Positions 1 to 44,300 of a stretch of 44,300 bases of DNA are shown piece by piece; the first letter of the stretch is position 1, and each line of letters begins with the position of its first letter. Origin of the DNA: Alphaproteobacteria bacterium (GTDB lineage Bacteria; Pseudomonadota; Alphaproteobacteria; GCA-2731375); NCBI GenBank assembly GCA_029937535.1, contig JAPYPT010000005.1, positions 1 to 44,300 of the forward strand, in the 5' to 3' direction. The position numbers were made by a program, and so were the translations under genes. The notes beneath the pieces are model-generated. The model ran no database searches. It was not told the origin of the DNA and saw nothing but the letters and a program-made list of their open reading frames with translations.

Positions 1-2
1 CG

Positions 3-629
3 GGTTTCAATCAGGTCCTCATGCTGCCGCCGTTCTATTACAAGGGCGTCAGCGATGACGGCATCTTCGCCGCCTTCGACAACGTGATCCAGAAACTGGC
101 CGATGACCGCCTGCGCATCGTGGTCTACGACTTCCCCCTGATGACCGGGCTGGAGATCAGCGTGGATTTGCTGGTGCGCCTGAACAAGGCCCATCCGGAC
201 ACCATCGTGGGGGTCAAGGATAGCTCGGGCAACTGGCCCGCCATGCAGGCGGTGATCCAGGCTATCCCCGGTTTCCGCACCTTCGCCGGTACGGAACAAT
301 ATCTGCTGGCCGATCTGCAAGCGGGCGGGGCCGGCTGCATCACCGCCACGGGCAACGCCACTTCCAACCTGTGCCAGGCGGTCTATACGGCCTTTAAAGC
401 CGGCGACGCTGCCGGCGCCGAAGCCGCGCAAGAGATCGCCACCGCCACCCGCCTGATGCTGCAGCCCCATGGCGCGGTGCCGGCCATGAAGGAGTTGATG
501 GCGCAAAACAGCGGCAACCCCGCCTGGCGCAACATGCGCCCGCCCCTCATGCCCCTATCGGCCGACGGCATCGCCGCCCTGGACAAAGCCTGCCGGGACA
601 TGGGCTTCAAGCTGGCCGAGGCCGCCTGA
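3..629 (+). CDS. DapA-family (dihydrodipicolinate synthase/N-acetylneuraminate lyase superfamily) protein, 5'-truncated by window edge
   Basis: The reading frame is open from the window edge, so the N-terminal part, including the usual pyruvate-binding TT region, is missing. The visible part carries the two hallmarks of class I TIM-barrel pyruvate aldolases. One is a YDFP motif (the general-base Tyr, usually YNxP). The other is GVKDSSG, whose Lys (codon 216-218) would form the Schiff base with pyruvate or a 2-keto acid. The family includes DapA, neuraminate lyase and keto-deoxy-sugar aldolases/dehydratases. The substrate cannot be fixed from this fragment, and the catabolic-looking neighbourhood argues against a housekeeping lysine gene. 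A tcuA-like flavoprotein follows after a 109-bp gap on the same strand. The last 93 bp are echoed at about 90% identity at 3915-4007, so a paralogue once existed nearby. Confidence 0.85.
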   Translation, partial: GFNQVLMLPPFYYKGVSDDGIFAAFDNVIQKLADDRLRIVVYDFPLMTGLEISVDLLVRLNKAHPDTIVGVKDSSGNWPAMQAVIQAIPGFRTFAGTEQYLLADLQAGGAGCITATGNATSNLCQAVYTAFKAGDAAGAEAAQEIATATRLMLQPHGAVPAMKELMAQNSGNPAWRNMRPPLMPLSADGIAALDKACRDMGFKLAEAA

Positions 630-738
630 ACAGTCATATAGATATTGCTAGTTTCTCAATGCCGCTGGCTTGGGAAGAACAGCAGCACCTGTCTGCGCGG
701 TGTTGTATTTGGCGGCGCAAAATTTGAGGAATACGATC

Positions 739-2244
739 ATGAACGCGGTTGAATTCGATGTGGTTGTCGTGGGTGCCGGTAACGCGGCGCTTTGCGCGGC
801 CATTTCCGCCCATGAAAATGGCGCCAAGGTTCTGGTCCTGGAAAAGGCGCCGGAAGATGAAAAGGGCGGCAATTCCTATTTTACCGCCGGTGGTTTCCGG
901 TTTGCCCATGACGGCCTGGAAGATGTCTGCAAGGACATACTTGTCGACCTCTCGGACGATGAAGCCGACATTATGATCCTGCCGACCCACGATCGGCAGT
1001 TTTTTTATGAAACATTGATGAAGGTTACCCATGGCCAGGCGGATGAAAACCTGGCCTGGACCCTGATCGATGGCTCCCGCCCCACCATGGCATGGATGGT
1101 GCAAAACGGTGTCCGCTTCATACCCATGTATGGCCGGCAGTCCTATGAGGTGGATGGCAAGCAGCATTTCTACGGCGGCGTGAATATCGAGGCGGTGGGC
1201 GGCGGCGCGGGCCTGGTGGAGTTCCTGCTTGCACGCTGCGCGAAGCTGGGCATTGAGATCCGCTACGGCACGGGCGCGACCAAACTTCTCCAGGCGCGGG
1301 ACTACACCATCAACGGCCTGACCGTGCGCGGCCCGAATGGCTACGAGGATATTGCCTGCCGCGCCGTCATCCTGGCCTGCGGCGGCTTTGAATCCAATCC
1401 GGAAATGCGCGTGCGTTACCTGGGCCCAGGCTGGGACCTGGCCCGCGTCCGGGGCACCCGCCACAATACCGGCGAAGGCATCCAAATGGCCTTGGATATC
1501 GGCGCCGTCCCCCACGGCAACTGGTCGGGCTGCCATTCCGTGGGCTGGGACATCTCCGCGCCCCCCTTTGGTGACCGCTGGGTGCTGGATAACTTCCAGA
1601 AACACTCCTATCCCTTGGGCATCATGGTCAATCTGGACGGTGACCGCTTCGTGGACGAGGGCGAGGATTACCGCAACCTGACCTACGTCCGCTTTGGCAA
1701 GGCCATCATGGCGCAACCCCATCGCACGGCGGTGCAGATCTTCGACCAGAAGACCATTTCCATGCTGCGCGATGAATACCGCATTCGCGAGGTCACCAAG
1801 GTCGAGGCCGATACCATTGAAGGCCTGGCCGAGGAATTGGAGATCGACGCCACCAAACTGCGCCATACCATCGATCAATATAACGCCGCCTGCCAGTCGG
1901 GAGATTACAACCCGGCCATCCTGGACGGCGTGGCCACGACCGGCATCCAGCCCCCGAAAAGCAACTGGGCCCTGCCCATCGATAAACCGCCCTACGCCGC
2001 CTTCATCACCACAACGGGCGTCACCTTCACCTTCGGCGGCCTGAAAATCGATGAAAACAATGCGGTCCAGGACCTCCGAGACAAATCCATCCCGGGCCTT
2101 TACGCCGCCGGAGAACTGGTCGGGGGACTGTTCTACGAAAACTACCCCGGCGGCACCGGCCTCATGTCCGGCGCCGTCTTCGGCAAACGCGCCGGCGAGG
2201 CGGCGGCCCGCTACAGCCAAAGCAACAGCAGGGCATCGGAATAA
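739..2244 (+). CDS. FAD-dependent oxidoreductase, TcuA/fumarate reductase flavoprotein type
   Basis: Predicted 501-residue flavoprotein. The N-terminus has a Rossmann FAD site: a beta strand, then GAGNAA at residues 12-17 and the ribose-binding Glu35 at the end of LVLEK. The C-terminus has the NYPGGTGLMSGAVFGKRAG block typical of the FAD_binding_2 family, where the flavin is re-contacted. The best-known close relatives are tricarballylate dehydrogenases (TcuA) and 3-ketosteroid/fumarate-reductase-like soluble dehydrogenases, which oxidise or reduce a C-C bond next to carboxylates. No signal peptide is seen, so it should be cytoplasmic. ATG 739 is chosen over upstream in-frame starts because TTGAGGA sits 8 nt before it. 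It is probably co-transcribed with the preceding DapA-family gene. No tcuB or tcuC partner is adjacent, so the tricarballylate substrate is a guess. Confidence 0.85.
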   Translation: MNAVEFDVVVVGAGNAALCAAISAHENGAKVLVLEKAPEDEKGGNSYFTAGGFRFAHDGLEDVCKDILVDLSDDEADIMILPTHDRQFFYETLMKVTHGQADENLAWTLIDGSRPTMAWMVQNGVRFIPMYGRQSYEVDGKQHFYGGVNIEAVGGGAGLVEFLLARCAKLGIEIRYGTGATKLLQARDYTINGLTVRGPNGYEDIACRAVILACGGFESNPEMRVRYLGPGWDLARVRGTRHNTGEGIQMALDIGAVPHGNWSGCHSVGWDISAPPFGDRWVLDNFQKHSYPLGIMVNLDGDRFVDEGEDYRNLTYVRFGKAIMAQPHRTAVQIFDQKTISMLRDEYRIREVTKVEADTIEGLAEELEIDATKLRHTIDQYNAACQSGDYNPAILDGVATTGIQPPKSNWALPIDKPPYAAFITTTGVTFTFGGLKIDENNAVQDLRDKSIPGLYAAGELVGGLFYENYPGGTGLMSGAVFGKRAGEAAARYSQSNSRASE

Positions 2245-2554
2245 TACCCGGAGTTAACGGGGACGATTTAATCAGTTTCGTGCGGCAGCCTTGACTGGTT
2301 AACCATGGGAATACGGCAGGAAAATTCCGGGAATTTCTCGTTTCAATGCACGGCGGGGCCGGGATCGCATGGAATGAACGCAAAAAAGGGAAGCGTCCCA
2401 TTTTTCCCGAATAGCAACCGTAATATCAGAAATAACTAACAGATCGCTATTGACCAATTGGCACATTTTACGGTGGTCCAACTTGAACCTAATGTACGAC
2501 CGCGATCAATCGTTGAATTTCGTCTTCGGTAACCTAAAAATTATGCCTAGCCAT
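2245..2554. other. Intergenic stretch without a convincing gene, REP-like fragments
   Basis: This 310-bp gap separates the tcuA-like gene from the convergent nuclease-like gene. It holds a short palindrome-like sequence, GGGAAGCGTCCC, flanked by A- and T-runs near 2389-2407. A loosely related sequence, GGAACGCTACCC followed by a T-run, lies at about 3897-3911 on the other side of the nuclease-like gene. These may be worn repeat ends bordering an insertion, but the match is short and imperfect. Base composition drops visibly here relative to the flanking genes. Small open frames in the gap run antisense into the neighbouring gene and look like chance. Confidence 0.35.
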
Positions 2555-3751
2555 TCAGGAATCTTTTGTCGCGGTCGTGTGCAAAAAACTATCGATCATC
2601 TTTTCCTTAGCCTCGCGGAACGGGTTGTTATTGGCAAGCATGGCGTCCATCTCGGGGTTCGGCTTCCAAGTTTCGTTCAGCAGGCTCCAGTCGATCTGAA
2701 CGTATTCGCCGACCTTTGAGATTAGTATGCCGACGCCCTTTGAAGACTTAGCGTCGTACATCGCCCCGTAAGTGAAGTTCAAAAGCCCTTTAACCCGTAT
2801 CTCTTCACCTGTTGGACCTGTTGCATCGACCTCCGGAATAAGCGTTGCGATCATAAATGTGCAGTCGGTAGCTGGGAAGGTTAATCGAAAAGGTTGGGCG
2901 ATCTCCTTTTTCTGAGCGGCCTCGAGCGACTTCATGAAGCGAATTTTTACCTCCCTCCAAACCGATCGCGGAACGCGCGCGAACTCCAGCATGATGCGGT
3001 AATAGTCATCGGGCTGCTCGGACCGTTGGATGTTGTCGCGCAGGCTACCAATCAGCTGCGACAGGTCGAAGGCGTCTAGATCCTGCACGAAACTGTACAA
3101 GAATTCCCGAGATGTCGGAGTCGGAAACTCTTCATCGCCAACGAAGGCACCCATGATGTCGGACTCATCTACGACAATGCCTGCCTCGCAAAGGTTTGGG
3201 ATTACTTTTTCGCGATATGCGAAGTAACTCCGAATGTCTTCCGGCACGCGCAGCTTTTCGAGGATGCCGAGGTAATCGTGTGCCGCCAGCACGTGGATAA
3301 ATCCAGCTGAACGGCTTTGGTAGTGGCGCATCTGCCAACAGTCTTCTGGCAATGCTCGTCCACCGAGGAAGACGACAATCTTCGTGATCTCTGCAAGTTC
3401 TGCGCTGCGAATGTCGAAAGTGTCGCCGCGCGCATTGGCAATGTGAATCTCATCGTATTCGTCAAGAAAACGCAGAGTGTCGCGTATTTGCTTGGTTGCA
3501 TTGCCGAGGACTTTCTTTTGGAACCAAGTTCTTTCAATATCGGGGTCGTCGGTTTCGTTACTACGCTGCTTTAGCTGTAATACAGATGCATACTCACCGA
3601 ACCACACTAGGTTATCGGCCAGTTCCAGCTCCTTCCCAGGCTGGGGCATAAACTGGTTCTGATTGAAGGTGAACTCCTTCCAAAACGCCAAGCCATTGAG
3701 GTGGGCTATATACTCTTCAAGCGTCATTTGTCTGTTGGGCTCCGCTGCCAT
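2555..3751 (-). CDS. Hypothetical protein with possible PD-(D/E)XK nuclease-like N-terminus
   Basis: 398-residue protein, not recognised as a named family. Residues 41-63 contain ELELADNLVWFGEY followed by VLQLKQR. The spacing of acidic residues (Glu43, Asp46) and a Q-x-K (Gln59, Lys61) after a hydrophobic strand resembles the core of PD-(D/E)XK restriction-type nucleases and NERD-like domains. The following helix, NATKQIRDTLRFL, also fits that layout. The remainder is a mixed alpha/beta protein without a motif I can name. No signal peptide or membrane segment is seen. The gene is less GC-rich than its neighbours and lies next to a truncated dapA paralogue, both signs of acquisition by transfer. 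ATG 3751 is the first in-frame start; its ribosome site is weak. The nuclease assignment is inference only. Confidence 0.6.
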   Translation of the reverse strand: MAAEPNRQMTLEEYIAHLNGLAFWKEFTFNQNQFMPQPGKELELADNLVWFGEYASVLQLKQRSNETDDPDIERTWFQKKVLGNATKQIRDTLRFLDEYDEIHIANARGDTFDIRSAELAEITKIVVFLGGRALPEDCWQMRHYQSRSAGFIHVLAAHDYLGILEKLRVPEDIRSYFAYREKVIPNLCEAGIVVDESDIMGAFVGDEEFPTPTSREFLYSFVQDLDAFDLSQLIGSLRDNIQRSEQPDDYYRIMLEFARVPRSVWREVKIRFMKSLEAAQKKEIAQPFRLTFPATDCTFMIATLIPEVDATGPTGEEIRVKGLLNFTYGAMYDAKSSKGVGILISKVGEYVQIDWSLLNETWKPNPEMDAMLANNNPFREAKEKMIDSFLHTTATKDS

Positions 3752-3914
3752 GTCCGATGTTTATTGCTTCATTGGGTAAGTCGGAGTAGCAGGACAATTT
3801 TCAACTTGTCAACGTCCAGACTGCCAAAGTGGGGCTTCACTTAAATCTTATACCGCGCTGTCAGTTCCCTGTGCGCTTGTAACAATCGTCAAAAGGAACG
3901 CTACCCTTTTTCGC

Positions 3915-4007
3915 CGTCCGCCTCTCGTGCCCCTATCGGCGGACGGCATCGCCGCCCTGGACCAGGCCTGCCGGGAGATGGGTTTCAAGCTAGCCGAGGC
4001 CGCCTGA
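3915..4007 (+). pseudogene. 3'-terminal remnant of a second DapA-family gene
   Basis: This 93-bp stretch ends in TGA and matches bases 537-629, the end of the first DapA-family gene, at 84 of 93 positions by eye. It decodes to RPPLVPLSADGIAALDQACR followed by EMGFKLAEAA. Only three codons change the residue (Met to Val, Lys to Gln, Asp to Glu); the other differences are silent. That pattern points to a paralogue that once evolved under selection, not to a fresh local copy. Homology stops abruptly at 3915, where the AT-richer nuclease-like segment begins. The last codons of the convergent SDR gene are read antisense through this remnant. Confidence 0.8.
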
Positions 4008-4947
4008 TCGCATTTTGTGCCGTGACGGCCTGATCACCCAGAGCGTCCGCCAGGGCGACGGGCAGGGGCGTGGCCCGGAAATTGGGCAGGACGGCGGAGA
4101 GTTTCGTGCCGTCGATGGCGTGCGGGACGTCCCAGAGGTAGGCCATCTCCGCCACTTCGCGCATTTGCGGCATGACCAGGCCGAGCAGGTGCAGCAGGGG
4201 CCAGGGCAGGCCGTGGACATTTAACGTGGCTCCTGTGACTAGCTCCATGGCTTCGATCAGCTCCCGGCCGGTCAGGCCGTAGCCGGGGAAGCCAAACTCT
4301 TCGAATGACGCAAAACTGTCCCGTTTGGCGGCCAGCGCAGCCATGGCGCGGGCCATGTCGGGTAGATAGGCCCAGGCGTGGGGGCGGTCCAGGGGGCCGG
4401 GGTACATCACCTTGCCTCTGGCTAGATTTTTGCTGATTTGACTGTCGAACCAGTTGCCGGTTTTCTCCCGCTCGATGAAATCGCCCGCCCGCAGAATAAT
4501 GGTGCGCACATCCTCGGCTTCAGCATAGGCGCGCTCCATCTCCACCCGCAGGCGGCCCTTGCGGGTCGTGGGCGCGTGCGGGGTTGCCTCGTTCAGCCGC
4601 GCCGGCATGGCGGCGCCGTAATTATAGACATTGCCCGGTATCATCACCGTTGCGCCGGTTTTCCGGGCTGCCCGGATGACGGCGGCGGTCAGGCGGGGCA
4701 GGTCCCGGCGCCATTGGGGATAGGGCGGGTTCAAGGCATTGACGATGACATCGCAACCGGAGGCGGCGGCGGCAAGGGCCTCGCCATCGAAGGCGTCGCC
4801 GGATAGGCGTTCGAGGCGGCCGGGTACCTCACGTTCGTCCCACTGCCGGGCGAAGGCGCGCACCCGCCAGCCTTGGTTCACGAAAGCATCCACGCTGGCC
4901 CGACCGAAGCGTCCCTTGGCGCCCAAAACAATCACTTTACCGTCCAT
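3985..4947 (-). CDS. NAD(P)-binding atypical SDR / NmrA-like epimerase family protein
   Basis: Predicted 320-residue cytoplasmic protein. It begins with a beta strand and a GxxGxxG nucleotide-binding loop (VLGAKGRFG, residues 6-14), as in extended/atypical short-chain dehydrogenases and NmrA-like proteins. CDVIVNALNPPYP corresponds to the strand-4 region near the cofactor. PGNVYNYG holds a Tyr but no classical YxxxK, so redox chemistry is uncertain. ATG 4947 is preferred because AGGGGA lies just upstream. It is transcribed divergently from the LysR gene at 5062, the usual layout of a LysR regulator and its target. The last residues (IRRPRLA) come from DNA that is antisense to the dapA remnant, so its natural C-terminus may have been altered when that region was rearranged. 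Confidence 0.8.
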   Translation of the reverse strand: MDGKVIVLGAKGRFGRASVDAFVNQGWRVRAFARQWDEREVPGRLERLSGDAFDGEALAAAASGCDVIVNALNPPYPQWRRDLPRLTAAVIRAARKTGATVMIPGNVYNYGAAMPARLNEATPHAPTTRKGRLRVEMERAYAEAEDVRTIILRAGDFIEREKTGNWFDSQISKNLARGKVMYPGPLDRPHAWAYLPDMARAMAALAAKRDSFASFEEFGFPGYGLTGRELIEAMELVTGATLNVHGLPWPLLHLLGLVMPQMREVAEMAYLWDVPHAIDGTKLSAVLPNFRATPLPVALADALGDQAVTAQNAIRRPRLA

Positions 4948-5037
4948 GATAGTCCCCTTTGTTGATGGTTTGATGATGGTAAGACCAACATAGAGAGTTG
5001 TTATTGAATTGAAATTCGACAATATTCGTTAAGTCAT

Positions 5038-5051
5038 ATTCATTTATGAAT
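5038..5051. promoter_or_regulatory. Candidate LysR operator palindrome in divergent promoter region
   Basis: ATTCAT-TT-ATGAAT is a perfect 6+6-bp inverted repeat in the AT-rich gap between the divergent SDR and LysR genes. LysR regulators often bind such sites in the shared promoter and repress themselves. The palindrome overlaps the in-frame ATG at 5050, which favours translation beginning at ATG 5062. No clear -35/-10 pair could be assigned. Function is inferred from position and symmetry only. Confidence 0.4.
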
Positions 5052-5061
5052 GGAACGTGGC

Positions 5062-5937
5062 ATGAATGCCCTCGACTGGACCCATCTGCAAAGCTTCATC
5101 GCCGTCGCCGAGGCCGGCTCTCTGTCAGGGGCGGCCCGGGCCATGGCGGGCAGTCAGCCGACCATGGGCCGCCATATCGCCGCCCTGGAGCAAGGCCTTG
5201 GCCTGCGTCTGTTCGACCGCACGGGGGCGGGCCTGGCCCTGACGCCCACGGGCATCGAACTGCTGGAGCATGCCCGGCCCATGGCCCGCGCGGCCGATCA
5301 GGTCGCGTTGGTGGCCCAGGGCCGGGCGGAGGCGATTGCGGGCACGGTGCGGATCACCGCCTCCGACATCGTGGCGACATATATCTTGCCCGATATCCTG
5401 GCCGATCTGCATGGCGAGGCGCCGGAGATCCAGATCGAGCTGGTCGCCTCCGACCGCACCGAAAACCTGCTGCGCCGGGACGCCGATATCGCCGTGCGCA
5501 TGTACCAGCCCACCCAGGCCGATCTGATCGCCCGCAAGGTGGCGGAGGTGGCGGTGGGCATCTACGCCGCGCACGGCTATCTGGCCCGGCGCGGCGACCC
5601 GCGGGTGCTGGGGGATCTTCTCGATCATGACGTGGTGGGCTATGACCGCGGCGAGCAGATCATCCAGGGCTTCCGCCAGGCAGGTGTCAGCGTGGGCCGG
5701 GATTTCTTCACCTTCCGCAGCGACAACCAGGTGGTGGCCTGGCGCATGGTCGTAGCGGGCTGGGGCATCGGCTTCAACCAGGTACGGATCGGCGAGGCCG
5801 AGCCACGGGTCCGCCGCCTGTTCCCCGACGCCCCCCTGCCCAGCTTACCTATCTGGCTGGCGGCGCACGCGGAACTAAGAACCTCCCGCCGGGTGCGCCG
5901 GGTGTTTGATTTTCTGGCCGACCGCCTGGGGCGTTAG
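5062..5937 (+). CDS. LysR-family transcriptional regulator
   Basis: 291-residue regulator. The N-terminal winged helix-turn-helix is unmistakable: LDWTHLQSFIAVAEAGSLSG, then AARAMAGSQPTMGRHIAALE, then LGLRLFDR at about residues 4-52. It is followed by a periplasmic-binding-protein-like effector domain (about 85-290). The subtype resembles the LysR proteins that sense small organic ligands; the effector is unknown. ATG 5062 is used because GGA lies 7 nt upstream and because the alternative ATG 5050 has no ribosome site and lies inside a palindrome. It is divergent from the SDR gene, its most likely target. Its TAG stop overlaps the convergent TPR-CHAT stop by a few bases, so the two genes share no terminator space. 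Confidence 0.9.
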   Translation: MNALDWTHLQSFIAVAEAGSLSGAARAMAGSQPTMGRHIAALEQGLGLRLFDRTGAGLALTPTGIELLEHARPMARAADQVALVAQGRAEAIAGTVRITASDIVATYILPDILADLHGEAPEIQIELVASDRTENLLRRDADIAVRMYQPTQADLIARKVAEVAVGIYAAHGYLARRGDPRVLGDLLDHDVVGYDRGEQIIQGFRQAGVSVGRDFFTFRSDNQVVAWRMVVAGWGIGFNQVRIGEAEPRVRRLFPDAPLPSLPIWLAAHAELRTSRRVRRVFDFLADRLGR

Positions 5938-8900
5938 CGCCGAACCAGGCCGCCCTCTCCCACCAGGACGAAGGGCGCCCAGAAAACCGGGTGGGCGTAG
6001 GCCGGGGATTCCTGGCCATTGATCAGCGCCAGCATGGCCTGGCGGTGCGCCTCGGCGCGGCCCATGCCGGGCTTTTGCGCCTCCCTCAGCATCCGCGTCG
6101 TTATCTTCACCGCCGCGTCGGACACCACCGGCCAGTGGGAGACCAGCAAGGTCCGGGTGCCGGCATAGAAAAACGCCTTGGCCAGACCCGAAAGACCTTC
6201 CGCCCCCGGCGTGCCGTCGGCGGCGGCGGTGTTGCAGGCGGACAGGATCACCCAATCCGCATCCAGCTTCAGTTGCGCCACCTCGCTCGCCGTCAACAAG
6301 CCATCATCCCGTTCGCTGCCCACCTGGGGCGGGGTGAGGACCAGTGCCGGCTCCGACAGCCCCGTCAGATCGCCCGCCACCAGCCCATGGGTGGCGAAGG
6401 TCAACACTTTGTAATCCGTCAGCGCCATGGCCTTGAGCCGGGTTTCCGTCGCCTCCCCGCCGACCAGCAAGGCCCCATCATCCACGCCAAGCGACCGCGC
6501 CATGGATTGCAGCTCGCCATAGCTATCGGGCAACGACGGCAGTTTGCGCACCGCCGCCGCATCGGCGACGCCGCGCACGGTGAACAGGGAGGCGAGTTCG
6601 AGACCACGCCTCGAGCCGGTATCGCCGTCAAGCTTCGGATCGCCCACGCCAAGAAAGGCGCGCGCCGCCTGGGTCCGCTTGGCGAAGGTCCGCAACGCCT
6701 TCAGCGCGGAAACCGAGGGCAGGGTGGTCATGGCATAGCTCCGGGCCAGCCAGGGCACCTTGCCATGGTCGGCGGGATTGTCGAGCTCGCCCTCGAACGC
6801 CTTGGTTACCAGCACGCCCAGGGGCAGACTTTGCAACGCCCCATCCGGCACCACGAAGACATGCCGCGCGCCATCAAGCATGGCCTCGATCGGCTGAAAC
6901 AATTTCTGATAGAGCCCGTGCGCCAGGGTGGTGTTGAAAGGCGGCACATCCGCGAGGCTCTGTATCCTGAAGGGATCGAGCCCCCGGCGCAGTTCGGCGA
7001 CGGCTTCTTCAAGTTCCTTCGCGCTTAGCCCGATTTCCTTGGCCACCACCCGGTCTCGCCGGATGGCGAAGACAAAGCTGCGGTCGGTCGAAACCAGGTA
7101 GGTTAGCAGCGCCTCGTCATTGCCGAGAAGTTGTTGCAGTTCAGCAAGTTTGACCGGTCGCGGCGCGGCGAGTTCAGCGTATTGGGGAAACGATTTCGCG
7201 AGCTCCCCATCGATTTCCTTGATCCGGCCGTCGGTCGCCGCCAGGTCCCGGCGCACTGCCGCCTCTTGCACATTGTCGCGCCCCTCGGGCGGCTGGCTCG
7301 CGGCCTTGATCAATGCCCCGTCAAGCCTGCGCCACCGCTCCGCCGCATCCTGGCGTTCGCGCACGAGACCGGCAAGGGCGTCGTCGCCCGCCGCGAACCG
7401 GGCGCCCATGCGCGAAACCGCCGCCCCGGCGGAGGAGGCCGCCGCGAGCTGGCTGGACTCAAAACCTTCCGCAACAAGCGCGGTGCGCCTGATTGGTTGG
7501 GATTTCGCCATCGCCAACGCTACCAGTACATGATGAAGGAAGATGACTCGGTTGGATTTTTGTTCGCTGAGGCGACCGGCCCCTTCGCCGCCACCAGTGC
7601 GTACCGCCCGGTCGCGTCCAATGGCGACGGCGCGCCGAATGAAGTTAAGGCTTTGCGCGAATTTACCCTGGGCCCGATACAGCCCCGCCAGATTGTTGAG
7701 CGTCCTGGCGACGCTGGGATGGCCGGGACCAAGGGCTTTCTCCTTGATCGCCAACGAGCGTAGGTGGAGCCGCTCCGCTTCGCTATGGCGGCCCTGGTCC
7801 TGGTACAGCTCAGCCAGATTGCTGAGCGACTGGCCGACAAGTGGATGGCCGGGGCCGAGGGCTTTCTCCCAGATCGCCAGAGAGCGTAGGTAAAGCGGCT
7901 CAGCCTCGCCATGGCGGCCCTGGCTCTGATACAACGCCGCCAGGTTGTTGACCAATGTGCCGACATCGGGATGGCCGGGGCCGAGGGCTTTCTCCGTGAT
8001 CGCCAGGGAGTGTAGGAAGAGGGGCTCAGCCTCGCCATAGCGGCCCTGGGCCTGGTACACCTCAGCCAGATTGCTGAGCAACCGGCCGACATCTGGATGG
8101 TCGGGGCCGAGGGCTTTCTCTATGATCGCCAGGGAGCGTAGGTTAAGCGGCTCAGCCTCGCCATGGCGGCCCTGGCTCCAGTACAGTGACGCCAAATTGC
8201 TGAGCGATTTGCTGACATTTGGATGGTCGGGGCCGAGGGCTTTCTCCCAAATCGCCAACGTGCGCTTGAAGAGCGGCTCAGCTTCGCCGTAGCGGCCCTG
8301 GCTCTGGTACAGCCCCGCCAAATTGCTGAGCGACCGGCCGACATCGGGATGGCCGGGACCGAGGGCTTTCTCCGTGATCGCCAGGGCGCGTAGGTAGAGC
8401 GGCTCAGCCTGGCCGTAGCGGCCCTGGTTCTTGTACAGCTCCGCCAGATTGTTGAGCGACAGGCCGACACCGGGATGGCCGGGACCGAGGGCTTTCTCCG
8501 TGATCGCCAGGGCGCGTAGGTAGAGCGGTTCAGCCTGGCCGTAGCGGCCTTGGATCTGGTATAGCAACGCCAGATTGTTGAGCGTCGTGGCGACACCGGG
8601 ATGGTCGGGGCCGAAGGCTTTTTCGTTGATCGCCAGGCCGCGTAGGAAGAGCGGCTCAGCCTCGCCGTATCGGCCCTGGCTCTGGTACAGCCCCGCCAGA
8701 TTGTTGAGCGCCGTGGCGACTTGGGGATGGTCGGGACCGAGGGCTTTCTCCGGGATCGCCAGGGAGCGTAGGTAGAGCGGCTCAGCCTTGCGGTAGAGGC
8801 CCTGGGCCCGGTACAGCACCGCCAGATTGTTCAGCGACTTGCCGACATCTGGATGGTCGGGGCCGAGGGTTTTCTCCCAGATTGCCACGGCGCGTAGGTA

Positions 8901-10436
8901 GAGCGGCTCCGCCTCGCCGTAGCGGCCCATGTCTTTATACAGCGCCGCCAGATTGTTGAGCGTCGTGGCGACGGCGGGATGGTCGGGGCCGAGGGCTTTC
9001 TCCCTGATCGCCAGGGAGCGTTGGAAGAGAGGCTCAGCCTCGCCGTAACGGCCCTGGCTCAGGTTCAGGGTCGCCAGATTGCTGAGCGTCGTGGCGACTT
9101 GGGGATGGTCGGGACCGAGCGCTTTCTCCTCGATCGCCAAGGTGCGCTTGAAGAGGGGCTCAGCCTCGCCATGGCGGCCCTGGCTCAAGTACAGCGTCGC
9201 CAGATTGTTGAGCGACTGGCCGACATTTGGATGGCCAGGGCCGAGGGCTTTCTCCCTGATCGCCAGGGCGCGCTTGATGAGCGGCTCAGCTTCGCCATAG
9301 CGGCCCTGGCTCCAGTACAGCCCCCCCAGATTGCTGAGCGACAGGCCGACATCGGGATGGTCGGGACCGAGGACCTTCTCCATGATCGCCAGGGAGCGTT
9401 GGAAGAGTGGCTTAGCCTCGCCGTAACGGCCCTGGCGCAGGTACAGCTCCGCCAGATTGTTGAGCGTCCCGGCGAGGTAGGGATGGTCGGGGCCGAGGGC
9501 TTTCTCCGTGATCGCCAGGGCGCGCTTGATGAGCGGCTCAGCCTCGCCATGGCGGCCCTGGCGCAGGTACAGCCCCGCCAGACTGTTGAGCGCCGTGGCG
9601 ACTTGAGGATGGTCGGGGCCGAGGGCTTTCTCCGTGATCGCCAGGGCGCGTAGGGAAAGCGGCTCAGCCTCGCCATGGCGGCCTTGGCTCTGGTACAGCC
9701 CCGCCAGATTTATGAGCGTCCCGGCGACGGAGGGGTGGCCGGGACCGAGGGCTTTCTCCTCGATCGCCAGGGTGCGTAGGAAGAGAGGCTCGGCCTCGCC
9801 GTAGCGGCCCTGGCTCAGGTACAGCGCCGCCAAATTGCTAAGCGTCCCGGCGACGTCGGGATGGCCGGGACCGTGGGCTTTCTCCTGGATCGCCAAGGCG
9901 CGCAGGAAGAGCGGCTCAGCCTTGCCAAGGCGGCCCTGGCTCTGGTACAGCCCCGCCAGATTGCTGAGCGTCGTGGCGACCACTGTATGGTCGGGGCCGA
10001 GGGCTTTCTCCCTAATCGCCAGGGCGCGCTTGATGAGCAGCTCAGCCTCGCCATGGCGGCCCTGGCGCAGGCGCAGCACCGCCAGATTGTTGAGTGACAT
10101 GCCGACTTGGAAATGGCCGGGGCCGAGGACTTTCTCCCAGATCGCCAGGGAGCGTAGGAAGAGCGGCTCAGCCTCGCCGTAGCGGCCGAGGTGCAGGTAC
10201 AGCTCCGCCAGTCTATTGAGCAGTGTAGCGTAAGCCTGGTGACCAGTTCCGAACTCGACCTCACCCAATTCCAACGCCCGCTTGGCGAAGGGTTCAGCTT
10301 CGGCGTACTTGCCCTGAGCGTTTAGCGCTTCGTATTGTCGATAGGCCGCCATTAACTCCGGCGACTGGGCGACAGCCGGCGGCGCGAAGTCGACGAGCGG
10401 CCAGAACAGCAACAGAGCGAATACGATGCGTTTCAC
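5934..10436 (-). CDS. Exported TPR-repeat protein with C-terminal CHAT (caspase-like) protease domain
   Basis: Very large protein (about 1500 residues). A signal peptide (residues 1-24, Lys-Arg then a hydrophobic core ending AVAQS) predicts export. Residues about 28-935 are some 22 tandem 42-residue kinesin-light-chain-type TPRs, each with a GRYGEAEPL-type helix and a LGPDHPxV linker. A helical linker leads to a CHAT domain (about 1105-1495). The predicted catalytic dyad is intact: His1350 in FATHGL and Cys1401 in LSACNTA, followed by GLSGLAKAFFYAG. CHAT proteases are caspase relatives; some act in immunity or cell death after a TPR sensor is triggered. No partner (gasdermin, CRISPR effector or obvious substrate) is adjacent. 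GTG 10436 is preferred because GGAGA lies 8 nt upstream and it gives a clean signal peptide; ATG 10463 is the alternative. Confidence 0.92.
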   Translation of the reverse strand: MKRIVFALLLFWPLVDFAPPAVAQSPELMAAYRQYEALNAQGKYAEAEPFAKRALELGEVEFGTGHQAYATLLNRLAELYLHLGRYGEAEPLFLRSLAIWEKVLGPGHFQVGMSLNNLAVLRLRQGRHGEAELLIKRALAIREKALGPDHTVVATTLSNLAGLYQSQGRLGKAEPLFLRALAIQEKAHGPGHPDVAGTLSNLAALYLSQGRYGEAEPLFLRTLAIEEKALGPGHPSVAGTLINLAGLYQSQGRHGEAEPLSLRALAITEKALGPDHPQVATALNSLAGLYLRQGRHGEAEPLIKRALAITEKALGPDHPYLAGTLNNLAELYLRQGRYGEAKPLFQRSLAIMEKVLGPDHPDVGLSLSNLGGLYWSQGRYGEAEPLIKRALAIREKALGPGHPNVGQSLNNLATLYLSQGRHGEAEPLFKRTLAIEEKALGPDHPQVATTLSNLATLNLSQGRYGEAEPLFQRSLAIREKALGPDHPAVATTLNNLAALYKDMGRYGEAEPLYLRAVAIWEKTLGPDHPDVGKSLNNLAVLYRAQGLYRKAEPLYLRSLAIPEKALGPDHPQVATALNNLAGLYQSQGRYGEAEPLFLRGLAINEKAFGPDHPGVATTLNNLALLYQIQGRYGQAEPLYLRALAITEKALGPGHPGVGLSLNNLAELYKNQGRYGQAEPLYLRALAITEKALGPGHPDVGRSLSNLAGLYQSQGRYGEAEPLFKRTLAIWEKALGPDHPNVSKSLSNLASLYWSQGRHGEAEPLNLRSLAIIEKALGPDHPDVGRLLSNLAEVYQAQGRYGEAEPLFLHSLAITEKALGPGHPDVGTLVNNLAALYQSQGRHGEAEPLYLRSLAIWEKALGPGHPLVGQSLSNLAELYQDQGRHSEAERLHLRSLAIKEKALGPGHPSVARTLNNLAGLYRAQGKFAQSLNFIRRAVAIGRDRAVRTGGGEGAGRLSEQKSNRVIFLHHVLVALAMAKSQPIRRTALVAEGFESSQLAAASSAGAAVSRMGARFAAGDDALAGLVRERQDAAERWRRLDGALIKAASQPPEGRDNVQEAAVRRDLAATDGRIKEIDGELAKSFPQYAELAAPRPVKLAELQQLLGNDEALLTYLVSTDRSFVFAIRRDRVVAKEIGLSAKELEEAVAELRRGLDPFRIQSLADVPPFNTTLAHGLYQKLFQPIEAMLDGARHVFVVPDGALQSLPLGVLVTKAFEGELDNPADHGKVPWLARSYAMTTLPSVSALKALRTFAKRTQAARAFLGVGDPKLDGDTGSRRGLELASLFTVRGVADAAAVRKLPSLPDSYGELQSMARSLGVDDGALLVGGEATETRLKAMALTDYKVLTFATHGLVAGDLTGLSEPALVLTPPQVGSERDDGLLTASEVAQLKLDADWVILSACNTAAADGTPGAEGLSGLAKAFFYAGTRTLLVSHWPVVSDAAVKITTRMLREAQKPGMGRAEAHRQAMLALINGQESPAYAHPVFWAPFVLVGEGGLVRR
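7639..10331 (-). repeat. Tandem 126-bp coding repeats (TPR units)
   Basis: Inside the TPR-CHAT gene the DNA repeats with a 126-bp period, one unit per 42-residue TPR. I count 21 G-P-[GD]-H linker motifs, implying about 22 units. Central units are near-identical at the DNA level, while the first and last are more diverged. This is the pattern expected if unit number changes by recombination or slippage. Long open frames on the opposite strand here are by-products of the periodic GC-rich sequence. Confidence 0.9.
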
Positions 10437-10626
10437 GGCGGTCTCTCCGGCGATGTACAGCATCCAGAAATTCTGAGGTGATCAACCTAAACGATTTCGG
10501 GAAACCCGTCACTGTTATCTCGTTACAGCAATCGTCAGGGTGGCCGCCAATCCGCGCCCTGGTCCGTTCGGCCCACCCGAACAGACCGCCTACGCCTATC
10601 CGGCGCGACGGGAACCTGGCGTCAAC

Positions 10627-10657
10627 ATGGATTGCCGGGTCGAGCCCGGCAATGACG
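10627..10657 (-). repeat. REP-like palindrome (left copy)
   Basis: Read on the minus strand this is CGTCAT, TGCCGGGCTCGACCCGGCA, ATCCAT. It is a CG-rich hairpin with the CGTCAT and ATCCA edges common in dispersed REP-type palindromes of proteobacteria. It faces a related copy 40 bp away in opposite orientation, forming a paired unit. Confidence 0.65.
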
Positions 10658-10697
10658 AAATAGGAGAATAAATAGCTGAAAACTGCTAAATTTGTTG

Positions 10698-10725
10698 TGC
10701 CCGGACTTGATCCGGGCATCCAGGG
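10698..10725 (+). repeat. REP-like palindrome (right copy)
   Basis: TGCCCGGACTTGATCCGGGC followed by ATCCAGGG is a hairpin related to the element at 10627-10657 but inverted relative to it. It lies about 70 bp past the stop of the CoA-transferase gene and could also act as a transcript 3'-end stabiliser for that operon. A genome-wide count of the motif would confirm its repeat nature. Confidence 0.6.
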
Positions 10726-10798
10726 CCATGGGGCAAGTGGCGGTGGTTGGTCCGGTCGAATGGGTCGTGGGAGGCTCTGCCTAATTGAAACCCGCGCT

Positions 10799-12061
10799 TT
10801 ACGTTTTCGCCTCGCCCACTGCGCCGGAAGCGCGGATGTCGGCGATCTCGTCGGGGGAGTATTCCAGGACCTCGGCGAGGATTTCCTGGGTATGTTCGCC
10901 AAGAAGCGGCGAGCGTTTGACCTCGACGGGGGAGGCAGAGAGTTTGACGGGTTGGCCCACGGATAAATACTTGCCCCGGGTCGGATGATCGACTTCGACG
11001 ATGGTGCCGGTGTCCCGCAGGGATTGTTCTTCGGCCAACTCCTCCATGGAGAGGATCGGGCCGATGGGGATATCCAGGGCGTTGCAGATATCCATGACCT
11101 CGAACTTGGTCTTGGTCATGGTCCATTGTTCGATGGTGGCGAAAATCTCCTGCAGGCGCGGCAGGCGGGCGTTGGGGGTGGCGTAGTCGGGGTCGTCCTT
11201 CCATTCCGGCTTGCCGATCACGTCGCAGACGTTTTTCCACGCCGCCGCTTGGGTGATGAAATAGGTATAGGAGTCGGGATCGCTCTCCCAGCCCTTGCAT
11301 TTGAGGATGCGTCCGGGCTGGCCGCCGCCTGAATCATTGCCCGCCCGCGGCACCGCGCTGCCGAAGGGGATGCCCTCGCCAAATTGGGAATATTCCTCCA
11401 GCGGGCCGTGCTGGAGGCGTTGCTGATCGCGTAGTTTGACCCGGCACAGGTTCAACACGCCGTCCTGCATGGAGGCCGAGACCTTTTGCCCCAGACCGGT
11501 TTGTTCCCTTTGGAACAGCGCCGTGACGATACCGTAGGCGAGCAGCAGACCGGTGCCGGAATCGCCGATCTGGGAGCCGGTGACCATGGGAAGGTCGCCG
11601 AACATACCGGTGGTGGAGGCGGAGCCGCCGGCGCACTGGGCGATGTTTTCATAGACCTTGCAATCTTCGTACGGCCCCGGGCCAAAGCCCTTGATGGAGG
11701 CGACGATCATGCGCGGGTTCAGCTCGTGGATATGCTCCCAGGTGAAGCCCATGCGATCCAGGGCGCCGGGGGCAAAATTCTCCACCAGCACGTCGCAGGA
11801 TTTGACCAGGCGTTCCAGCACCGCCTTGCCGGTCTCGTTCTTGCCGTTCAGCTCGATGGAGCGCTTGTTGTGGTTCAACATGGTGAAATAGAGCGAATCC
11901 ACGTCCGGAATGTCGCGCAGCTGGCTGCGGGTAGCGTCGCCGACGCCGGGTCGCTCAACCTTGATCACATCAGCGCCGAACCAGGCCAGAAGCTGGGTGC
12001 AGGTCGGGCCCGATTGCACGTGGGTGAAGTCGAGAATCCGTATTCCGTCCAGCGCAGTCAT
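10799..12061 (-). CDS. frc: Formyl-CoA:oxalate CoA-transferase-like CaiB/BaiF (class III) CoA-transferase
   Basis: 420 residues, matching the Frc family length (about 416-428). The start, [16 protein letters not shown], is the signature of formyl-CoA transferases and includes the conserved Gln16. [12 protein letters not shown] carries Asp167, equivalent to the catalytic Asp that forms acyl-CoA anhydrides, and a Gly-rich GGGQPG loop lies later. Frc exchanges CoA between formyl-CoA and oxalate or other carboxylates. ATG 12061 is chosen for the GGGGAC ribosome site upstream. It lies 22 bp downstream of the ThDP-enzyme gene on the same strand, almost certainly one operon, so its product CoA ester should feed that enzyme. 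Oxalate is the textbook substrate, but 2-hydroxy acids are equally possible here. Confidence 0.85.
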
Positions 12062-12083
12062 GTTTTCGTCCCCAAAATTTCGG

Positions 12084-13832
12084 CTATTTGTACATGGTCT
12101 GGTTCTTGGTCCCCGGCGAATATTCGTTGGGGTCAATCCAGACGTTGATGACGGCGCATTTGCCGGTTTTCGCGATCGCTTCCCGGGCCCGCAGCAAGGC
12201 CGGCTGGATCTGGTCCGGCTCGCGCACCTCCTCGCCATAGCCGCCGATCATCTCGGCGAATTTGGAAAACGGCACGTCGCCCAGGAAGTTGCCCACATTG
12301 CCCCGCTGTTCACCGTATTTGGCCATTTGGCCATAGCGGATCTGGTTCATGTGGGAGTTGTTGCCGACCACCGCCAAATAGGGCGCGCCAAAGCGCTGGG
12401 CGGTCTCCATGTCATAAGAGGTCATGCCGAAGGAGCCGTCGCCGTACAGGCACAAAACTTCCTTGTCGGGATGGGCCAGCTTGGCGGCCATGGAGAAGCC
12501 CGTGCCCACGCCCAATGATCCGAGCGCGCCGGGGTCCATCCATTGGCCGGGATTGCGGGGGCGGACGGCCTGGGCCGAGATCGTCACCACATCGCCGCCG
12601 TCGCCGATATAGATGGTGTCATCGCCCAGAAACTCGTTGATTTCCCAGGCCAGACGGTAGGGGTGGATCGGCGTGCTGTCGGTGTGGAAGATCGGCAGCA
12701 GCTTTTCCAGCTTCGCCGCTTCGATTTGGCGCAATTCCGCCATCCAGTCCTGGCGCTTTTGACGGGAGCCCTTGTCGATCCGGCCGGAGGCGGCATCGGC
12801 AACTGCTTTGAGGATGGCGCCGGGATCTCCCGCCAGGCCCATGGTGATATCCCGGTTCTTGCCTACCGTCGCATAGCTCTGGTCGATCTGTATCAATACG
12901 GGCGCCGAGATCCGCTTGCCGTAGCCCATGCGGAAATCGAACGGCGTGCCGACGATCAGGATAACATCGGCCGTCTTGAAGGCGTCCGAGCGGGTGCGGT
13001 CGAAATGGTGCGGGTCGTCGTTCGCCATCATGCCGCGCGCGGCGCCGTTCATGTAGGCGGGAATGTCCAGGGCGCGGACGAATGCGGCCGCCTCGTTCTG
13101 CGACTGACTGGCCCAGACCTGCTGGCCGAACAGCACCGCCGGACGCTCGGCCTTGACCAGGATGTCCGCCAGCTTTTCGATATCATTGGGATCGCCGATC
13201 GACTTGGTGGAGGCGCGGTAGTGGCCGGGGGCGGGGATAACCGCCTTTTCGATGGGAATTTCGGCATCCAGAATATCCCGCGGGATTTCCAGATAGGACG
13301 GGCCGTAGGCGCCGGTGAAACATTCCCGCGCCGCCATGGACACCATGTCGGCAACACGCTCGGTGGAAAATACGCCGGAGGCGAATTTGGTGATCGGCTT
13401 CATCATGTCCACGTGGGGCAGGTCCTGGAGGGAGCCTTGCTTGTGCTGGGACAGGGAGCTTTGCCCGCCGATATGGAGGATCGGGCTTTCGGAGCGGAAG
13501 GCCGTCGCCACGCCGGTCATGGCATTGGTGCAGCCGGGCCCCGCCGTGGTCACCACGCAACCCAGCTTGCCGGTCTGGCGGGCGTAGCCATCGGCGGCGT
13601 GCGCCGCGGTCTGTTCATGGCGCACATCGATGATGCGGATGCCCTCGTCAATGCAGCCGTCATAGATGTCGATGATATGGCCGCCGCACAGGGTGAAGAT
13701 GGTGTCCACGCCCTCGTTCTTCAGCGCCTTGGCGACCAGATGGCCGCCGGAAATCACCGATCCATCCTTGGTTTTCTGTCTCAGGGTATCCGAGGCGGTG
13801 GTGGATTCAGCTCGATCGGAGGTTATCGACAT
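12084..13832 (-). CDS. Thiamine-diphosphate-dependent enzyme, oxalyl-CoA decarboxylase / 2-hydroxyacyl-CoA lyase-like
   Basis: 582-residue ThDP enzyme of the acetolactate-synthase fold, in three domains. The N-terminal Pyr domain holds the catalytic Glu73 in [14 protein letters not shown]. The middle domain spans about residues 215-350. The C-terminal PP domain has the cofactor motif [11 protein letters not shown] ending VVGNN. Such enzymes cleave or form C-C bonds next to a carbonyl. Pairing with a Frc-type CoA-transferase points to an acyl-CoA substrate: oxalyl-CoA (giving formyl-CoA and CO2) or a 2-hydroxyacyl-CoA (giving formyl-CoA and an aldehyde). The [15 protein letters not shown] segment is not the usual oxalyl-CoA decarboxylase sequence, so a lyase or an uncharacterised activity is open. 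It is divergent from the tctCBA transporter genes. Confidence 0.82.
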
Positions 13833-13984
13833 GGCTCATTTTCTCTCATCATTTTCCGCTGCCCAGAAAGGCGCCACTGACGGAATTTCACACGTTTCCC
13901 GGACAAAATTAGCGACTCAAATCTGCTAATTCCGCTCGATACTGGGATTTCCCTGATATAACATATATCGAGACGATAACAACT

Positions 13985-13998
13985 ACGGGTCAACCCGT
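13985..13998. promoter_or_regulatory. Candidate operator upstream of tctC
   Basis: ACGGGT-CA-ACCCGT is a perfect 6+6-bp inverted repeat 26 bp before the tctC start, in the 192-bp divergent promoter region shared with the ThDP-enzyme gene. Its position fits a repressor site controlling transporter and enzymes together. No regulator gene of this module is within the window. Confidence 0.45.
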
Positions 13999-14024
13999 CT
14001 TATCTTACACAGGGAGGAGATACG

Positions 14025-15035
14025 ATGAATAGGTACCTGCTATCCGTTTTGAGTATAAGCGTTGCGGCCGGCTTCGGTCTGGCTGTTTCCGTTCCCATGG
14101 TTTCGAACCATGCCATGGCGCAAGGCTGGCAACCGAAAAAACCGGTCGAACTCGTCATCATGGCGGGCAAGGGCGGCGGCGCGGACCGTCTGGCGCGTTT
14201 CATCCAGGGCATTATCGAAAAACATAAATTTGCCTCGAAACCCTTCGTGCCCATCAACAAGGGTGGCGGCTCCGGCGCCGAGGCGTTGCGTTATCTCAAG
14301 GACCGGGCGGGCGATCCGCACATCATCATGGCGACCTTGAACAGTTACTACACCACGCCGCTGCGTAATCCGGGCCTGGGCGTGGACGTCTCCAAGTTCA
14401 CGCCGATCGCCCGCATGGCCGAGGACACGTTCCAGCTTTGGGTGCATTCCGATACCAACATCAAGACCGTCGACGACTACGTCAAGGCGGTCAAGTCGGC
14501 CGGTGCGGTCAACTGGAAGATGGGCGGCACCGGCAAGGGCCAGGAAGATTCCCTGGTGACCCGCATGCTGGAAAAGAAATTCGGCATCAAGGTGACCTAC
14601 GTGCCCTACAAGGGCGGCGGCACGGTGGCCAAGGAATTGATCGGTAAGCACATCAACTCGACCGTGAACAACCCGTCCGAGCAGGCCGGCTTTTGGGAAG
14701 CCGGCAAATCCCGTCCCCTGGCCAGCTTCACGCCGAAGGGAAAATTGTCGGGACGATTCGGTAAAATCCCCACATTCGAGGAATTGGGTTACGGTTCCGA
14801 CATGGTCTACTACATGCAGCGCAGCATCATCGCGCCGGCGGGCATCGACCGGGAAGTCCAGGCATTCTATGTCGGTGTCTTCGACAAGGTGTACAAATCG
14901 GCCGAGTGGCAAGGGTATATCAAGAAGAAGGGTCTGATCCCCGGCTGGCTGACCGGTCAGGCGTTGACCGACTACTTCATCGCCGAACGCGAGGCGCATA
15001 GAGGGTTGTTGAAGGCGGCGGGGGAAATCAAGTAA
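14025..15035 (+). CDS. tctC: Tripartite tricarboxylate transporter substrate-binding protein (TctC/Bug family)
   Basis: 336 residues. The signal peptide (about residues 1-32, ending HAMAQ) directs export to the periplasm. The mature part has the TctC/Bug layout: the first strand VELVIMAGKGGGADRLAR, the ligand loop INKGGGSGAEAL, and VPYKGGGTVAKELIG in the second lobe. Bug proteins bind small carboxylates without an arginine clamp and hand them to TctAB. A strong AGGGAGGAG ribosome site precedes ATG 14025. It is first of a tctC-tctB-tctA operon divergent from the frc/ThDP-enzyme operon, so its ligand is probably the acid those enzymes process. Confidence 0.92.
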   Translation: MNRYLLSVLSISVAAGFGLAVSVPMVSNHAMAQGWQPKKPVELVIMAGKGGGADRLARFIQGIIEKHKFASKPFVPINKGGGSGAEALRYLKDRAGDPHIIMATLNSYYTTPLRNPGLGVDVSKFTPIARMAEDTFQLWVHSDTNIKTVDDYVKAVKSAGAVNWKMGGTGKGQEDSLVTRMLEKKFGIKVTYVPYKGGGTVAKELIGKHINSTVNNPSEQAGFWEAGKSRPLASFTPKGKLSGRFGKIPTFEELGYGSDMVYYMQRSIIAPAGIDREVQAFYVGVFDKVYKSAEWQGYIKKKGLIPGWLTGQALTDYFIAEREAHRGLLKAAGEIK

Positions 15036-15081
15036 CGCCGAGGAAACCAGACGCATCAGAGTAAAGGGTAAGACGTCCACC

Positions 15082-15579
15082 ATGCGTATTGCCGAATTTG
15101 TCATGGCGCTCGTCTTGGCTGTCTTTTCCCTTTACCTGATGTGGAAAAGCGCGGAACTTCCCATCGGCTGGCTGCCGGGCGAGGGGCCGGGCGGTGGGGC
15201 GTTTCCGTTCTGGCTGTCCTTGGGGATGTTGTTGTGTTGCATCGCGATCATCATCCGTTGGATCGCCAGGGCCAGCCCGCCGTCACGCTCGCGCGAGTCT
15301 TTCATGACGCTGGAAACGGTCAAGCGCTTCGCCCTGGTGGCGGGTTCGCTGACCGTGATGATTGCCCTGATCCATGTCATCGGCGTCTATGGCGCGGTGC
15401 CTCTGTTCCTGATTTTCTACGTGCGTTTCCTAGGGCGCCACAGTTGGAAGACGACCTGCGCCCTGGCGTTTTGCACACCGGTGGCGGCGTTCTTCTTTTT
15501 TGAAATCGCCCTGAAGAAGACCCTGCCCAAGGGTTTCACCGAGCCGCTGTTCTATCCACTTTACGATATTTTCCTGTAG
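15082..15579 (+). CDS. tctB: Tripartite tricarboxylate transporter small membrane subunit TctB
   Basis: 165-residue inner-membrane protein with about four hydrophobic segments: residues 3-20, 36-54, about 83-105 and 120-145. It has the length and topology of TctB, the small subunit that pairs with TctA. Sequence conservation in this family is low. The assignment rests on the ELPIGWLPGEGPGGGAFPFW stretch, typical of TctB, and on its place between tctC and tctA. It starts 46 bp after tctC. Confidence 0.88.
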   Translation: MRIAEFVMALVLAVFSLYLMWKSAELPIGWLPGEGPGGGAFPFWLSLGMLLCCIAIIIRWIARASPPSRSRESFMTLETVKRFALVAGSLTVMIALIHVIGVYGAVPLFLIFYVRFLGRHSWKTTCALAFCTPVAAFFFFEIALKKTLPKGFTEPLFYPLYDIFL

Positions 15580-15652
15580 GCAACCCATGCCCCCGATGCG
15601 CCAGTCCGCTAAACCGCCAATCCGCTAATCCAGAGTGAAAGGTTGATCACGG

Positions 15653-17152
15653 ATGGAAGTGTTTGCCCTCCTCGTCGACGGTTTCGTCATCACCTTCGAG
15701 CCGCTCAATCTCGCGTTGGTTATTGCCGGCGTGGTCGTCGGCCTGTTCATTGGCGCCATGCCCGGATTGGGATCGGTCAACGGCGTCGCCATTCTGTTGC
15801 CGATGACCTTTCTGGTGCCGCCCACCTCGGCGATCATTTTTCTGGCCGCGATCTATTACGGCGCCATGTACGGCGGCGCCATCAGTTCGATCATGCTGGG
15901 CATTCCAGGCGCCTCGACGGCCGTGGCGACCACCTTCGACGGCCGTCCCCTGGCGCTCAAGGGCCTGGCCGACAAGGCGCTGGTGGCGGCGGCCACCGCC
16001 TCCTTCGTGGGCGGCACAATTTCCATCGTGCTGTTCACCCTGTTCGCCCTGCCCCTGGCCGGCGTCGCCTTGGCCTTTGGCCCGCCCGAGACCTTCGCGC
16101 TGATGATGCTGGCCTTCGCCACGTTTATCGGCCTGGCGGGCGACGACATCCCGAAAACCCTGTTCTCGATCTTCATCGGGCTGGTGTTCAGCGCCGTCGG
16201 CCTGGATATTATCAGCGGCGAACCGCGCCTGATCTTTGGCGATATCACAGGTTTTTACCACGGCATCAATTTCCTGGTGCTGGCCATCGGCATCTATGGC
16301 ATCGGCGAGATGCTGTGGACCATCGAGACCAGCCAGGGCGATGTCATGATGTCGAAGGCGACCGTCACCTTCCAGCGCGTATTTGATAACCTGCGGGAAC
16401 TCCGCGCCTCGGCCAAGACCATGATCATGGGTTCGTTTCTCGGCTACTTCGTCGGTATTCTGCCCGCCGCCGGGGCCACGCCGGGCTCGCTCATGGCCTA
16501 CGGCGTCGCCAAAACCATGGCCAAGGATCCCGACAGCTTCGGCAAGGGCAACGTGGACGGCGTGGTGGCGCCGGAAGCCGCCAACAACGCCGCCAGCACC
16601 GGTTCCATGCTGCCCATGCTGACCCTGGGCATTCCCGGCTCGCCGACCACGGCGGTGCTGCTCGGCGGCATGGTCATCTGGGGGCTGGAGCCGGGGCCCC
16701 TGGTCTTTGTCGACCATCCGAATTTCGTCTGGGGCCTGATCGCCTCTCTGTACGTGGCCAACCTGTTCGCGCTGTTTATCAACATCGGTTTTGTTCCGGT
16801 CTTTATTTGGGTCCTGAAGCTGCCGTTCACCATTCTCGCCCCGATCATCTTCGTGCTGTGCGTGATCGGCGGCTATGTGCCGACCCAGGACATGCACGAT
16901 GTGTGGCTGATGCTGATCTTCGGCGTCGCCGGCTATCTCATGCGCAAGCTCGACTACCCCATGGCCCCGGCGGTCCTGGCGATCGTCCTCGGCCCCCTGG
17001 CCGAGCCGGCCCTGCGGCAATCCCTGATCGGTTCCCACGGCGATGTGATGATTTTCTTCGAACGCCCGATTTCCGGCACCATCATGGCCGTCGCCATCAT
17101 CCTGTTCGCCCTGCCGCTGATCAAGTTCCTCAATAATCTGCGGAAGCGGTAA
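15653..17152 (+). CDS. tctA: Tripartite tricarboxylate transporter large membrane subunit TctA
   Basis: 499-residue polytopic inner-membrane permease with about 11-12 hydrophobic segments. Family signatures are GAMPGLGSVNGVAILLPMTF near residue 37 and AIYYGAMYGGAISSIMLGIP near residue 66. The second half repeats the theme: GILPAAGATPGSLMAYGVAK, then PEAANNAASTGSMLPMLTLG and IPGSPTTAVLLGGM. TctA carries the ion-coupled transport path and docks liganded TctC. It is the last gene of the operon, followed by a strong hairpin at 17211-17234 and the convergent pyrF. Confidence 0.95.
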   Translation: MEVFALLVDGFVITFEPLNLALVIAGVVVGLFIGAMPGLGSVNGVAILLPMTFLVPPTSAIIFLAAIYYGAMYGGAISSIMLGIPGASTAVATTFDGRPLALKGLADKALVAAATASFVGGTISIVLFTLFALPLAGVALAFGPPETFALMMLAFATFIGLAGDDIPKTLFSIFIGLVFSAVGLDIISGEPRLIFGDITGFYHGINFLVLAIGIYGIGEMLWTIETSQGDVMMSKATVTFQRVFDNLRELRASAKTMIMGSFLGYFVGILPAAGATPGSLMAYGVAKTMAKDPDSFGKGNVDGVVAPEAANNAASTGSMLPMLTLGIPGSPTTAVLLGGMVIWGLEPGPLVFVDHPNFVWGLIASLYVANLFALFINIGFVPVFIWVLKLPFTILAPIIFVLCVIGGYVPTQDMHDVWLMLIFGVAGYLMRKLDYPMAPAVLAIVLGPLAEPALRQSLIGSHGDVMIFFERPISGTIMAVAIILFALPLIKFLNNLRKR

Positions 17153-17210
17153 CGGGGGCAAAACACCGGACGGCAGTTGCTCTTCAACAAATTCAATCCA
17201 GATCCCGTTG

Positions 17211-17234
17211 TCTTGCCCGCCTGCGCGGGCAAGA
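17211..17234. terminator. Bidirectional hairpin between tctA and pyrF
   Basis: TCTTGCCCGC, a CTGC loop and GCGGGCAAGA make a perfect 10-bp stem between two convergent genes. There is no long U-run in either direction, so it may be a weak terminator or an mRNA-stabilising REP-type element. Confidence 0.6.
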
Positions 17235-17261
17235 CAGTGAGGCTGATATCAAAGTCCGGCT

Positions 17262-18095
17262 CTACGCCCGGATATCGTTGCAAACGGCGTGGAAGGCGTC
17301 GTTGATGGCGTCGCGGGTGGCCAGGGCGGCCTGGCGGGCGGCGTCGGCGAAATTCTTGTCCGATCCGGCGAAGATCACGGCGCGGGAGGAGGAGATGATG
17401 ACGCCGCCGCCGCGCGCGCCCTCGATCATGGCCCGGACGTCGCCGCCCTGGGCGCCGATGCCGGGAATAAGCAACGTCATGGGGCCGACGATCTGGCGGA
17501 TGCGGGCCAGCTCGCCCGGATGGGTGGCGCCCGCGACCAGCAGAATATTGCCGTTGCCGTTCCACTCGCGGGCGGCCTTTTGCGCCACCACTTCAAAGAC
17601 CGGAATGCCGTCTTCGGTCATGATATTCTGCAACTCCGCGGCGCCGGGATTGGAGGTGCGGCACAAAATAATGATGCCCTTGTCCGCATAATCCAAAAAC
17701 GGCTGCAGGGAATCGAGACCAAAATAAGGGTTCACGGTCAGCGCGTCGGCGCCATAAATCTCGAAGGCCTCCCTGGCATACATTTTCGAGGTGGAGGTGA
17801 TATCGGCCCGCTTGGCATCCAGGATCACGGGGATCTGGGTGGTGTCGTGGATATGGGCGATCAGGCGGCGCAACTGCCCTTCGGCGCCCTGGGCCGCGAA
17901 ATAGGCGATCTGCGGCTTGAAGGCCAGCACCAGGTCATGGGTGGCATCGACGATCTCCTTGCAGAACTGGAAGACGCCATCGGGCGCACCGCGCAGATGT
18001 TCGGGCAGGCGCTCGGGGTCGGGATCCAGGCCGACACAAAGCAGGGATTTATTGCGCGTCTCGGCGGCGGCGACACTGTCGAGGAATTCAACCAC
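17262..18095 (-). CDS. pyrF: Orotidine 5'-phosphate decarboxylase (type 2)
   Basis: Converts OMP to UMP, the last step of de novo pyrimidine synthesis, in the cytoplasm. The type 2 layout is clear. LCVGLDPD lies near the N-terminus, FKPQIAYFAAQG follows, and the catalytic DAKRADI loop (VILDAKRADI) comes next. LTVNPYFGLDSL and the late phosphate-binding segment ending IISSSRAVIFA complete it. GTG 18095 gives 277 residues, normal for this type, and begins 8 nt after the stop of the upstream kinase-like gene. ATG 18149 would overlap that gene by 46 bp and add a low-quality Arg-rich extension, so it is not preferred. It is tightly linked to two acyl-CoA-associated kinase-like genes, possibly just by shared transcription. 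Confidence 0.93.
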   Translation of the reverse strand: MVEFLDSVAAAETRNKSLLCVGLDPDPERLPEHLRGAPDGVFQFCKEIVDATHDLVLAFKPQIAYFAAQGAEGQLRRLIAHIHDTTQIPVILDAKRADITSTSKMYAREAFEIYGADALTVNPYFGLDSLQPFLDYADKGIIILCRTSNPGAAELQNIMTEDGIPVFEVVAQKAAREWNGNGNILLVAGATHPGELARIRQIVGPMTLLIPGIGAQGGDVRAMIEGARGGGVIISSSRAVIFAGSDKNFADAARQAALATRDAINDAFHAVCNDIRA

Positions 18096-18103
18096 GGGAC
18101 GGG

Positions 18104-19147
18104 CTAGCCATTGACCATGGCCCAGGCGGCGACGGCCCGGTCGCGGCATTTATCGCCATAAGTCACCGCCTTGGCGGAGGAGGAGATACCGTCCAGGCCG
18201 CGCTTGTAGACGCCCTGGACGATGGCGGCCAGACGGAACAATTGGAACACCTTGTAGAAGGTCCAGTCCGGGACGCCAACCCGGCCGGTCCGGGCGCAAT
18301 AGAGCTGGATGAATTCATCCTCTGTGGGCAGGCCCGGCAATAATTCCGCCGGCTCGCCGGTGGCCATGAAGCAGGCCACGTAGCAATAGGCCAGATCGGC
18401 CAGGGGATGGCCCAGGGTGGACAATTCCCAATCCAGCACGGCGCTGATGCGGGGCTGTGTTGGATGCACGATGCAGTTGCCCAGGCGATAATCGCCATGC
18501 ACCAGGGTCGTGGTGTCGTCCTCGGGCACATTGTCGGGCAGCCATTTCATCAAATGGTCCATGGCTGGAATATCGACCGTCTGGGAAGCGATATACTGCT
18601 TTGTCCAGCGGTTGATCTGGCGGACGTAATAGTTCCCCGGCCGGCCGAATTCGCCTAGTCCCACGGCGTTGTGGTCAACCGCGTGAAGGGCCGCCAAGAC
18701 CTCCATCAAATGGTCGTAGACGGCCGTGCGTTCCCCGGCACTGAAGGCCGGGGCGAATTGGTCGTCCAGCACCCGGCCCTCCACCTTGTCCATGACAAAA
18801 AAGGCGGTGCCCAGCACATCCTCGTCCTCGCACAACAGATAGGTCCTGGGCACCGGCACGTCCGATCCGCCGAGCGCGGTGATGACCTTGTATTCCCGGT
18901 CCACCGCGTGGGCCGACGGCAGCAGGGTGCCGGGCGGTTTCTTGCGCAGGACATAGTCGTGGCCGGCCGTGCTGACCATGTAGGTCGGGTTGGATTGCCC
19001 CACGGCGAACTGGTGCAGGGTGATGTCATCGCCAATGCCGTCCATGTGGTCCGCCAGATAGGCCCGCAGCTTTTCTTCGTCCAGGCGGTGGGCCTCGCGC
19101 ACGGGGATGGTTTCGTTTTGATAGGCGCTCATGTCGTCCATACTCAT
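18104..19147 (-). CDS. APH-family phosphotransferase, acyl-CoA dehydrogenase-associated (ACAD10 N-domain-like)
   Basis: 347-residue kinase-fold protein. VHGDYRLGNCIVH is the catalytic loop (Brenner motif, with Asp as base and Asn for Mg2+) and VLDWELSTLGHPLADLAY is the DFG-equivalent. QSNPTYMV forms part of the nucleotide loop and YVLRKKPPG carries the ATP-binding Lys. It belongs to the aminoglycoside phosphotransferase superfamily, in the subgroup fused or linked to acyl-CoA dehydrogenases (as in ACAD10/11), which phosphorylate 4-hydroxy-acyl-CoA intermediates. It is not a resistance gene by context. It lies 4 bp after a close paralogue and just before pyrF. Confidence 0.85.
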   Translation of the reverse strand: MSMDDMSAYQNETIPVREAHRLDEEKLRAYLADHMDGIGDDITLHQFAVGQSNPTYMVSTAGHDYVLRKKPPGTLLPSAHAVDREYKVITALGGSDVPVPRTYLLCEDEDVLGTAFFVMDKVEGRVLDDQFAPAFSAGERTAVYDHLMEVLAALHAVDHNAVGLGEFGRPGNYYVRQINRWTKQYIASQTVDIPAMDHLMKWLPDNVPEDDTTTLVHGDYRLGNCIVHPTQPRISAVLDWELSTLGHPLADLAYCYVACFMATGEPAELLPGLPTEDEFIQLYCARTGRVGVPDWTFYKVFQLFRLAAIVQGVYKRGLDGISSSAKAVTYGDKCRDRAVAAWAMVNG

Positions 19148-19151
19148 TTAT

Positions 19152-20213
19152 TCAAACCAGGCTTTCCACCTGTTTCCAGGCCGCCTCCGCCAGGGGGCGG
19201 GCGCGGCGGCCCTGTTCCACGGCATGGGGAGAGGCGGCGGTGCCGTCCTGGGCGCGCAGGGCGATACCCTGCAGAATGGCCGCCAGACGGAACATGTTAT
19301 AGGCCAGATACCATTCCAGGTTTTCGATGCCGTCCCGTCCGGTCATGGCGCAATAATGGGCGATGTATTGATCCTCGGTGGGGATGCCCAAGGCTGGCAA
19401 ATCGGCCTGGGCGATGCCCCGGAACAACTCCTTGTCCAGGCGCCAGCCCATCAGGGTGTAGGTGAAATCCCCCACCGGGTGGCCCAGGGTGGCCAGTTCC
19501 CAATCCAGCAGTGCCACGACCCTTGGCTCGGTGGGGTGAAACACCATGTTGTCCAGGCGGTAATCGCCGTGGATCAGGGTGGTTTCATCGCCGGGGGGAA
19601 TATTCTCGGGCAGCCATTCGATCAACCGGTCCATGGCCGGGATCGGCTCCATCTCCGATATACGGTAGGTCTTGCTCCAGCGATGGATCTGCCGCTCCCG
19701 GTATTCCCCGACCTTGCCAAAATCGCCCAGCCCGATGGCGTTGTAGTCCACCTTATGCAGGGCGGCCATGGCCTCGTTGATGGAGCGGTAGACCGCGCCC
19801 CGCTCGTCCCGGTTCATCTCCGGCAGTTCGCCATCCCACAGCACCCGGCCCTGGACCATTTCCATGATGTAAAAGGCGGTGCCGATGACCTCCGTATCCT
19901 CGCACAGGCAATAGGTCTTGGGCACCGGCACATCCGTCTGACCCAGGGCGGTGATGACGCGGTATTCCCGGTCCACGGCATGGGCCGAGGGCAGCAATTC
20001 ACCGGGCGGCTTGCGCCGCAGCACATATGATTGGCCGCCTGCGTCAATGCGGTAGGTGGGGTTCGATTGCCCGCCCTTGAATTGGCTCAGCTCGATTTCG
20101 CCCGAAAAGCCGTCCACATGGGCCGACATGTATTCCGCCAACGGGCCGACGTCAAAGCGGTGCTGTTCCAGGACAGCTTGGGTACCGGCGAACTGGGACT
20201 GAAGATCGCTCAT
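19152..20213 (-). CDS. APH-family phosphotransferase, acyl-CoA dehydrogenase-associated, paralogue of the adjacent gene
   Basis: 353 residues, with the same architecture as the downstream gene: ATP-site YVLRRKPPGELLPSAHAVDR, catalytic loop IHGDYRLDNMVFH and Mg2+ motif LLDWELATLGHPVGDF. The two genes are clearly homologous along their whole length and four bases apart, so they arose by tandem duplication and are co-transcribed. They differ most in the C-terminal substrate lobe, which suggests different substrates. Known relatives phosphorylate hydroxyacyl-CoA species before dehydration; no acyl-CoA dehydrogenase lies in the window. ATG 20213 is the first start of the frame; the ribosome site is weak. 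Confidence 0.85.
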   Translation of the reverse strand: MSDLQSQFAGTQAVLEQHRFDVGPLAEYMSAHVDGFSGEIELSQFKGGQSNPTYRIDAGGQSYVLRRKPPGELLPSAHAVDREYRVITALGQTDVPVPKTYCLCEDTEVIGTAFYIMEMVQGRVLWDGELPEMNRDERGAVYRSINEAMAALHKVDYNAIGLGDFGKVGEYRERQIHRWSKTYRISEMEPIPAMDRLIEWLPENIPPGDETTLIHGDYRLDNMVFHPTEPRVVALLDWELATLGHPVGDFTYTLMGWRLDKELFRGIAQADLPALGIPTEDQYIAHYCAMTGRDGIENLEWYLAYNMFRLAAILQGIALRAQDGTAASPHAVEQGRRARPLAEAAWKQVESLV

Positions 20214-20408
20214 AAGTCATCAAACATGTACTGGGGCCTCCCCGCCCGCCGTAATTACGCAAGGATCAGTTTAGAGCATGAAACCGTCCGGTCACATAGC
20301 ACGGGCGTAAAATTTTCAGTGCCGCGAAATTGATCGTGCCGGACTGGCCGATCACGGGGACAGACATTAGGTAAGTCTCTATATTTGTTTGGTATGGGGA
20401 GTACTTCA

Positions 20409-21059
20409 ATGATCGCAAGAGCCATCCGGACCGTGGCAGCCGCCATGACCGTCTTCGTGACTGTTTTCATAAGTTGGGGCGCCACGGCGGGCAACGAAAC
20501 GGCGGGCGGCGAAAAAGCCGTGGCGATCTTCGCGGGGGGCTGTTTCTGGTGTGTCGAGTCCGATTTCGACGGCGTTCCCGGCGTGCTGGAAACCACCTCG
20601 GGCTACACCGGCGGCAGCTTGGAAAACCCGACCTACAAATCCGTCAGCGCCGGGGGTACCGGCCACCGGGAGGCGGTGCGGATCGTCTATGACCCAAAAT
20701 TTGTCAGCTATGAAACCCTGCTGGATGTGTTGTGGCGCAGTGTCGATCCGACCGACGGCGGCGGCCAGTTCTGCGACCGCGGCGTCAGCTATGAAACCGC
20801 GATTTTCGTGACCTCGCCCGAACAGCGGCGCCAGGCCGAAGCCTCGAAACAAGCCTTGCAGGACTCCGGCATACTGAAAAAACCCATCGTCACGCCGATC
20901 GAGGACGCCGGGACTTTCTACCCGGCCGAGGGCTATCATCAGGGCTATTACAAGGAAAACCCCCTGCGCTACAAACTCTACCGCTACGGCTGCGGCCGCG
21001 ACGCCCGGCTCGAGGCGCTATGGGGCGATCAGGCCCTCAGGGGCATCACGAAACATTGA
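20409..21059 (+). CDS. msrA: Peptide-methionine (S)-S-oxide reductase MsrA, exported
   Basis: 216 residues with a signal peptide (residues 1-27), so repair of oxidised methionine would occur in the periplasm or the membrane. The catalytic motif FAGGCFWCVE holds Cys45. GTGHREAV, the FCDRG loop and EGYHQGYY are all family signatures, and a C-terminal YRYGCGRD supplies a likely resolving Cys. ATG 20409 is preferred because GGGGA stands 8 nt upstream; a TTG at 20385 is also in frame. The catalytic position is an ordinary TGC, unlike the TGA-containing peroxiredoxin at 41886. Confidence 0.93.
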   Translation: MIARAIRTVAAAMTVFVTVFISWGATAGNETAGGEKAVAIFAGGCFWCVESDFDGVPGVLETTSGYTGGSLENPTYKSVSAGGTGHREAVRIVYDPKFVSYETLLDVLWRSVDPTDGGGQFCDRGVSYETAIFVTSPEQRRQAEASKQALQDSGILKKPIVTPIEDAGTFYPAEGYHQGYYKENPLRYKLYRYGCGRDARLEALWGDQALRGITKH

Positions 21060-21121
21060 GTTTTCGCCGGGGCTTGGATCAACCCGATCCCCACCAGAAA
21101 ACACACGAGGCCGATGGGGCG

Positions 21122-21748
21122 TCAGGCCGCCTTCATCTCCCGCCGCTTCATGAAACCCAATCCCGCGAGGCCGATGGCGAACAGGGCCAGGGTCCTCGGC
21201 TCCGGGATGCTGGATTCAACGGTGACGGCGGTGAACCTGGCAAATGTCGCATCCGGATCAAATCCGCCTTGCGAGAGGATGAAATTACTGCTGGGGAAGG
21301 AGTTGAGCGACCCGACGGTATTAGAACTCCCAGAGAAGATATTTGCGATTTTGGCGTTAAAAAGAAGGTCATTGTTGATAGAGAGGGTCAGGGCATGAGG
21401 CGTCGCAACCCTGCAGTTTTCCGCGATATCACAGCCGGAAATCCGAATGGGTTCCGATCCGAATATAGACGGGTTAAAGACTTGCAGCACCAACGCGGTA
21501 CTGGCATCTTGCGCGCCGCCGCTGTCCGTGAAGTCAAAGTCATCCCCGGCGTTGTCGCAGCCGCTGAATACGGACGCGCATGAACCATCCTGGAAGGTCA
21601 CATTGTAAAACGTTCCGTTAACCTCCACATTGTTGGCGCCGATCAATTGATCGTTTATATCGGTGATCAAAATGACGGACGCATTCGCCGATCCGGCCAT
21701 GGCAAGGGCCATTAAACCAACAAACCCACTGAATATAATGTTCAACAT
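21122..21748 (-). CDS. PEP-CTERM sorting-domain protein
   Basis: 208 residues. An N-terminal signal peptide (about 1-24, ending ANA) is followed by a Ser/Asn/Asp-rich, probably beta-rich extracellular part with two Cys pairs. The C-terminus is a PEP-CTERM anchor: SIPEPRTLALFAIGLAGLGF, then a basic KRREMK tail. Such proteins are processed by exosortase/archaeosortase-type transpeptidases and are usually linked to exopolysaccharide and biofilm or floc formation. No exosortase gene is in this window. AGGAG stands before ATG 21748. I see no sigma-54 promoter upstream, in contrast to the other PEP-CTERM gene at 32688. Confidence 0.85.
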   Translation of the reverse strand: MLNIIFSGFVGLMALAMAGSANASVILITDINDQLIGANNVEVNGTFYNVTFQDGSCASVFSGCDNAGDDFDFTDSGGAQDASTALVLQVFNPSIFGSEPIRISGCDIAENCRVATPHALTLSINNDLLFNAKIANIFSGSSNTVGSLNSFPSSNFILSQGGFDPDATFARFTAVTVESSIPEPRTLALFAIGLAGLGFMKRREMKAA

Positions 21749-21816
21749 ATTCGCACTCCTAATATATACACATCTAGAAACTCGTAATAGTGGTGTTTAA
21801 TAACCAATGCATCTTT

Positions 21817-22065
21817 TCAAGATAGGTTGATCAAACGCCAATTTTTCCATCCCGCGGCATGAAATACCGGGTTTACCTGGGAAATGGTGCCCTGATTGCT
21901 AATGAATTTAGCGCCGTCCCAGACGCCGGGTGTTGGGTCGCCGTCGTTACCAATGCCGCCCGTCACCGCCCGGGAAGGGCCGGGAAAGGCGAACGGCGCG
22001 CTCAATAGGAAGGTCAGCCCGAGGAGGATTCGTCTCGAATTCTGGAAAGGGCGGTGCAACCACAT
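21817..22065 (-). CDS. Small hypothetical exported protein, possibly truncated
   Basis: 82 residues beginning with a plausible signal peptide (basic start, a hydrophobic LLGLTFLLSAPFAF stretch, then about 33 residues to RAVTG). The mature part is only about 50 residues, with Gly/Asp/Asn-rich sequence such as GGIGNDGDPTPGVWDG. The composition resembles the beginning of PEP-CTERM or other secreted proteins, so this may be the remaining 5' part of a once longer gene. It lies on the same strand as the PEP-CTERM gene just downstream. I do not recognise a family. Confidence 0.4.
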   Translation of the reverse strand: MWLHRPFQNSRRILLGLTFLLSAPFAFPGPSRAVTGGIGNDGDPTPGVWDGAKFISNQGTISQVNPVFHAAGWKNWRLINLS

Positions 22066-22079
22066 TGCATTCTACTCCT

Positions 22080-22152
22080 AGAGCAATTTTCAATTACCCG
22101 GCGTGGCCCAAGACGTATTTGGCCCGACCCAAGTGATTGGTTCAATTGCTCT
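22080..22152. repeat. AGAGCA-type palindromic element
   Basis: AGAGCAATT at 22080-22088 is matched by AATTGCTCT at 22144-22152. Elements bounded by AGAGCA/TGCTCT are dispersed in many alphaproteobacterial genomes, and related ones occur here at 33606-33657 and 37976-38071. It lies upstream of the small exported-protein gene. Confidence 0.55.
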
Positions 22153-22191
22153 TTTCTTAAGTGTCCGGGCATGATTAAAAAGACCATGCTC
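22148..22191. repeat. Direct repeat, copy A
   Basis: This 44-bp segment (GCTCTTTTCTTAAG, three variable bases, CCGGGCAT, a variable stretch, CATGCTC) recurs at 22410-22453 with about 35 of 44 bases identical. It overlaps the right arm of the palindrome at 22080-22152. Confidence 0.55.
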
Positions 22192-22409
22192 CCGATCACT
22201 TGAATTTCGCCCTCACGAAACGCTAGTGCAGGTTGACAGGGATTGCGCGCCCTTGCTTGATATTTATATTCAATTATCTTTCGATTTCATCCTTGCCGGT
22301 CCTGCCCCTTGCCCATTTGGCGTGCATGGGCGAACATGCTTGACAGACATGCGCATTTGGCTTGCAATTTGACGATGCTGCGAGCTTCGCGGGAGTGTCG
22401 GAAGAAATC

Positions 22410-22453
22410 GCTCTTTTCTTAAGAAACCGGGCATCTTCAAAGAGGACATGCTC
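22410..22453. repeat. Direct repeat, copy B, just upstream of the winged-helix gene
   Basis: Second copy of the 44-bp repeat, 262 bp from the first. It ends 21 bp before the chosen start of the winged-helix/TolB/TPR gene, so it may be a binding site for that regulator, or a duplicated leader segment. The rest of the gap between 22192 and 22474 shows no gene. Confidence 0.5.
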
Positions 22454-22474
22454 GAGTGGGAAGGCCATTGTACG

Positions 22475-24067
22475 ATGTTGTTGGTGTTTGGTGAGTGTGA
22501 GTTGGATTTGGAGCGGCGGGAGTTACACAGGGACGGCGCGGCCGTACATGTCCGGGCCAAGGTGTTTGACGTTCTCGCTTACCTGATTTTGAACCGGGAC
22601 AAGGTGGTGAGCCGGGATGATCTGTTAAGCCATGGCTGGCCGGGCCTGACGGTCAGCGACGCTACCTTGAGCGGTTGTATTTTCAGCGTCCGCAAGGCCA
22701 TTGGCGATGATGTGGGCGACCCTCGTTTTATCAAAACATTACGGGGCCAGGGCTTTCGCTTTATTGGCGACGTCACCGGCGAGGGCGCTATCGGCGCGGC
22801 CATGAACGATGCCGCGCGGACCGCACCGGCGCATGCCCGGGACGATGGCCTGTCGGTCGCGGTGCTGCCGTTCGCGAACCTTAACGACGACACCAAACTG
22901 AACTATCTCGCCGATGGCCTGAGCGAGGACATCACCTCCCAGTTATCCCGTTTCAAGGCCCTGACGGTGATCGCGCGGAACTCCTCGTTTCAATATCGCG
23001 GGCCGGCCATTGATATTAAAAAGATCGGACTCGAATTGGCGGTCGACTATATTTTAGAGGGCAGCGTGCGGTGCCGTGACGAGGCCTTTCGCGTCACGGC
23101 GCAGTTGATCCATGCGCCAACAACGAAGCATATCTGGTCCGAAAGCTACGACGGCCCCATCGGCGATATATTCGCCCTGCAGGACCAGATCGCCGAGAGT
23201 ATTGCCGTTGTCATCAAGCCGGAAATCGATATGGCGGAAATCAGCCGGGCCGGCCAAACGGTAGCGGGTAGCTTGCGCGGCCAGGAGATGGCCTGGCGGG
23301 CCCGCGCCTTGCTCGACCGAAGCCGGGCGGAGGCCGAACCGGCGCTTTACGCCGACGGCATGAAGCTGGCGGAACAGGCCGCCGCACTGGATCCCCACTG
23401 CCGCCAGGCCTGGTGGACGATTGCACTGGCTAATTTCCTGCTCGCCTTTGCCCGCAAGGTCGCCGACCCGGAGGCCGTATTGCGGCGCGCCCGCGAGGCG
23501 GCGGAGAAAATGCGCACGCTCGATCGTAACGACCACAATGCCTATATGTCCCTGGGCTGGATCAACTATATCGAACGTGATTTCGCCGCTGCCGTGAGAA
23601 ACCTGGATCAGGCTCATGCCCTGAACCCCAATTGCACAATGACCCTGATGATGATGGGCGTCATTGCCATCGCATCGGGCGAGGCGAAGAATGGCACCCG
23701 CCATATCCGCCGGGCCATGCGGTTGAGCCCCCGCGATTTGTGGCTCGGTTTCATGCTCGCCGCCCAGGGCTTTGCCTGCTTTGCCCTGGACCAATTTGAT
23801 GAAGGTATCGAATTCATGCGGCGGGCCATTGAACGGGAACCCAATGCCCCGGCCAACCACGTCATCCTGGCGGCCTGCCTGGCCGAAAACGGCGAGCTGG
23901 CGGCCGCGGCGGCGGCCATCCGGTCGCAACGGCGGATCAGCGAAAACTACCTGAACGAATATCTCGACGGGATGCGCCTGCCGTTTCAAGACCCCAAGCT
24001 ATCCGCCCGCTACGCCGCCGCCCTGCGCCGCGCCGCGGAGGCCGCCGATCGGGGCATGGATTCCTAG
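22475..24067 (+). CDS. Winged-helix DNA-binding protein with TolB/FlgO-like domain and TPRs (CadC-like, soluble)
   Basis: 530 residues. Residues 1-100 are an OmpR/PhoB-type winged helix: LVFGECELDLERRELHRDG, then VFDVLAYLILNRDKVVSRDD, then the recognition region and FIKTLRGQGFRFIG. Residues about 126-250 form a domain shared with cyclase/TPR proteins (VAVLPFANLNDDTKLNYLAD, GLSEDITSQLSRF, VIARNSSFQYRG). Residues about 300-500 are TPR-like helices. Unlike CadC or ToxR it has no membrane segment, so it is probably a cytoplasmic regulator whose sensor is the TolB/TPR part. ATG 22475 is preferred for GGGAAGG about 10 nt upstream; ATG 22448 has its purine run too close. The next gene downstream shares the TolB/TPR architecture. 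Confidence 0.82.
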   Translation: MLLVFGECELDLERRELHRDGAAVHVRAKVFDVLAYLILNRDKVVSRDDLLSHGWPGLTVSDATLSGCIFSVRKAIGDDVGDPRFIKTLRGQGFRFIGDVTGEGAIGAAMNDAARTAPAHARDDGLSVAVLPFANLNDDTKLNYLADGLSEDITSQLSRFKALTVIARNSSFQYRGPAIDIKKIGLELAVDYILEGSVRCRDEAFRVTAQLIHAPTTKHIWSESYDGPIGDIFALQDQIAESIAVVIKPEIDMAEISRAGQTVAGSLRGQEMAWRARALLDRSRAEAEPALYADGMKLAEQAAALDPHCRQAWWTIALANFLLAFARKVADPEAVLRRAREAAEKMRTLDRNDHNAYMSLGWINYIERDFAAAVRNLDQAHALNPNCTMTLMMMGVIAIASGEAKNGTRHIRRAMRLSPRDLWLGFMLAAQGFACFALDQFDEGIEFMRRAIEREPNAPANHVILAACLAENGELAAAAAAIRSQRRISENYLNEYLDGMRLPFQDPKLSARYAAALRRAAEAADRGMDS

Positions 24068-24228
24068 AGCACTTCCTGGCTGCCGTCGGACGGTGCAAAA
24101 AGCAAAAAGGGGTGTCATGGAAATAGGACTGTGGATTACTAACGCGCGCACCCGCCAGCTATTAATTCGGTAAGAATTCGGTTACAGTTGCCGTGCATTT
24201 GCAGGGGCGGCACTTACCGGACTGAGCA

Positions 24229-25941
24229 TTGGCTAGAAAACTTACCACAATTCTTGCGGCCGACGTCGCCGGCTACACACGTCTCATGCGTGCCGATGAG
24301 GAAGCCACGCGCCACACTTTGAAAGACCGACGCGCGATAATCGATGGCCTTCTTGAACGCCACAGGGGCCGCTTCTTTGGCTCGGCTGGGGATAGCGTAT
24401 TGGCGGAGTTCGCAGGCCCGGTCGATGCGGTACGGTGCGCCAAAGATATTCAGGAGGAAATGGAGAGCCGCAACAAGGAGCTATCGGAAGACCGTCGTCT
24501 GAGGTTCCGCATCGGCATTAACATTGGCGATGTCATGATTGATGACGACGACTTGTTGGGCGATGGCGTCAATGTGGCGGCCCGCCTTGAAGGTCAGTGT
24601 GAAATAGGCGGTCTGTGCATAGCCGCCAGCGTATTTGAGCAGGTCCGCCATATACTGCCGTTCGAGTTCGAGGATTTGGGCCCACTGCGTCTAAAGAATA
24701 TCCCTGAACCCGTGCATGCCTACGGCCTGAAATCGAAATCGAAATCCGGATCGGTGAAAGTGGACACCGCCACGCCTCCACCAACCGTGTCGGAGAAACC
24801 AGGACGCAGGAGTTTTTTCTCCGGGATGGCGACCACCACCCTTTTATTTTTGGCGGGTTTAGGCCTCGCTGTTTATGTTCTGGGTTGGGGGTCGCCACCT
24901 TCGGAACCGGGCACGCCGGATAATGTATTGCCAACGGATCGCAAGGCGTCGTTGGGGCCAGACCCCGATAAGCCGTCGGTCGCCTCGCCGGGGCCGGCAG
25001 AGCCACGGGCGCCGGTCCTGAAATTTCCCGACAAACCATCGATTGCCGTGCTGCCGTTCGATAATGTTTCCGATGACCCCAGCCAAGATTATTTCGCCGA
25101 TGGCCTGACAGAGGACCTGATCACCGATCTTTCGAAGGTTTCCGGGCTCTTTGTGATCGCCCGCAATTCCGTCTTCACCTACAAGGGCAAGGGGGTGAAC
25201 GTGCAGCAGGTTGCGCGTGAACTGGGGGTGACCCACGTGCTGGAAGGCAGTGTGCGGAAGGTCGGTGACATGGTGCGCATCAACGCCCAGTTGATCGAGG
25301 GGACCAGCGGCCTTCATCTATGGGCGGAACGTTATGACGGCTCCTTGTCGGATATATTTGCCTTGCAGGACATCGTCACCGCAAAAATCGTCAAGGAGCT
25401 GGAGGTGGAACTGACGGCGGAGAGGCCGGAACTGTTATCGAGGAACCTGACGGACAAGACCAAGGATCATCCTGGCATTGTCGGTGCGAAAAAGGCCATT
25501 AAAGCAAGTCCAAGCGATCCGGGCGGCTATCTTGGTCTGGCGGAGCAGTTGGCATTCCTTGGCGAACCTAACGCGGCACTGCAGTTAATTAGTTACGCCA
25601 TGCGCCTCGATCCGCACAATCCCTCGCGCTTTGCCTATGCATTGGCGTTGGCGAAATTAGGCAACGGCAATCCGGCCGAGGCCGCCGCGTTGTTGAGGCT
25701 GGCGGTTCAGGATAATCCGGACAATGTGCATTTGTGGTTCCTGTTGGCCGCAAGCCAAGGATTGCTGGGCGAGACGGAGGCGGCACGGGATGCCGTCGAA
25801 GGGTTGGCCAAATTGAAGCAAAGCCAGGGCATTCCACAAAGCTACTTTACGCAGGCCAATATTGCCTCCTGGGGTTTCAAACGGCAATCCGATATCGACC
25901 GTATTACCAAGGGTTTGAAGCTGGCGGGAGTCGGGAAATGA
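24229..25941 (+). CDS. Membrane-anchored class III nucleotidyl cyclase-like protein with TolB/FlgO-like domain and TPRs
   Basis: 570 residues. A class III adenylate/guanylate cyclase homology domain spans residues 1-165, with both metal Asp residues (Asp12 in AADVAGYTRLM, Asp55 in GSAGDSVLAEF) and the Asp112/Asn115/Arg119 set in LLGDGVNVAARLE. The Lys that normally selects the base, four residues before Asp55, is Gly51, so activity or specificity is uncertain. One membrane helix (about 198-220) leads to a TolB/FlgO-like domain (268-395), then TPR-like helices. The cyclase domain is predicted cytoplasmic and the rest periplasmic. TTG 24229 is the only start that gives the canonical N-terminus. 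Its TGA overlaps the next ATG (ATGA), implying translational coupling. Confidence 0.85.
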   Translation: MARKLTTILAADVAGYTRLMRADEEATRHTLKDRRAIIDGLLERHRGRFFGSAGDSVLAEFAGPVDAVRCAKDIQEEMESRNKELSEDRRLRFRIGINIGDVMIDDDDLLGDGVNVAARLEGQCEIGGLCIAASVFEQVRHILPFEFEDLGPLRLKNIPEPVHAYGLKSKSKSGSVKVDTATPPPTVSEKPGRRSFFSGMATTTLLFLAGLGLAVYVLGWGSPPSEPGTPDNVLPTDRKASLGPDPDKPSVASPGPAEPRAPVLKFPDKPSIAVLPFDNVSDDPSQDYFADGLTEDLITDLSKVSGLFVIARNSVFTYKGKGVNVQQVARELGVTHVLEGSVRKVGDMVRINAQLIEGTSGLHLWAERYDGSLSDIFALQDIVTAKIVKELEVELTAERPELLSRNLTDKTKDHPGIVGAKKAIKASPSDPGGYLGLAEQLAFLGEPNAALQLISYAMRLDPHNPSRFAYALALAKLGNGNPAEAAALLRLAVQDNPDNVHLWFLLAASQGLLGETEAARDAVEGLAKLKQSQGIPQSYFTQANIASWGFKRQSDIDRITKGLKLAGVGK

Positions 25942-27101
25942 AAAGAATCGCATTTCAAGCCGGTATTTGCGCGTGCGCGCTTTTTCTTGTGGCGGTTTGC
26001 TTCGCCGCGCTTGACCGGCCGGCGCAGGCACAGGCGGCTGGAACGGAACCTGTCGGCACCATCGACCACAATGGCCGCTGGATTGGTGAATTGCGGTTTC
26101 AGGTCGCCCAGCAGAAAGACGTAATCTGCAAAATCGCCGTCGCTCTGAAAAGTCTTCAATTCAGCAATTCGTTTCAATGCTCCGGGCTGTGGTGGCTGCC
26201 GCCGGGACGGGACTGGACGATCTCGGGGGCGGTCAAACCGGACGGCACCTTAAGGGGTGCCTCCATCAGATGGGGTTATATAGATTTCGCCACTCTCCGC
26301 GGAAATTTGGTGCGGGCCAATGGTGAGGGCGGCGGCCAATCCGCCAGTATGGTCGCGGCCAGCCCTGGAAAAGTGACCATTTTTATGAAATTACGATTAG
26401 AAGGCAGTGACAGGAACAACCTCGATGGCGTCTATCGCCTGACGGAAACCTGCGCCAAAAGCGATATAGTCGAATCCCGCTGGGATGTTAAGCTCCGTCT
26501 CAAGCTCGCAGTTCAAGGGACAAGTGTGAATTTTGGTCTGTTTTCAACTATCTATAGCAACGGTACCGATCACCATATGTGGCGGAGTGTAGAGAAATCC
26601 ATCGGACGCGGCGGTTCCGTGGCAATCGATACCGGAGCCGGCACCTTGAAAGTGAATATGTCCGGCCCGGCGCCCATCGCCACATTCAACGACAAGTGCG
26701 ACTGGACATTGAAACGGGAGGCTACTGTGTCGGCTTCGAGCCGGGACACGAGTGAATTCAATGGAACTTACGTCTTCAACGAAACTTGTCCCGCAGACGA
26801 TAGCGGGCCTACAAAAGTCGAACTTGTGCTGCTTATCAAGGACACCGTCGCGATCGGTGACTCAACGACGTTTTATGCTCGTGGCGGAATTCGCGAATGG
26901 AAGTCTGAAACTCTGTCATTTAATGCCAATGATCCTTTGATTTTTGAGTTCGGGCCGGGACTTGGCAAATTTATTGTTGATTTTTCGGGCAAGGCGCCAA
27001 TCGCTCACTCTCTCGCCATGAGTTTCACGGGTGCCGGATCAGCTGCCCACAATCTCCGCAAAGAATGCAAAAAGACAATGACGCGATTGCCTGTGGATTG
27101 A
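25938..27101 (+). CDS. Exported protein of unknown function with repeated Cys-containing domains
   Basis: 387 residues; no family recognised. A signal peptide (about 1-32, ending AQAQAAG) predicts export. The mature protein looks like three related beta-rich modules. Modules 2 (about 162-255) and 3 (about 274-375) align by eye: LDGVYRLTETC against FNGTYVFNETC at the start, and GTLKVNMSGPAPIATF against GKFIVDFSGKAPIAHS near the end. Module 1 (about 42-140) begins NGRWIGELRF and is more distant. Each module has conserved Cys, suggesting disulfides. The start overlaps the cyclase stop by 4 bp, so the two are made together. The likely idea is a periplasmic partner or ligand-binding protein for the cyclase/TolB protein. 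Confidence 0.8.
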   Translation: MKRIAFQAGICACALFLVAVCFAALDRPAQAQAAGTEPVGTIDHNGRWIGELRFQVAQQKDVICKIAVALKSLQFSNSFQCSGLWWLPPGRDWTISGAVKPDGTLRGASIRWGYIDFATLRGNLVRANGEGGGQSASMVAASPGKVTIFMKLRLEGSDRNNLDGVYRLTETCAKSDIVESRWDVKLRLKLAVQGTSVNFGLFSTIYSNGTDHHMWRSVEKSIGRGGSVAIDTGAGTLKVNMSGPAPIATFNDKCDWTLKREATVSASSRDTSEFNGTYVFNETCPADDSGPTKVELVLLIKDTVAIGDSTTFYARGGIREWKSETLSFNANDPLIFEFGPGLGKFIVDFSGKAPIAHSLAMSFTGAGSAAHNLRKECKKTMTRLPVD

Positions 27102-27186
27102 GGCCGTTGCCAACAGGCAAGTAAAATGCCGGCTTTGCCGTCGTGGATTTTTGCGCCGTTGATTTGGTGATCTGGCCGTATTGCGT

Positions 27187-28647
27187 TCAAGCGGCCACGG
27201 GGGGGCGGCGGTGGGCCCAGGGGCGGGCCTGCTCCAATTGGGCGGCCAGGCGGAACAGGCTGCCTTCGGCGCCATAGCGGGCCATGAAATGCACGCCCAC
27301 GGGCAAATTGTCGGCGGTCCAGTGCAGGGGCACGGACATGGCCGGCTGGCCGGTGCCGTTGGCGATGGAGGTGAAGCCGGAAAATTCGCCCAGGTGGGAG
27401 AGGAATTCGTCCCGGTTGCCCTGATCCCAGGCGAAATAACCCAAGGGCACCGGCGGCCGCGCCAGGGTCGGCGTCAAGGTCATGTCGTAAGTCTCGAAAA
27501 ACCCGGCAACCTGGCGCGCGGTTCGTTGAATATCCTGAACGGAGCGCAGATAACTGCCGGACGAGCGGCGCTCGCCGCTCAGGTACATCTGCCAGGTATT
27601 GGGTTCAAACTGCTCTTCGCTGGGCGTTAGATCGAATTTGTTGGACCAATCGCGAATGGCCCAGGAGGCAAACGCCGTCCAGGCCGCGCCAAAGGCCTTG
27701 AGATAGCGCCGTTCATCATATTCCGGCGCCGCCCATTCGACCTTGTGGCCCAAATCCTCACACAGTTTGGCCGCATCCTCGACCGCCTGGCGGCATTCCG
27801 GGTGGATATCGGCGCCGGTCAGGGCGTGGAGTGAAACCCCGATGCGCAAGGCGCCGGGATCCCGGCCGACCTCGTCGGCGAACGGGCGTTCGGGGGGCGG
27901 GGCCCAATAGGGATCGCCCAGATCCGGGCCGGACGTGGCATCCAGCAGCCGCGCACTATCGCGCACGCTGCGGGTAACGGCATGTTCCACCGCCAGGCCG
28001 CTGCCCGCATCGCCATAATCCGGGCCCATTGGGTTGCGCCCCCTGGTTGGCTTCAGCCCGAACAAACCGCAGCACGACGCCGGTATGCGGATCGAGCCGC
28101 CGCCGTCGTTGGCATGCGCCATAGGGACGATCCCCGCCGCCACCGCCGCCGCCGAGCCGCCCGACGAGCCACCGGTGCCCAGCCGGGTATCCCAAGGGTT
28201 GCGGGAGGGGCCGAACAAGGCCGGCTCCGTGGTGGGCAGCAGGCCGAATTCCGGGGTGTTGGTCTTGCCCGCGATAAGGACGCCGGATTTCTTCAGGCGG
28301 ACCACCAGTTCACTATCCTCTCTCGAGATGCAGCGCCCATCGAGGAATTGGCTGCCCTCGGCAATACGGACGCCGGCATATTCGGCGATCAGATCCTTCA
28401 ACAGGAACGGCACGCCGGGGAAGGGCGTCTTGGGGTCAAGGGCAGTGTTTTTGGGGCTATTCTTGGCTGCTTCGCGTGCGTGGTCATCCATGCGGGTGAT
28501 AACCGCGTTCAAGGCCGGGTTCAGGCGTTCAATACGGCCAATCGTGGCCTCGACCAGTTCGCTGGGACTGACCTCGCCCAGGCGAACCAGATCGGCCTGG
28601 TCCGTGGCGTCAAGAAAGGCAAGCTGGTCATCTGTCATGGCGGTCAT
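27187..28647 (-). CDS. Amidase signature (AS) family hydrolase
   Basis: 486 residues with the full Ser-cisSer-Lys catalytic triad of the amidase signature family: Lys84 in FLLKDL, Ser161 in the [10 protein letters not shown] motif and the nucleophile Ser185 in [11 protein letters not shown]. The length is typical of GatA-like and catabolic amidases that hydrolyse amides to acid and ammonia. No GatB/GatC partner is nearby, so this is not the tRNA amidotransferase subunit. The cytoplasmic substrate is unknown. The first ATG at 28647 and a second at 28638 are both possible; neither has a clear ribosome site. It is convergent with the exported repeat protein. Confidence 0.92.
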
Positions 28648-28745
28648 GGTGTACGCTTACATCCATCAAAATGACGTTACGGGTACGCGATCAATGGTTC
28701 GCATTTGAAATTGGGCTGTCAGCCGGCGGCCGGCCTAAAAGATTC

Positions 28746-28871
28746 TTAACGGCCAGCTTCGCGGTCGATTTTCTCGCGCTGGGAGAAATACCCGCTAAAC
28801 AGGACCATCATGCCGCCCATGAGGATGAACGTGGCCACCATCACCGCAATCAACAGAAATAACTCATGCAT
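28746..28871 (-). CDS. Small single-span membrane protein (41 residues)
   Basis: A short reading frame, ATG 28871 to TAA 28746, encodes 41 residues. One long hydrophobic helix starts MHELFLLIAVMVATF and runs to about residue 28. A charged tail ending QREKIDREAGR should face the cytoplasm. A strong GGAAGGG ribosome site stands about 8 nt before the ATG. The frame fills a 325-bp gap otherwise empty between the S41 protease gene and the amidase gene, on the same strand as both. The name and function are unknown; it resembles small accessory subunits of membrane complexes only in shape. It is easily missed by length cut-offs. Confidence 0.65.
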   Translation of the reverse strand: MHELFLLIAVMVATFILMGGMMVLFSGYFSQREKIDREAGR

Positions 28872-28972
28872 AACCGATCCCTTCCGCAACAATACCTACG
28901 ATTTACACCAACGAGCCCCAGGGGCCAAGACTTTCTTGTGCGGCAATTTGGCGGCGCGCCGAAATACCCCCG

Positions 28973-30517
28973 TCATTGCCGCCGGGTTTTCGTGCCGCTG
29001 TCGTCCGCCAGGCTGGCGGCAAGGTGGATCAGGCGGTCCAGGCCTCCCGCCCGCAGCAAGGCCACGGCGCAGGCACGGTCATGGTCCTCGATCTTTTCCG
29101 TCAGCAGTTCGTTGCAGCGTTCGCCGGTTATACTGGCGCGCGGGCCCACGGCGGGGGGGATGCCCTGGCCCCGGCTCAAGGCGCCTTGCAGTTCTTCTTC
29201 CCGCCGGCCGGCTTGCTGGCGGTCATGCTCGATCAATAAATGCGGCAGGATGCCCCAGGCCTGGATGGTCCGGCCCGACGGCGTGTAATACAGCGCCGTG
29301 GTCAGACGCAGGGCGCCGGAATCGCCCATTGAGAATATGGTTTGAACCGAACCCTTGCCGAACGAGCGGTTGCCGATAATGATCGCCCGGTCATTCTCCT
29401 TCAGCGCGCCGGCGACGATTTCCGCCGCCGATGCGGTGCCTTCGTTGACCAAAATGACAACGGTACCGCCCGCCGCCAGGTCGCCGTCCCTGGCTTTGAA
29501 AAGTTCGTTATCCTCTTCCAGCCGCCCGCGCACGGAGACGATGGTGCCCCGGTCCAGGAACACGTCGGAGACCCGGATCGCCTGCCGCAGCAGGCCGCCG
29601 GGGTTGTTGCGCAGGTCGATGATCAGGCCCAGGCTGTCACCGCCCAGGGTATCCTCAATATTGGCCACGGCCTTGCGCAGGCCCGGTTCCGTGCGCTGAG
29701 AGAAGCCTGAAATCCGGATGTAGCCATGATCTTTTTCGACCGTGTGGCGGACCGCCGGGACCCGGATGATATCGCGTACGATCAAAACTTCGAACGGCTT
29801 GGTAACATCGGCGCGCAGCACGGTCAGGCGGATAGTGGTGCCGACCAGGCCGCGCATGCGGCCCACCGCTTCGCGCAGGGTCATGCCCTTAATGGGGGTG
29901 CCGTCAACATGGCTGATCCTGTCGCCGGCCTTCATGCCCGCGCGCTGGGCCGGGGTATCGTCGATCGGGGCGATGACCTTGACCAGGCCTTCGTCCATGG
30001 TGACTTCAAGTCCCAGGCCGGCGAACTTGCCGCTGATGCGGATTTTCAATTCGTCGTAGCTTTCGGGATCGAGATAGGCGCTATGGGCGTCCAGAACGTT
30101 CAAGCCCTTGTTCAGGGCCAGGGCGACCCGGCGAAAGGCGCCGATGGGTTTCTCGGCCGCGGCTTCTTTCCCGGCAGCCTGTCTTTCGGCGGCTGCTTTC
30201 TTGCGCATCGCGGCCAGGGCGGCATCGTATTCCTTGACGCCCCGCATGGTTTCCTTCAACAGCGGCGTCGGGTCCAACTCACGCAGGTAGCGGCGGCCGA
30301 CGATGGGCACGGCGCGGCGCAGGACGGCGGTTTCTTCTTCGTTGAGGGTGACGCCCTGTTCCGCCGCCAGCTCCATGATCAGGTCATGGGTGCCCTTGGC
30401 GGCGGCGGACGTGGGGATATGCAGGATGATGGCGGCCGCGAACATTGCCAGCAGCGGCCAAGACAGCAGTGGTGGGAACGGCACGCGGCTGTCCGCGTTT
30501 CGGATTGGCCTGATCAT
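28973..30517 (-). CDS. S41-family C-terminal processing peptidase (CtpA-like)
   Basis: 514 residues. An N-terminal hydrophobic segment (about 18-40) acts as signal or anchor, so it works in the periplasm. A PDZ domain (about 163-245) contains FAGLGLEVTMDEGLVKV and PAQRAGMKAGD. The catalytic core holds Ser363 in NEGTASAAEI and Lys388 in SFGKGSVQ, the Ser-Lys dyad 25 residues apart that defines Ctp/Tsp proteases. DLRNNPGGLL is another family block. Such proteases trim or degrade periplasmic and cell-wall-related proteins. An insertion rich in Ala/Lys/Glu (about 100-125) precedes the PDZ domain. Confidence 0.93.
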   Translation of the reverse strand: MIRPIRNADSRVPFPPLLSWPLLAMFAAAIILHIPTSAAAKGTHDLIMELAAEQGVTLNEEETAVLRRAVPIVGRRYLRELDPTPLLKETMRGVKEYDAALAAMRKKAAAERQAAGKEAAAEKPIGAFRRVALALNKGLNVLDAHSAYLDPESYDELKIRISGKFAGLGLEVTMDEGLVKVIAPIDDTPAQRAGMKAGDRISHVDGTPIKGMTLREAVGRMRGLVGTTIRLTVLRADVTKPFEVLIVRDIIRVPAVRHTVEKDHGYIRISGFSQRTEPGLRKAVANIEDTLGGDSLGLIIDLRNNPGGLLRQAIRVSDVFLDRGTIVSVRGRLEEDNELFKARDGDLAAGGTVVILVNEGTASAAEIVAGALKENDRAIIIGNRSFGKGSVQTIFSMGDSGALRLTTALYYTPSGRTIQAWGILPHLLIEHDRQQAGRREEELQGALSRGQGIPPAVGPRASITGERCNELLTEKIEDHDRACAVALLRAGGLDRLIHLAASLADDSGTKTRRQ

Positions 30518-30586
30518 GATTTTGCCTATTTCCCCACCTTGCTCAAGTTACCATCCGGCCCGTCTCAGTCCGGTTTCAATCCAGTT

Positions 30587-31171
30587 TCATACACGTTGCG
30601 CCAGCCAGATTGCCAGCTTGGTGCCAGCTTTAACGCTTCGGCTTAATATTTGGTAAGCGGGCGCCTCTTCGGCGCCATTTTGCAATGCCGTGTCCCGGTG
30701 TTTCAACTCATCATCGCGGAATTCCGCAATTGTCGCCCGCAGTTCGGCTTCGTCTTCACTCAGCCTGTCTAGTTGTTCTTGATAATGGCCCTCGATCACC
30801 TCTTCCACCGCCACCGTGGTGGCCATGGCCGTCCGCTCTCCCACCAAGGCGCCTACTGTGCCCAGGGCATAACCCGCCGCCCGCCACAGGGGCGATAGGG
30901 CCGAGGGGCGGACACGGCGGTCCACCACCAGTTTATCGAAGGCGGCCAGATGCTCCGCTTCCTGTGCTTCCATTTCGGCCAGCAGCGGCGCGCAGGCTTG
31001 CCGGCCCAGCACCGCCATTTGCCCCCGATAGATCGCCTTGGCGCCCAGTTCCCCGGCCTGATCGACCCGTAACATCGCGGCCACATCCGCCCCTCCCGTC
31101 CGATCGCCGGGCAGAGTGGCGGGGCGGGCCCGGTTGGGCATGTGATAGTCCAAAGTCATTTGGGCGGTCAT
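30587..31171 (-). CDS. coq7: COQ7-type demethoxyubiquinone hydroxylase (di-iron)
   Basis: 194-residue ferritin-like di-iron monooxygenase that hydroxylates demethoxyubiquinone, the penultimate step of aerobic ubiquinone synthesis, at the inner membrane. All iron ligands are visible: Glu in VDQAGELGAKAIY, ExxH in EAQEAEH, Glu and ExxH in EEVIEGHY and DDELKH near residue 160. VDQAGELGA at residues 36-44 is the family signature. COQ7-type enzymes are typical of alphaproteobacteria (others use UbiF), which supports the taxonomic reading. ATG 31171 is used; ATG 31159 is an alternative. It lies 10 bp after dsbB and is likely co-transcribed. Confidence 0.92.
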   Translation of the reverse strand: MTAQMTLDYHMPNRARPATLPGDRTGGADVAAMLRVDQAGELGAKAIYRGQMAVLGRQACAPLLAEMEAQEAEHLAAFDKLVVDRRVRPSALSPLWRAAGYALGTVGALVGERTAMATTVAVEEVIEGHYQEQLDRLSEDEAELRATIAEFRDDELKHRDTALQNGAEEAPAYQILSRSVKAGTKLAIWLAQRV

Positions 31172-31181
31172 TACAGCGGCG

Positions 31182-31688
31182 TCATCCTATTGTTCCAGGT
31201 TGCTTGCCTGCCCGCCGGCCGGCCACGCCAGCGTAAAGGGCCAAGCCAAGAGAGAATAGGACGTTGTAGCCCGCCATGGAAACACCAAACAGTGAAAAAG
31301 CGATTTCATCGCACCGGGTAACGGGAGTGGCCATGATCTGCGCGCGCAGGGCAGCCAGGGTCTGGGGCGCGCCAGAGGGCCCGACGCAGCCTTCGCTACC
31401 CGCCCACAAATGCTGCTCCACCCCCACATGGTAGACGGCGATGCCCGAATTAACCGCCAGGGTTAGCGCCGTCAGCATGAGTACCCATGGCGCCAGCTCC
31501 CGCGCCCTCGGGGTCAGTCCGATAAGGCACAGGGCAATAACAATGACGTAGGGCCAGCGTTGATAGATACACAGAACACATGGCTGCAGATCAAAGCCGT
31601 ATTGACTGACAAAGGCGGCGCCCAGGGCCGTGGCCGAGGCCAGTACCAAAAGCGCCATGGCTGTTGTCGGGTTGAGCAATTGCCGCAC
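31182..31688 (-). CDS. dsbB: Disulfide bond formation protein B
   Basis: 168-residue inner-membrane protein with four hydrophobic spans. It re-oxidises DsbA with quinone as electron acceptor. The first redox pair, Cys37-Val-Leu-Cys40, follows FDLQP and precedes IYQRWPY, as in the family. The second pair is Cys101 and Cys126 in the periplasmic loop (EGCVGPSGAPQ and TRCDE). GTG 31688 is preferred because GAGGA stands 7 nt upstream and it gives the normal N-terminus; upstream in-frame starts would add an unlikely Arg-rich extension. It begins 11 nt after the stop of the DedA-like gene, with coq7 immediately after, linking quinone use and quinone synthesis. Confidence 0.9.
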   Translation of the reverse strand: MRQLLNPTTAMALLVLASATALGAAFVSQYGFDLQPCVLCIYQRWPYVIVIALCLIGLTPRARELAPWVLMLTALTLAVNSGIAVYHVGVEQHLWAGSEGCVGPSGAPQTLAALRAQIMATPVTRCDEIAFSLFGVSMAGYNVLFSLGLALYAGVAGRRAGKQPGTIG

Positions 31689-31699
31689 GATGGCTTCCT

Positions 31700-32281
31700 C
31701 TACAAGACCAGCTTGACGACCGCGAAGCCGCCGATCAGCAGGATCATGAAAACCGTGAACAAGATGCCCAGATAGCGTTCGATGAATTCGCGGATCGGCT
31801 CGCCAAAGCGCCACAACAGGGCCGTGACGATGGCGAACCGCAGGCCGCGGGCGACGATTGAGGCCACCAAAAACACTGGCAGGCTCAGCCCCGTGACGCC
31901 CGAGGCGATGGTAATCACCTTATAGGGAAAGGGTGTCACGCCGGCGATCAGGACAATCCAGACGCCCCATTCATTGTAGCGGCTTTGGAACGAGGCGAAT
32001 TTTTCGCCGTAGCCGTAAAAGTTCAAGATCGGTTGCCCGATGGACTCAAACAGATAGAAGCCGATGGCATAGCCCGCCAGTCCGCCCAGGACGGAGGCGA
32101 CGGTACAGATCGTGGCGATCAACAACGCCTTGTGGCGCCGGGCCAGAACCATGGGTATCAACATCACATCGGGGGGCACCGGGAACACGGAACTTTCAAT
32201 GAAGGAGACGGCGCCCAGCGCCCAATTGGCATGGCGGTGGCCAGCCAGATTCATGGTCCAGTCGTACAAGGCGCGCAGCAT
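31700..32281 (-). CDS. DedA/YqaA-family (SNARE-associated/VTT domain) membrane protein
   Basis: 193-residue polytopic inner-membrane protein. The VTT/DedA core is visible: AVSFIESSVFPVPPDVMLIP near residue 25, the GGLAGYAIGFYLFE helix, and VLIAGVTPFPYKVITIASG with the conserved Pro/Lys re-entrant motif. The short YqaA type fits the length. DedA proteins support proton-motive force and lipid-carrier recycling. ATG 32281 is chosen because AGGA lies 5 nt upstream; longer in-frame starts give an Arg-rich non-conserved extension. It is first of a likely dedA-dsbB-coq7 operon. Confidence 0.88.
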   Translation of the reverse strand: MLRALYDWTMNLAGHRHANWALGAVSFIESSVFPVPPDVMLIPMVLARRHKALLIATICTVASVLGGLAGYAIGFYLFESIGQPILNFYGYGEKFASFQSRYNEWGVWIVLIAGVTPFPYKVITIASGVTGLSLPVFLVASIVARGLRFAIVTALLWRFGEPIREFIERYLGILFTVFMILLIGGFAVVKLVL

Positions 32282-32514
32282 GGCGTTCCTAAACCTCGTT
32301 GGTGTCGGGGCATAGCCTATAACAATATCACTGGAGCGGAACAATGGCGCGATCGTTGCAAATGTGAATAGTCCGCCGATCTTCACCTCGCCCAAAAATC
32401 CTGCCGCGGACCGGCGTTCATCGTTTCTCCGCCATTTGTCTTTCCCGCATGCGGCTATTCGATTTGATTGAGTTGGTGGTGTCGAACGGATTCGCAAATT
32501 TTGGGATGATCCGG

Positions 32515-32543
32515 AAAAAGTGTCGGAATATTTTACACTTTTT
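32515..32543. promoter_or_regulatory. Candidate enhancer-binding site (inverted repeat) for the sigma-54 promoter
   Basis: AAAAAGTGT and ACACTTTTT form a perfect 9+9-bp inverted repeat around an 11-bp centre. It is centred about 93 bp before the -12 element of the sigma-54 promoter at 32609-32624, the usual position for an enhancer-binding activator. A PrsR-type activator is the obvious candidate, since PEP-CTERM genes in other bacteria depend on PrsK/PrsR and RpoN. A terminator role is also possible, because the arms end in A/T runs. Confidence 0.5.
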
Positions 32544-32608
32544 GTAATTCAAATATCACCGTTCCTTTTAATTCATTGAATTTACACAGATAAATTTTGT
32601 AAGAAAAT

Positions 32609-32624
32609 TGGCACAATTGTTGCA
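32609..32624 (+). promoter_or_regulatory. Sigma-54 (-24/-12) promoter of the PEP-CTERM gene
   Basis: TGGCAC-AATTG-TTGCA matches the RpoN consensus, including exact GG-N10-GC spacing (GG at 32610-32611, GC at 32622-32623). It lies 63 bp before the start of the downstream PEP-CTERM gene on the same strand, in an otherwise AT-rich non-coding region. Confidence 0.82.
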
Positions 32625-32687
32625 TAAATATTACCGTAACGATGTCGCGGATAGACAAATTCAATATTTCCAGCGGGGGATACAAAT

Positions 32688-33512
32688 ATGAAACATATCA
32701 AATCGATTGCGGTCGCCTTGTGCAGGACCGTTGCAACAGTGGCGGTGATATCGTTGGTATCGGGCGGTGTCGCGCAAGCCGCGAGCATCGCCTTGAATTT
32801 TACCACGAACAGGGATGTATTCGCAGCAGGCCCGAACCCGTTAGGAGCGAGTGACCTCGCGGGCCTCGTGGCGCAAACGAACTGGAACAACACAAGCGGG
32901 ACTTCTGGTTCCTTCGGCAATTCCGGTTCGACGGCGAATATTACCGGCGGCGGTGTACTCCGCGACGATACTGGAGCGTCGACGTCAACGACGGTCACTT
33001 GGAACGCTGGGAGTGGGGGTCAAGGATTGACAATCTCTGGCGCCCCCAACAACGCCGATGCCAAGATTTATAAGGACTACTTGGAAGGCTCCTCCGGTAC
33101 GACCTCACCAATTAACGTCTCCATGGGAAACATCGCCTATTCCATCTACGACGTGATTGTTTATGTCGGTGACTTCGCGGACAACCCTACTTTTATTTCG
33201 AAGACCGTGCTGAATGGGACCTCATCAGTCTTCTATGTAAATGGTAAGGATATTCCTACTTTTGGCGGATACGTGAAGGCGACGGGAACCAATAACGCCA
33301 CCGCCAACCTAGCAAACTACGTCAGGTTCAACGATGTCGTCGGCGCAAGTTTTTCGCTGAATATTTTCAAGGTCACCGGCAATCGCGCGGCTATCGCCGG
33401 CCTCCAGATCGTCCAACAATCCCCTATTCCCGAACCAGGCACCCTGGCCATTCTCGGCCTCGGCCTTGCCGGGTTGGGTCTGATGAGACGCCGCAAGCGC
33501 CGGGCTGCTTAA
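32688..33512 (+). CDS. PEP-CTERM sorting-domain protein under sigma-54 control
   Basis: 274 residues. The signal peptide (about 1-32, ending VAQAAS) is followed by a low-complexity Gly/Ser/Thr/Asn-rich, probably beta-rich extracellular domain with no Cys after export. The C-terminal anchor is classical: SPIPEPGTLAILGLGLAGLG followed by a basic RRRKRR tail. Proteins of this type are anchored or released by exosortase and tied to extracellular matrix. A GGGGGA ribosome site precedes ATG 32688. The upstream RpoN promoter and inverted repeat imply control by an enhancer-binding protein. No exosortase genes are nearby, so this is an orphan substrate locus. Confidence 0.9.
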   Translation: MKHIKSIAVALCRTVATVAVISLVSGGVAQAASIALNFTTNRDVFAAGPNPLGASDLAGLVAQTNWNNTSGTSGSFGNSGSTANITGGGVLRDDTGASTSTTVTWNAGSGGQGLTISGAPNNADAKIYKDYLEGSSGTTSPINVSMGNIAYSIYDVIVYVGDFADNPTFISKTVLNGTSSVFYVNGKDIPTFGGYVKATGTNNATANLANYVRFNDVVGASFSLNIFKVTGNRAAIAGLQIVQQSPIPEPGTLAILGLGLAGLGLMRRRKRRAA

Positions 33513-33552
33513 CGACGGCGCACTCAAGGCAACCAACAAAGCGGCGGCACCC

Positions 33553-33593
33553 TAGCGCATGTCGCGTTTAATTGAACGCGAGGCCATGCGCTA
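33553..33593. terminator. Strong hairpin after the PEP-CTERM gene
   Basis: TAGCGCATG and CATGCGCTA flank an inner pair, CGCGTT and AACGCG, around TAATTG. The result is a nearly continuous stem 40 bp after the PEP-CTERM stop, between convergent genes. No U-run follows directly, so it may be a terminator or a repeat palindrome. Confidence 0.5.
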
Positions 33594-33605
33594 AAACCTT
33601 TAAGA

Positions 33606-33657
33606 TAGAGCAACTTATCCGTATTCAATTGAATCCAATTGAATGCGGGTTGCTCTA
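33606..33657. repeat. AGAGCA-type palindromic element
   Basis: TAGAGCAAC and GTTGCTCTA flank inner arms ATTCAATT and AATTGAAT. This is the clearest AGAGCA palindrome in the window and directly follows the hairpin at 33553-33593, between the convergent PEP-CTERM and MFS genes. Confidence 0.65.
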
Positions 33658-33728
33658 ATATCGGGTGCCGCCGTTATGTTGAATATGGGTCTCTATCACC
33701 GCACCTTGGTATTGCTTGATATTAAACC

Positions 33729-34982
33729 CTAAGCGCTGTTTTCGTCCGCCGCGTACAGCCACAACAGTAGCAAAACAAACAGGCCTTCCAGGGAGCTGAC
33801 GAATAACGCCGTGGGCGCCCCCCATATATTCGCCATCCAGCCAATGTTGAAAAAACCGATGGGCCCCGTTCCAATGCACAGGGTCAACACGCCAAGCACG
33901 CGGCTGCGGTATTCGGGCGAGGCGCCGAGATAGGTCAGGGTACTCTGCATCGCCGCGAAGCAGGCGCCGGCAATGCCGGTCATCATCAGTACAATCGAGA
34001 CCACGACCAAGGAATGATACGGCCCACCCGCGACGAAGGACAAAATACTGAGGTAAAAAATCAACGATATATAGCTGATGGTACCCCAGAGATAGATTTG
34101 GAAATAATTTGCCGGCCGCGCCATCCAGGCCACCAGCAAGGCGCCGACAAACGCACCCATCCCTTCCAGGCTGGACAGAACCCCAACCATGAACGCATCC
34201 AGCCCCAAATGATCGCGCCCCAGCACCGGGATCATGGAGGTGAAGGGGAAACCAAAAACATTGAAGGCGATGGTAATGGCGAGGATGCGGCGCAAAACCC
34301 TGTCACCACGAACATAACGCACGCCTGCGCGCAGTTCGCTGATAAGGGTGAAGGATCCCAGGGGAGAGGCGCGGCCGGGCACCTTGGCCACGGCAACCAT
34401 GACCAGGCTAACGGCATAGACAACGGCGCTGAAGAAGAAAACGCCGAACAGGCCCACGAACTGCAGGGTCAAGCCACCCAGCAGCGGGCCGAGCATACGG
34501 GTCGCATTGCCGGTCGCGGCATCGAGGCTCATGGCCGTGGAGACGGCCCCGCCTGACAGATCGCCAAGCAGACGCCGCCGCACCGGCATATCAGCCGCCC
34601 AGAAAATGCCACTCAAAAAGGAGGCCACCGCGATATGCTGGAATTCAAGATCCCCGGCCCAGGCCAGCACCGCCATGCTACCCGATACCAAGGAGATCAT
34701 GACGAGAGAGCCGATGAACAGCATCTTGCGGTTCATTTTATCCGCGATAGCGCCAATGAGCGGCCCAAAAAGCGCCAGCGGCAGCATCCACAATAATGGT
34801 ACGGTGGAGACCAGCAGCGGTGAATTCGTGGTCTCGAAGGTGTAGACACCCAGGGCCAGGAGCTGAAACCAGCGGACCACGCCGGTTAGGCCACCGACAA
34901 TCCAAAAAGACAGAAAACTGGGGTCGCTCAGTGTCGCCCGAATACTGGGGTCCGGGGATCGGCTATCCGTCGCGATACTCAC
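33729..34982 (-). CDS. Major facilitator superfamily transporter
   Basis: 417-residue inner-membrane protein with about 12 hydrophobic segments. The loop between segments 2 and 3, GPLIGAIADKMNRKMLF, is the MFS motif A variant (GxxxDxxxRK). The pattern resembles the MFS_3/EntS-like exporter group, but no substrate can be named. The frame begins at GTG 34982 (N-terminus SIATDSRSPDPS), without a convincing ribosome site, so the first 15 or so residues are uncertain. It is divergent from a HlyD-family adaptor gene; the two could form an export pair, though MFS_3 proteins often act alone. Confidence 0.88.
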   Translation of the reverse strand: MSIATDSRSPDPSIRATLSDPSFLSFWIVGGLTGVVRWFQLLALGVYTFETTNSPLLVSTVPLLWMLPLALFGPLIGAIADKMNRKMLFIGSLVMISLVSGSMAVLAWAGDLEFQHIAVASFLSGIFWAADMPVRRRLLGDLSGGAVSTAMSLDAATGNATRMLGPLLGGLTLQFVGLFGVFFFSAVVYAVSLVMVAVAKVPGRASPLGSFTLISELRAGVRYVRGDRVLRRILAITIAFNVFGFPFTSMIPVLGRDHLGLDAFMVGVLSSLEGMGAFVGALLVAWMARPANYFQIYLWGTISYISLIFYLSILSFVAGGPYHSLVVVSIVLMMTGIAGACFAAMQSTLTYLGASPEYRSRVLGVLTLCIGTGPIGFFNIGWMANIWGAPTALFVSSLEGLFVLLLLWLYAADENSA

Positions 34983-35173
34983 GCAACTACACCGCGCCCG
35001 CCCAGCCGCCCGCCCGCGTGCATGCTGGGAAACGGCAAATCAAATTGACGGGTAAAAATGTTTGATGAAATCGTGCCATCGCAGTATTGGTGCATACCGT
35101 ATTAAAATCAGGCTATTGTAATTCGGGCGGAGAGCGGACGAACTTTTCGCATGACGGTTATTATCAATGACCT

Positions 35174-36310
35174 TTGGTATTAGTTACGTTTGATTACGGC
35201 CACGGATATTATCTTTTGAATTTGAAGCGAAACATAAAAACCGTCATAGGGATCCTCCTGGTGGGTGCTTTTCTGACCGTTAGCTATGAGGCTTTCTACT
35301 GGTTTACGCATGTTTACGAGGACAACGCGCGGATCCAGACGGATATTACAAACATTTCAGCGCAAGTCGACGGCAAGATCGAGAGTGTCCTCGTCGAAGA
35401 AGGCTTCGTGGTCAAGAAGGGCCAGCTTTTGGTTATTCTTCACCATGAAGATATCAAACTGAATATCAGGTCGCTGCAGACTGACCTGTCTCTTGAACGG
35501 GCCAAGCGTACCGGCCTGGAGACGGAAAGATCCGTTTTCAAAACCGACCTTGCCTCTAAAATCGAAACTCAACTGGTGAAGATCCGTTCGATGAAGCGGG
35601 AATCCCTGTCCATCGAAGGGCGCCTCGGACTAGCCAACAAGAACCTATCGCGCGTCAGGCTGTTGGTGGAACGAAAACTCACTGCGGATACAGCACTTGT
35701 CGCCGAACAAGTTAAAGTCCTTGCCCTCGAAGGCGAGGCGACGCTGCTGGCGGGCCGGATTTCCGTTGCCCAGCAGGAACTGGCGCAACTAAGGGCGACG
35801 CGTAACAAGATTTCGATCATCGATAACGAAATCAAAATATCCGACATCGAACAAACCAGGATCGAGGATTCGATTAGGCAGCAGGAATTGTGGACCAGCT
35901 ACCGCCACATCACCAGCCCCATCGACGGCGTCGTTGGCCGGATCATCAAATTCCGCGGCGAATATGTCGAGGACGGCGTCAACATCATGATGCTGCACGA
36001 CCCGAACCTCTACTGGGTGGAGGCCTATATCGATGAAAGCCAGCTCCGCCATCTGCGTGTCGGCCAGGATGTATTGATTAACCTCTCAGCCCACCCGTTC
36101 GAGGATTTCAGCGGCAAGATAAAACAGATCGGCCGTATCACGACGGCGGAAATGGGCCTCGGCGCACGGGTAAACGGCAATAACCGCTTCGGCGGTTCCT
36201 ACGAACGGGTACCGGTGCGTATTTCCCTGGACAACCCGCCGCCGAACCTGACACCCGGCATGCAGGCCGACATAAACGTACGGATTTACGACTCGATCAA
36301 GCTTTGGTAG
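35174..36310 (+). CDS. HlyD/EmrA-family membrane fusion (adaptor) protein
   Basis: Up to 378 residues. One N-terminal membrane helix (about 23-45) is followed by the split biotinyl-lipoyl domain (ISAQVDGKIESVLVEEGFVV near residue 63 and ITSPIDGVVGRIIKFRGEYV near 245). Between them is a long coiled-coil hairpin (about 95-235, Lys/Glu/Gln/Leu-rich). C-terminal beta-barrel domains end TPGMQADINVRI. Such periplasmic adaptors link an inner-membrane pump to an outer-membrane channel. The frame has no ATG near its beginning; an in-frame stop at 35168 limits it. Start is TTG 35174 or, more likely, TTG 35216 or 35222. The divergent MFS gene may be its pump. No outer-membrane TolC-like gene is nearby. 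Confidence 0.85.
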   Translation: MVLVTFDYGHGYYLLNLKRNIKTVIGILLVGAFLTVSYEAFYWFTHVYEDNARIQTDITNISAQVDGKIESVLVEEGFVVKKGQLLVILHHEDIKLNIRSLQTDLSLERAKRTGLETERSVFKTDLASKIETQLVKIRSMKRESLSIEGRLGLANKNLSRVRLLVERKLTADTALVAEQVKVLALEGEATLLAGRISVAQQELAQLRATRNKISIIDNEIKISDIEQTRIEDSIRQQELWTSYRHITSPIDGVVGRIIKFRGEYVEDGVNIMMLHDPNLYWVEAYIDESQLRHLRVGQDVLINLSAHPFEDFSGKIKQIGRITTAEMGLGARVNGNNRFGGSYERVPVRISLDNPPPNLTPGMQADINVRIYDSIKLW

Positions 36311-36383
36311 GCGTGTGGTATCGGTCGATGGAATGAGGGCCGGTTTTGAGATTGGGGCTGTTATGGCGCCTCTCTCGCATTAT

Positions 36384-36438
36384 ATTTGAACCGGATTTGA
36401 ACCGGATTTGAACCGGATTTGAAACGGATTTGAACCGT
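36384..36438. repeat. Five tandem 11-bp repeats upstream of the dioxygenase gene
   Basis: The unit ATTTGAACCGG is repeated five times (36384-36394, 36395-36405, 36406-36416, 36417-36427 with one A for C change, and 36428-36438 ending in T). The block ends 33 bp before the start of the TauD-like gene. A period of 11 bp is about one helical turn, so a bound protein would meet each copy on the same DNA face. It may be a regulatory iteron array or a slippage-prone tract. Confidence 0.8.
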
Positions 36439-36471
36439 GAATTTTGGCAACGAACGGATCGAACGAAATAG

Positions 36472-37449
36472 ATGCAGCACAAAACCCACACCTTGAACGG
36501 CGATTTCGGTCTGATGATCGAAAATGTCACCCGCCATGATCTCGAAGACAGTGGCTTCCAGCGCGAGGTCCTTGATCTGTGGACCCTGCATGGCGGGCTG
36601 ATCGCCGTGCGCGGGCCCGACCTTGCGGCAACCTCGCCGGAGCAGCTGATGGCCTGGTCGGGCGTCTTCGGCGCGGTCGAGGAGGTGATGCAGACGGCGC
36701 GCGAGGCGGTGATGTTGCCTGGCTTCCCGATCCTCCGCATCGGCAACACCAAGGACGAGGCAGGCAAGCCCAAGGCATCGCTCGCGAAGGTGCCACAGCT
36801 CACCTCCGATGGCGACATTCAATACAATCCGGAAAGCCGCCGCCCGGTCTGGCATACGGACTCGACCTTCCGGAAGCAGCCGCCGATCGGATCCGTTTTT
36901 CACTGCCGCCAGGCGCCGCCGATGGGTGCTGAAACCCTGTTCGCGGACACCCGCGCCGCTTTCGCCAGGCTTGACGAGGCCACAAAGATCAAGCTGAGGC
37001 CGCTGGAAGCGGTCTGTTCCCTGGCCCATCACGACAAGAAGATCAGCCTGTATTCCCCCGGCTACCCAGTCCTGACGCCGGAACAGCGCGCCGCCAATCC
37101 GCCCAACCGGGTGCCGATCGTGCTTGAGCATCCCGTCAGCGGCATCCCCGCCCTGTACGGGCTGAACAGCTCAACCTGCGCCGTGGTGCCGACCGGCGAA
37201 CCGGTGACCGAGGCGGCATTGGACAGTTGGGATTTGGAAGGTGTCGAAGATGACAGCGTGCTTATCCTGCGCGAGCTGCTGCCCTACATCACCGGACCGG
37301 ATTTCACGGTGAAATGGAGCTGGCAGCCCGGCGACATCGTCGCCTGGGACAATCGTTGCACCATGCATGCCGCCACCGGTTTCGAGTACGACCGATATGA
37401 CCGCGAAATGTGGCGGTTGACCTTGCTGGACAAGGCGGACGCCGCATAA
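36472..37449 (+). CDS. TauD/TfdA-family Fe(II)/2-oxoglutarate-dependent dioxygenase
   Basis: 325-residue cytoplasmic dioxygenase. The iron facial triad is intact: His128 and Asp130 in VWHTDSTF, and distal His299 in DNRCTMHAATGF. Arg315 in DREMWRLTL should bind 2-oxoglutarate. Relatives oxidise sulfonates, aryloxyacids or similar small molecules and open with the same LTLNGDFG-like strand. The actual substrate is unknown. Five 11-bp direct repeats stand just upstream, and no operon partner follows within 200 bp. Confidence 0.9.
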   Translation: MQHKTHTLNGDFGLMIENVTRHDLEDSGFQREVLDLWTLHGGLIAVRGPDLAATSPEQLMAWSGVFGAVEEVMQTAREAVMLPGFPILRIGNTKDEAGKPKASLAKVPQLTSDGDIQYNPESRRPVWHTDSTFRKQPPIGSVFHCRQAPPMGAETLFADTRAAFARLDEATKIKLRPLEAVCSLAHHDKKISLYSPGYPVLTPEQRAANPPNRVPIVLEHPVSGIPALYGLNSSTCAVVPTGEPVTEAALDSWDLEGVEDDSVLILRELLPYITGPDFTVKWSWQPGDIVAWDNRCTMHAATGFEYDRYDREMWRLTLLDKADAA

Positions 37450-37615
37450 CCGCCGGCCGCCAATCCTATCCGGGCCATACTGACATTCGTACGGTATTGA
37501 ATTTGCCTCAACCCGGACGCGGATGAACGCATGGCAGCATTCAAAGTGAATTGTCCATCTCTCTCTTGATTGATCATTTTGCGGCGCCATGCCAGACGCA
37601 ATGGCCATATTGCTG

Positions 37616-37621
37616 TATAAT
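37616..37621 (+). promoter_or_regulatory. Possible -10 box of the HU gene
   Basis: TATAAT lies 41 bp before the HU start. No good -35 hexamer stands at the right distance (CAGACG at 37593-37598), so the promoter may depend on an extended or unusual element. Position and the exact -10 match support it. Confidence 0.4.
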
Positions 37622-37662
37622 TATCGGCATGATTCTATCAATTATTCAGAGGGAAATCTTCG

Positions 37663-37938
37663 ATGAACAGGAACGATCTTGCAGCGGCAGTCGCCGAAGC
37701 GACAGGTACGTCCAAGGCCGATGCGGCCAAATCAATTGACGGCGTGTTCGACGTAATTGCTGGCGCCTTGAAGAGTGGCGACAGCGTCCAACTGGTTGGA
37801 TTTGGCAGTTTCAGCGTTGCCGACCGGGCCGCGCGTGACGGCCGCAATCCGCGCACCGGGGAAACCATTCAGATCGCCGCTTCTAAACAGCCGAAATTCA
37901 AGGCTGGCAAGGCTTTGAAGGATGCTCTGAACGGATAA
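37663..37938 (+). CDS. hup: HU-family DNA-binding protein
   Basis: 91 residues, the normal HU length. The dimerisation helices ([20 protein letters not shown]) are followed by the signature [22 protein letters not shown], whose arm inserts into the DNA minor groove. It bends and compacts DNA and assists recombination and transcription. AGAGGGAAA precedes the ATG. Compared with the usual alphaproteobacterial HU it is an ordinary copy. It may be one of several in the genome. Confidence 0.95.
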
Positions 37939-37975
37939 CCGTTTTCGAGCGGCCTTGTCGGCCAAGCTCTCGGCC

Positions 37976-38071
37976 AGAGCATTTTTAATGCTGTCTGAAC
38001 CAATCACTTGAGTATGCAGGTGATTGTGTGGCTGCTTGTCTGTCCGACCACCCGCCGAACCGGTTGCTCTA
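37976..38071. repeat. AGAGCA-type palindromic element with inner hairpin
   Basis: Outer arms AGAGCA (37976) and TTGCTCTAA (to 38072) enclose an inner hairpin of 9 of 10 paired bases: CAATCACTTG at 38001-38010 and CAGGTGATTG at 38017-38026. The CTA at 38069-38071, the stop codon of the convergent gene on the minus strand, belongs to the right arm. The element has therefore become part of that gene's end. Confidence 0.55.
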
Positions 38072-38458
38072 ATCCGCTGCAACCGGCGACTGGTGCTGTG
38101 AAATCATCAGCCAATGGCCATTGCGCATTTCGTAAATGGTGGTCGAGCGGGTGACGCCTTCGACAATGACGTCGCCGTTGGTCATTTTCGTGTCTGCTTG
38201 ATAAATCAGAATGCCAATGTTGCCATATATGCGCGTGGAAATGTCGTAGGAATCCATACGCTCGATTTTCATGGCGCCGGATTGAAAGGCGGCGATCACC
38301 TCGGCGCGGGTATGGGCCTTTCCGAACGAGGAAACATAGATCATGTCCTCGCCAACCACCTTGGCGAGGGCCTCCAGATCGCCGTCCAATACCGCATTCA
38401 ACCGGTCGTGATGGGCGGCGGTGAGAGAGGCGTGCAAGTCGGGGGTTGCGTTGTTCAT
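38069..38458 (-). CDS. NTF2-like / DUF4440-type SnoaL-fold protein
   Basis: 129 residues. A conical alpha+beta barrel protein is predicted. A helix pair starts LHASLTAAHHDRLNAVLDGD and leads to strands such as MIYVSSFGKAHTRAEV and DVIVEGVTRSTTIYEMRNGHWLMISQ. These match the nuclear-transport-factor-2-like superfamily, whose members are small-ligand enzymes or binding proteins. ATG 38458 is chosen for the AGGA ribosome site 7 nt upstream. It ends in the AGAGCA element at 37976-38071. The function cannot be specified. Confidence 0.8.
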   Translation of the reverse strand: MNNATPDLHASLTAAHHDRLNAVLDGDLEALAKVVGEDMIYVSSFGKAHTRAEVIAAFQSGAMKIERMDSYDISTRIYGNIGILIYQADTKMTNGDVIVEGVTRSTTIYEMRNGHWLMISQHQSPVAAD

Positions 38459-38495
38459 GGGCTGTCCTAACAAGTGTTTGGAACCGGAAAATCGA

Positions 38496-39128
38496 TCATG
38501 CCGTCGCCGGTTTCGGACCCTGCCCGAACGCTTCGCCATTCGTCTTAAGAAAATCATGCTCCGCGTCGGTCGAAGTTCGGGCCAGCACGGCGTTGCGATG
38601 GGGAAACCGGCCGAAGCGGGCGACGATGTCTCTGTGCCGGGTCCAGCCCTCGATGCTGCGTTCCACATAAGCGCGCCATTCCGTGGGCGCTTCCCGGCCA
38701 AGCTCAACGAGCAGAGCCAGCCCCCGGTCTTGATCGCGGATGTCTTCGGCATGATGGAAGGGGTGGTAGAGCCAAATTCGGGAGACCGGGGGCAGTGCCG
38801 TATCGAGTTTTTGTTCGATGGACCGGGTCATGATTTCGAAGGCAATGGCATCGCCCGCATAGGCCCCCGGCGTATTGCGATAAAGGTTTCGCGTGAATTG
38901 GTCGAGCAGCAGGATGAGCGCCAGGGCGCCCTCCGGCGTGGCTTGCCATGCCATGAGCTCGCCCGCGCAGGCCCGTGGGATGAAGTTGGCGAACCGGGCG
39001 CGAATATCATCATCGACGGTTGCGCCGCCCTTATACCACCAGTCCTTGCGGCCGTCCGCCGCGTCCGGGCTCTCCAGGCTGGCGCCGAGCCAGAAGGTGG
39101 TAATCTCGGATATGGTTTCAGTACTCAA
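38496..39128 (-). CDS. DUF924 family protein
   Basis: 210 residues. The protein has the DUF924 markers: FWLGASLES and WW near the N-terminus, LILLLDQFTRNLYRNTPGAY (residues about 70-90), WLYHPFHHAEDIRDQ and HRDIVARFGRFPHRNAVLAR near 165-185. It is an all-helical TPR-like bacterial family with no assigned biochemical role. The start is TTG 39128, since an AAGG ribosome site stands 7 nt upstream and no ATG occurs in frame nearby. It lies just upstream of the NTF2-like gene on the same strand and may share its transcript. Confidence 0.85.
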   Translation of the reverse strand: MSTETISEITTFWLGASLESPDAADGRKDWWYKGGATVDDDIRARFANFIPRACAGELMAWQATPEGALALILLLDQFTRNLYRNTPGAYAGDAIAFEIMTRSIEQKLDTALPPVSRIWLYHPFHHAEDIRDQDRGLALLVELGREAPTEWRAYVERSIEGWTRHRDIVARFGRFPHRNAVLARTSTDAEHDFLKTNGEAFGQGPKPATA

Positions 39129-39185
39129 AATAATACCTTGCGATGATAGATGAAAAACAGGCTGACGGCAGGGGCGGGCCCGGAC

Positions 39186-40079
39186 CTATATAGGCAAAAT
39201 TTCCCGTCCGTCCAGATAACCCAGTTCCAACAATTCCACCCTGGGCGCAACCCGTTGCAGCACATCGCGAATGGGCTGGATGTCCGTGTCCACGGAAAAT
39301 CCCGGCAACCAATTGTCGTGATGACACAGGATCAGCTTCGAGGGCCGCAGCAGGTCTGATTGCCGGGCGATGAATTCCGCCAACGAACCCTGTATGGGTT
39401 CGCCGTCAATATTACCGCGTCCCGCCGCCGCCATGATGGCGACATCCGGGCGCAGGTCCCGCAGAATACCGCTCCAATGGCCGGAGGTATCCTGGAACAG
39501 AACGCTGCCGTCGGGTGTTTCAAAGACGAAGATCAAGGCCCCGCCATCGCCACGGTCGCCTTGCAAGCTGCTTGCCACATGGGCGCTGGCGTCCGCTTCG
39601 AGTTCCTGGGACAAATAGTCCATCAACTCACCCATGCGCCGGTTCTGCTCCTGCCAGGTGACGCCAAGATCACCGATGCAAACCTCGCCGGGCTGATGCA
39701 TTTCAGCGTGCGACCAGACGCAGGAATGCTGGCTTGGATAGACCGAAACCGTAACCCCATTGCCGAGATCGATATACTCACCGCCCGCGACGCAGATCAT
39801 CTGCTCCAACGGCACGCCCGCCTGTTCCATGACCCGCACGGTTTCATAGCTGCCGATGATCTTCGCGCCCGTATTCACGGCGATCCGTTCCGCGCCATAC
39901 AGATGATCGAAATGCGAATGCCCGACCACGATCCAGTCGCAGGCGTCGATATCGTCGGCCTTTAACCCGGAACCCGGCGCGTTCGCGGCGCGGTCAATAT
40001 AGGCATCCAGGAAGATGTTCAAGCCGGCTGTTTTCAATGCGAAGGTGGCGCAGCCATACCAATCCAGTGTTGTTGTCAT
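39186..40079 (-). CDS. Metallo-beta-lactamase-fold hydrolase
   Basis: 297 residues. The metal motif HSHFDH lies at residues 54-59 (VVGHSHFDHLYG), after LDWYGCATFALKTAGLNIFL. The late His-His-Asp (LCHHDNW) region would provide other ligands. It resembles the UlaG/RomA-like branch that opens with a similar WYGHAT-type motif. Reaction and substrate are unknown. No signal peptide is evident. A GGGGAG ribosome site lies 10 nt before ATG 40079. Confidence 0.87.
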   Translation of the reverse strand: MTTTLDWYGCATFALKTAGLNIFLDAYIDRAANAPGSGLKADDIDACDWIVVGHSHFDHLYGAERIAVNTGAKIIGSYETVRVMEQAGVPLEQMICVAGGEYIDLGNGVTVSVYPSQHSCVWSHAEMHQPGEVCIGDLGVTWQEQNRRMGELMDYLSQELEADASAHVASSLQGDRGDGGALIFVFETPDGSVLFQDTSGHWSGILRDLRPDVAIMAAAGRGNIDGEPIQGSLAEFIARQSDLLRPSKLILCHHDNWLPGFSVDTDIQPIRDVLQRVAPRVELLELGYLDGREILPI

Positions 40080-40148
40080 CTCTTAAAATCTCCCCTCGTC
40101 CCAGAGGGGAAGTTTAACGGCTGACTTTTCTCAAATCCATCCTGTTGT

Positions 40149-40916
40149 TCACGTTGCCGAGTTATTCGCGGCACGCAGCAGCTCGAGGGCATGGGGCAAT
40201 ATGGCGTCTCTTTCACGGATTACCTGGCCATGATTGAAACCGGGCAGCGCGACAAACGTGCTACCGGGAATTTGGCCGGCCGCTTGCCGGGCTTGTTCGA
40301 AACGGGGGTCGGCATCGCCGCAATAAATCAAACAGGGCATATGAATGTTCGCCAGCCCCTCTTCCTGAGAGGGATGATGGCGGTACAGCGCATTCATCGC
40401 TAGAAAATCGTTCGCCAGCATGATTTTCCGGGGCCGTTCGGGAACGCTCATGGGGTCGCCGCCAATGGCCTTGAAAACAGCCGCGATGACCGCGTCCCCA
40501 TCGGGGTTTTCCTGTTCGATGTTCAATGACTGGTCAATTTCGTACGGGTGGCCGCCGCCAAGTATCAGGCTGGCGAGGCGTTCCGGCGCATATTTCGCCA
40601 TGGCAAATCCAGCGAGTGATCCATAGGAATAGCCCCAGTAGTTGACTTTCCCAATGTCCAGATCATCAAGCACCGCGACGACGTCGCCAGCGAGATTTGA
40701 CGCTTTGTACAAGTCGGGATCATGGGGCTTATCGCTGGCGCCATGTCCCCGTGCGTCGATCAGGATCACCCGGTAGTCCGCGGCCAGGGCATCCACATAG
40801 TCATAGATCCGCCAGCTTTCACCGGAAAACAACGAGCCATGGAACATCAGCAAGGGCGGGCCCTCGCCGACCGCCTCGTAATAAATGCGTAGTCCTTCGG
40901 ATGTTGCATAGGCCAT
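40149..40916 (-). CDS. Alpha/beta hydrolase
   Basis: 255 residues of the alpha/beta hydrolase fold. The oxyanion loop MFHGSLFSG stands near residue 25, the nucleophile is Ser97 in WGYSYGSLAG, Asp201 or Asp203 is the acid (CGDADPRF) and His229 completes the triad (GFNHGQV). This fits esterase, lactonase or carbon-carbon hydrolase roles; the substrate is unknown. ATG 40916 is preferred because GGAG stands 6 nt upstream; a TTG at 40928 is also in frame. Confidence 0.88.
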   Translation of the reverse strand: MAYATSEGLRIYYEAVGEGPPLLMFHGSLFSGESWRIYDYVDALAADYRVILIDARGHGASDKPHDPDLYKASNLAGDVVAVLDDLDIGKVNYWGYSYGSLAGFAMAKYAPERLASLILGGGHPYEIDQSLNIEQENPDGDAVIAAVFKAIGGDPMSVPERPRKIMLANDFLAMNALYRHHPSQEEGLANIHMPCLIYCGDADPRFEQARQAAGQIPGSTFVALPGFNHGQVIRERDAILPHALELLRAANNSAT

Positions 40917-41126
40917 GGCGCTCTCCAATTGGCGGATATTGTTGAAAAGATAGAAATTCCAGCGAGCCGGTACCTCTTATTTTTGCAAGGGAAGCGCTCT
41001 GATTCAACCGCAATTGTTGATTTGAGGTCACACCGAAACTGCCGGCTATTGCCATGGGGTGGGGATTGGTTACGATTGTGACGGGTCTTTCATCAACCAA
41101 CCATTCGGGCAAGGGGGTGCTTTCCC

Positions 41127-41873
41127 ATGAGCAACATCGACGAAGCCAGCAGCGAGACATCTGTCGAATTCCGGCGCGGTATCGGCGAACGGCTGATCAA
41201 ATACGGCCGCATGGTGGTCGCCCGTGGCTATATCCACAACTCCCTGGGCAACATTGCCATCCGCGTGCCCCATCCGGACTTTCCCCACGGCGTCGCCTAC
41301 GCCAAACATGCCGGCGTATCACTGGAGGAGATGGAGCTCGAGCACGTGGTGATTACCGACATACCGAGCGGGCGGTTGCTCCACGGCAGCGTGCAGACCA
41401 GTGTCGGCCATCAGCTTAATCGGGAGGTGTTGCGCCTGCGCCCGGACATCAATGCCGTGATCCACGTGCACCACGACGAGACCATCGCCCATTTCGCCGC
41501 CGGCGGGCTCACTGAATTAAAGGCGATGTCGCTCGAATACCCCTACGTCATGGCGAAGCCCGCCCACGTGGTGCCCTCCCATCTCGACGTGGAGGCGGAT
41601 GTCGCACCGATCAAGGCCTTCATCCAGGACACCAACGCCATGGTCATGGTGCGCCACGGCATCACCACTCTGGGACGCAACGTCTCCGAGGCCTATCACC
41701 GGCTCAACACGCTAACCTCGGAAGTCCGCCGCATCGTCACCATGGAGCTGCTGGCGGCGGCGCGCGGCACCCAGGCTGATTACCTCACCGACGAGGAAGT
41801 GCGCTGGATGTACGAACAGGCCGAGGGCGTGATCTACCCCGAAGGCTCCGCCGTGTTCGGCGAAGATTTGTAG
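41127..41873 (+). CDS. Class II aldolase/adducin-family protein
   Basis: 248 residues of the class II aldolase/adducin fold. Zinc ligands His113 and His115 lie in VIHVHHDETIAHF, the distal His177 in VRHGITTLG, and the phosphate/carboxylate pocket near NSLGNIAIRV (residues 38-47). Fuculose-phosphate and ribulose-phosphate aldolases and some decarboxylases belong here. The usual catalytic Glu is not obvious, so catalysis other than aldol cleavage is possible. It stands alone on its strand, opposite the peroxiredoxin-like selenoprotein gene. Confidence 0.85.
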   Translation: MSNIDEASSETSVEFRRGIGERLIKYGRMVVARGYIHNSLGNIAIRVPHPDFPHGVAYAKHAGVSLEEMELEHVVITDIPSGRLLHGSVQTSVGHQLNREVLRLRPDINAVIHVHHDETIAHFAAGGLTELKAMSLEYPYVMAKPAHVVPSHLDVEADVAPIKAFIQDTNAMVMVRHGITTLGRNVSEAYHRLNTLTSEVRRIVTMELLAAARGTQADYLTDEEVRWMYEQAEGVIYPEGSAVFGEDL

Positions 41874-41885
41874 AGCGTCGGGAAC

Positions 41886-42533
41886 TCAACCCAAGCTTCG
41901 CAAATCGTCCAGCGTCTTCTCGGCCTCGGGCCTTTGTGTGTAGTCGGCATCGATATCCGTGGCCCGGATGATGCCACCCCTATCGATGACGAAGCGGGCC
42001 GGTACGGGCAGGGTCCAACTTTCATCGCCGTTGAATTTTGCCAGATCGTTGCCGAAGCTTAGGTAGACTTCTTGCAGATCGGCCGGAACTTCGAAGCGCA
42101 GGCCGAGTTTTTCCGCATAGGCGTTGCCCGGATCGGTCAGCAAGTGAAAATTCAGGTTGCTCTTGTCCGTGCTCGCCCTGTTGTGCTCGGGCAATTGCGG
42201 TGTCAACGCCACCAGATTGGCGCCCAGGTCCTCAAGTTCGCTCAGAACGCCTTGCAAAGCATACAGCTCCGCATTGCAGTAGGGTCACCAAACGCCGCGA
42301 AATACCGTTATCACCATGGGGCCCTTGGCCAGCAGGTCGTCCGAACGCACCACCGCGCCCTGGGCGTTTTCCAGCGCGAAGGCGGGCAGCGGGTCACCAA
42401 CCTTAAGGGCCCGCTCCACCAGACCGCTGCCGCGCAGGGCCTGGGTCGCGGCACTCATGATCGTCCGCTTTTCTTCCGGTATGCGCTTTGCGCTGCCGGC
42501 GCGTAACTTATCGAGTTGTTCAGCCAAACTCAT
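41886..42533 (-). CDS. Peroxiredoxin-like (AhpC/TSA, thioredoxin-fold) selenoprotein with in-frame TGA (Sec83)
   Basis: 215-residue thioredoxin-fold protein when TGA 42287-42285 is read as selenocysteine. Upstream of it the frame gives VGDPLPAFALENAQG and MVITVFRGVW; downstream it continues without frameshift as PYCNAELYALQG. Peroxiredoxin-like relatives read WCPYCN at this point, so Sec replaces exactly the first redox Cys and leaves Cys86 (Sec-x-x-Cys). Later blocks LTPQLPEH and PARFVIDRGGIIR complete the fold. A possible hairpin directly follows the TGA. An AGGA ribosome site precedes ATG 42533. It probably reduces peroxides or disulfides in the cytoplasm. The alternative is a nonsense mutation, but the precise position and the intact downstream part argue against it. 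Confidence 0.85.
42253..42278 (-). promoter_or_regulatory. Candidate bacterial SECIS hairpin
   Basis: Just after the in-frame TGA, the mRNA can pair UGCAA with UUGCA, leave a U-U mismatch, pair GCG with UGC (one G-U), and close with an 8-base loop, GAGCUGUA. The stem begins 6 nt after the TGA and the loop contains G and U. Both features agree with the general form of SelB-binding elements. The fold was made by eye and has no computed energy. Confidence 0.5.
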
Positions 42534-42666
42534 GACAATTTTCCTTTCCCGGAAAATACAAATGATATTTTTAGGATAGCCTCCAAAGCTGCTTCAATCC
42601 ACGCAAATTCCGGTTACCAAAAAGCCTGAATTCCCGGGTCATCCCATCGCCCCCCCCACCCATGGA

Positions 42667-44300
42667 TCACTCCGGCAGACCCGCTAGGCGTAGCATATCG
42701 ACCAAATGGTCGAGGTCCGCATCGTCGCGATATGGATAGGCATGCGGCATATGGTTCAAATTCAAGTCCGGACTAATTTTTAATGCCTCATCGATCTCCG
42801 CCCGCGCCGCATCCGGTTTACCCAATGCCGCCTGCACGGCCGCCAACATCAGGTGCGCCATGGGCCAACCAGGCGCCTGTGTGGCGGCCTGTGCAAATGC
42901 ATGTTCCGCCTCTTCATAGCGGCGCAGGGTAAAGAATGCCCGCCCTTGAAAGTGCGGATAGGAGCCTGGGTAATGTGGGTTGAGGCGCATCGCGAGATCT
43001 ATTTGCTCCAAGGCCTCTTCCGACTGCCCGGCGAACACCAGGATATTGGTCAAAGTGCCCCGCGTAAACGCATCATTGGGGTTCAGGGCCGTCGCCCGCC
43101 CCATGCTGGCAACCGCCAAATCGTGGTGCCGCTGCCAGGCCAGGCAATAACCCAGCACGGCATGCGCTAGATAATTATGGTCATCCAACGCGACCGCATG
43201 GCGCGCTGTTTCAAAGGCCGCCTGCAAGGTATTCTCGGAGGTCTCGCCCCATCGCGATGTGTAGGACAGCAGGCCTGTCAGTGCGATGATCGCATGGGCC
43301 TGGGCATAGTCGGGATCAAGCGCAATCGCTTCCTCCGCCAGCCGCCGTGCCTCGGCGTAACCCACGCGATCCGGGTCATGGAGCAGGGGCGCGGCTTGCA
43401 GGCATTTGTCGTAGGCGTCCAGATTTGCCGGGTCCTTGCGGCGGGAACGGCGCCGATGGTCGGTGTGGATCGTATCGCCCAGTGCGCTGGCGATATGAGC
43501 CGTAATTTCATCCTGCACGGCGAAGATATCGTCCAACTCACGGTCATAGCGTTCCGCCCAGAGATGGTTGCCGCTGGTCGCGTCGATCAACTGCGCGGTG
43601 ATACGCACCCGGTTCCCGGCCCGGCGCACGCTGCCTTCCAAAACGTACTGGACGCCCAATTCGCGCGCCACCTGTCTTAAATCCACCGCCCGGCCCTTGT
43701 AGGTGAACGAAGAATTTCGGGCGATCACCAGGAACTGGTCAAAGTGAGACAGCGCGGTGATGATGTCCTCGGAAATACCGTCGGAGAAGTAGACTTGCTC
43801 GGGATCGCCGGACATGTTGTCAAACGGCAGCACCGCGATGGAGGGCTTGTCGGGCAGAGCCAGCGGTGTGGTGGCGGATGTTGTGCCCAATGCTGTAAAT
43901 GGTGGTTCGCCATCCCCCCGCGGGTGCCAGCGCCACAGCCGTATGGGGCGGGACATATTCTTAACCTCATGGGCGCCGTCGTCGCTGAAAACTGTTTCGA
44001 TCTTGCCTTCGATGTATTCGTTCGCGTTCGATGAAAGGGCGATGCCGCCCGGCTCGGACAGCTCTTCGAGGCGCGCGGCGATATTAACCCCGTCACCCAA
44101 CAAATCCCCGCCCTGTGCGATTACGTCACCAACGTTGATGCCCATGCGGAACTCAATACGGCTTTCGGGCGGGATATCGATATTGCGCGCCGCCATGCCC
44201 TGCTGGATCGCAATCGCGCAGCGGACGGCATCCACGGCACTGGGAAATTCCATCAAGATGCTGTCACCGGCGGTGTTCGCCACCCGGCCACCGTGATGAC
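42667..44300 (-). CDS. Class III nucleotidyl cyclase-like protein with TolB/FlgO-like domain and TPRs, 5'-truncated by window edge
   Basis: The frame remains open to the window end (a residue run HHGGRVANTAGDSILMEF crosses 44283), so the first 40 or so residues are outside. Visible are the end of a class III cyclase homology domain, with the metal Asp in NTAGDSILMEF and the LLGDGVNIAARLEE block. A linker then leads to a TolB/FlgO-like domain (PSIAVLPFDNMSGDPEQVYF, SDGISEDIITALS, ARNSSFTYKG) and TPR-like repeats to the end. As in the gene at 24229, the base-selecting Lys four residues before the second metal Asp is replaced, here by Asn. No clear membrane helix separates the domains. It is the third TolB/TPR architecture in the window. 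Confidence 0.88.
   Translation of the reverse strand, partial: HHGGRVANTAGDSILMEFPSAVDAVRCAIAIQQGMAARNIDIPPESRIEFRMGINVGDVIAQGGDLLGDGVNIAARLEELSEPGGIALSSNANEYIEGKIETVFSDDGAHEVKNMSRPIRLWRWHPRGDGEPPFTALGTTSATTPLALPDKPSIAVLPFDNMSGDPEQVYFSDGISEDIITALSHFDQFLVIARNSSFTYKGRAVDLRQVARELGVQYVLEGSVRRAGNRVRITAQLIDATSGNHLWAERYDRELDDIFAVQDEITAHIASALGDTIHTDHRRRSRRKDPANLDAYDKCLQAAPLLHDPDRVGYAEARRLAEEAIALDPDYAQAHAIIALTGLLSYTSRWGETSENTLQAAFETARHAVALDDHNYLAHAVLGYCLAWQRHHDLAVASMGRATALNPNDAFTRGTLTNILVFAGQSEEALEQIDLAMRLNPHYPGSYPHFQGRAFFTLRRYEEAEHAFAQAATQAPGWPMAHLMLAAVQAALGKPDAARAEIDEALKISPDLNLNHMPHAYPYRDDADLDHLVDMLRLAGLPE

Follow-up and report, generated by a model that had tools for sequence, protein, structure and literature searches.

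A predicted selenoprotein of the Prx-like UxxC class encoded by a gene with one in-frame TGA in an alphaproteobacterial genome

The window, i.e. the whole stretch of 44,300 nucleotides analysed here, contains on its minus strand a complete gene (41886..42533) which very probably encodes a single selenoprotein of 215 aa with selenocysteine (Sec) at codon 83, as judged from comparative sequence analysis. Translation of 41886-42533(-) starts at an ATG, ends at a TGA (41886-41888, minus strand) and meets one internal stop, the TGA of codon 83 (42285..42287, minus strand) in the context TVFRGVW-*-PYCNAELYALQ. The proposal in an earlier note that two same-phase frames split by this TGA are one gene is borne out by the single internal stop, and the joined 215 aa, as that note also held, form a full AhpC/TSA-type protein (Pfam AhpC-TSA, 82.1 bits, E 4e-23, cut-off 26; Redoxin, 64 bits). 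Three residues after Sec83 in the UPYC (UxxC) motif stands its partner Cys86, encoded by TGC (42276..42278, minus strand); its retention was correctly noted, the residue being invariant across 27 homologues. Pro178 (codon 42000..42002, minus strand, within VPARFVID) occupies the thioredoxin/ResA cis-proline position and is invariant in the family. A Shine-Dalgarno-like AAAGGA, read by eye, lies 8 nt 5′ of the ATG (42542..42547, minus strand); scans for promoters and terminators gave no result. Gene callers that apply the standard code would break this enzyme up or shorten it, at the cost of its active site.

The gene was compared across 61 genomes, that of the window and 60 relatives. Full-length orthologues with exactly one in-frame TGA occur in 11 of the 61, the window included, all in one shared alignment column; the other close copies are 56-79% identical to the window copy. 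An alphaproteobacterial genome consisting of a single contig supplied a twelfth TGA copy, with 49% identity. In all 12 TGA-bearing copies the TGA falls in the same active-site column and no additional stop is present, and the non-TGA homologues, with which the joined protein aligns, have a Cys codon in the codon-83 column. Random stops or frameshifts in relatives, which the earlier note had named as a refutation, are not what these copies show: they share one conserved TGA. The same comparison bears on the reading of the TGA as a true stop, either in a broken pseudogene or through a sequencing or assembly error for TGC or TGG. Such single-base errors do occur in assemblies as fragmented as this one (534 contigs), but the TGA stands in one column across 12 genomes without further stops, the codons beside it are frozen within the TGA group, and purifying selection persists past it: dN/dS 3′ of the TGA is 0.06-0.17 against the window gene and mostly lies below the value 5′ of the TGA. 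The frame downstream of the TGA is, on these substitution rates, under strong purifying selection. The conserved position of the TGA and the selected downstream frame refute a true stop, pseudogene or error, which we regard as extremely improbable.

A tree calculated with the Sec column removed grouped the 11 close Sec copies as a single clade (99/97) within the Cys forms, with Cys forms as sister; the twelfth copy was left out of this tree, and its root is not proved. A single Cys-to-Sec change would therefore explain the 11 close copies. The Sec form is also associated with the Sec machinery, since SelA scored above its curated cut-off in all 12 TGA genomes and in 3 of the 16 Cys-form genomes tested (Fisher p 1.5e-5, uncorrected for kinship and hence indicative only, because the genomes are related). 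Two Cys-form homologues (L035, in genome G048, and L113, in G241) each contain one in-frame TAG at unrelated positions; these are possibly assembly errors or decay, and both genes were left out of the evidence.

The host genome (5.58 Mb, 534 contigs, 96% complete) encodes the machinery that Sec insertion requires, and a lack of that whole set, which the earlier note had named as another refutation, is thereby removed. It contains a tRNA-Sec with anticodon UCA (68 bits), a SelA gene (582 bits) adjoining a SelB gene (434 bits) on contig C314, and two SelD genes, one of Sec type and one of Cys type. The Sec-type SelD (C274, L014) is itself interrupted by a TGA within GGGUGTK. The Cys-type SelD (C422, L015) is part of a frame of 787 aa that, upstream of SelD, looks NADH dehydrogenase-like by eye, and this frame resembles the Ndh-SelD fusions reportedly described in the GOS survey. 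Within the window Rfam gave no match and ARAGORN no tRNA, as expected because the Sec machinery sits on other contigs. These data weigh on a further reading, in which TGA has been reassigned in this lineage to another amino acid, e.g. Trp or Gly. A TGA open within a conserved frame is what reassignment would produce; against it, TGA substitutes only the redox Cys column, the host's other TGA-interrupted genes likewise carry it at known Sec or redox positions, and the Sec machinery is complete. Moreover, the selenoprotein gene itself and some of its orthologues terminate in TGA, in agreement with the earlier statement that TGA is otherwise a standard stop here; this ordinary use as a stop refutes reassignment, and its probability is negligible.

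Directly 3′ of the UGA lies a SECIS-like hairpin, UGCGGAGC-[UGUAU]-GCUUUGCA (42253..42273, minus strand), with its apical loop starting 19 nt past the UGA. The 11 close orthologues share it, with a GCAGAGC/GCUUUGC stem and the loop UGUAU; the window stem is a variant with one G-U pair, in L024 a different base precedes the stem and the 51-nt stretch has a different minimum-energy fold, and the twelfth copy retains this stem around the loop UGGAC. The hairpin is absent from the Cys homologues. It overlaps seven near-frozen codons (NAELYAL, 42255..42275, minus strand) in the 11 Sec orthologues, in which synonymous diversity, expressed as mean pairwise codon difference, is 0.05 for codons +4 to +10 vs 0.50 for the gene as a whole; none of the 169 seven-codon windows has a lower value. 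Conservation thus extends beyond the protein level, and the hairpin after the UGA is, as far as codon comparison can tell, under selection. Folding against synonymous shuffles gave mean z values of -1.7 for the Sec genes and +0.2 for the Cys genes; the window copy alone is no more stable than its shuffles (z -0.31), so the argument for a SECIS element rests on conservation and not on energy.

Criteria of the bSECISearch type ask for a hairpin directly after the UGA, with G within the first two positions of the loop and an apical loop about 16-37 nt away. The window hairpin, compared with these criteria, has all of these features. A YGUR apical loop with at least 4 closing pairs, starting 19-24 nt past the UGA, was present in 8 of 9 host Sec genes (the exception being that on C246) and after 11 of the window's 1252 other TGA triplets (0.9%); the contrast is descriptive, though large, because the pattern was written after inspection of the genes it describes. 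In the decoding that we propose, SelB carrying Sec-tRNA-Sec would bind the hairpin directly after the UGA and UGA 83 would be read as selenocysteine, while a ribosome terminating there would leave an inactive 82-aa fragment.

The structure model of the 215-aa protein (pLDDT 95.6) predicts a thioredoxin/peroxiredoxin fold, and its residues 41-215 superimpose on mycobacterial AhpE, the nearest solved fold, with Z 22 and 1.4 A over 151 residues. In profile alignments with Bcp-type peroxiredoxins and AhpE, Cys86 corresponds to the peroxidatic Cys and Sec83 to the preceding Thr/Ser position. The PxxxTxxC/U motif of classical peroxiredoxins is accordingly missing, Sec83 (or Cys) standing in the Thr position. 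The claim that the TGA is exactly at the catalytic position hence needs division: it is at the first Cys of CPYC, as stated, yet the counterpart of this residue in classical peroxiredoxins is the Thr and not the peroxidatic Cys. Alignments with ResA place U83 and C86 on its CxxC and P178 on its cis-Pro. Judged by the positions of Cys86, Sec83 and Pro178 in these alignments, the family combines thioredoxin/ResA hallmarks with a peroxiredoxin-like frame.

Fold and motif together lead us to favour, with moderate confidence, a disulfide oxidoreductase over a peroxidase. A true peroxidase, in which Cys86 attacks peroxide and Sec83 resolves, or Sec83 itself reduces peroxide, has a smaller yet appreciable probability. 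Two points speak for it: Cys86 falls on the peroxidatic Cys in Bcp/AhpE, and peroxiredoxins give the best fold matches. Against it, Sec itself stands where the PxxxTxxC motif of Prx has its Thr, and the invariant Pro occupies the cis-Pro site of thioredoxin, a feature shared with ResA. In CxxC and UxxC pairs, moreover, the nucleophile is normally the N-terminal residue, which as general knowledge also tells against the peroxidase. On the favoured oxidoreductase reading, Sec83 and Cys86 would form the redox pair, with Sec83 most likely attacking as the nucleophile, in a thiol/selenol:disulfide oxidoreductase or a thioredoxin-coupled peroxide reductase; a Se-S bond between the two residues would then form and be reduced by a cellular thiol system. 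No obvious signal peptide was seen by eye, and the protein is probably soluble and cytoplasmic.

The model for SelL-related redox proteins (NF040769) gave 25 bits, below its curated cut-off of 120, PHROGs gave no match, and a look at the literature on eukaryotic relatives (PRXL2B) found nothing useful. The genes flanking it in the window (cyclase/TPR, class II aldolase, hydrolase) do not stand beside the orthologues, so that the neighbourhood gives no clue to an operon or a substrate, there being no conserved neighbours.

Prx-like UxxC selenoproteins are, as the earlier note recognised, known as a class; the class dates from about 2004. They include 22 Prx-like sequences from the Sargasso Sea (PMC1088965), 225 ‘Prx-like 1’ sequences in the GOS survey (PMC2398784) and the entry ‘Prx-like thiol:disulfide oxidoreductase’ (PF00578, UxxC/UxxU) of a 2026 review (PMC13188914). 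With AhpC-TSA above the Pfam cut-off and the motif U83-P-Y-C86, the product of 41886-42533(-) is a new member of this class. It shares with the class the AhpC/TSA domain, one Sec first in UxxC and many Cys homologues, and differs from it in this lineage's conserved helical N-terminal part of ~40 aa and the signature FRGxWUPYCNAEL; this comparison with the class, whose reference protein is WP_010940744.1, is one of domain and motif. The same review has a separate cd02970 peroxiredoxin-like UxxS entry (MDX2448127.1; PMC13188914), also of the AhpC/TSA peroxiredoxin-like family with Sec at the first redox position; compared by motif, that protein has UxxS whereas the window protein has UPYC. The TxxU Sec peroxiredoxins (PrxU/BCP) share its fold and Pfam family, but their Sec is the peroxidatic residue and that of the window protein lies three residues upstream. 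ResA/TlpA-type oxidoreductases have in common with it the CxxC (here UxxC) pair and the aligned cis-Pro position; they are membrane-anchored or periplasmic, unlike the window protein, which is without an obvious signal peptide and has an extra N-terminal helical part.

Three family searches, together with SelD, revealed at least nine TGA-bearing Sec genes in the host, most of them of thiol-redox type, a lower bound given how few families were searched. Besides the UxxC Prx-like gene of the window (41886-42533, minus strand) and the Sec-type SelD (C274, L014), they are a TxxU peroxiredoxin (C309, L073), a UGC Prx-like protein (C262, L076), a second UxxC Prx-like protein (C246, L078), a deiodinase-like protein with the motif SYTUPPF (C259:7395-7676, minus strand, L081; PF00837, 52 bits), a SelW-like protein (C330, L094) and two AhpD-like proteins with CFYU (C186, L095; C351, L096). 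Separately, a DsbB-family gene in the window (30933-31814, minus strand; PF02600, 113 bits) is followed by a TGA and an in-frame open stretch, which is probably mere read-through past a normal stop.

No formate dehydrogenase match at the family cut-off, and none with a TGA, was found in the host genome; absence of a Sec formate dehydrogenase is not proved by this because the genome is incomplete. In common Alphaproteobacteria, formate dehydrogenase has been described as the main Sec user (PMC8124441). The host lineage is unlike this usual picture, with Sec in peroxiredoxin-, deiodinase-, SelW- and AhpD-like proteins. We lean slightly towards the view that it is part of a group of uncultured Alphaproteobacteria that is rich in selenoproteins and little described, and which would use Sec mainly in thiol-redox proteins and decode it with one SelB through SECIS elements whose apical loop contains G-U lineage-wide. 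For work on SECIS recognition by this group's SelB, the frozen hairpin codons of the 11 orthologues would make a clean natural test case.
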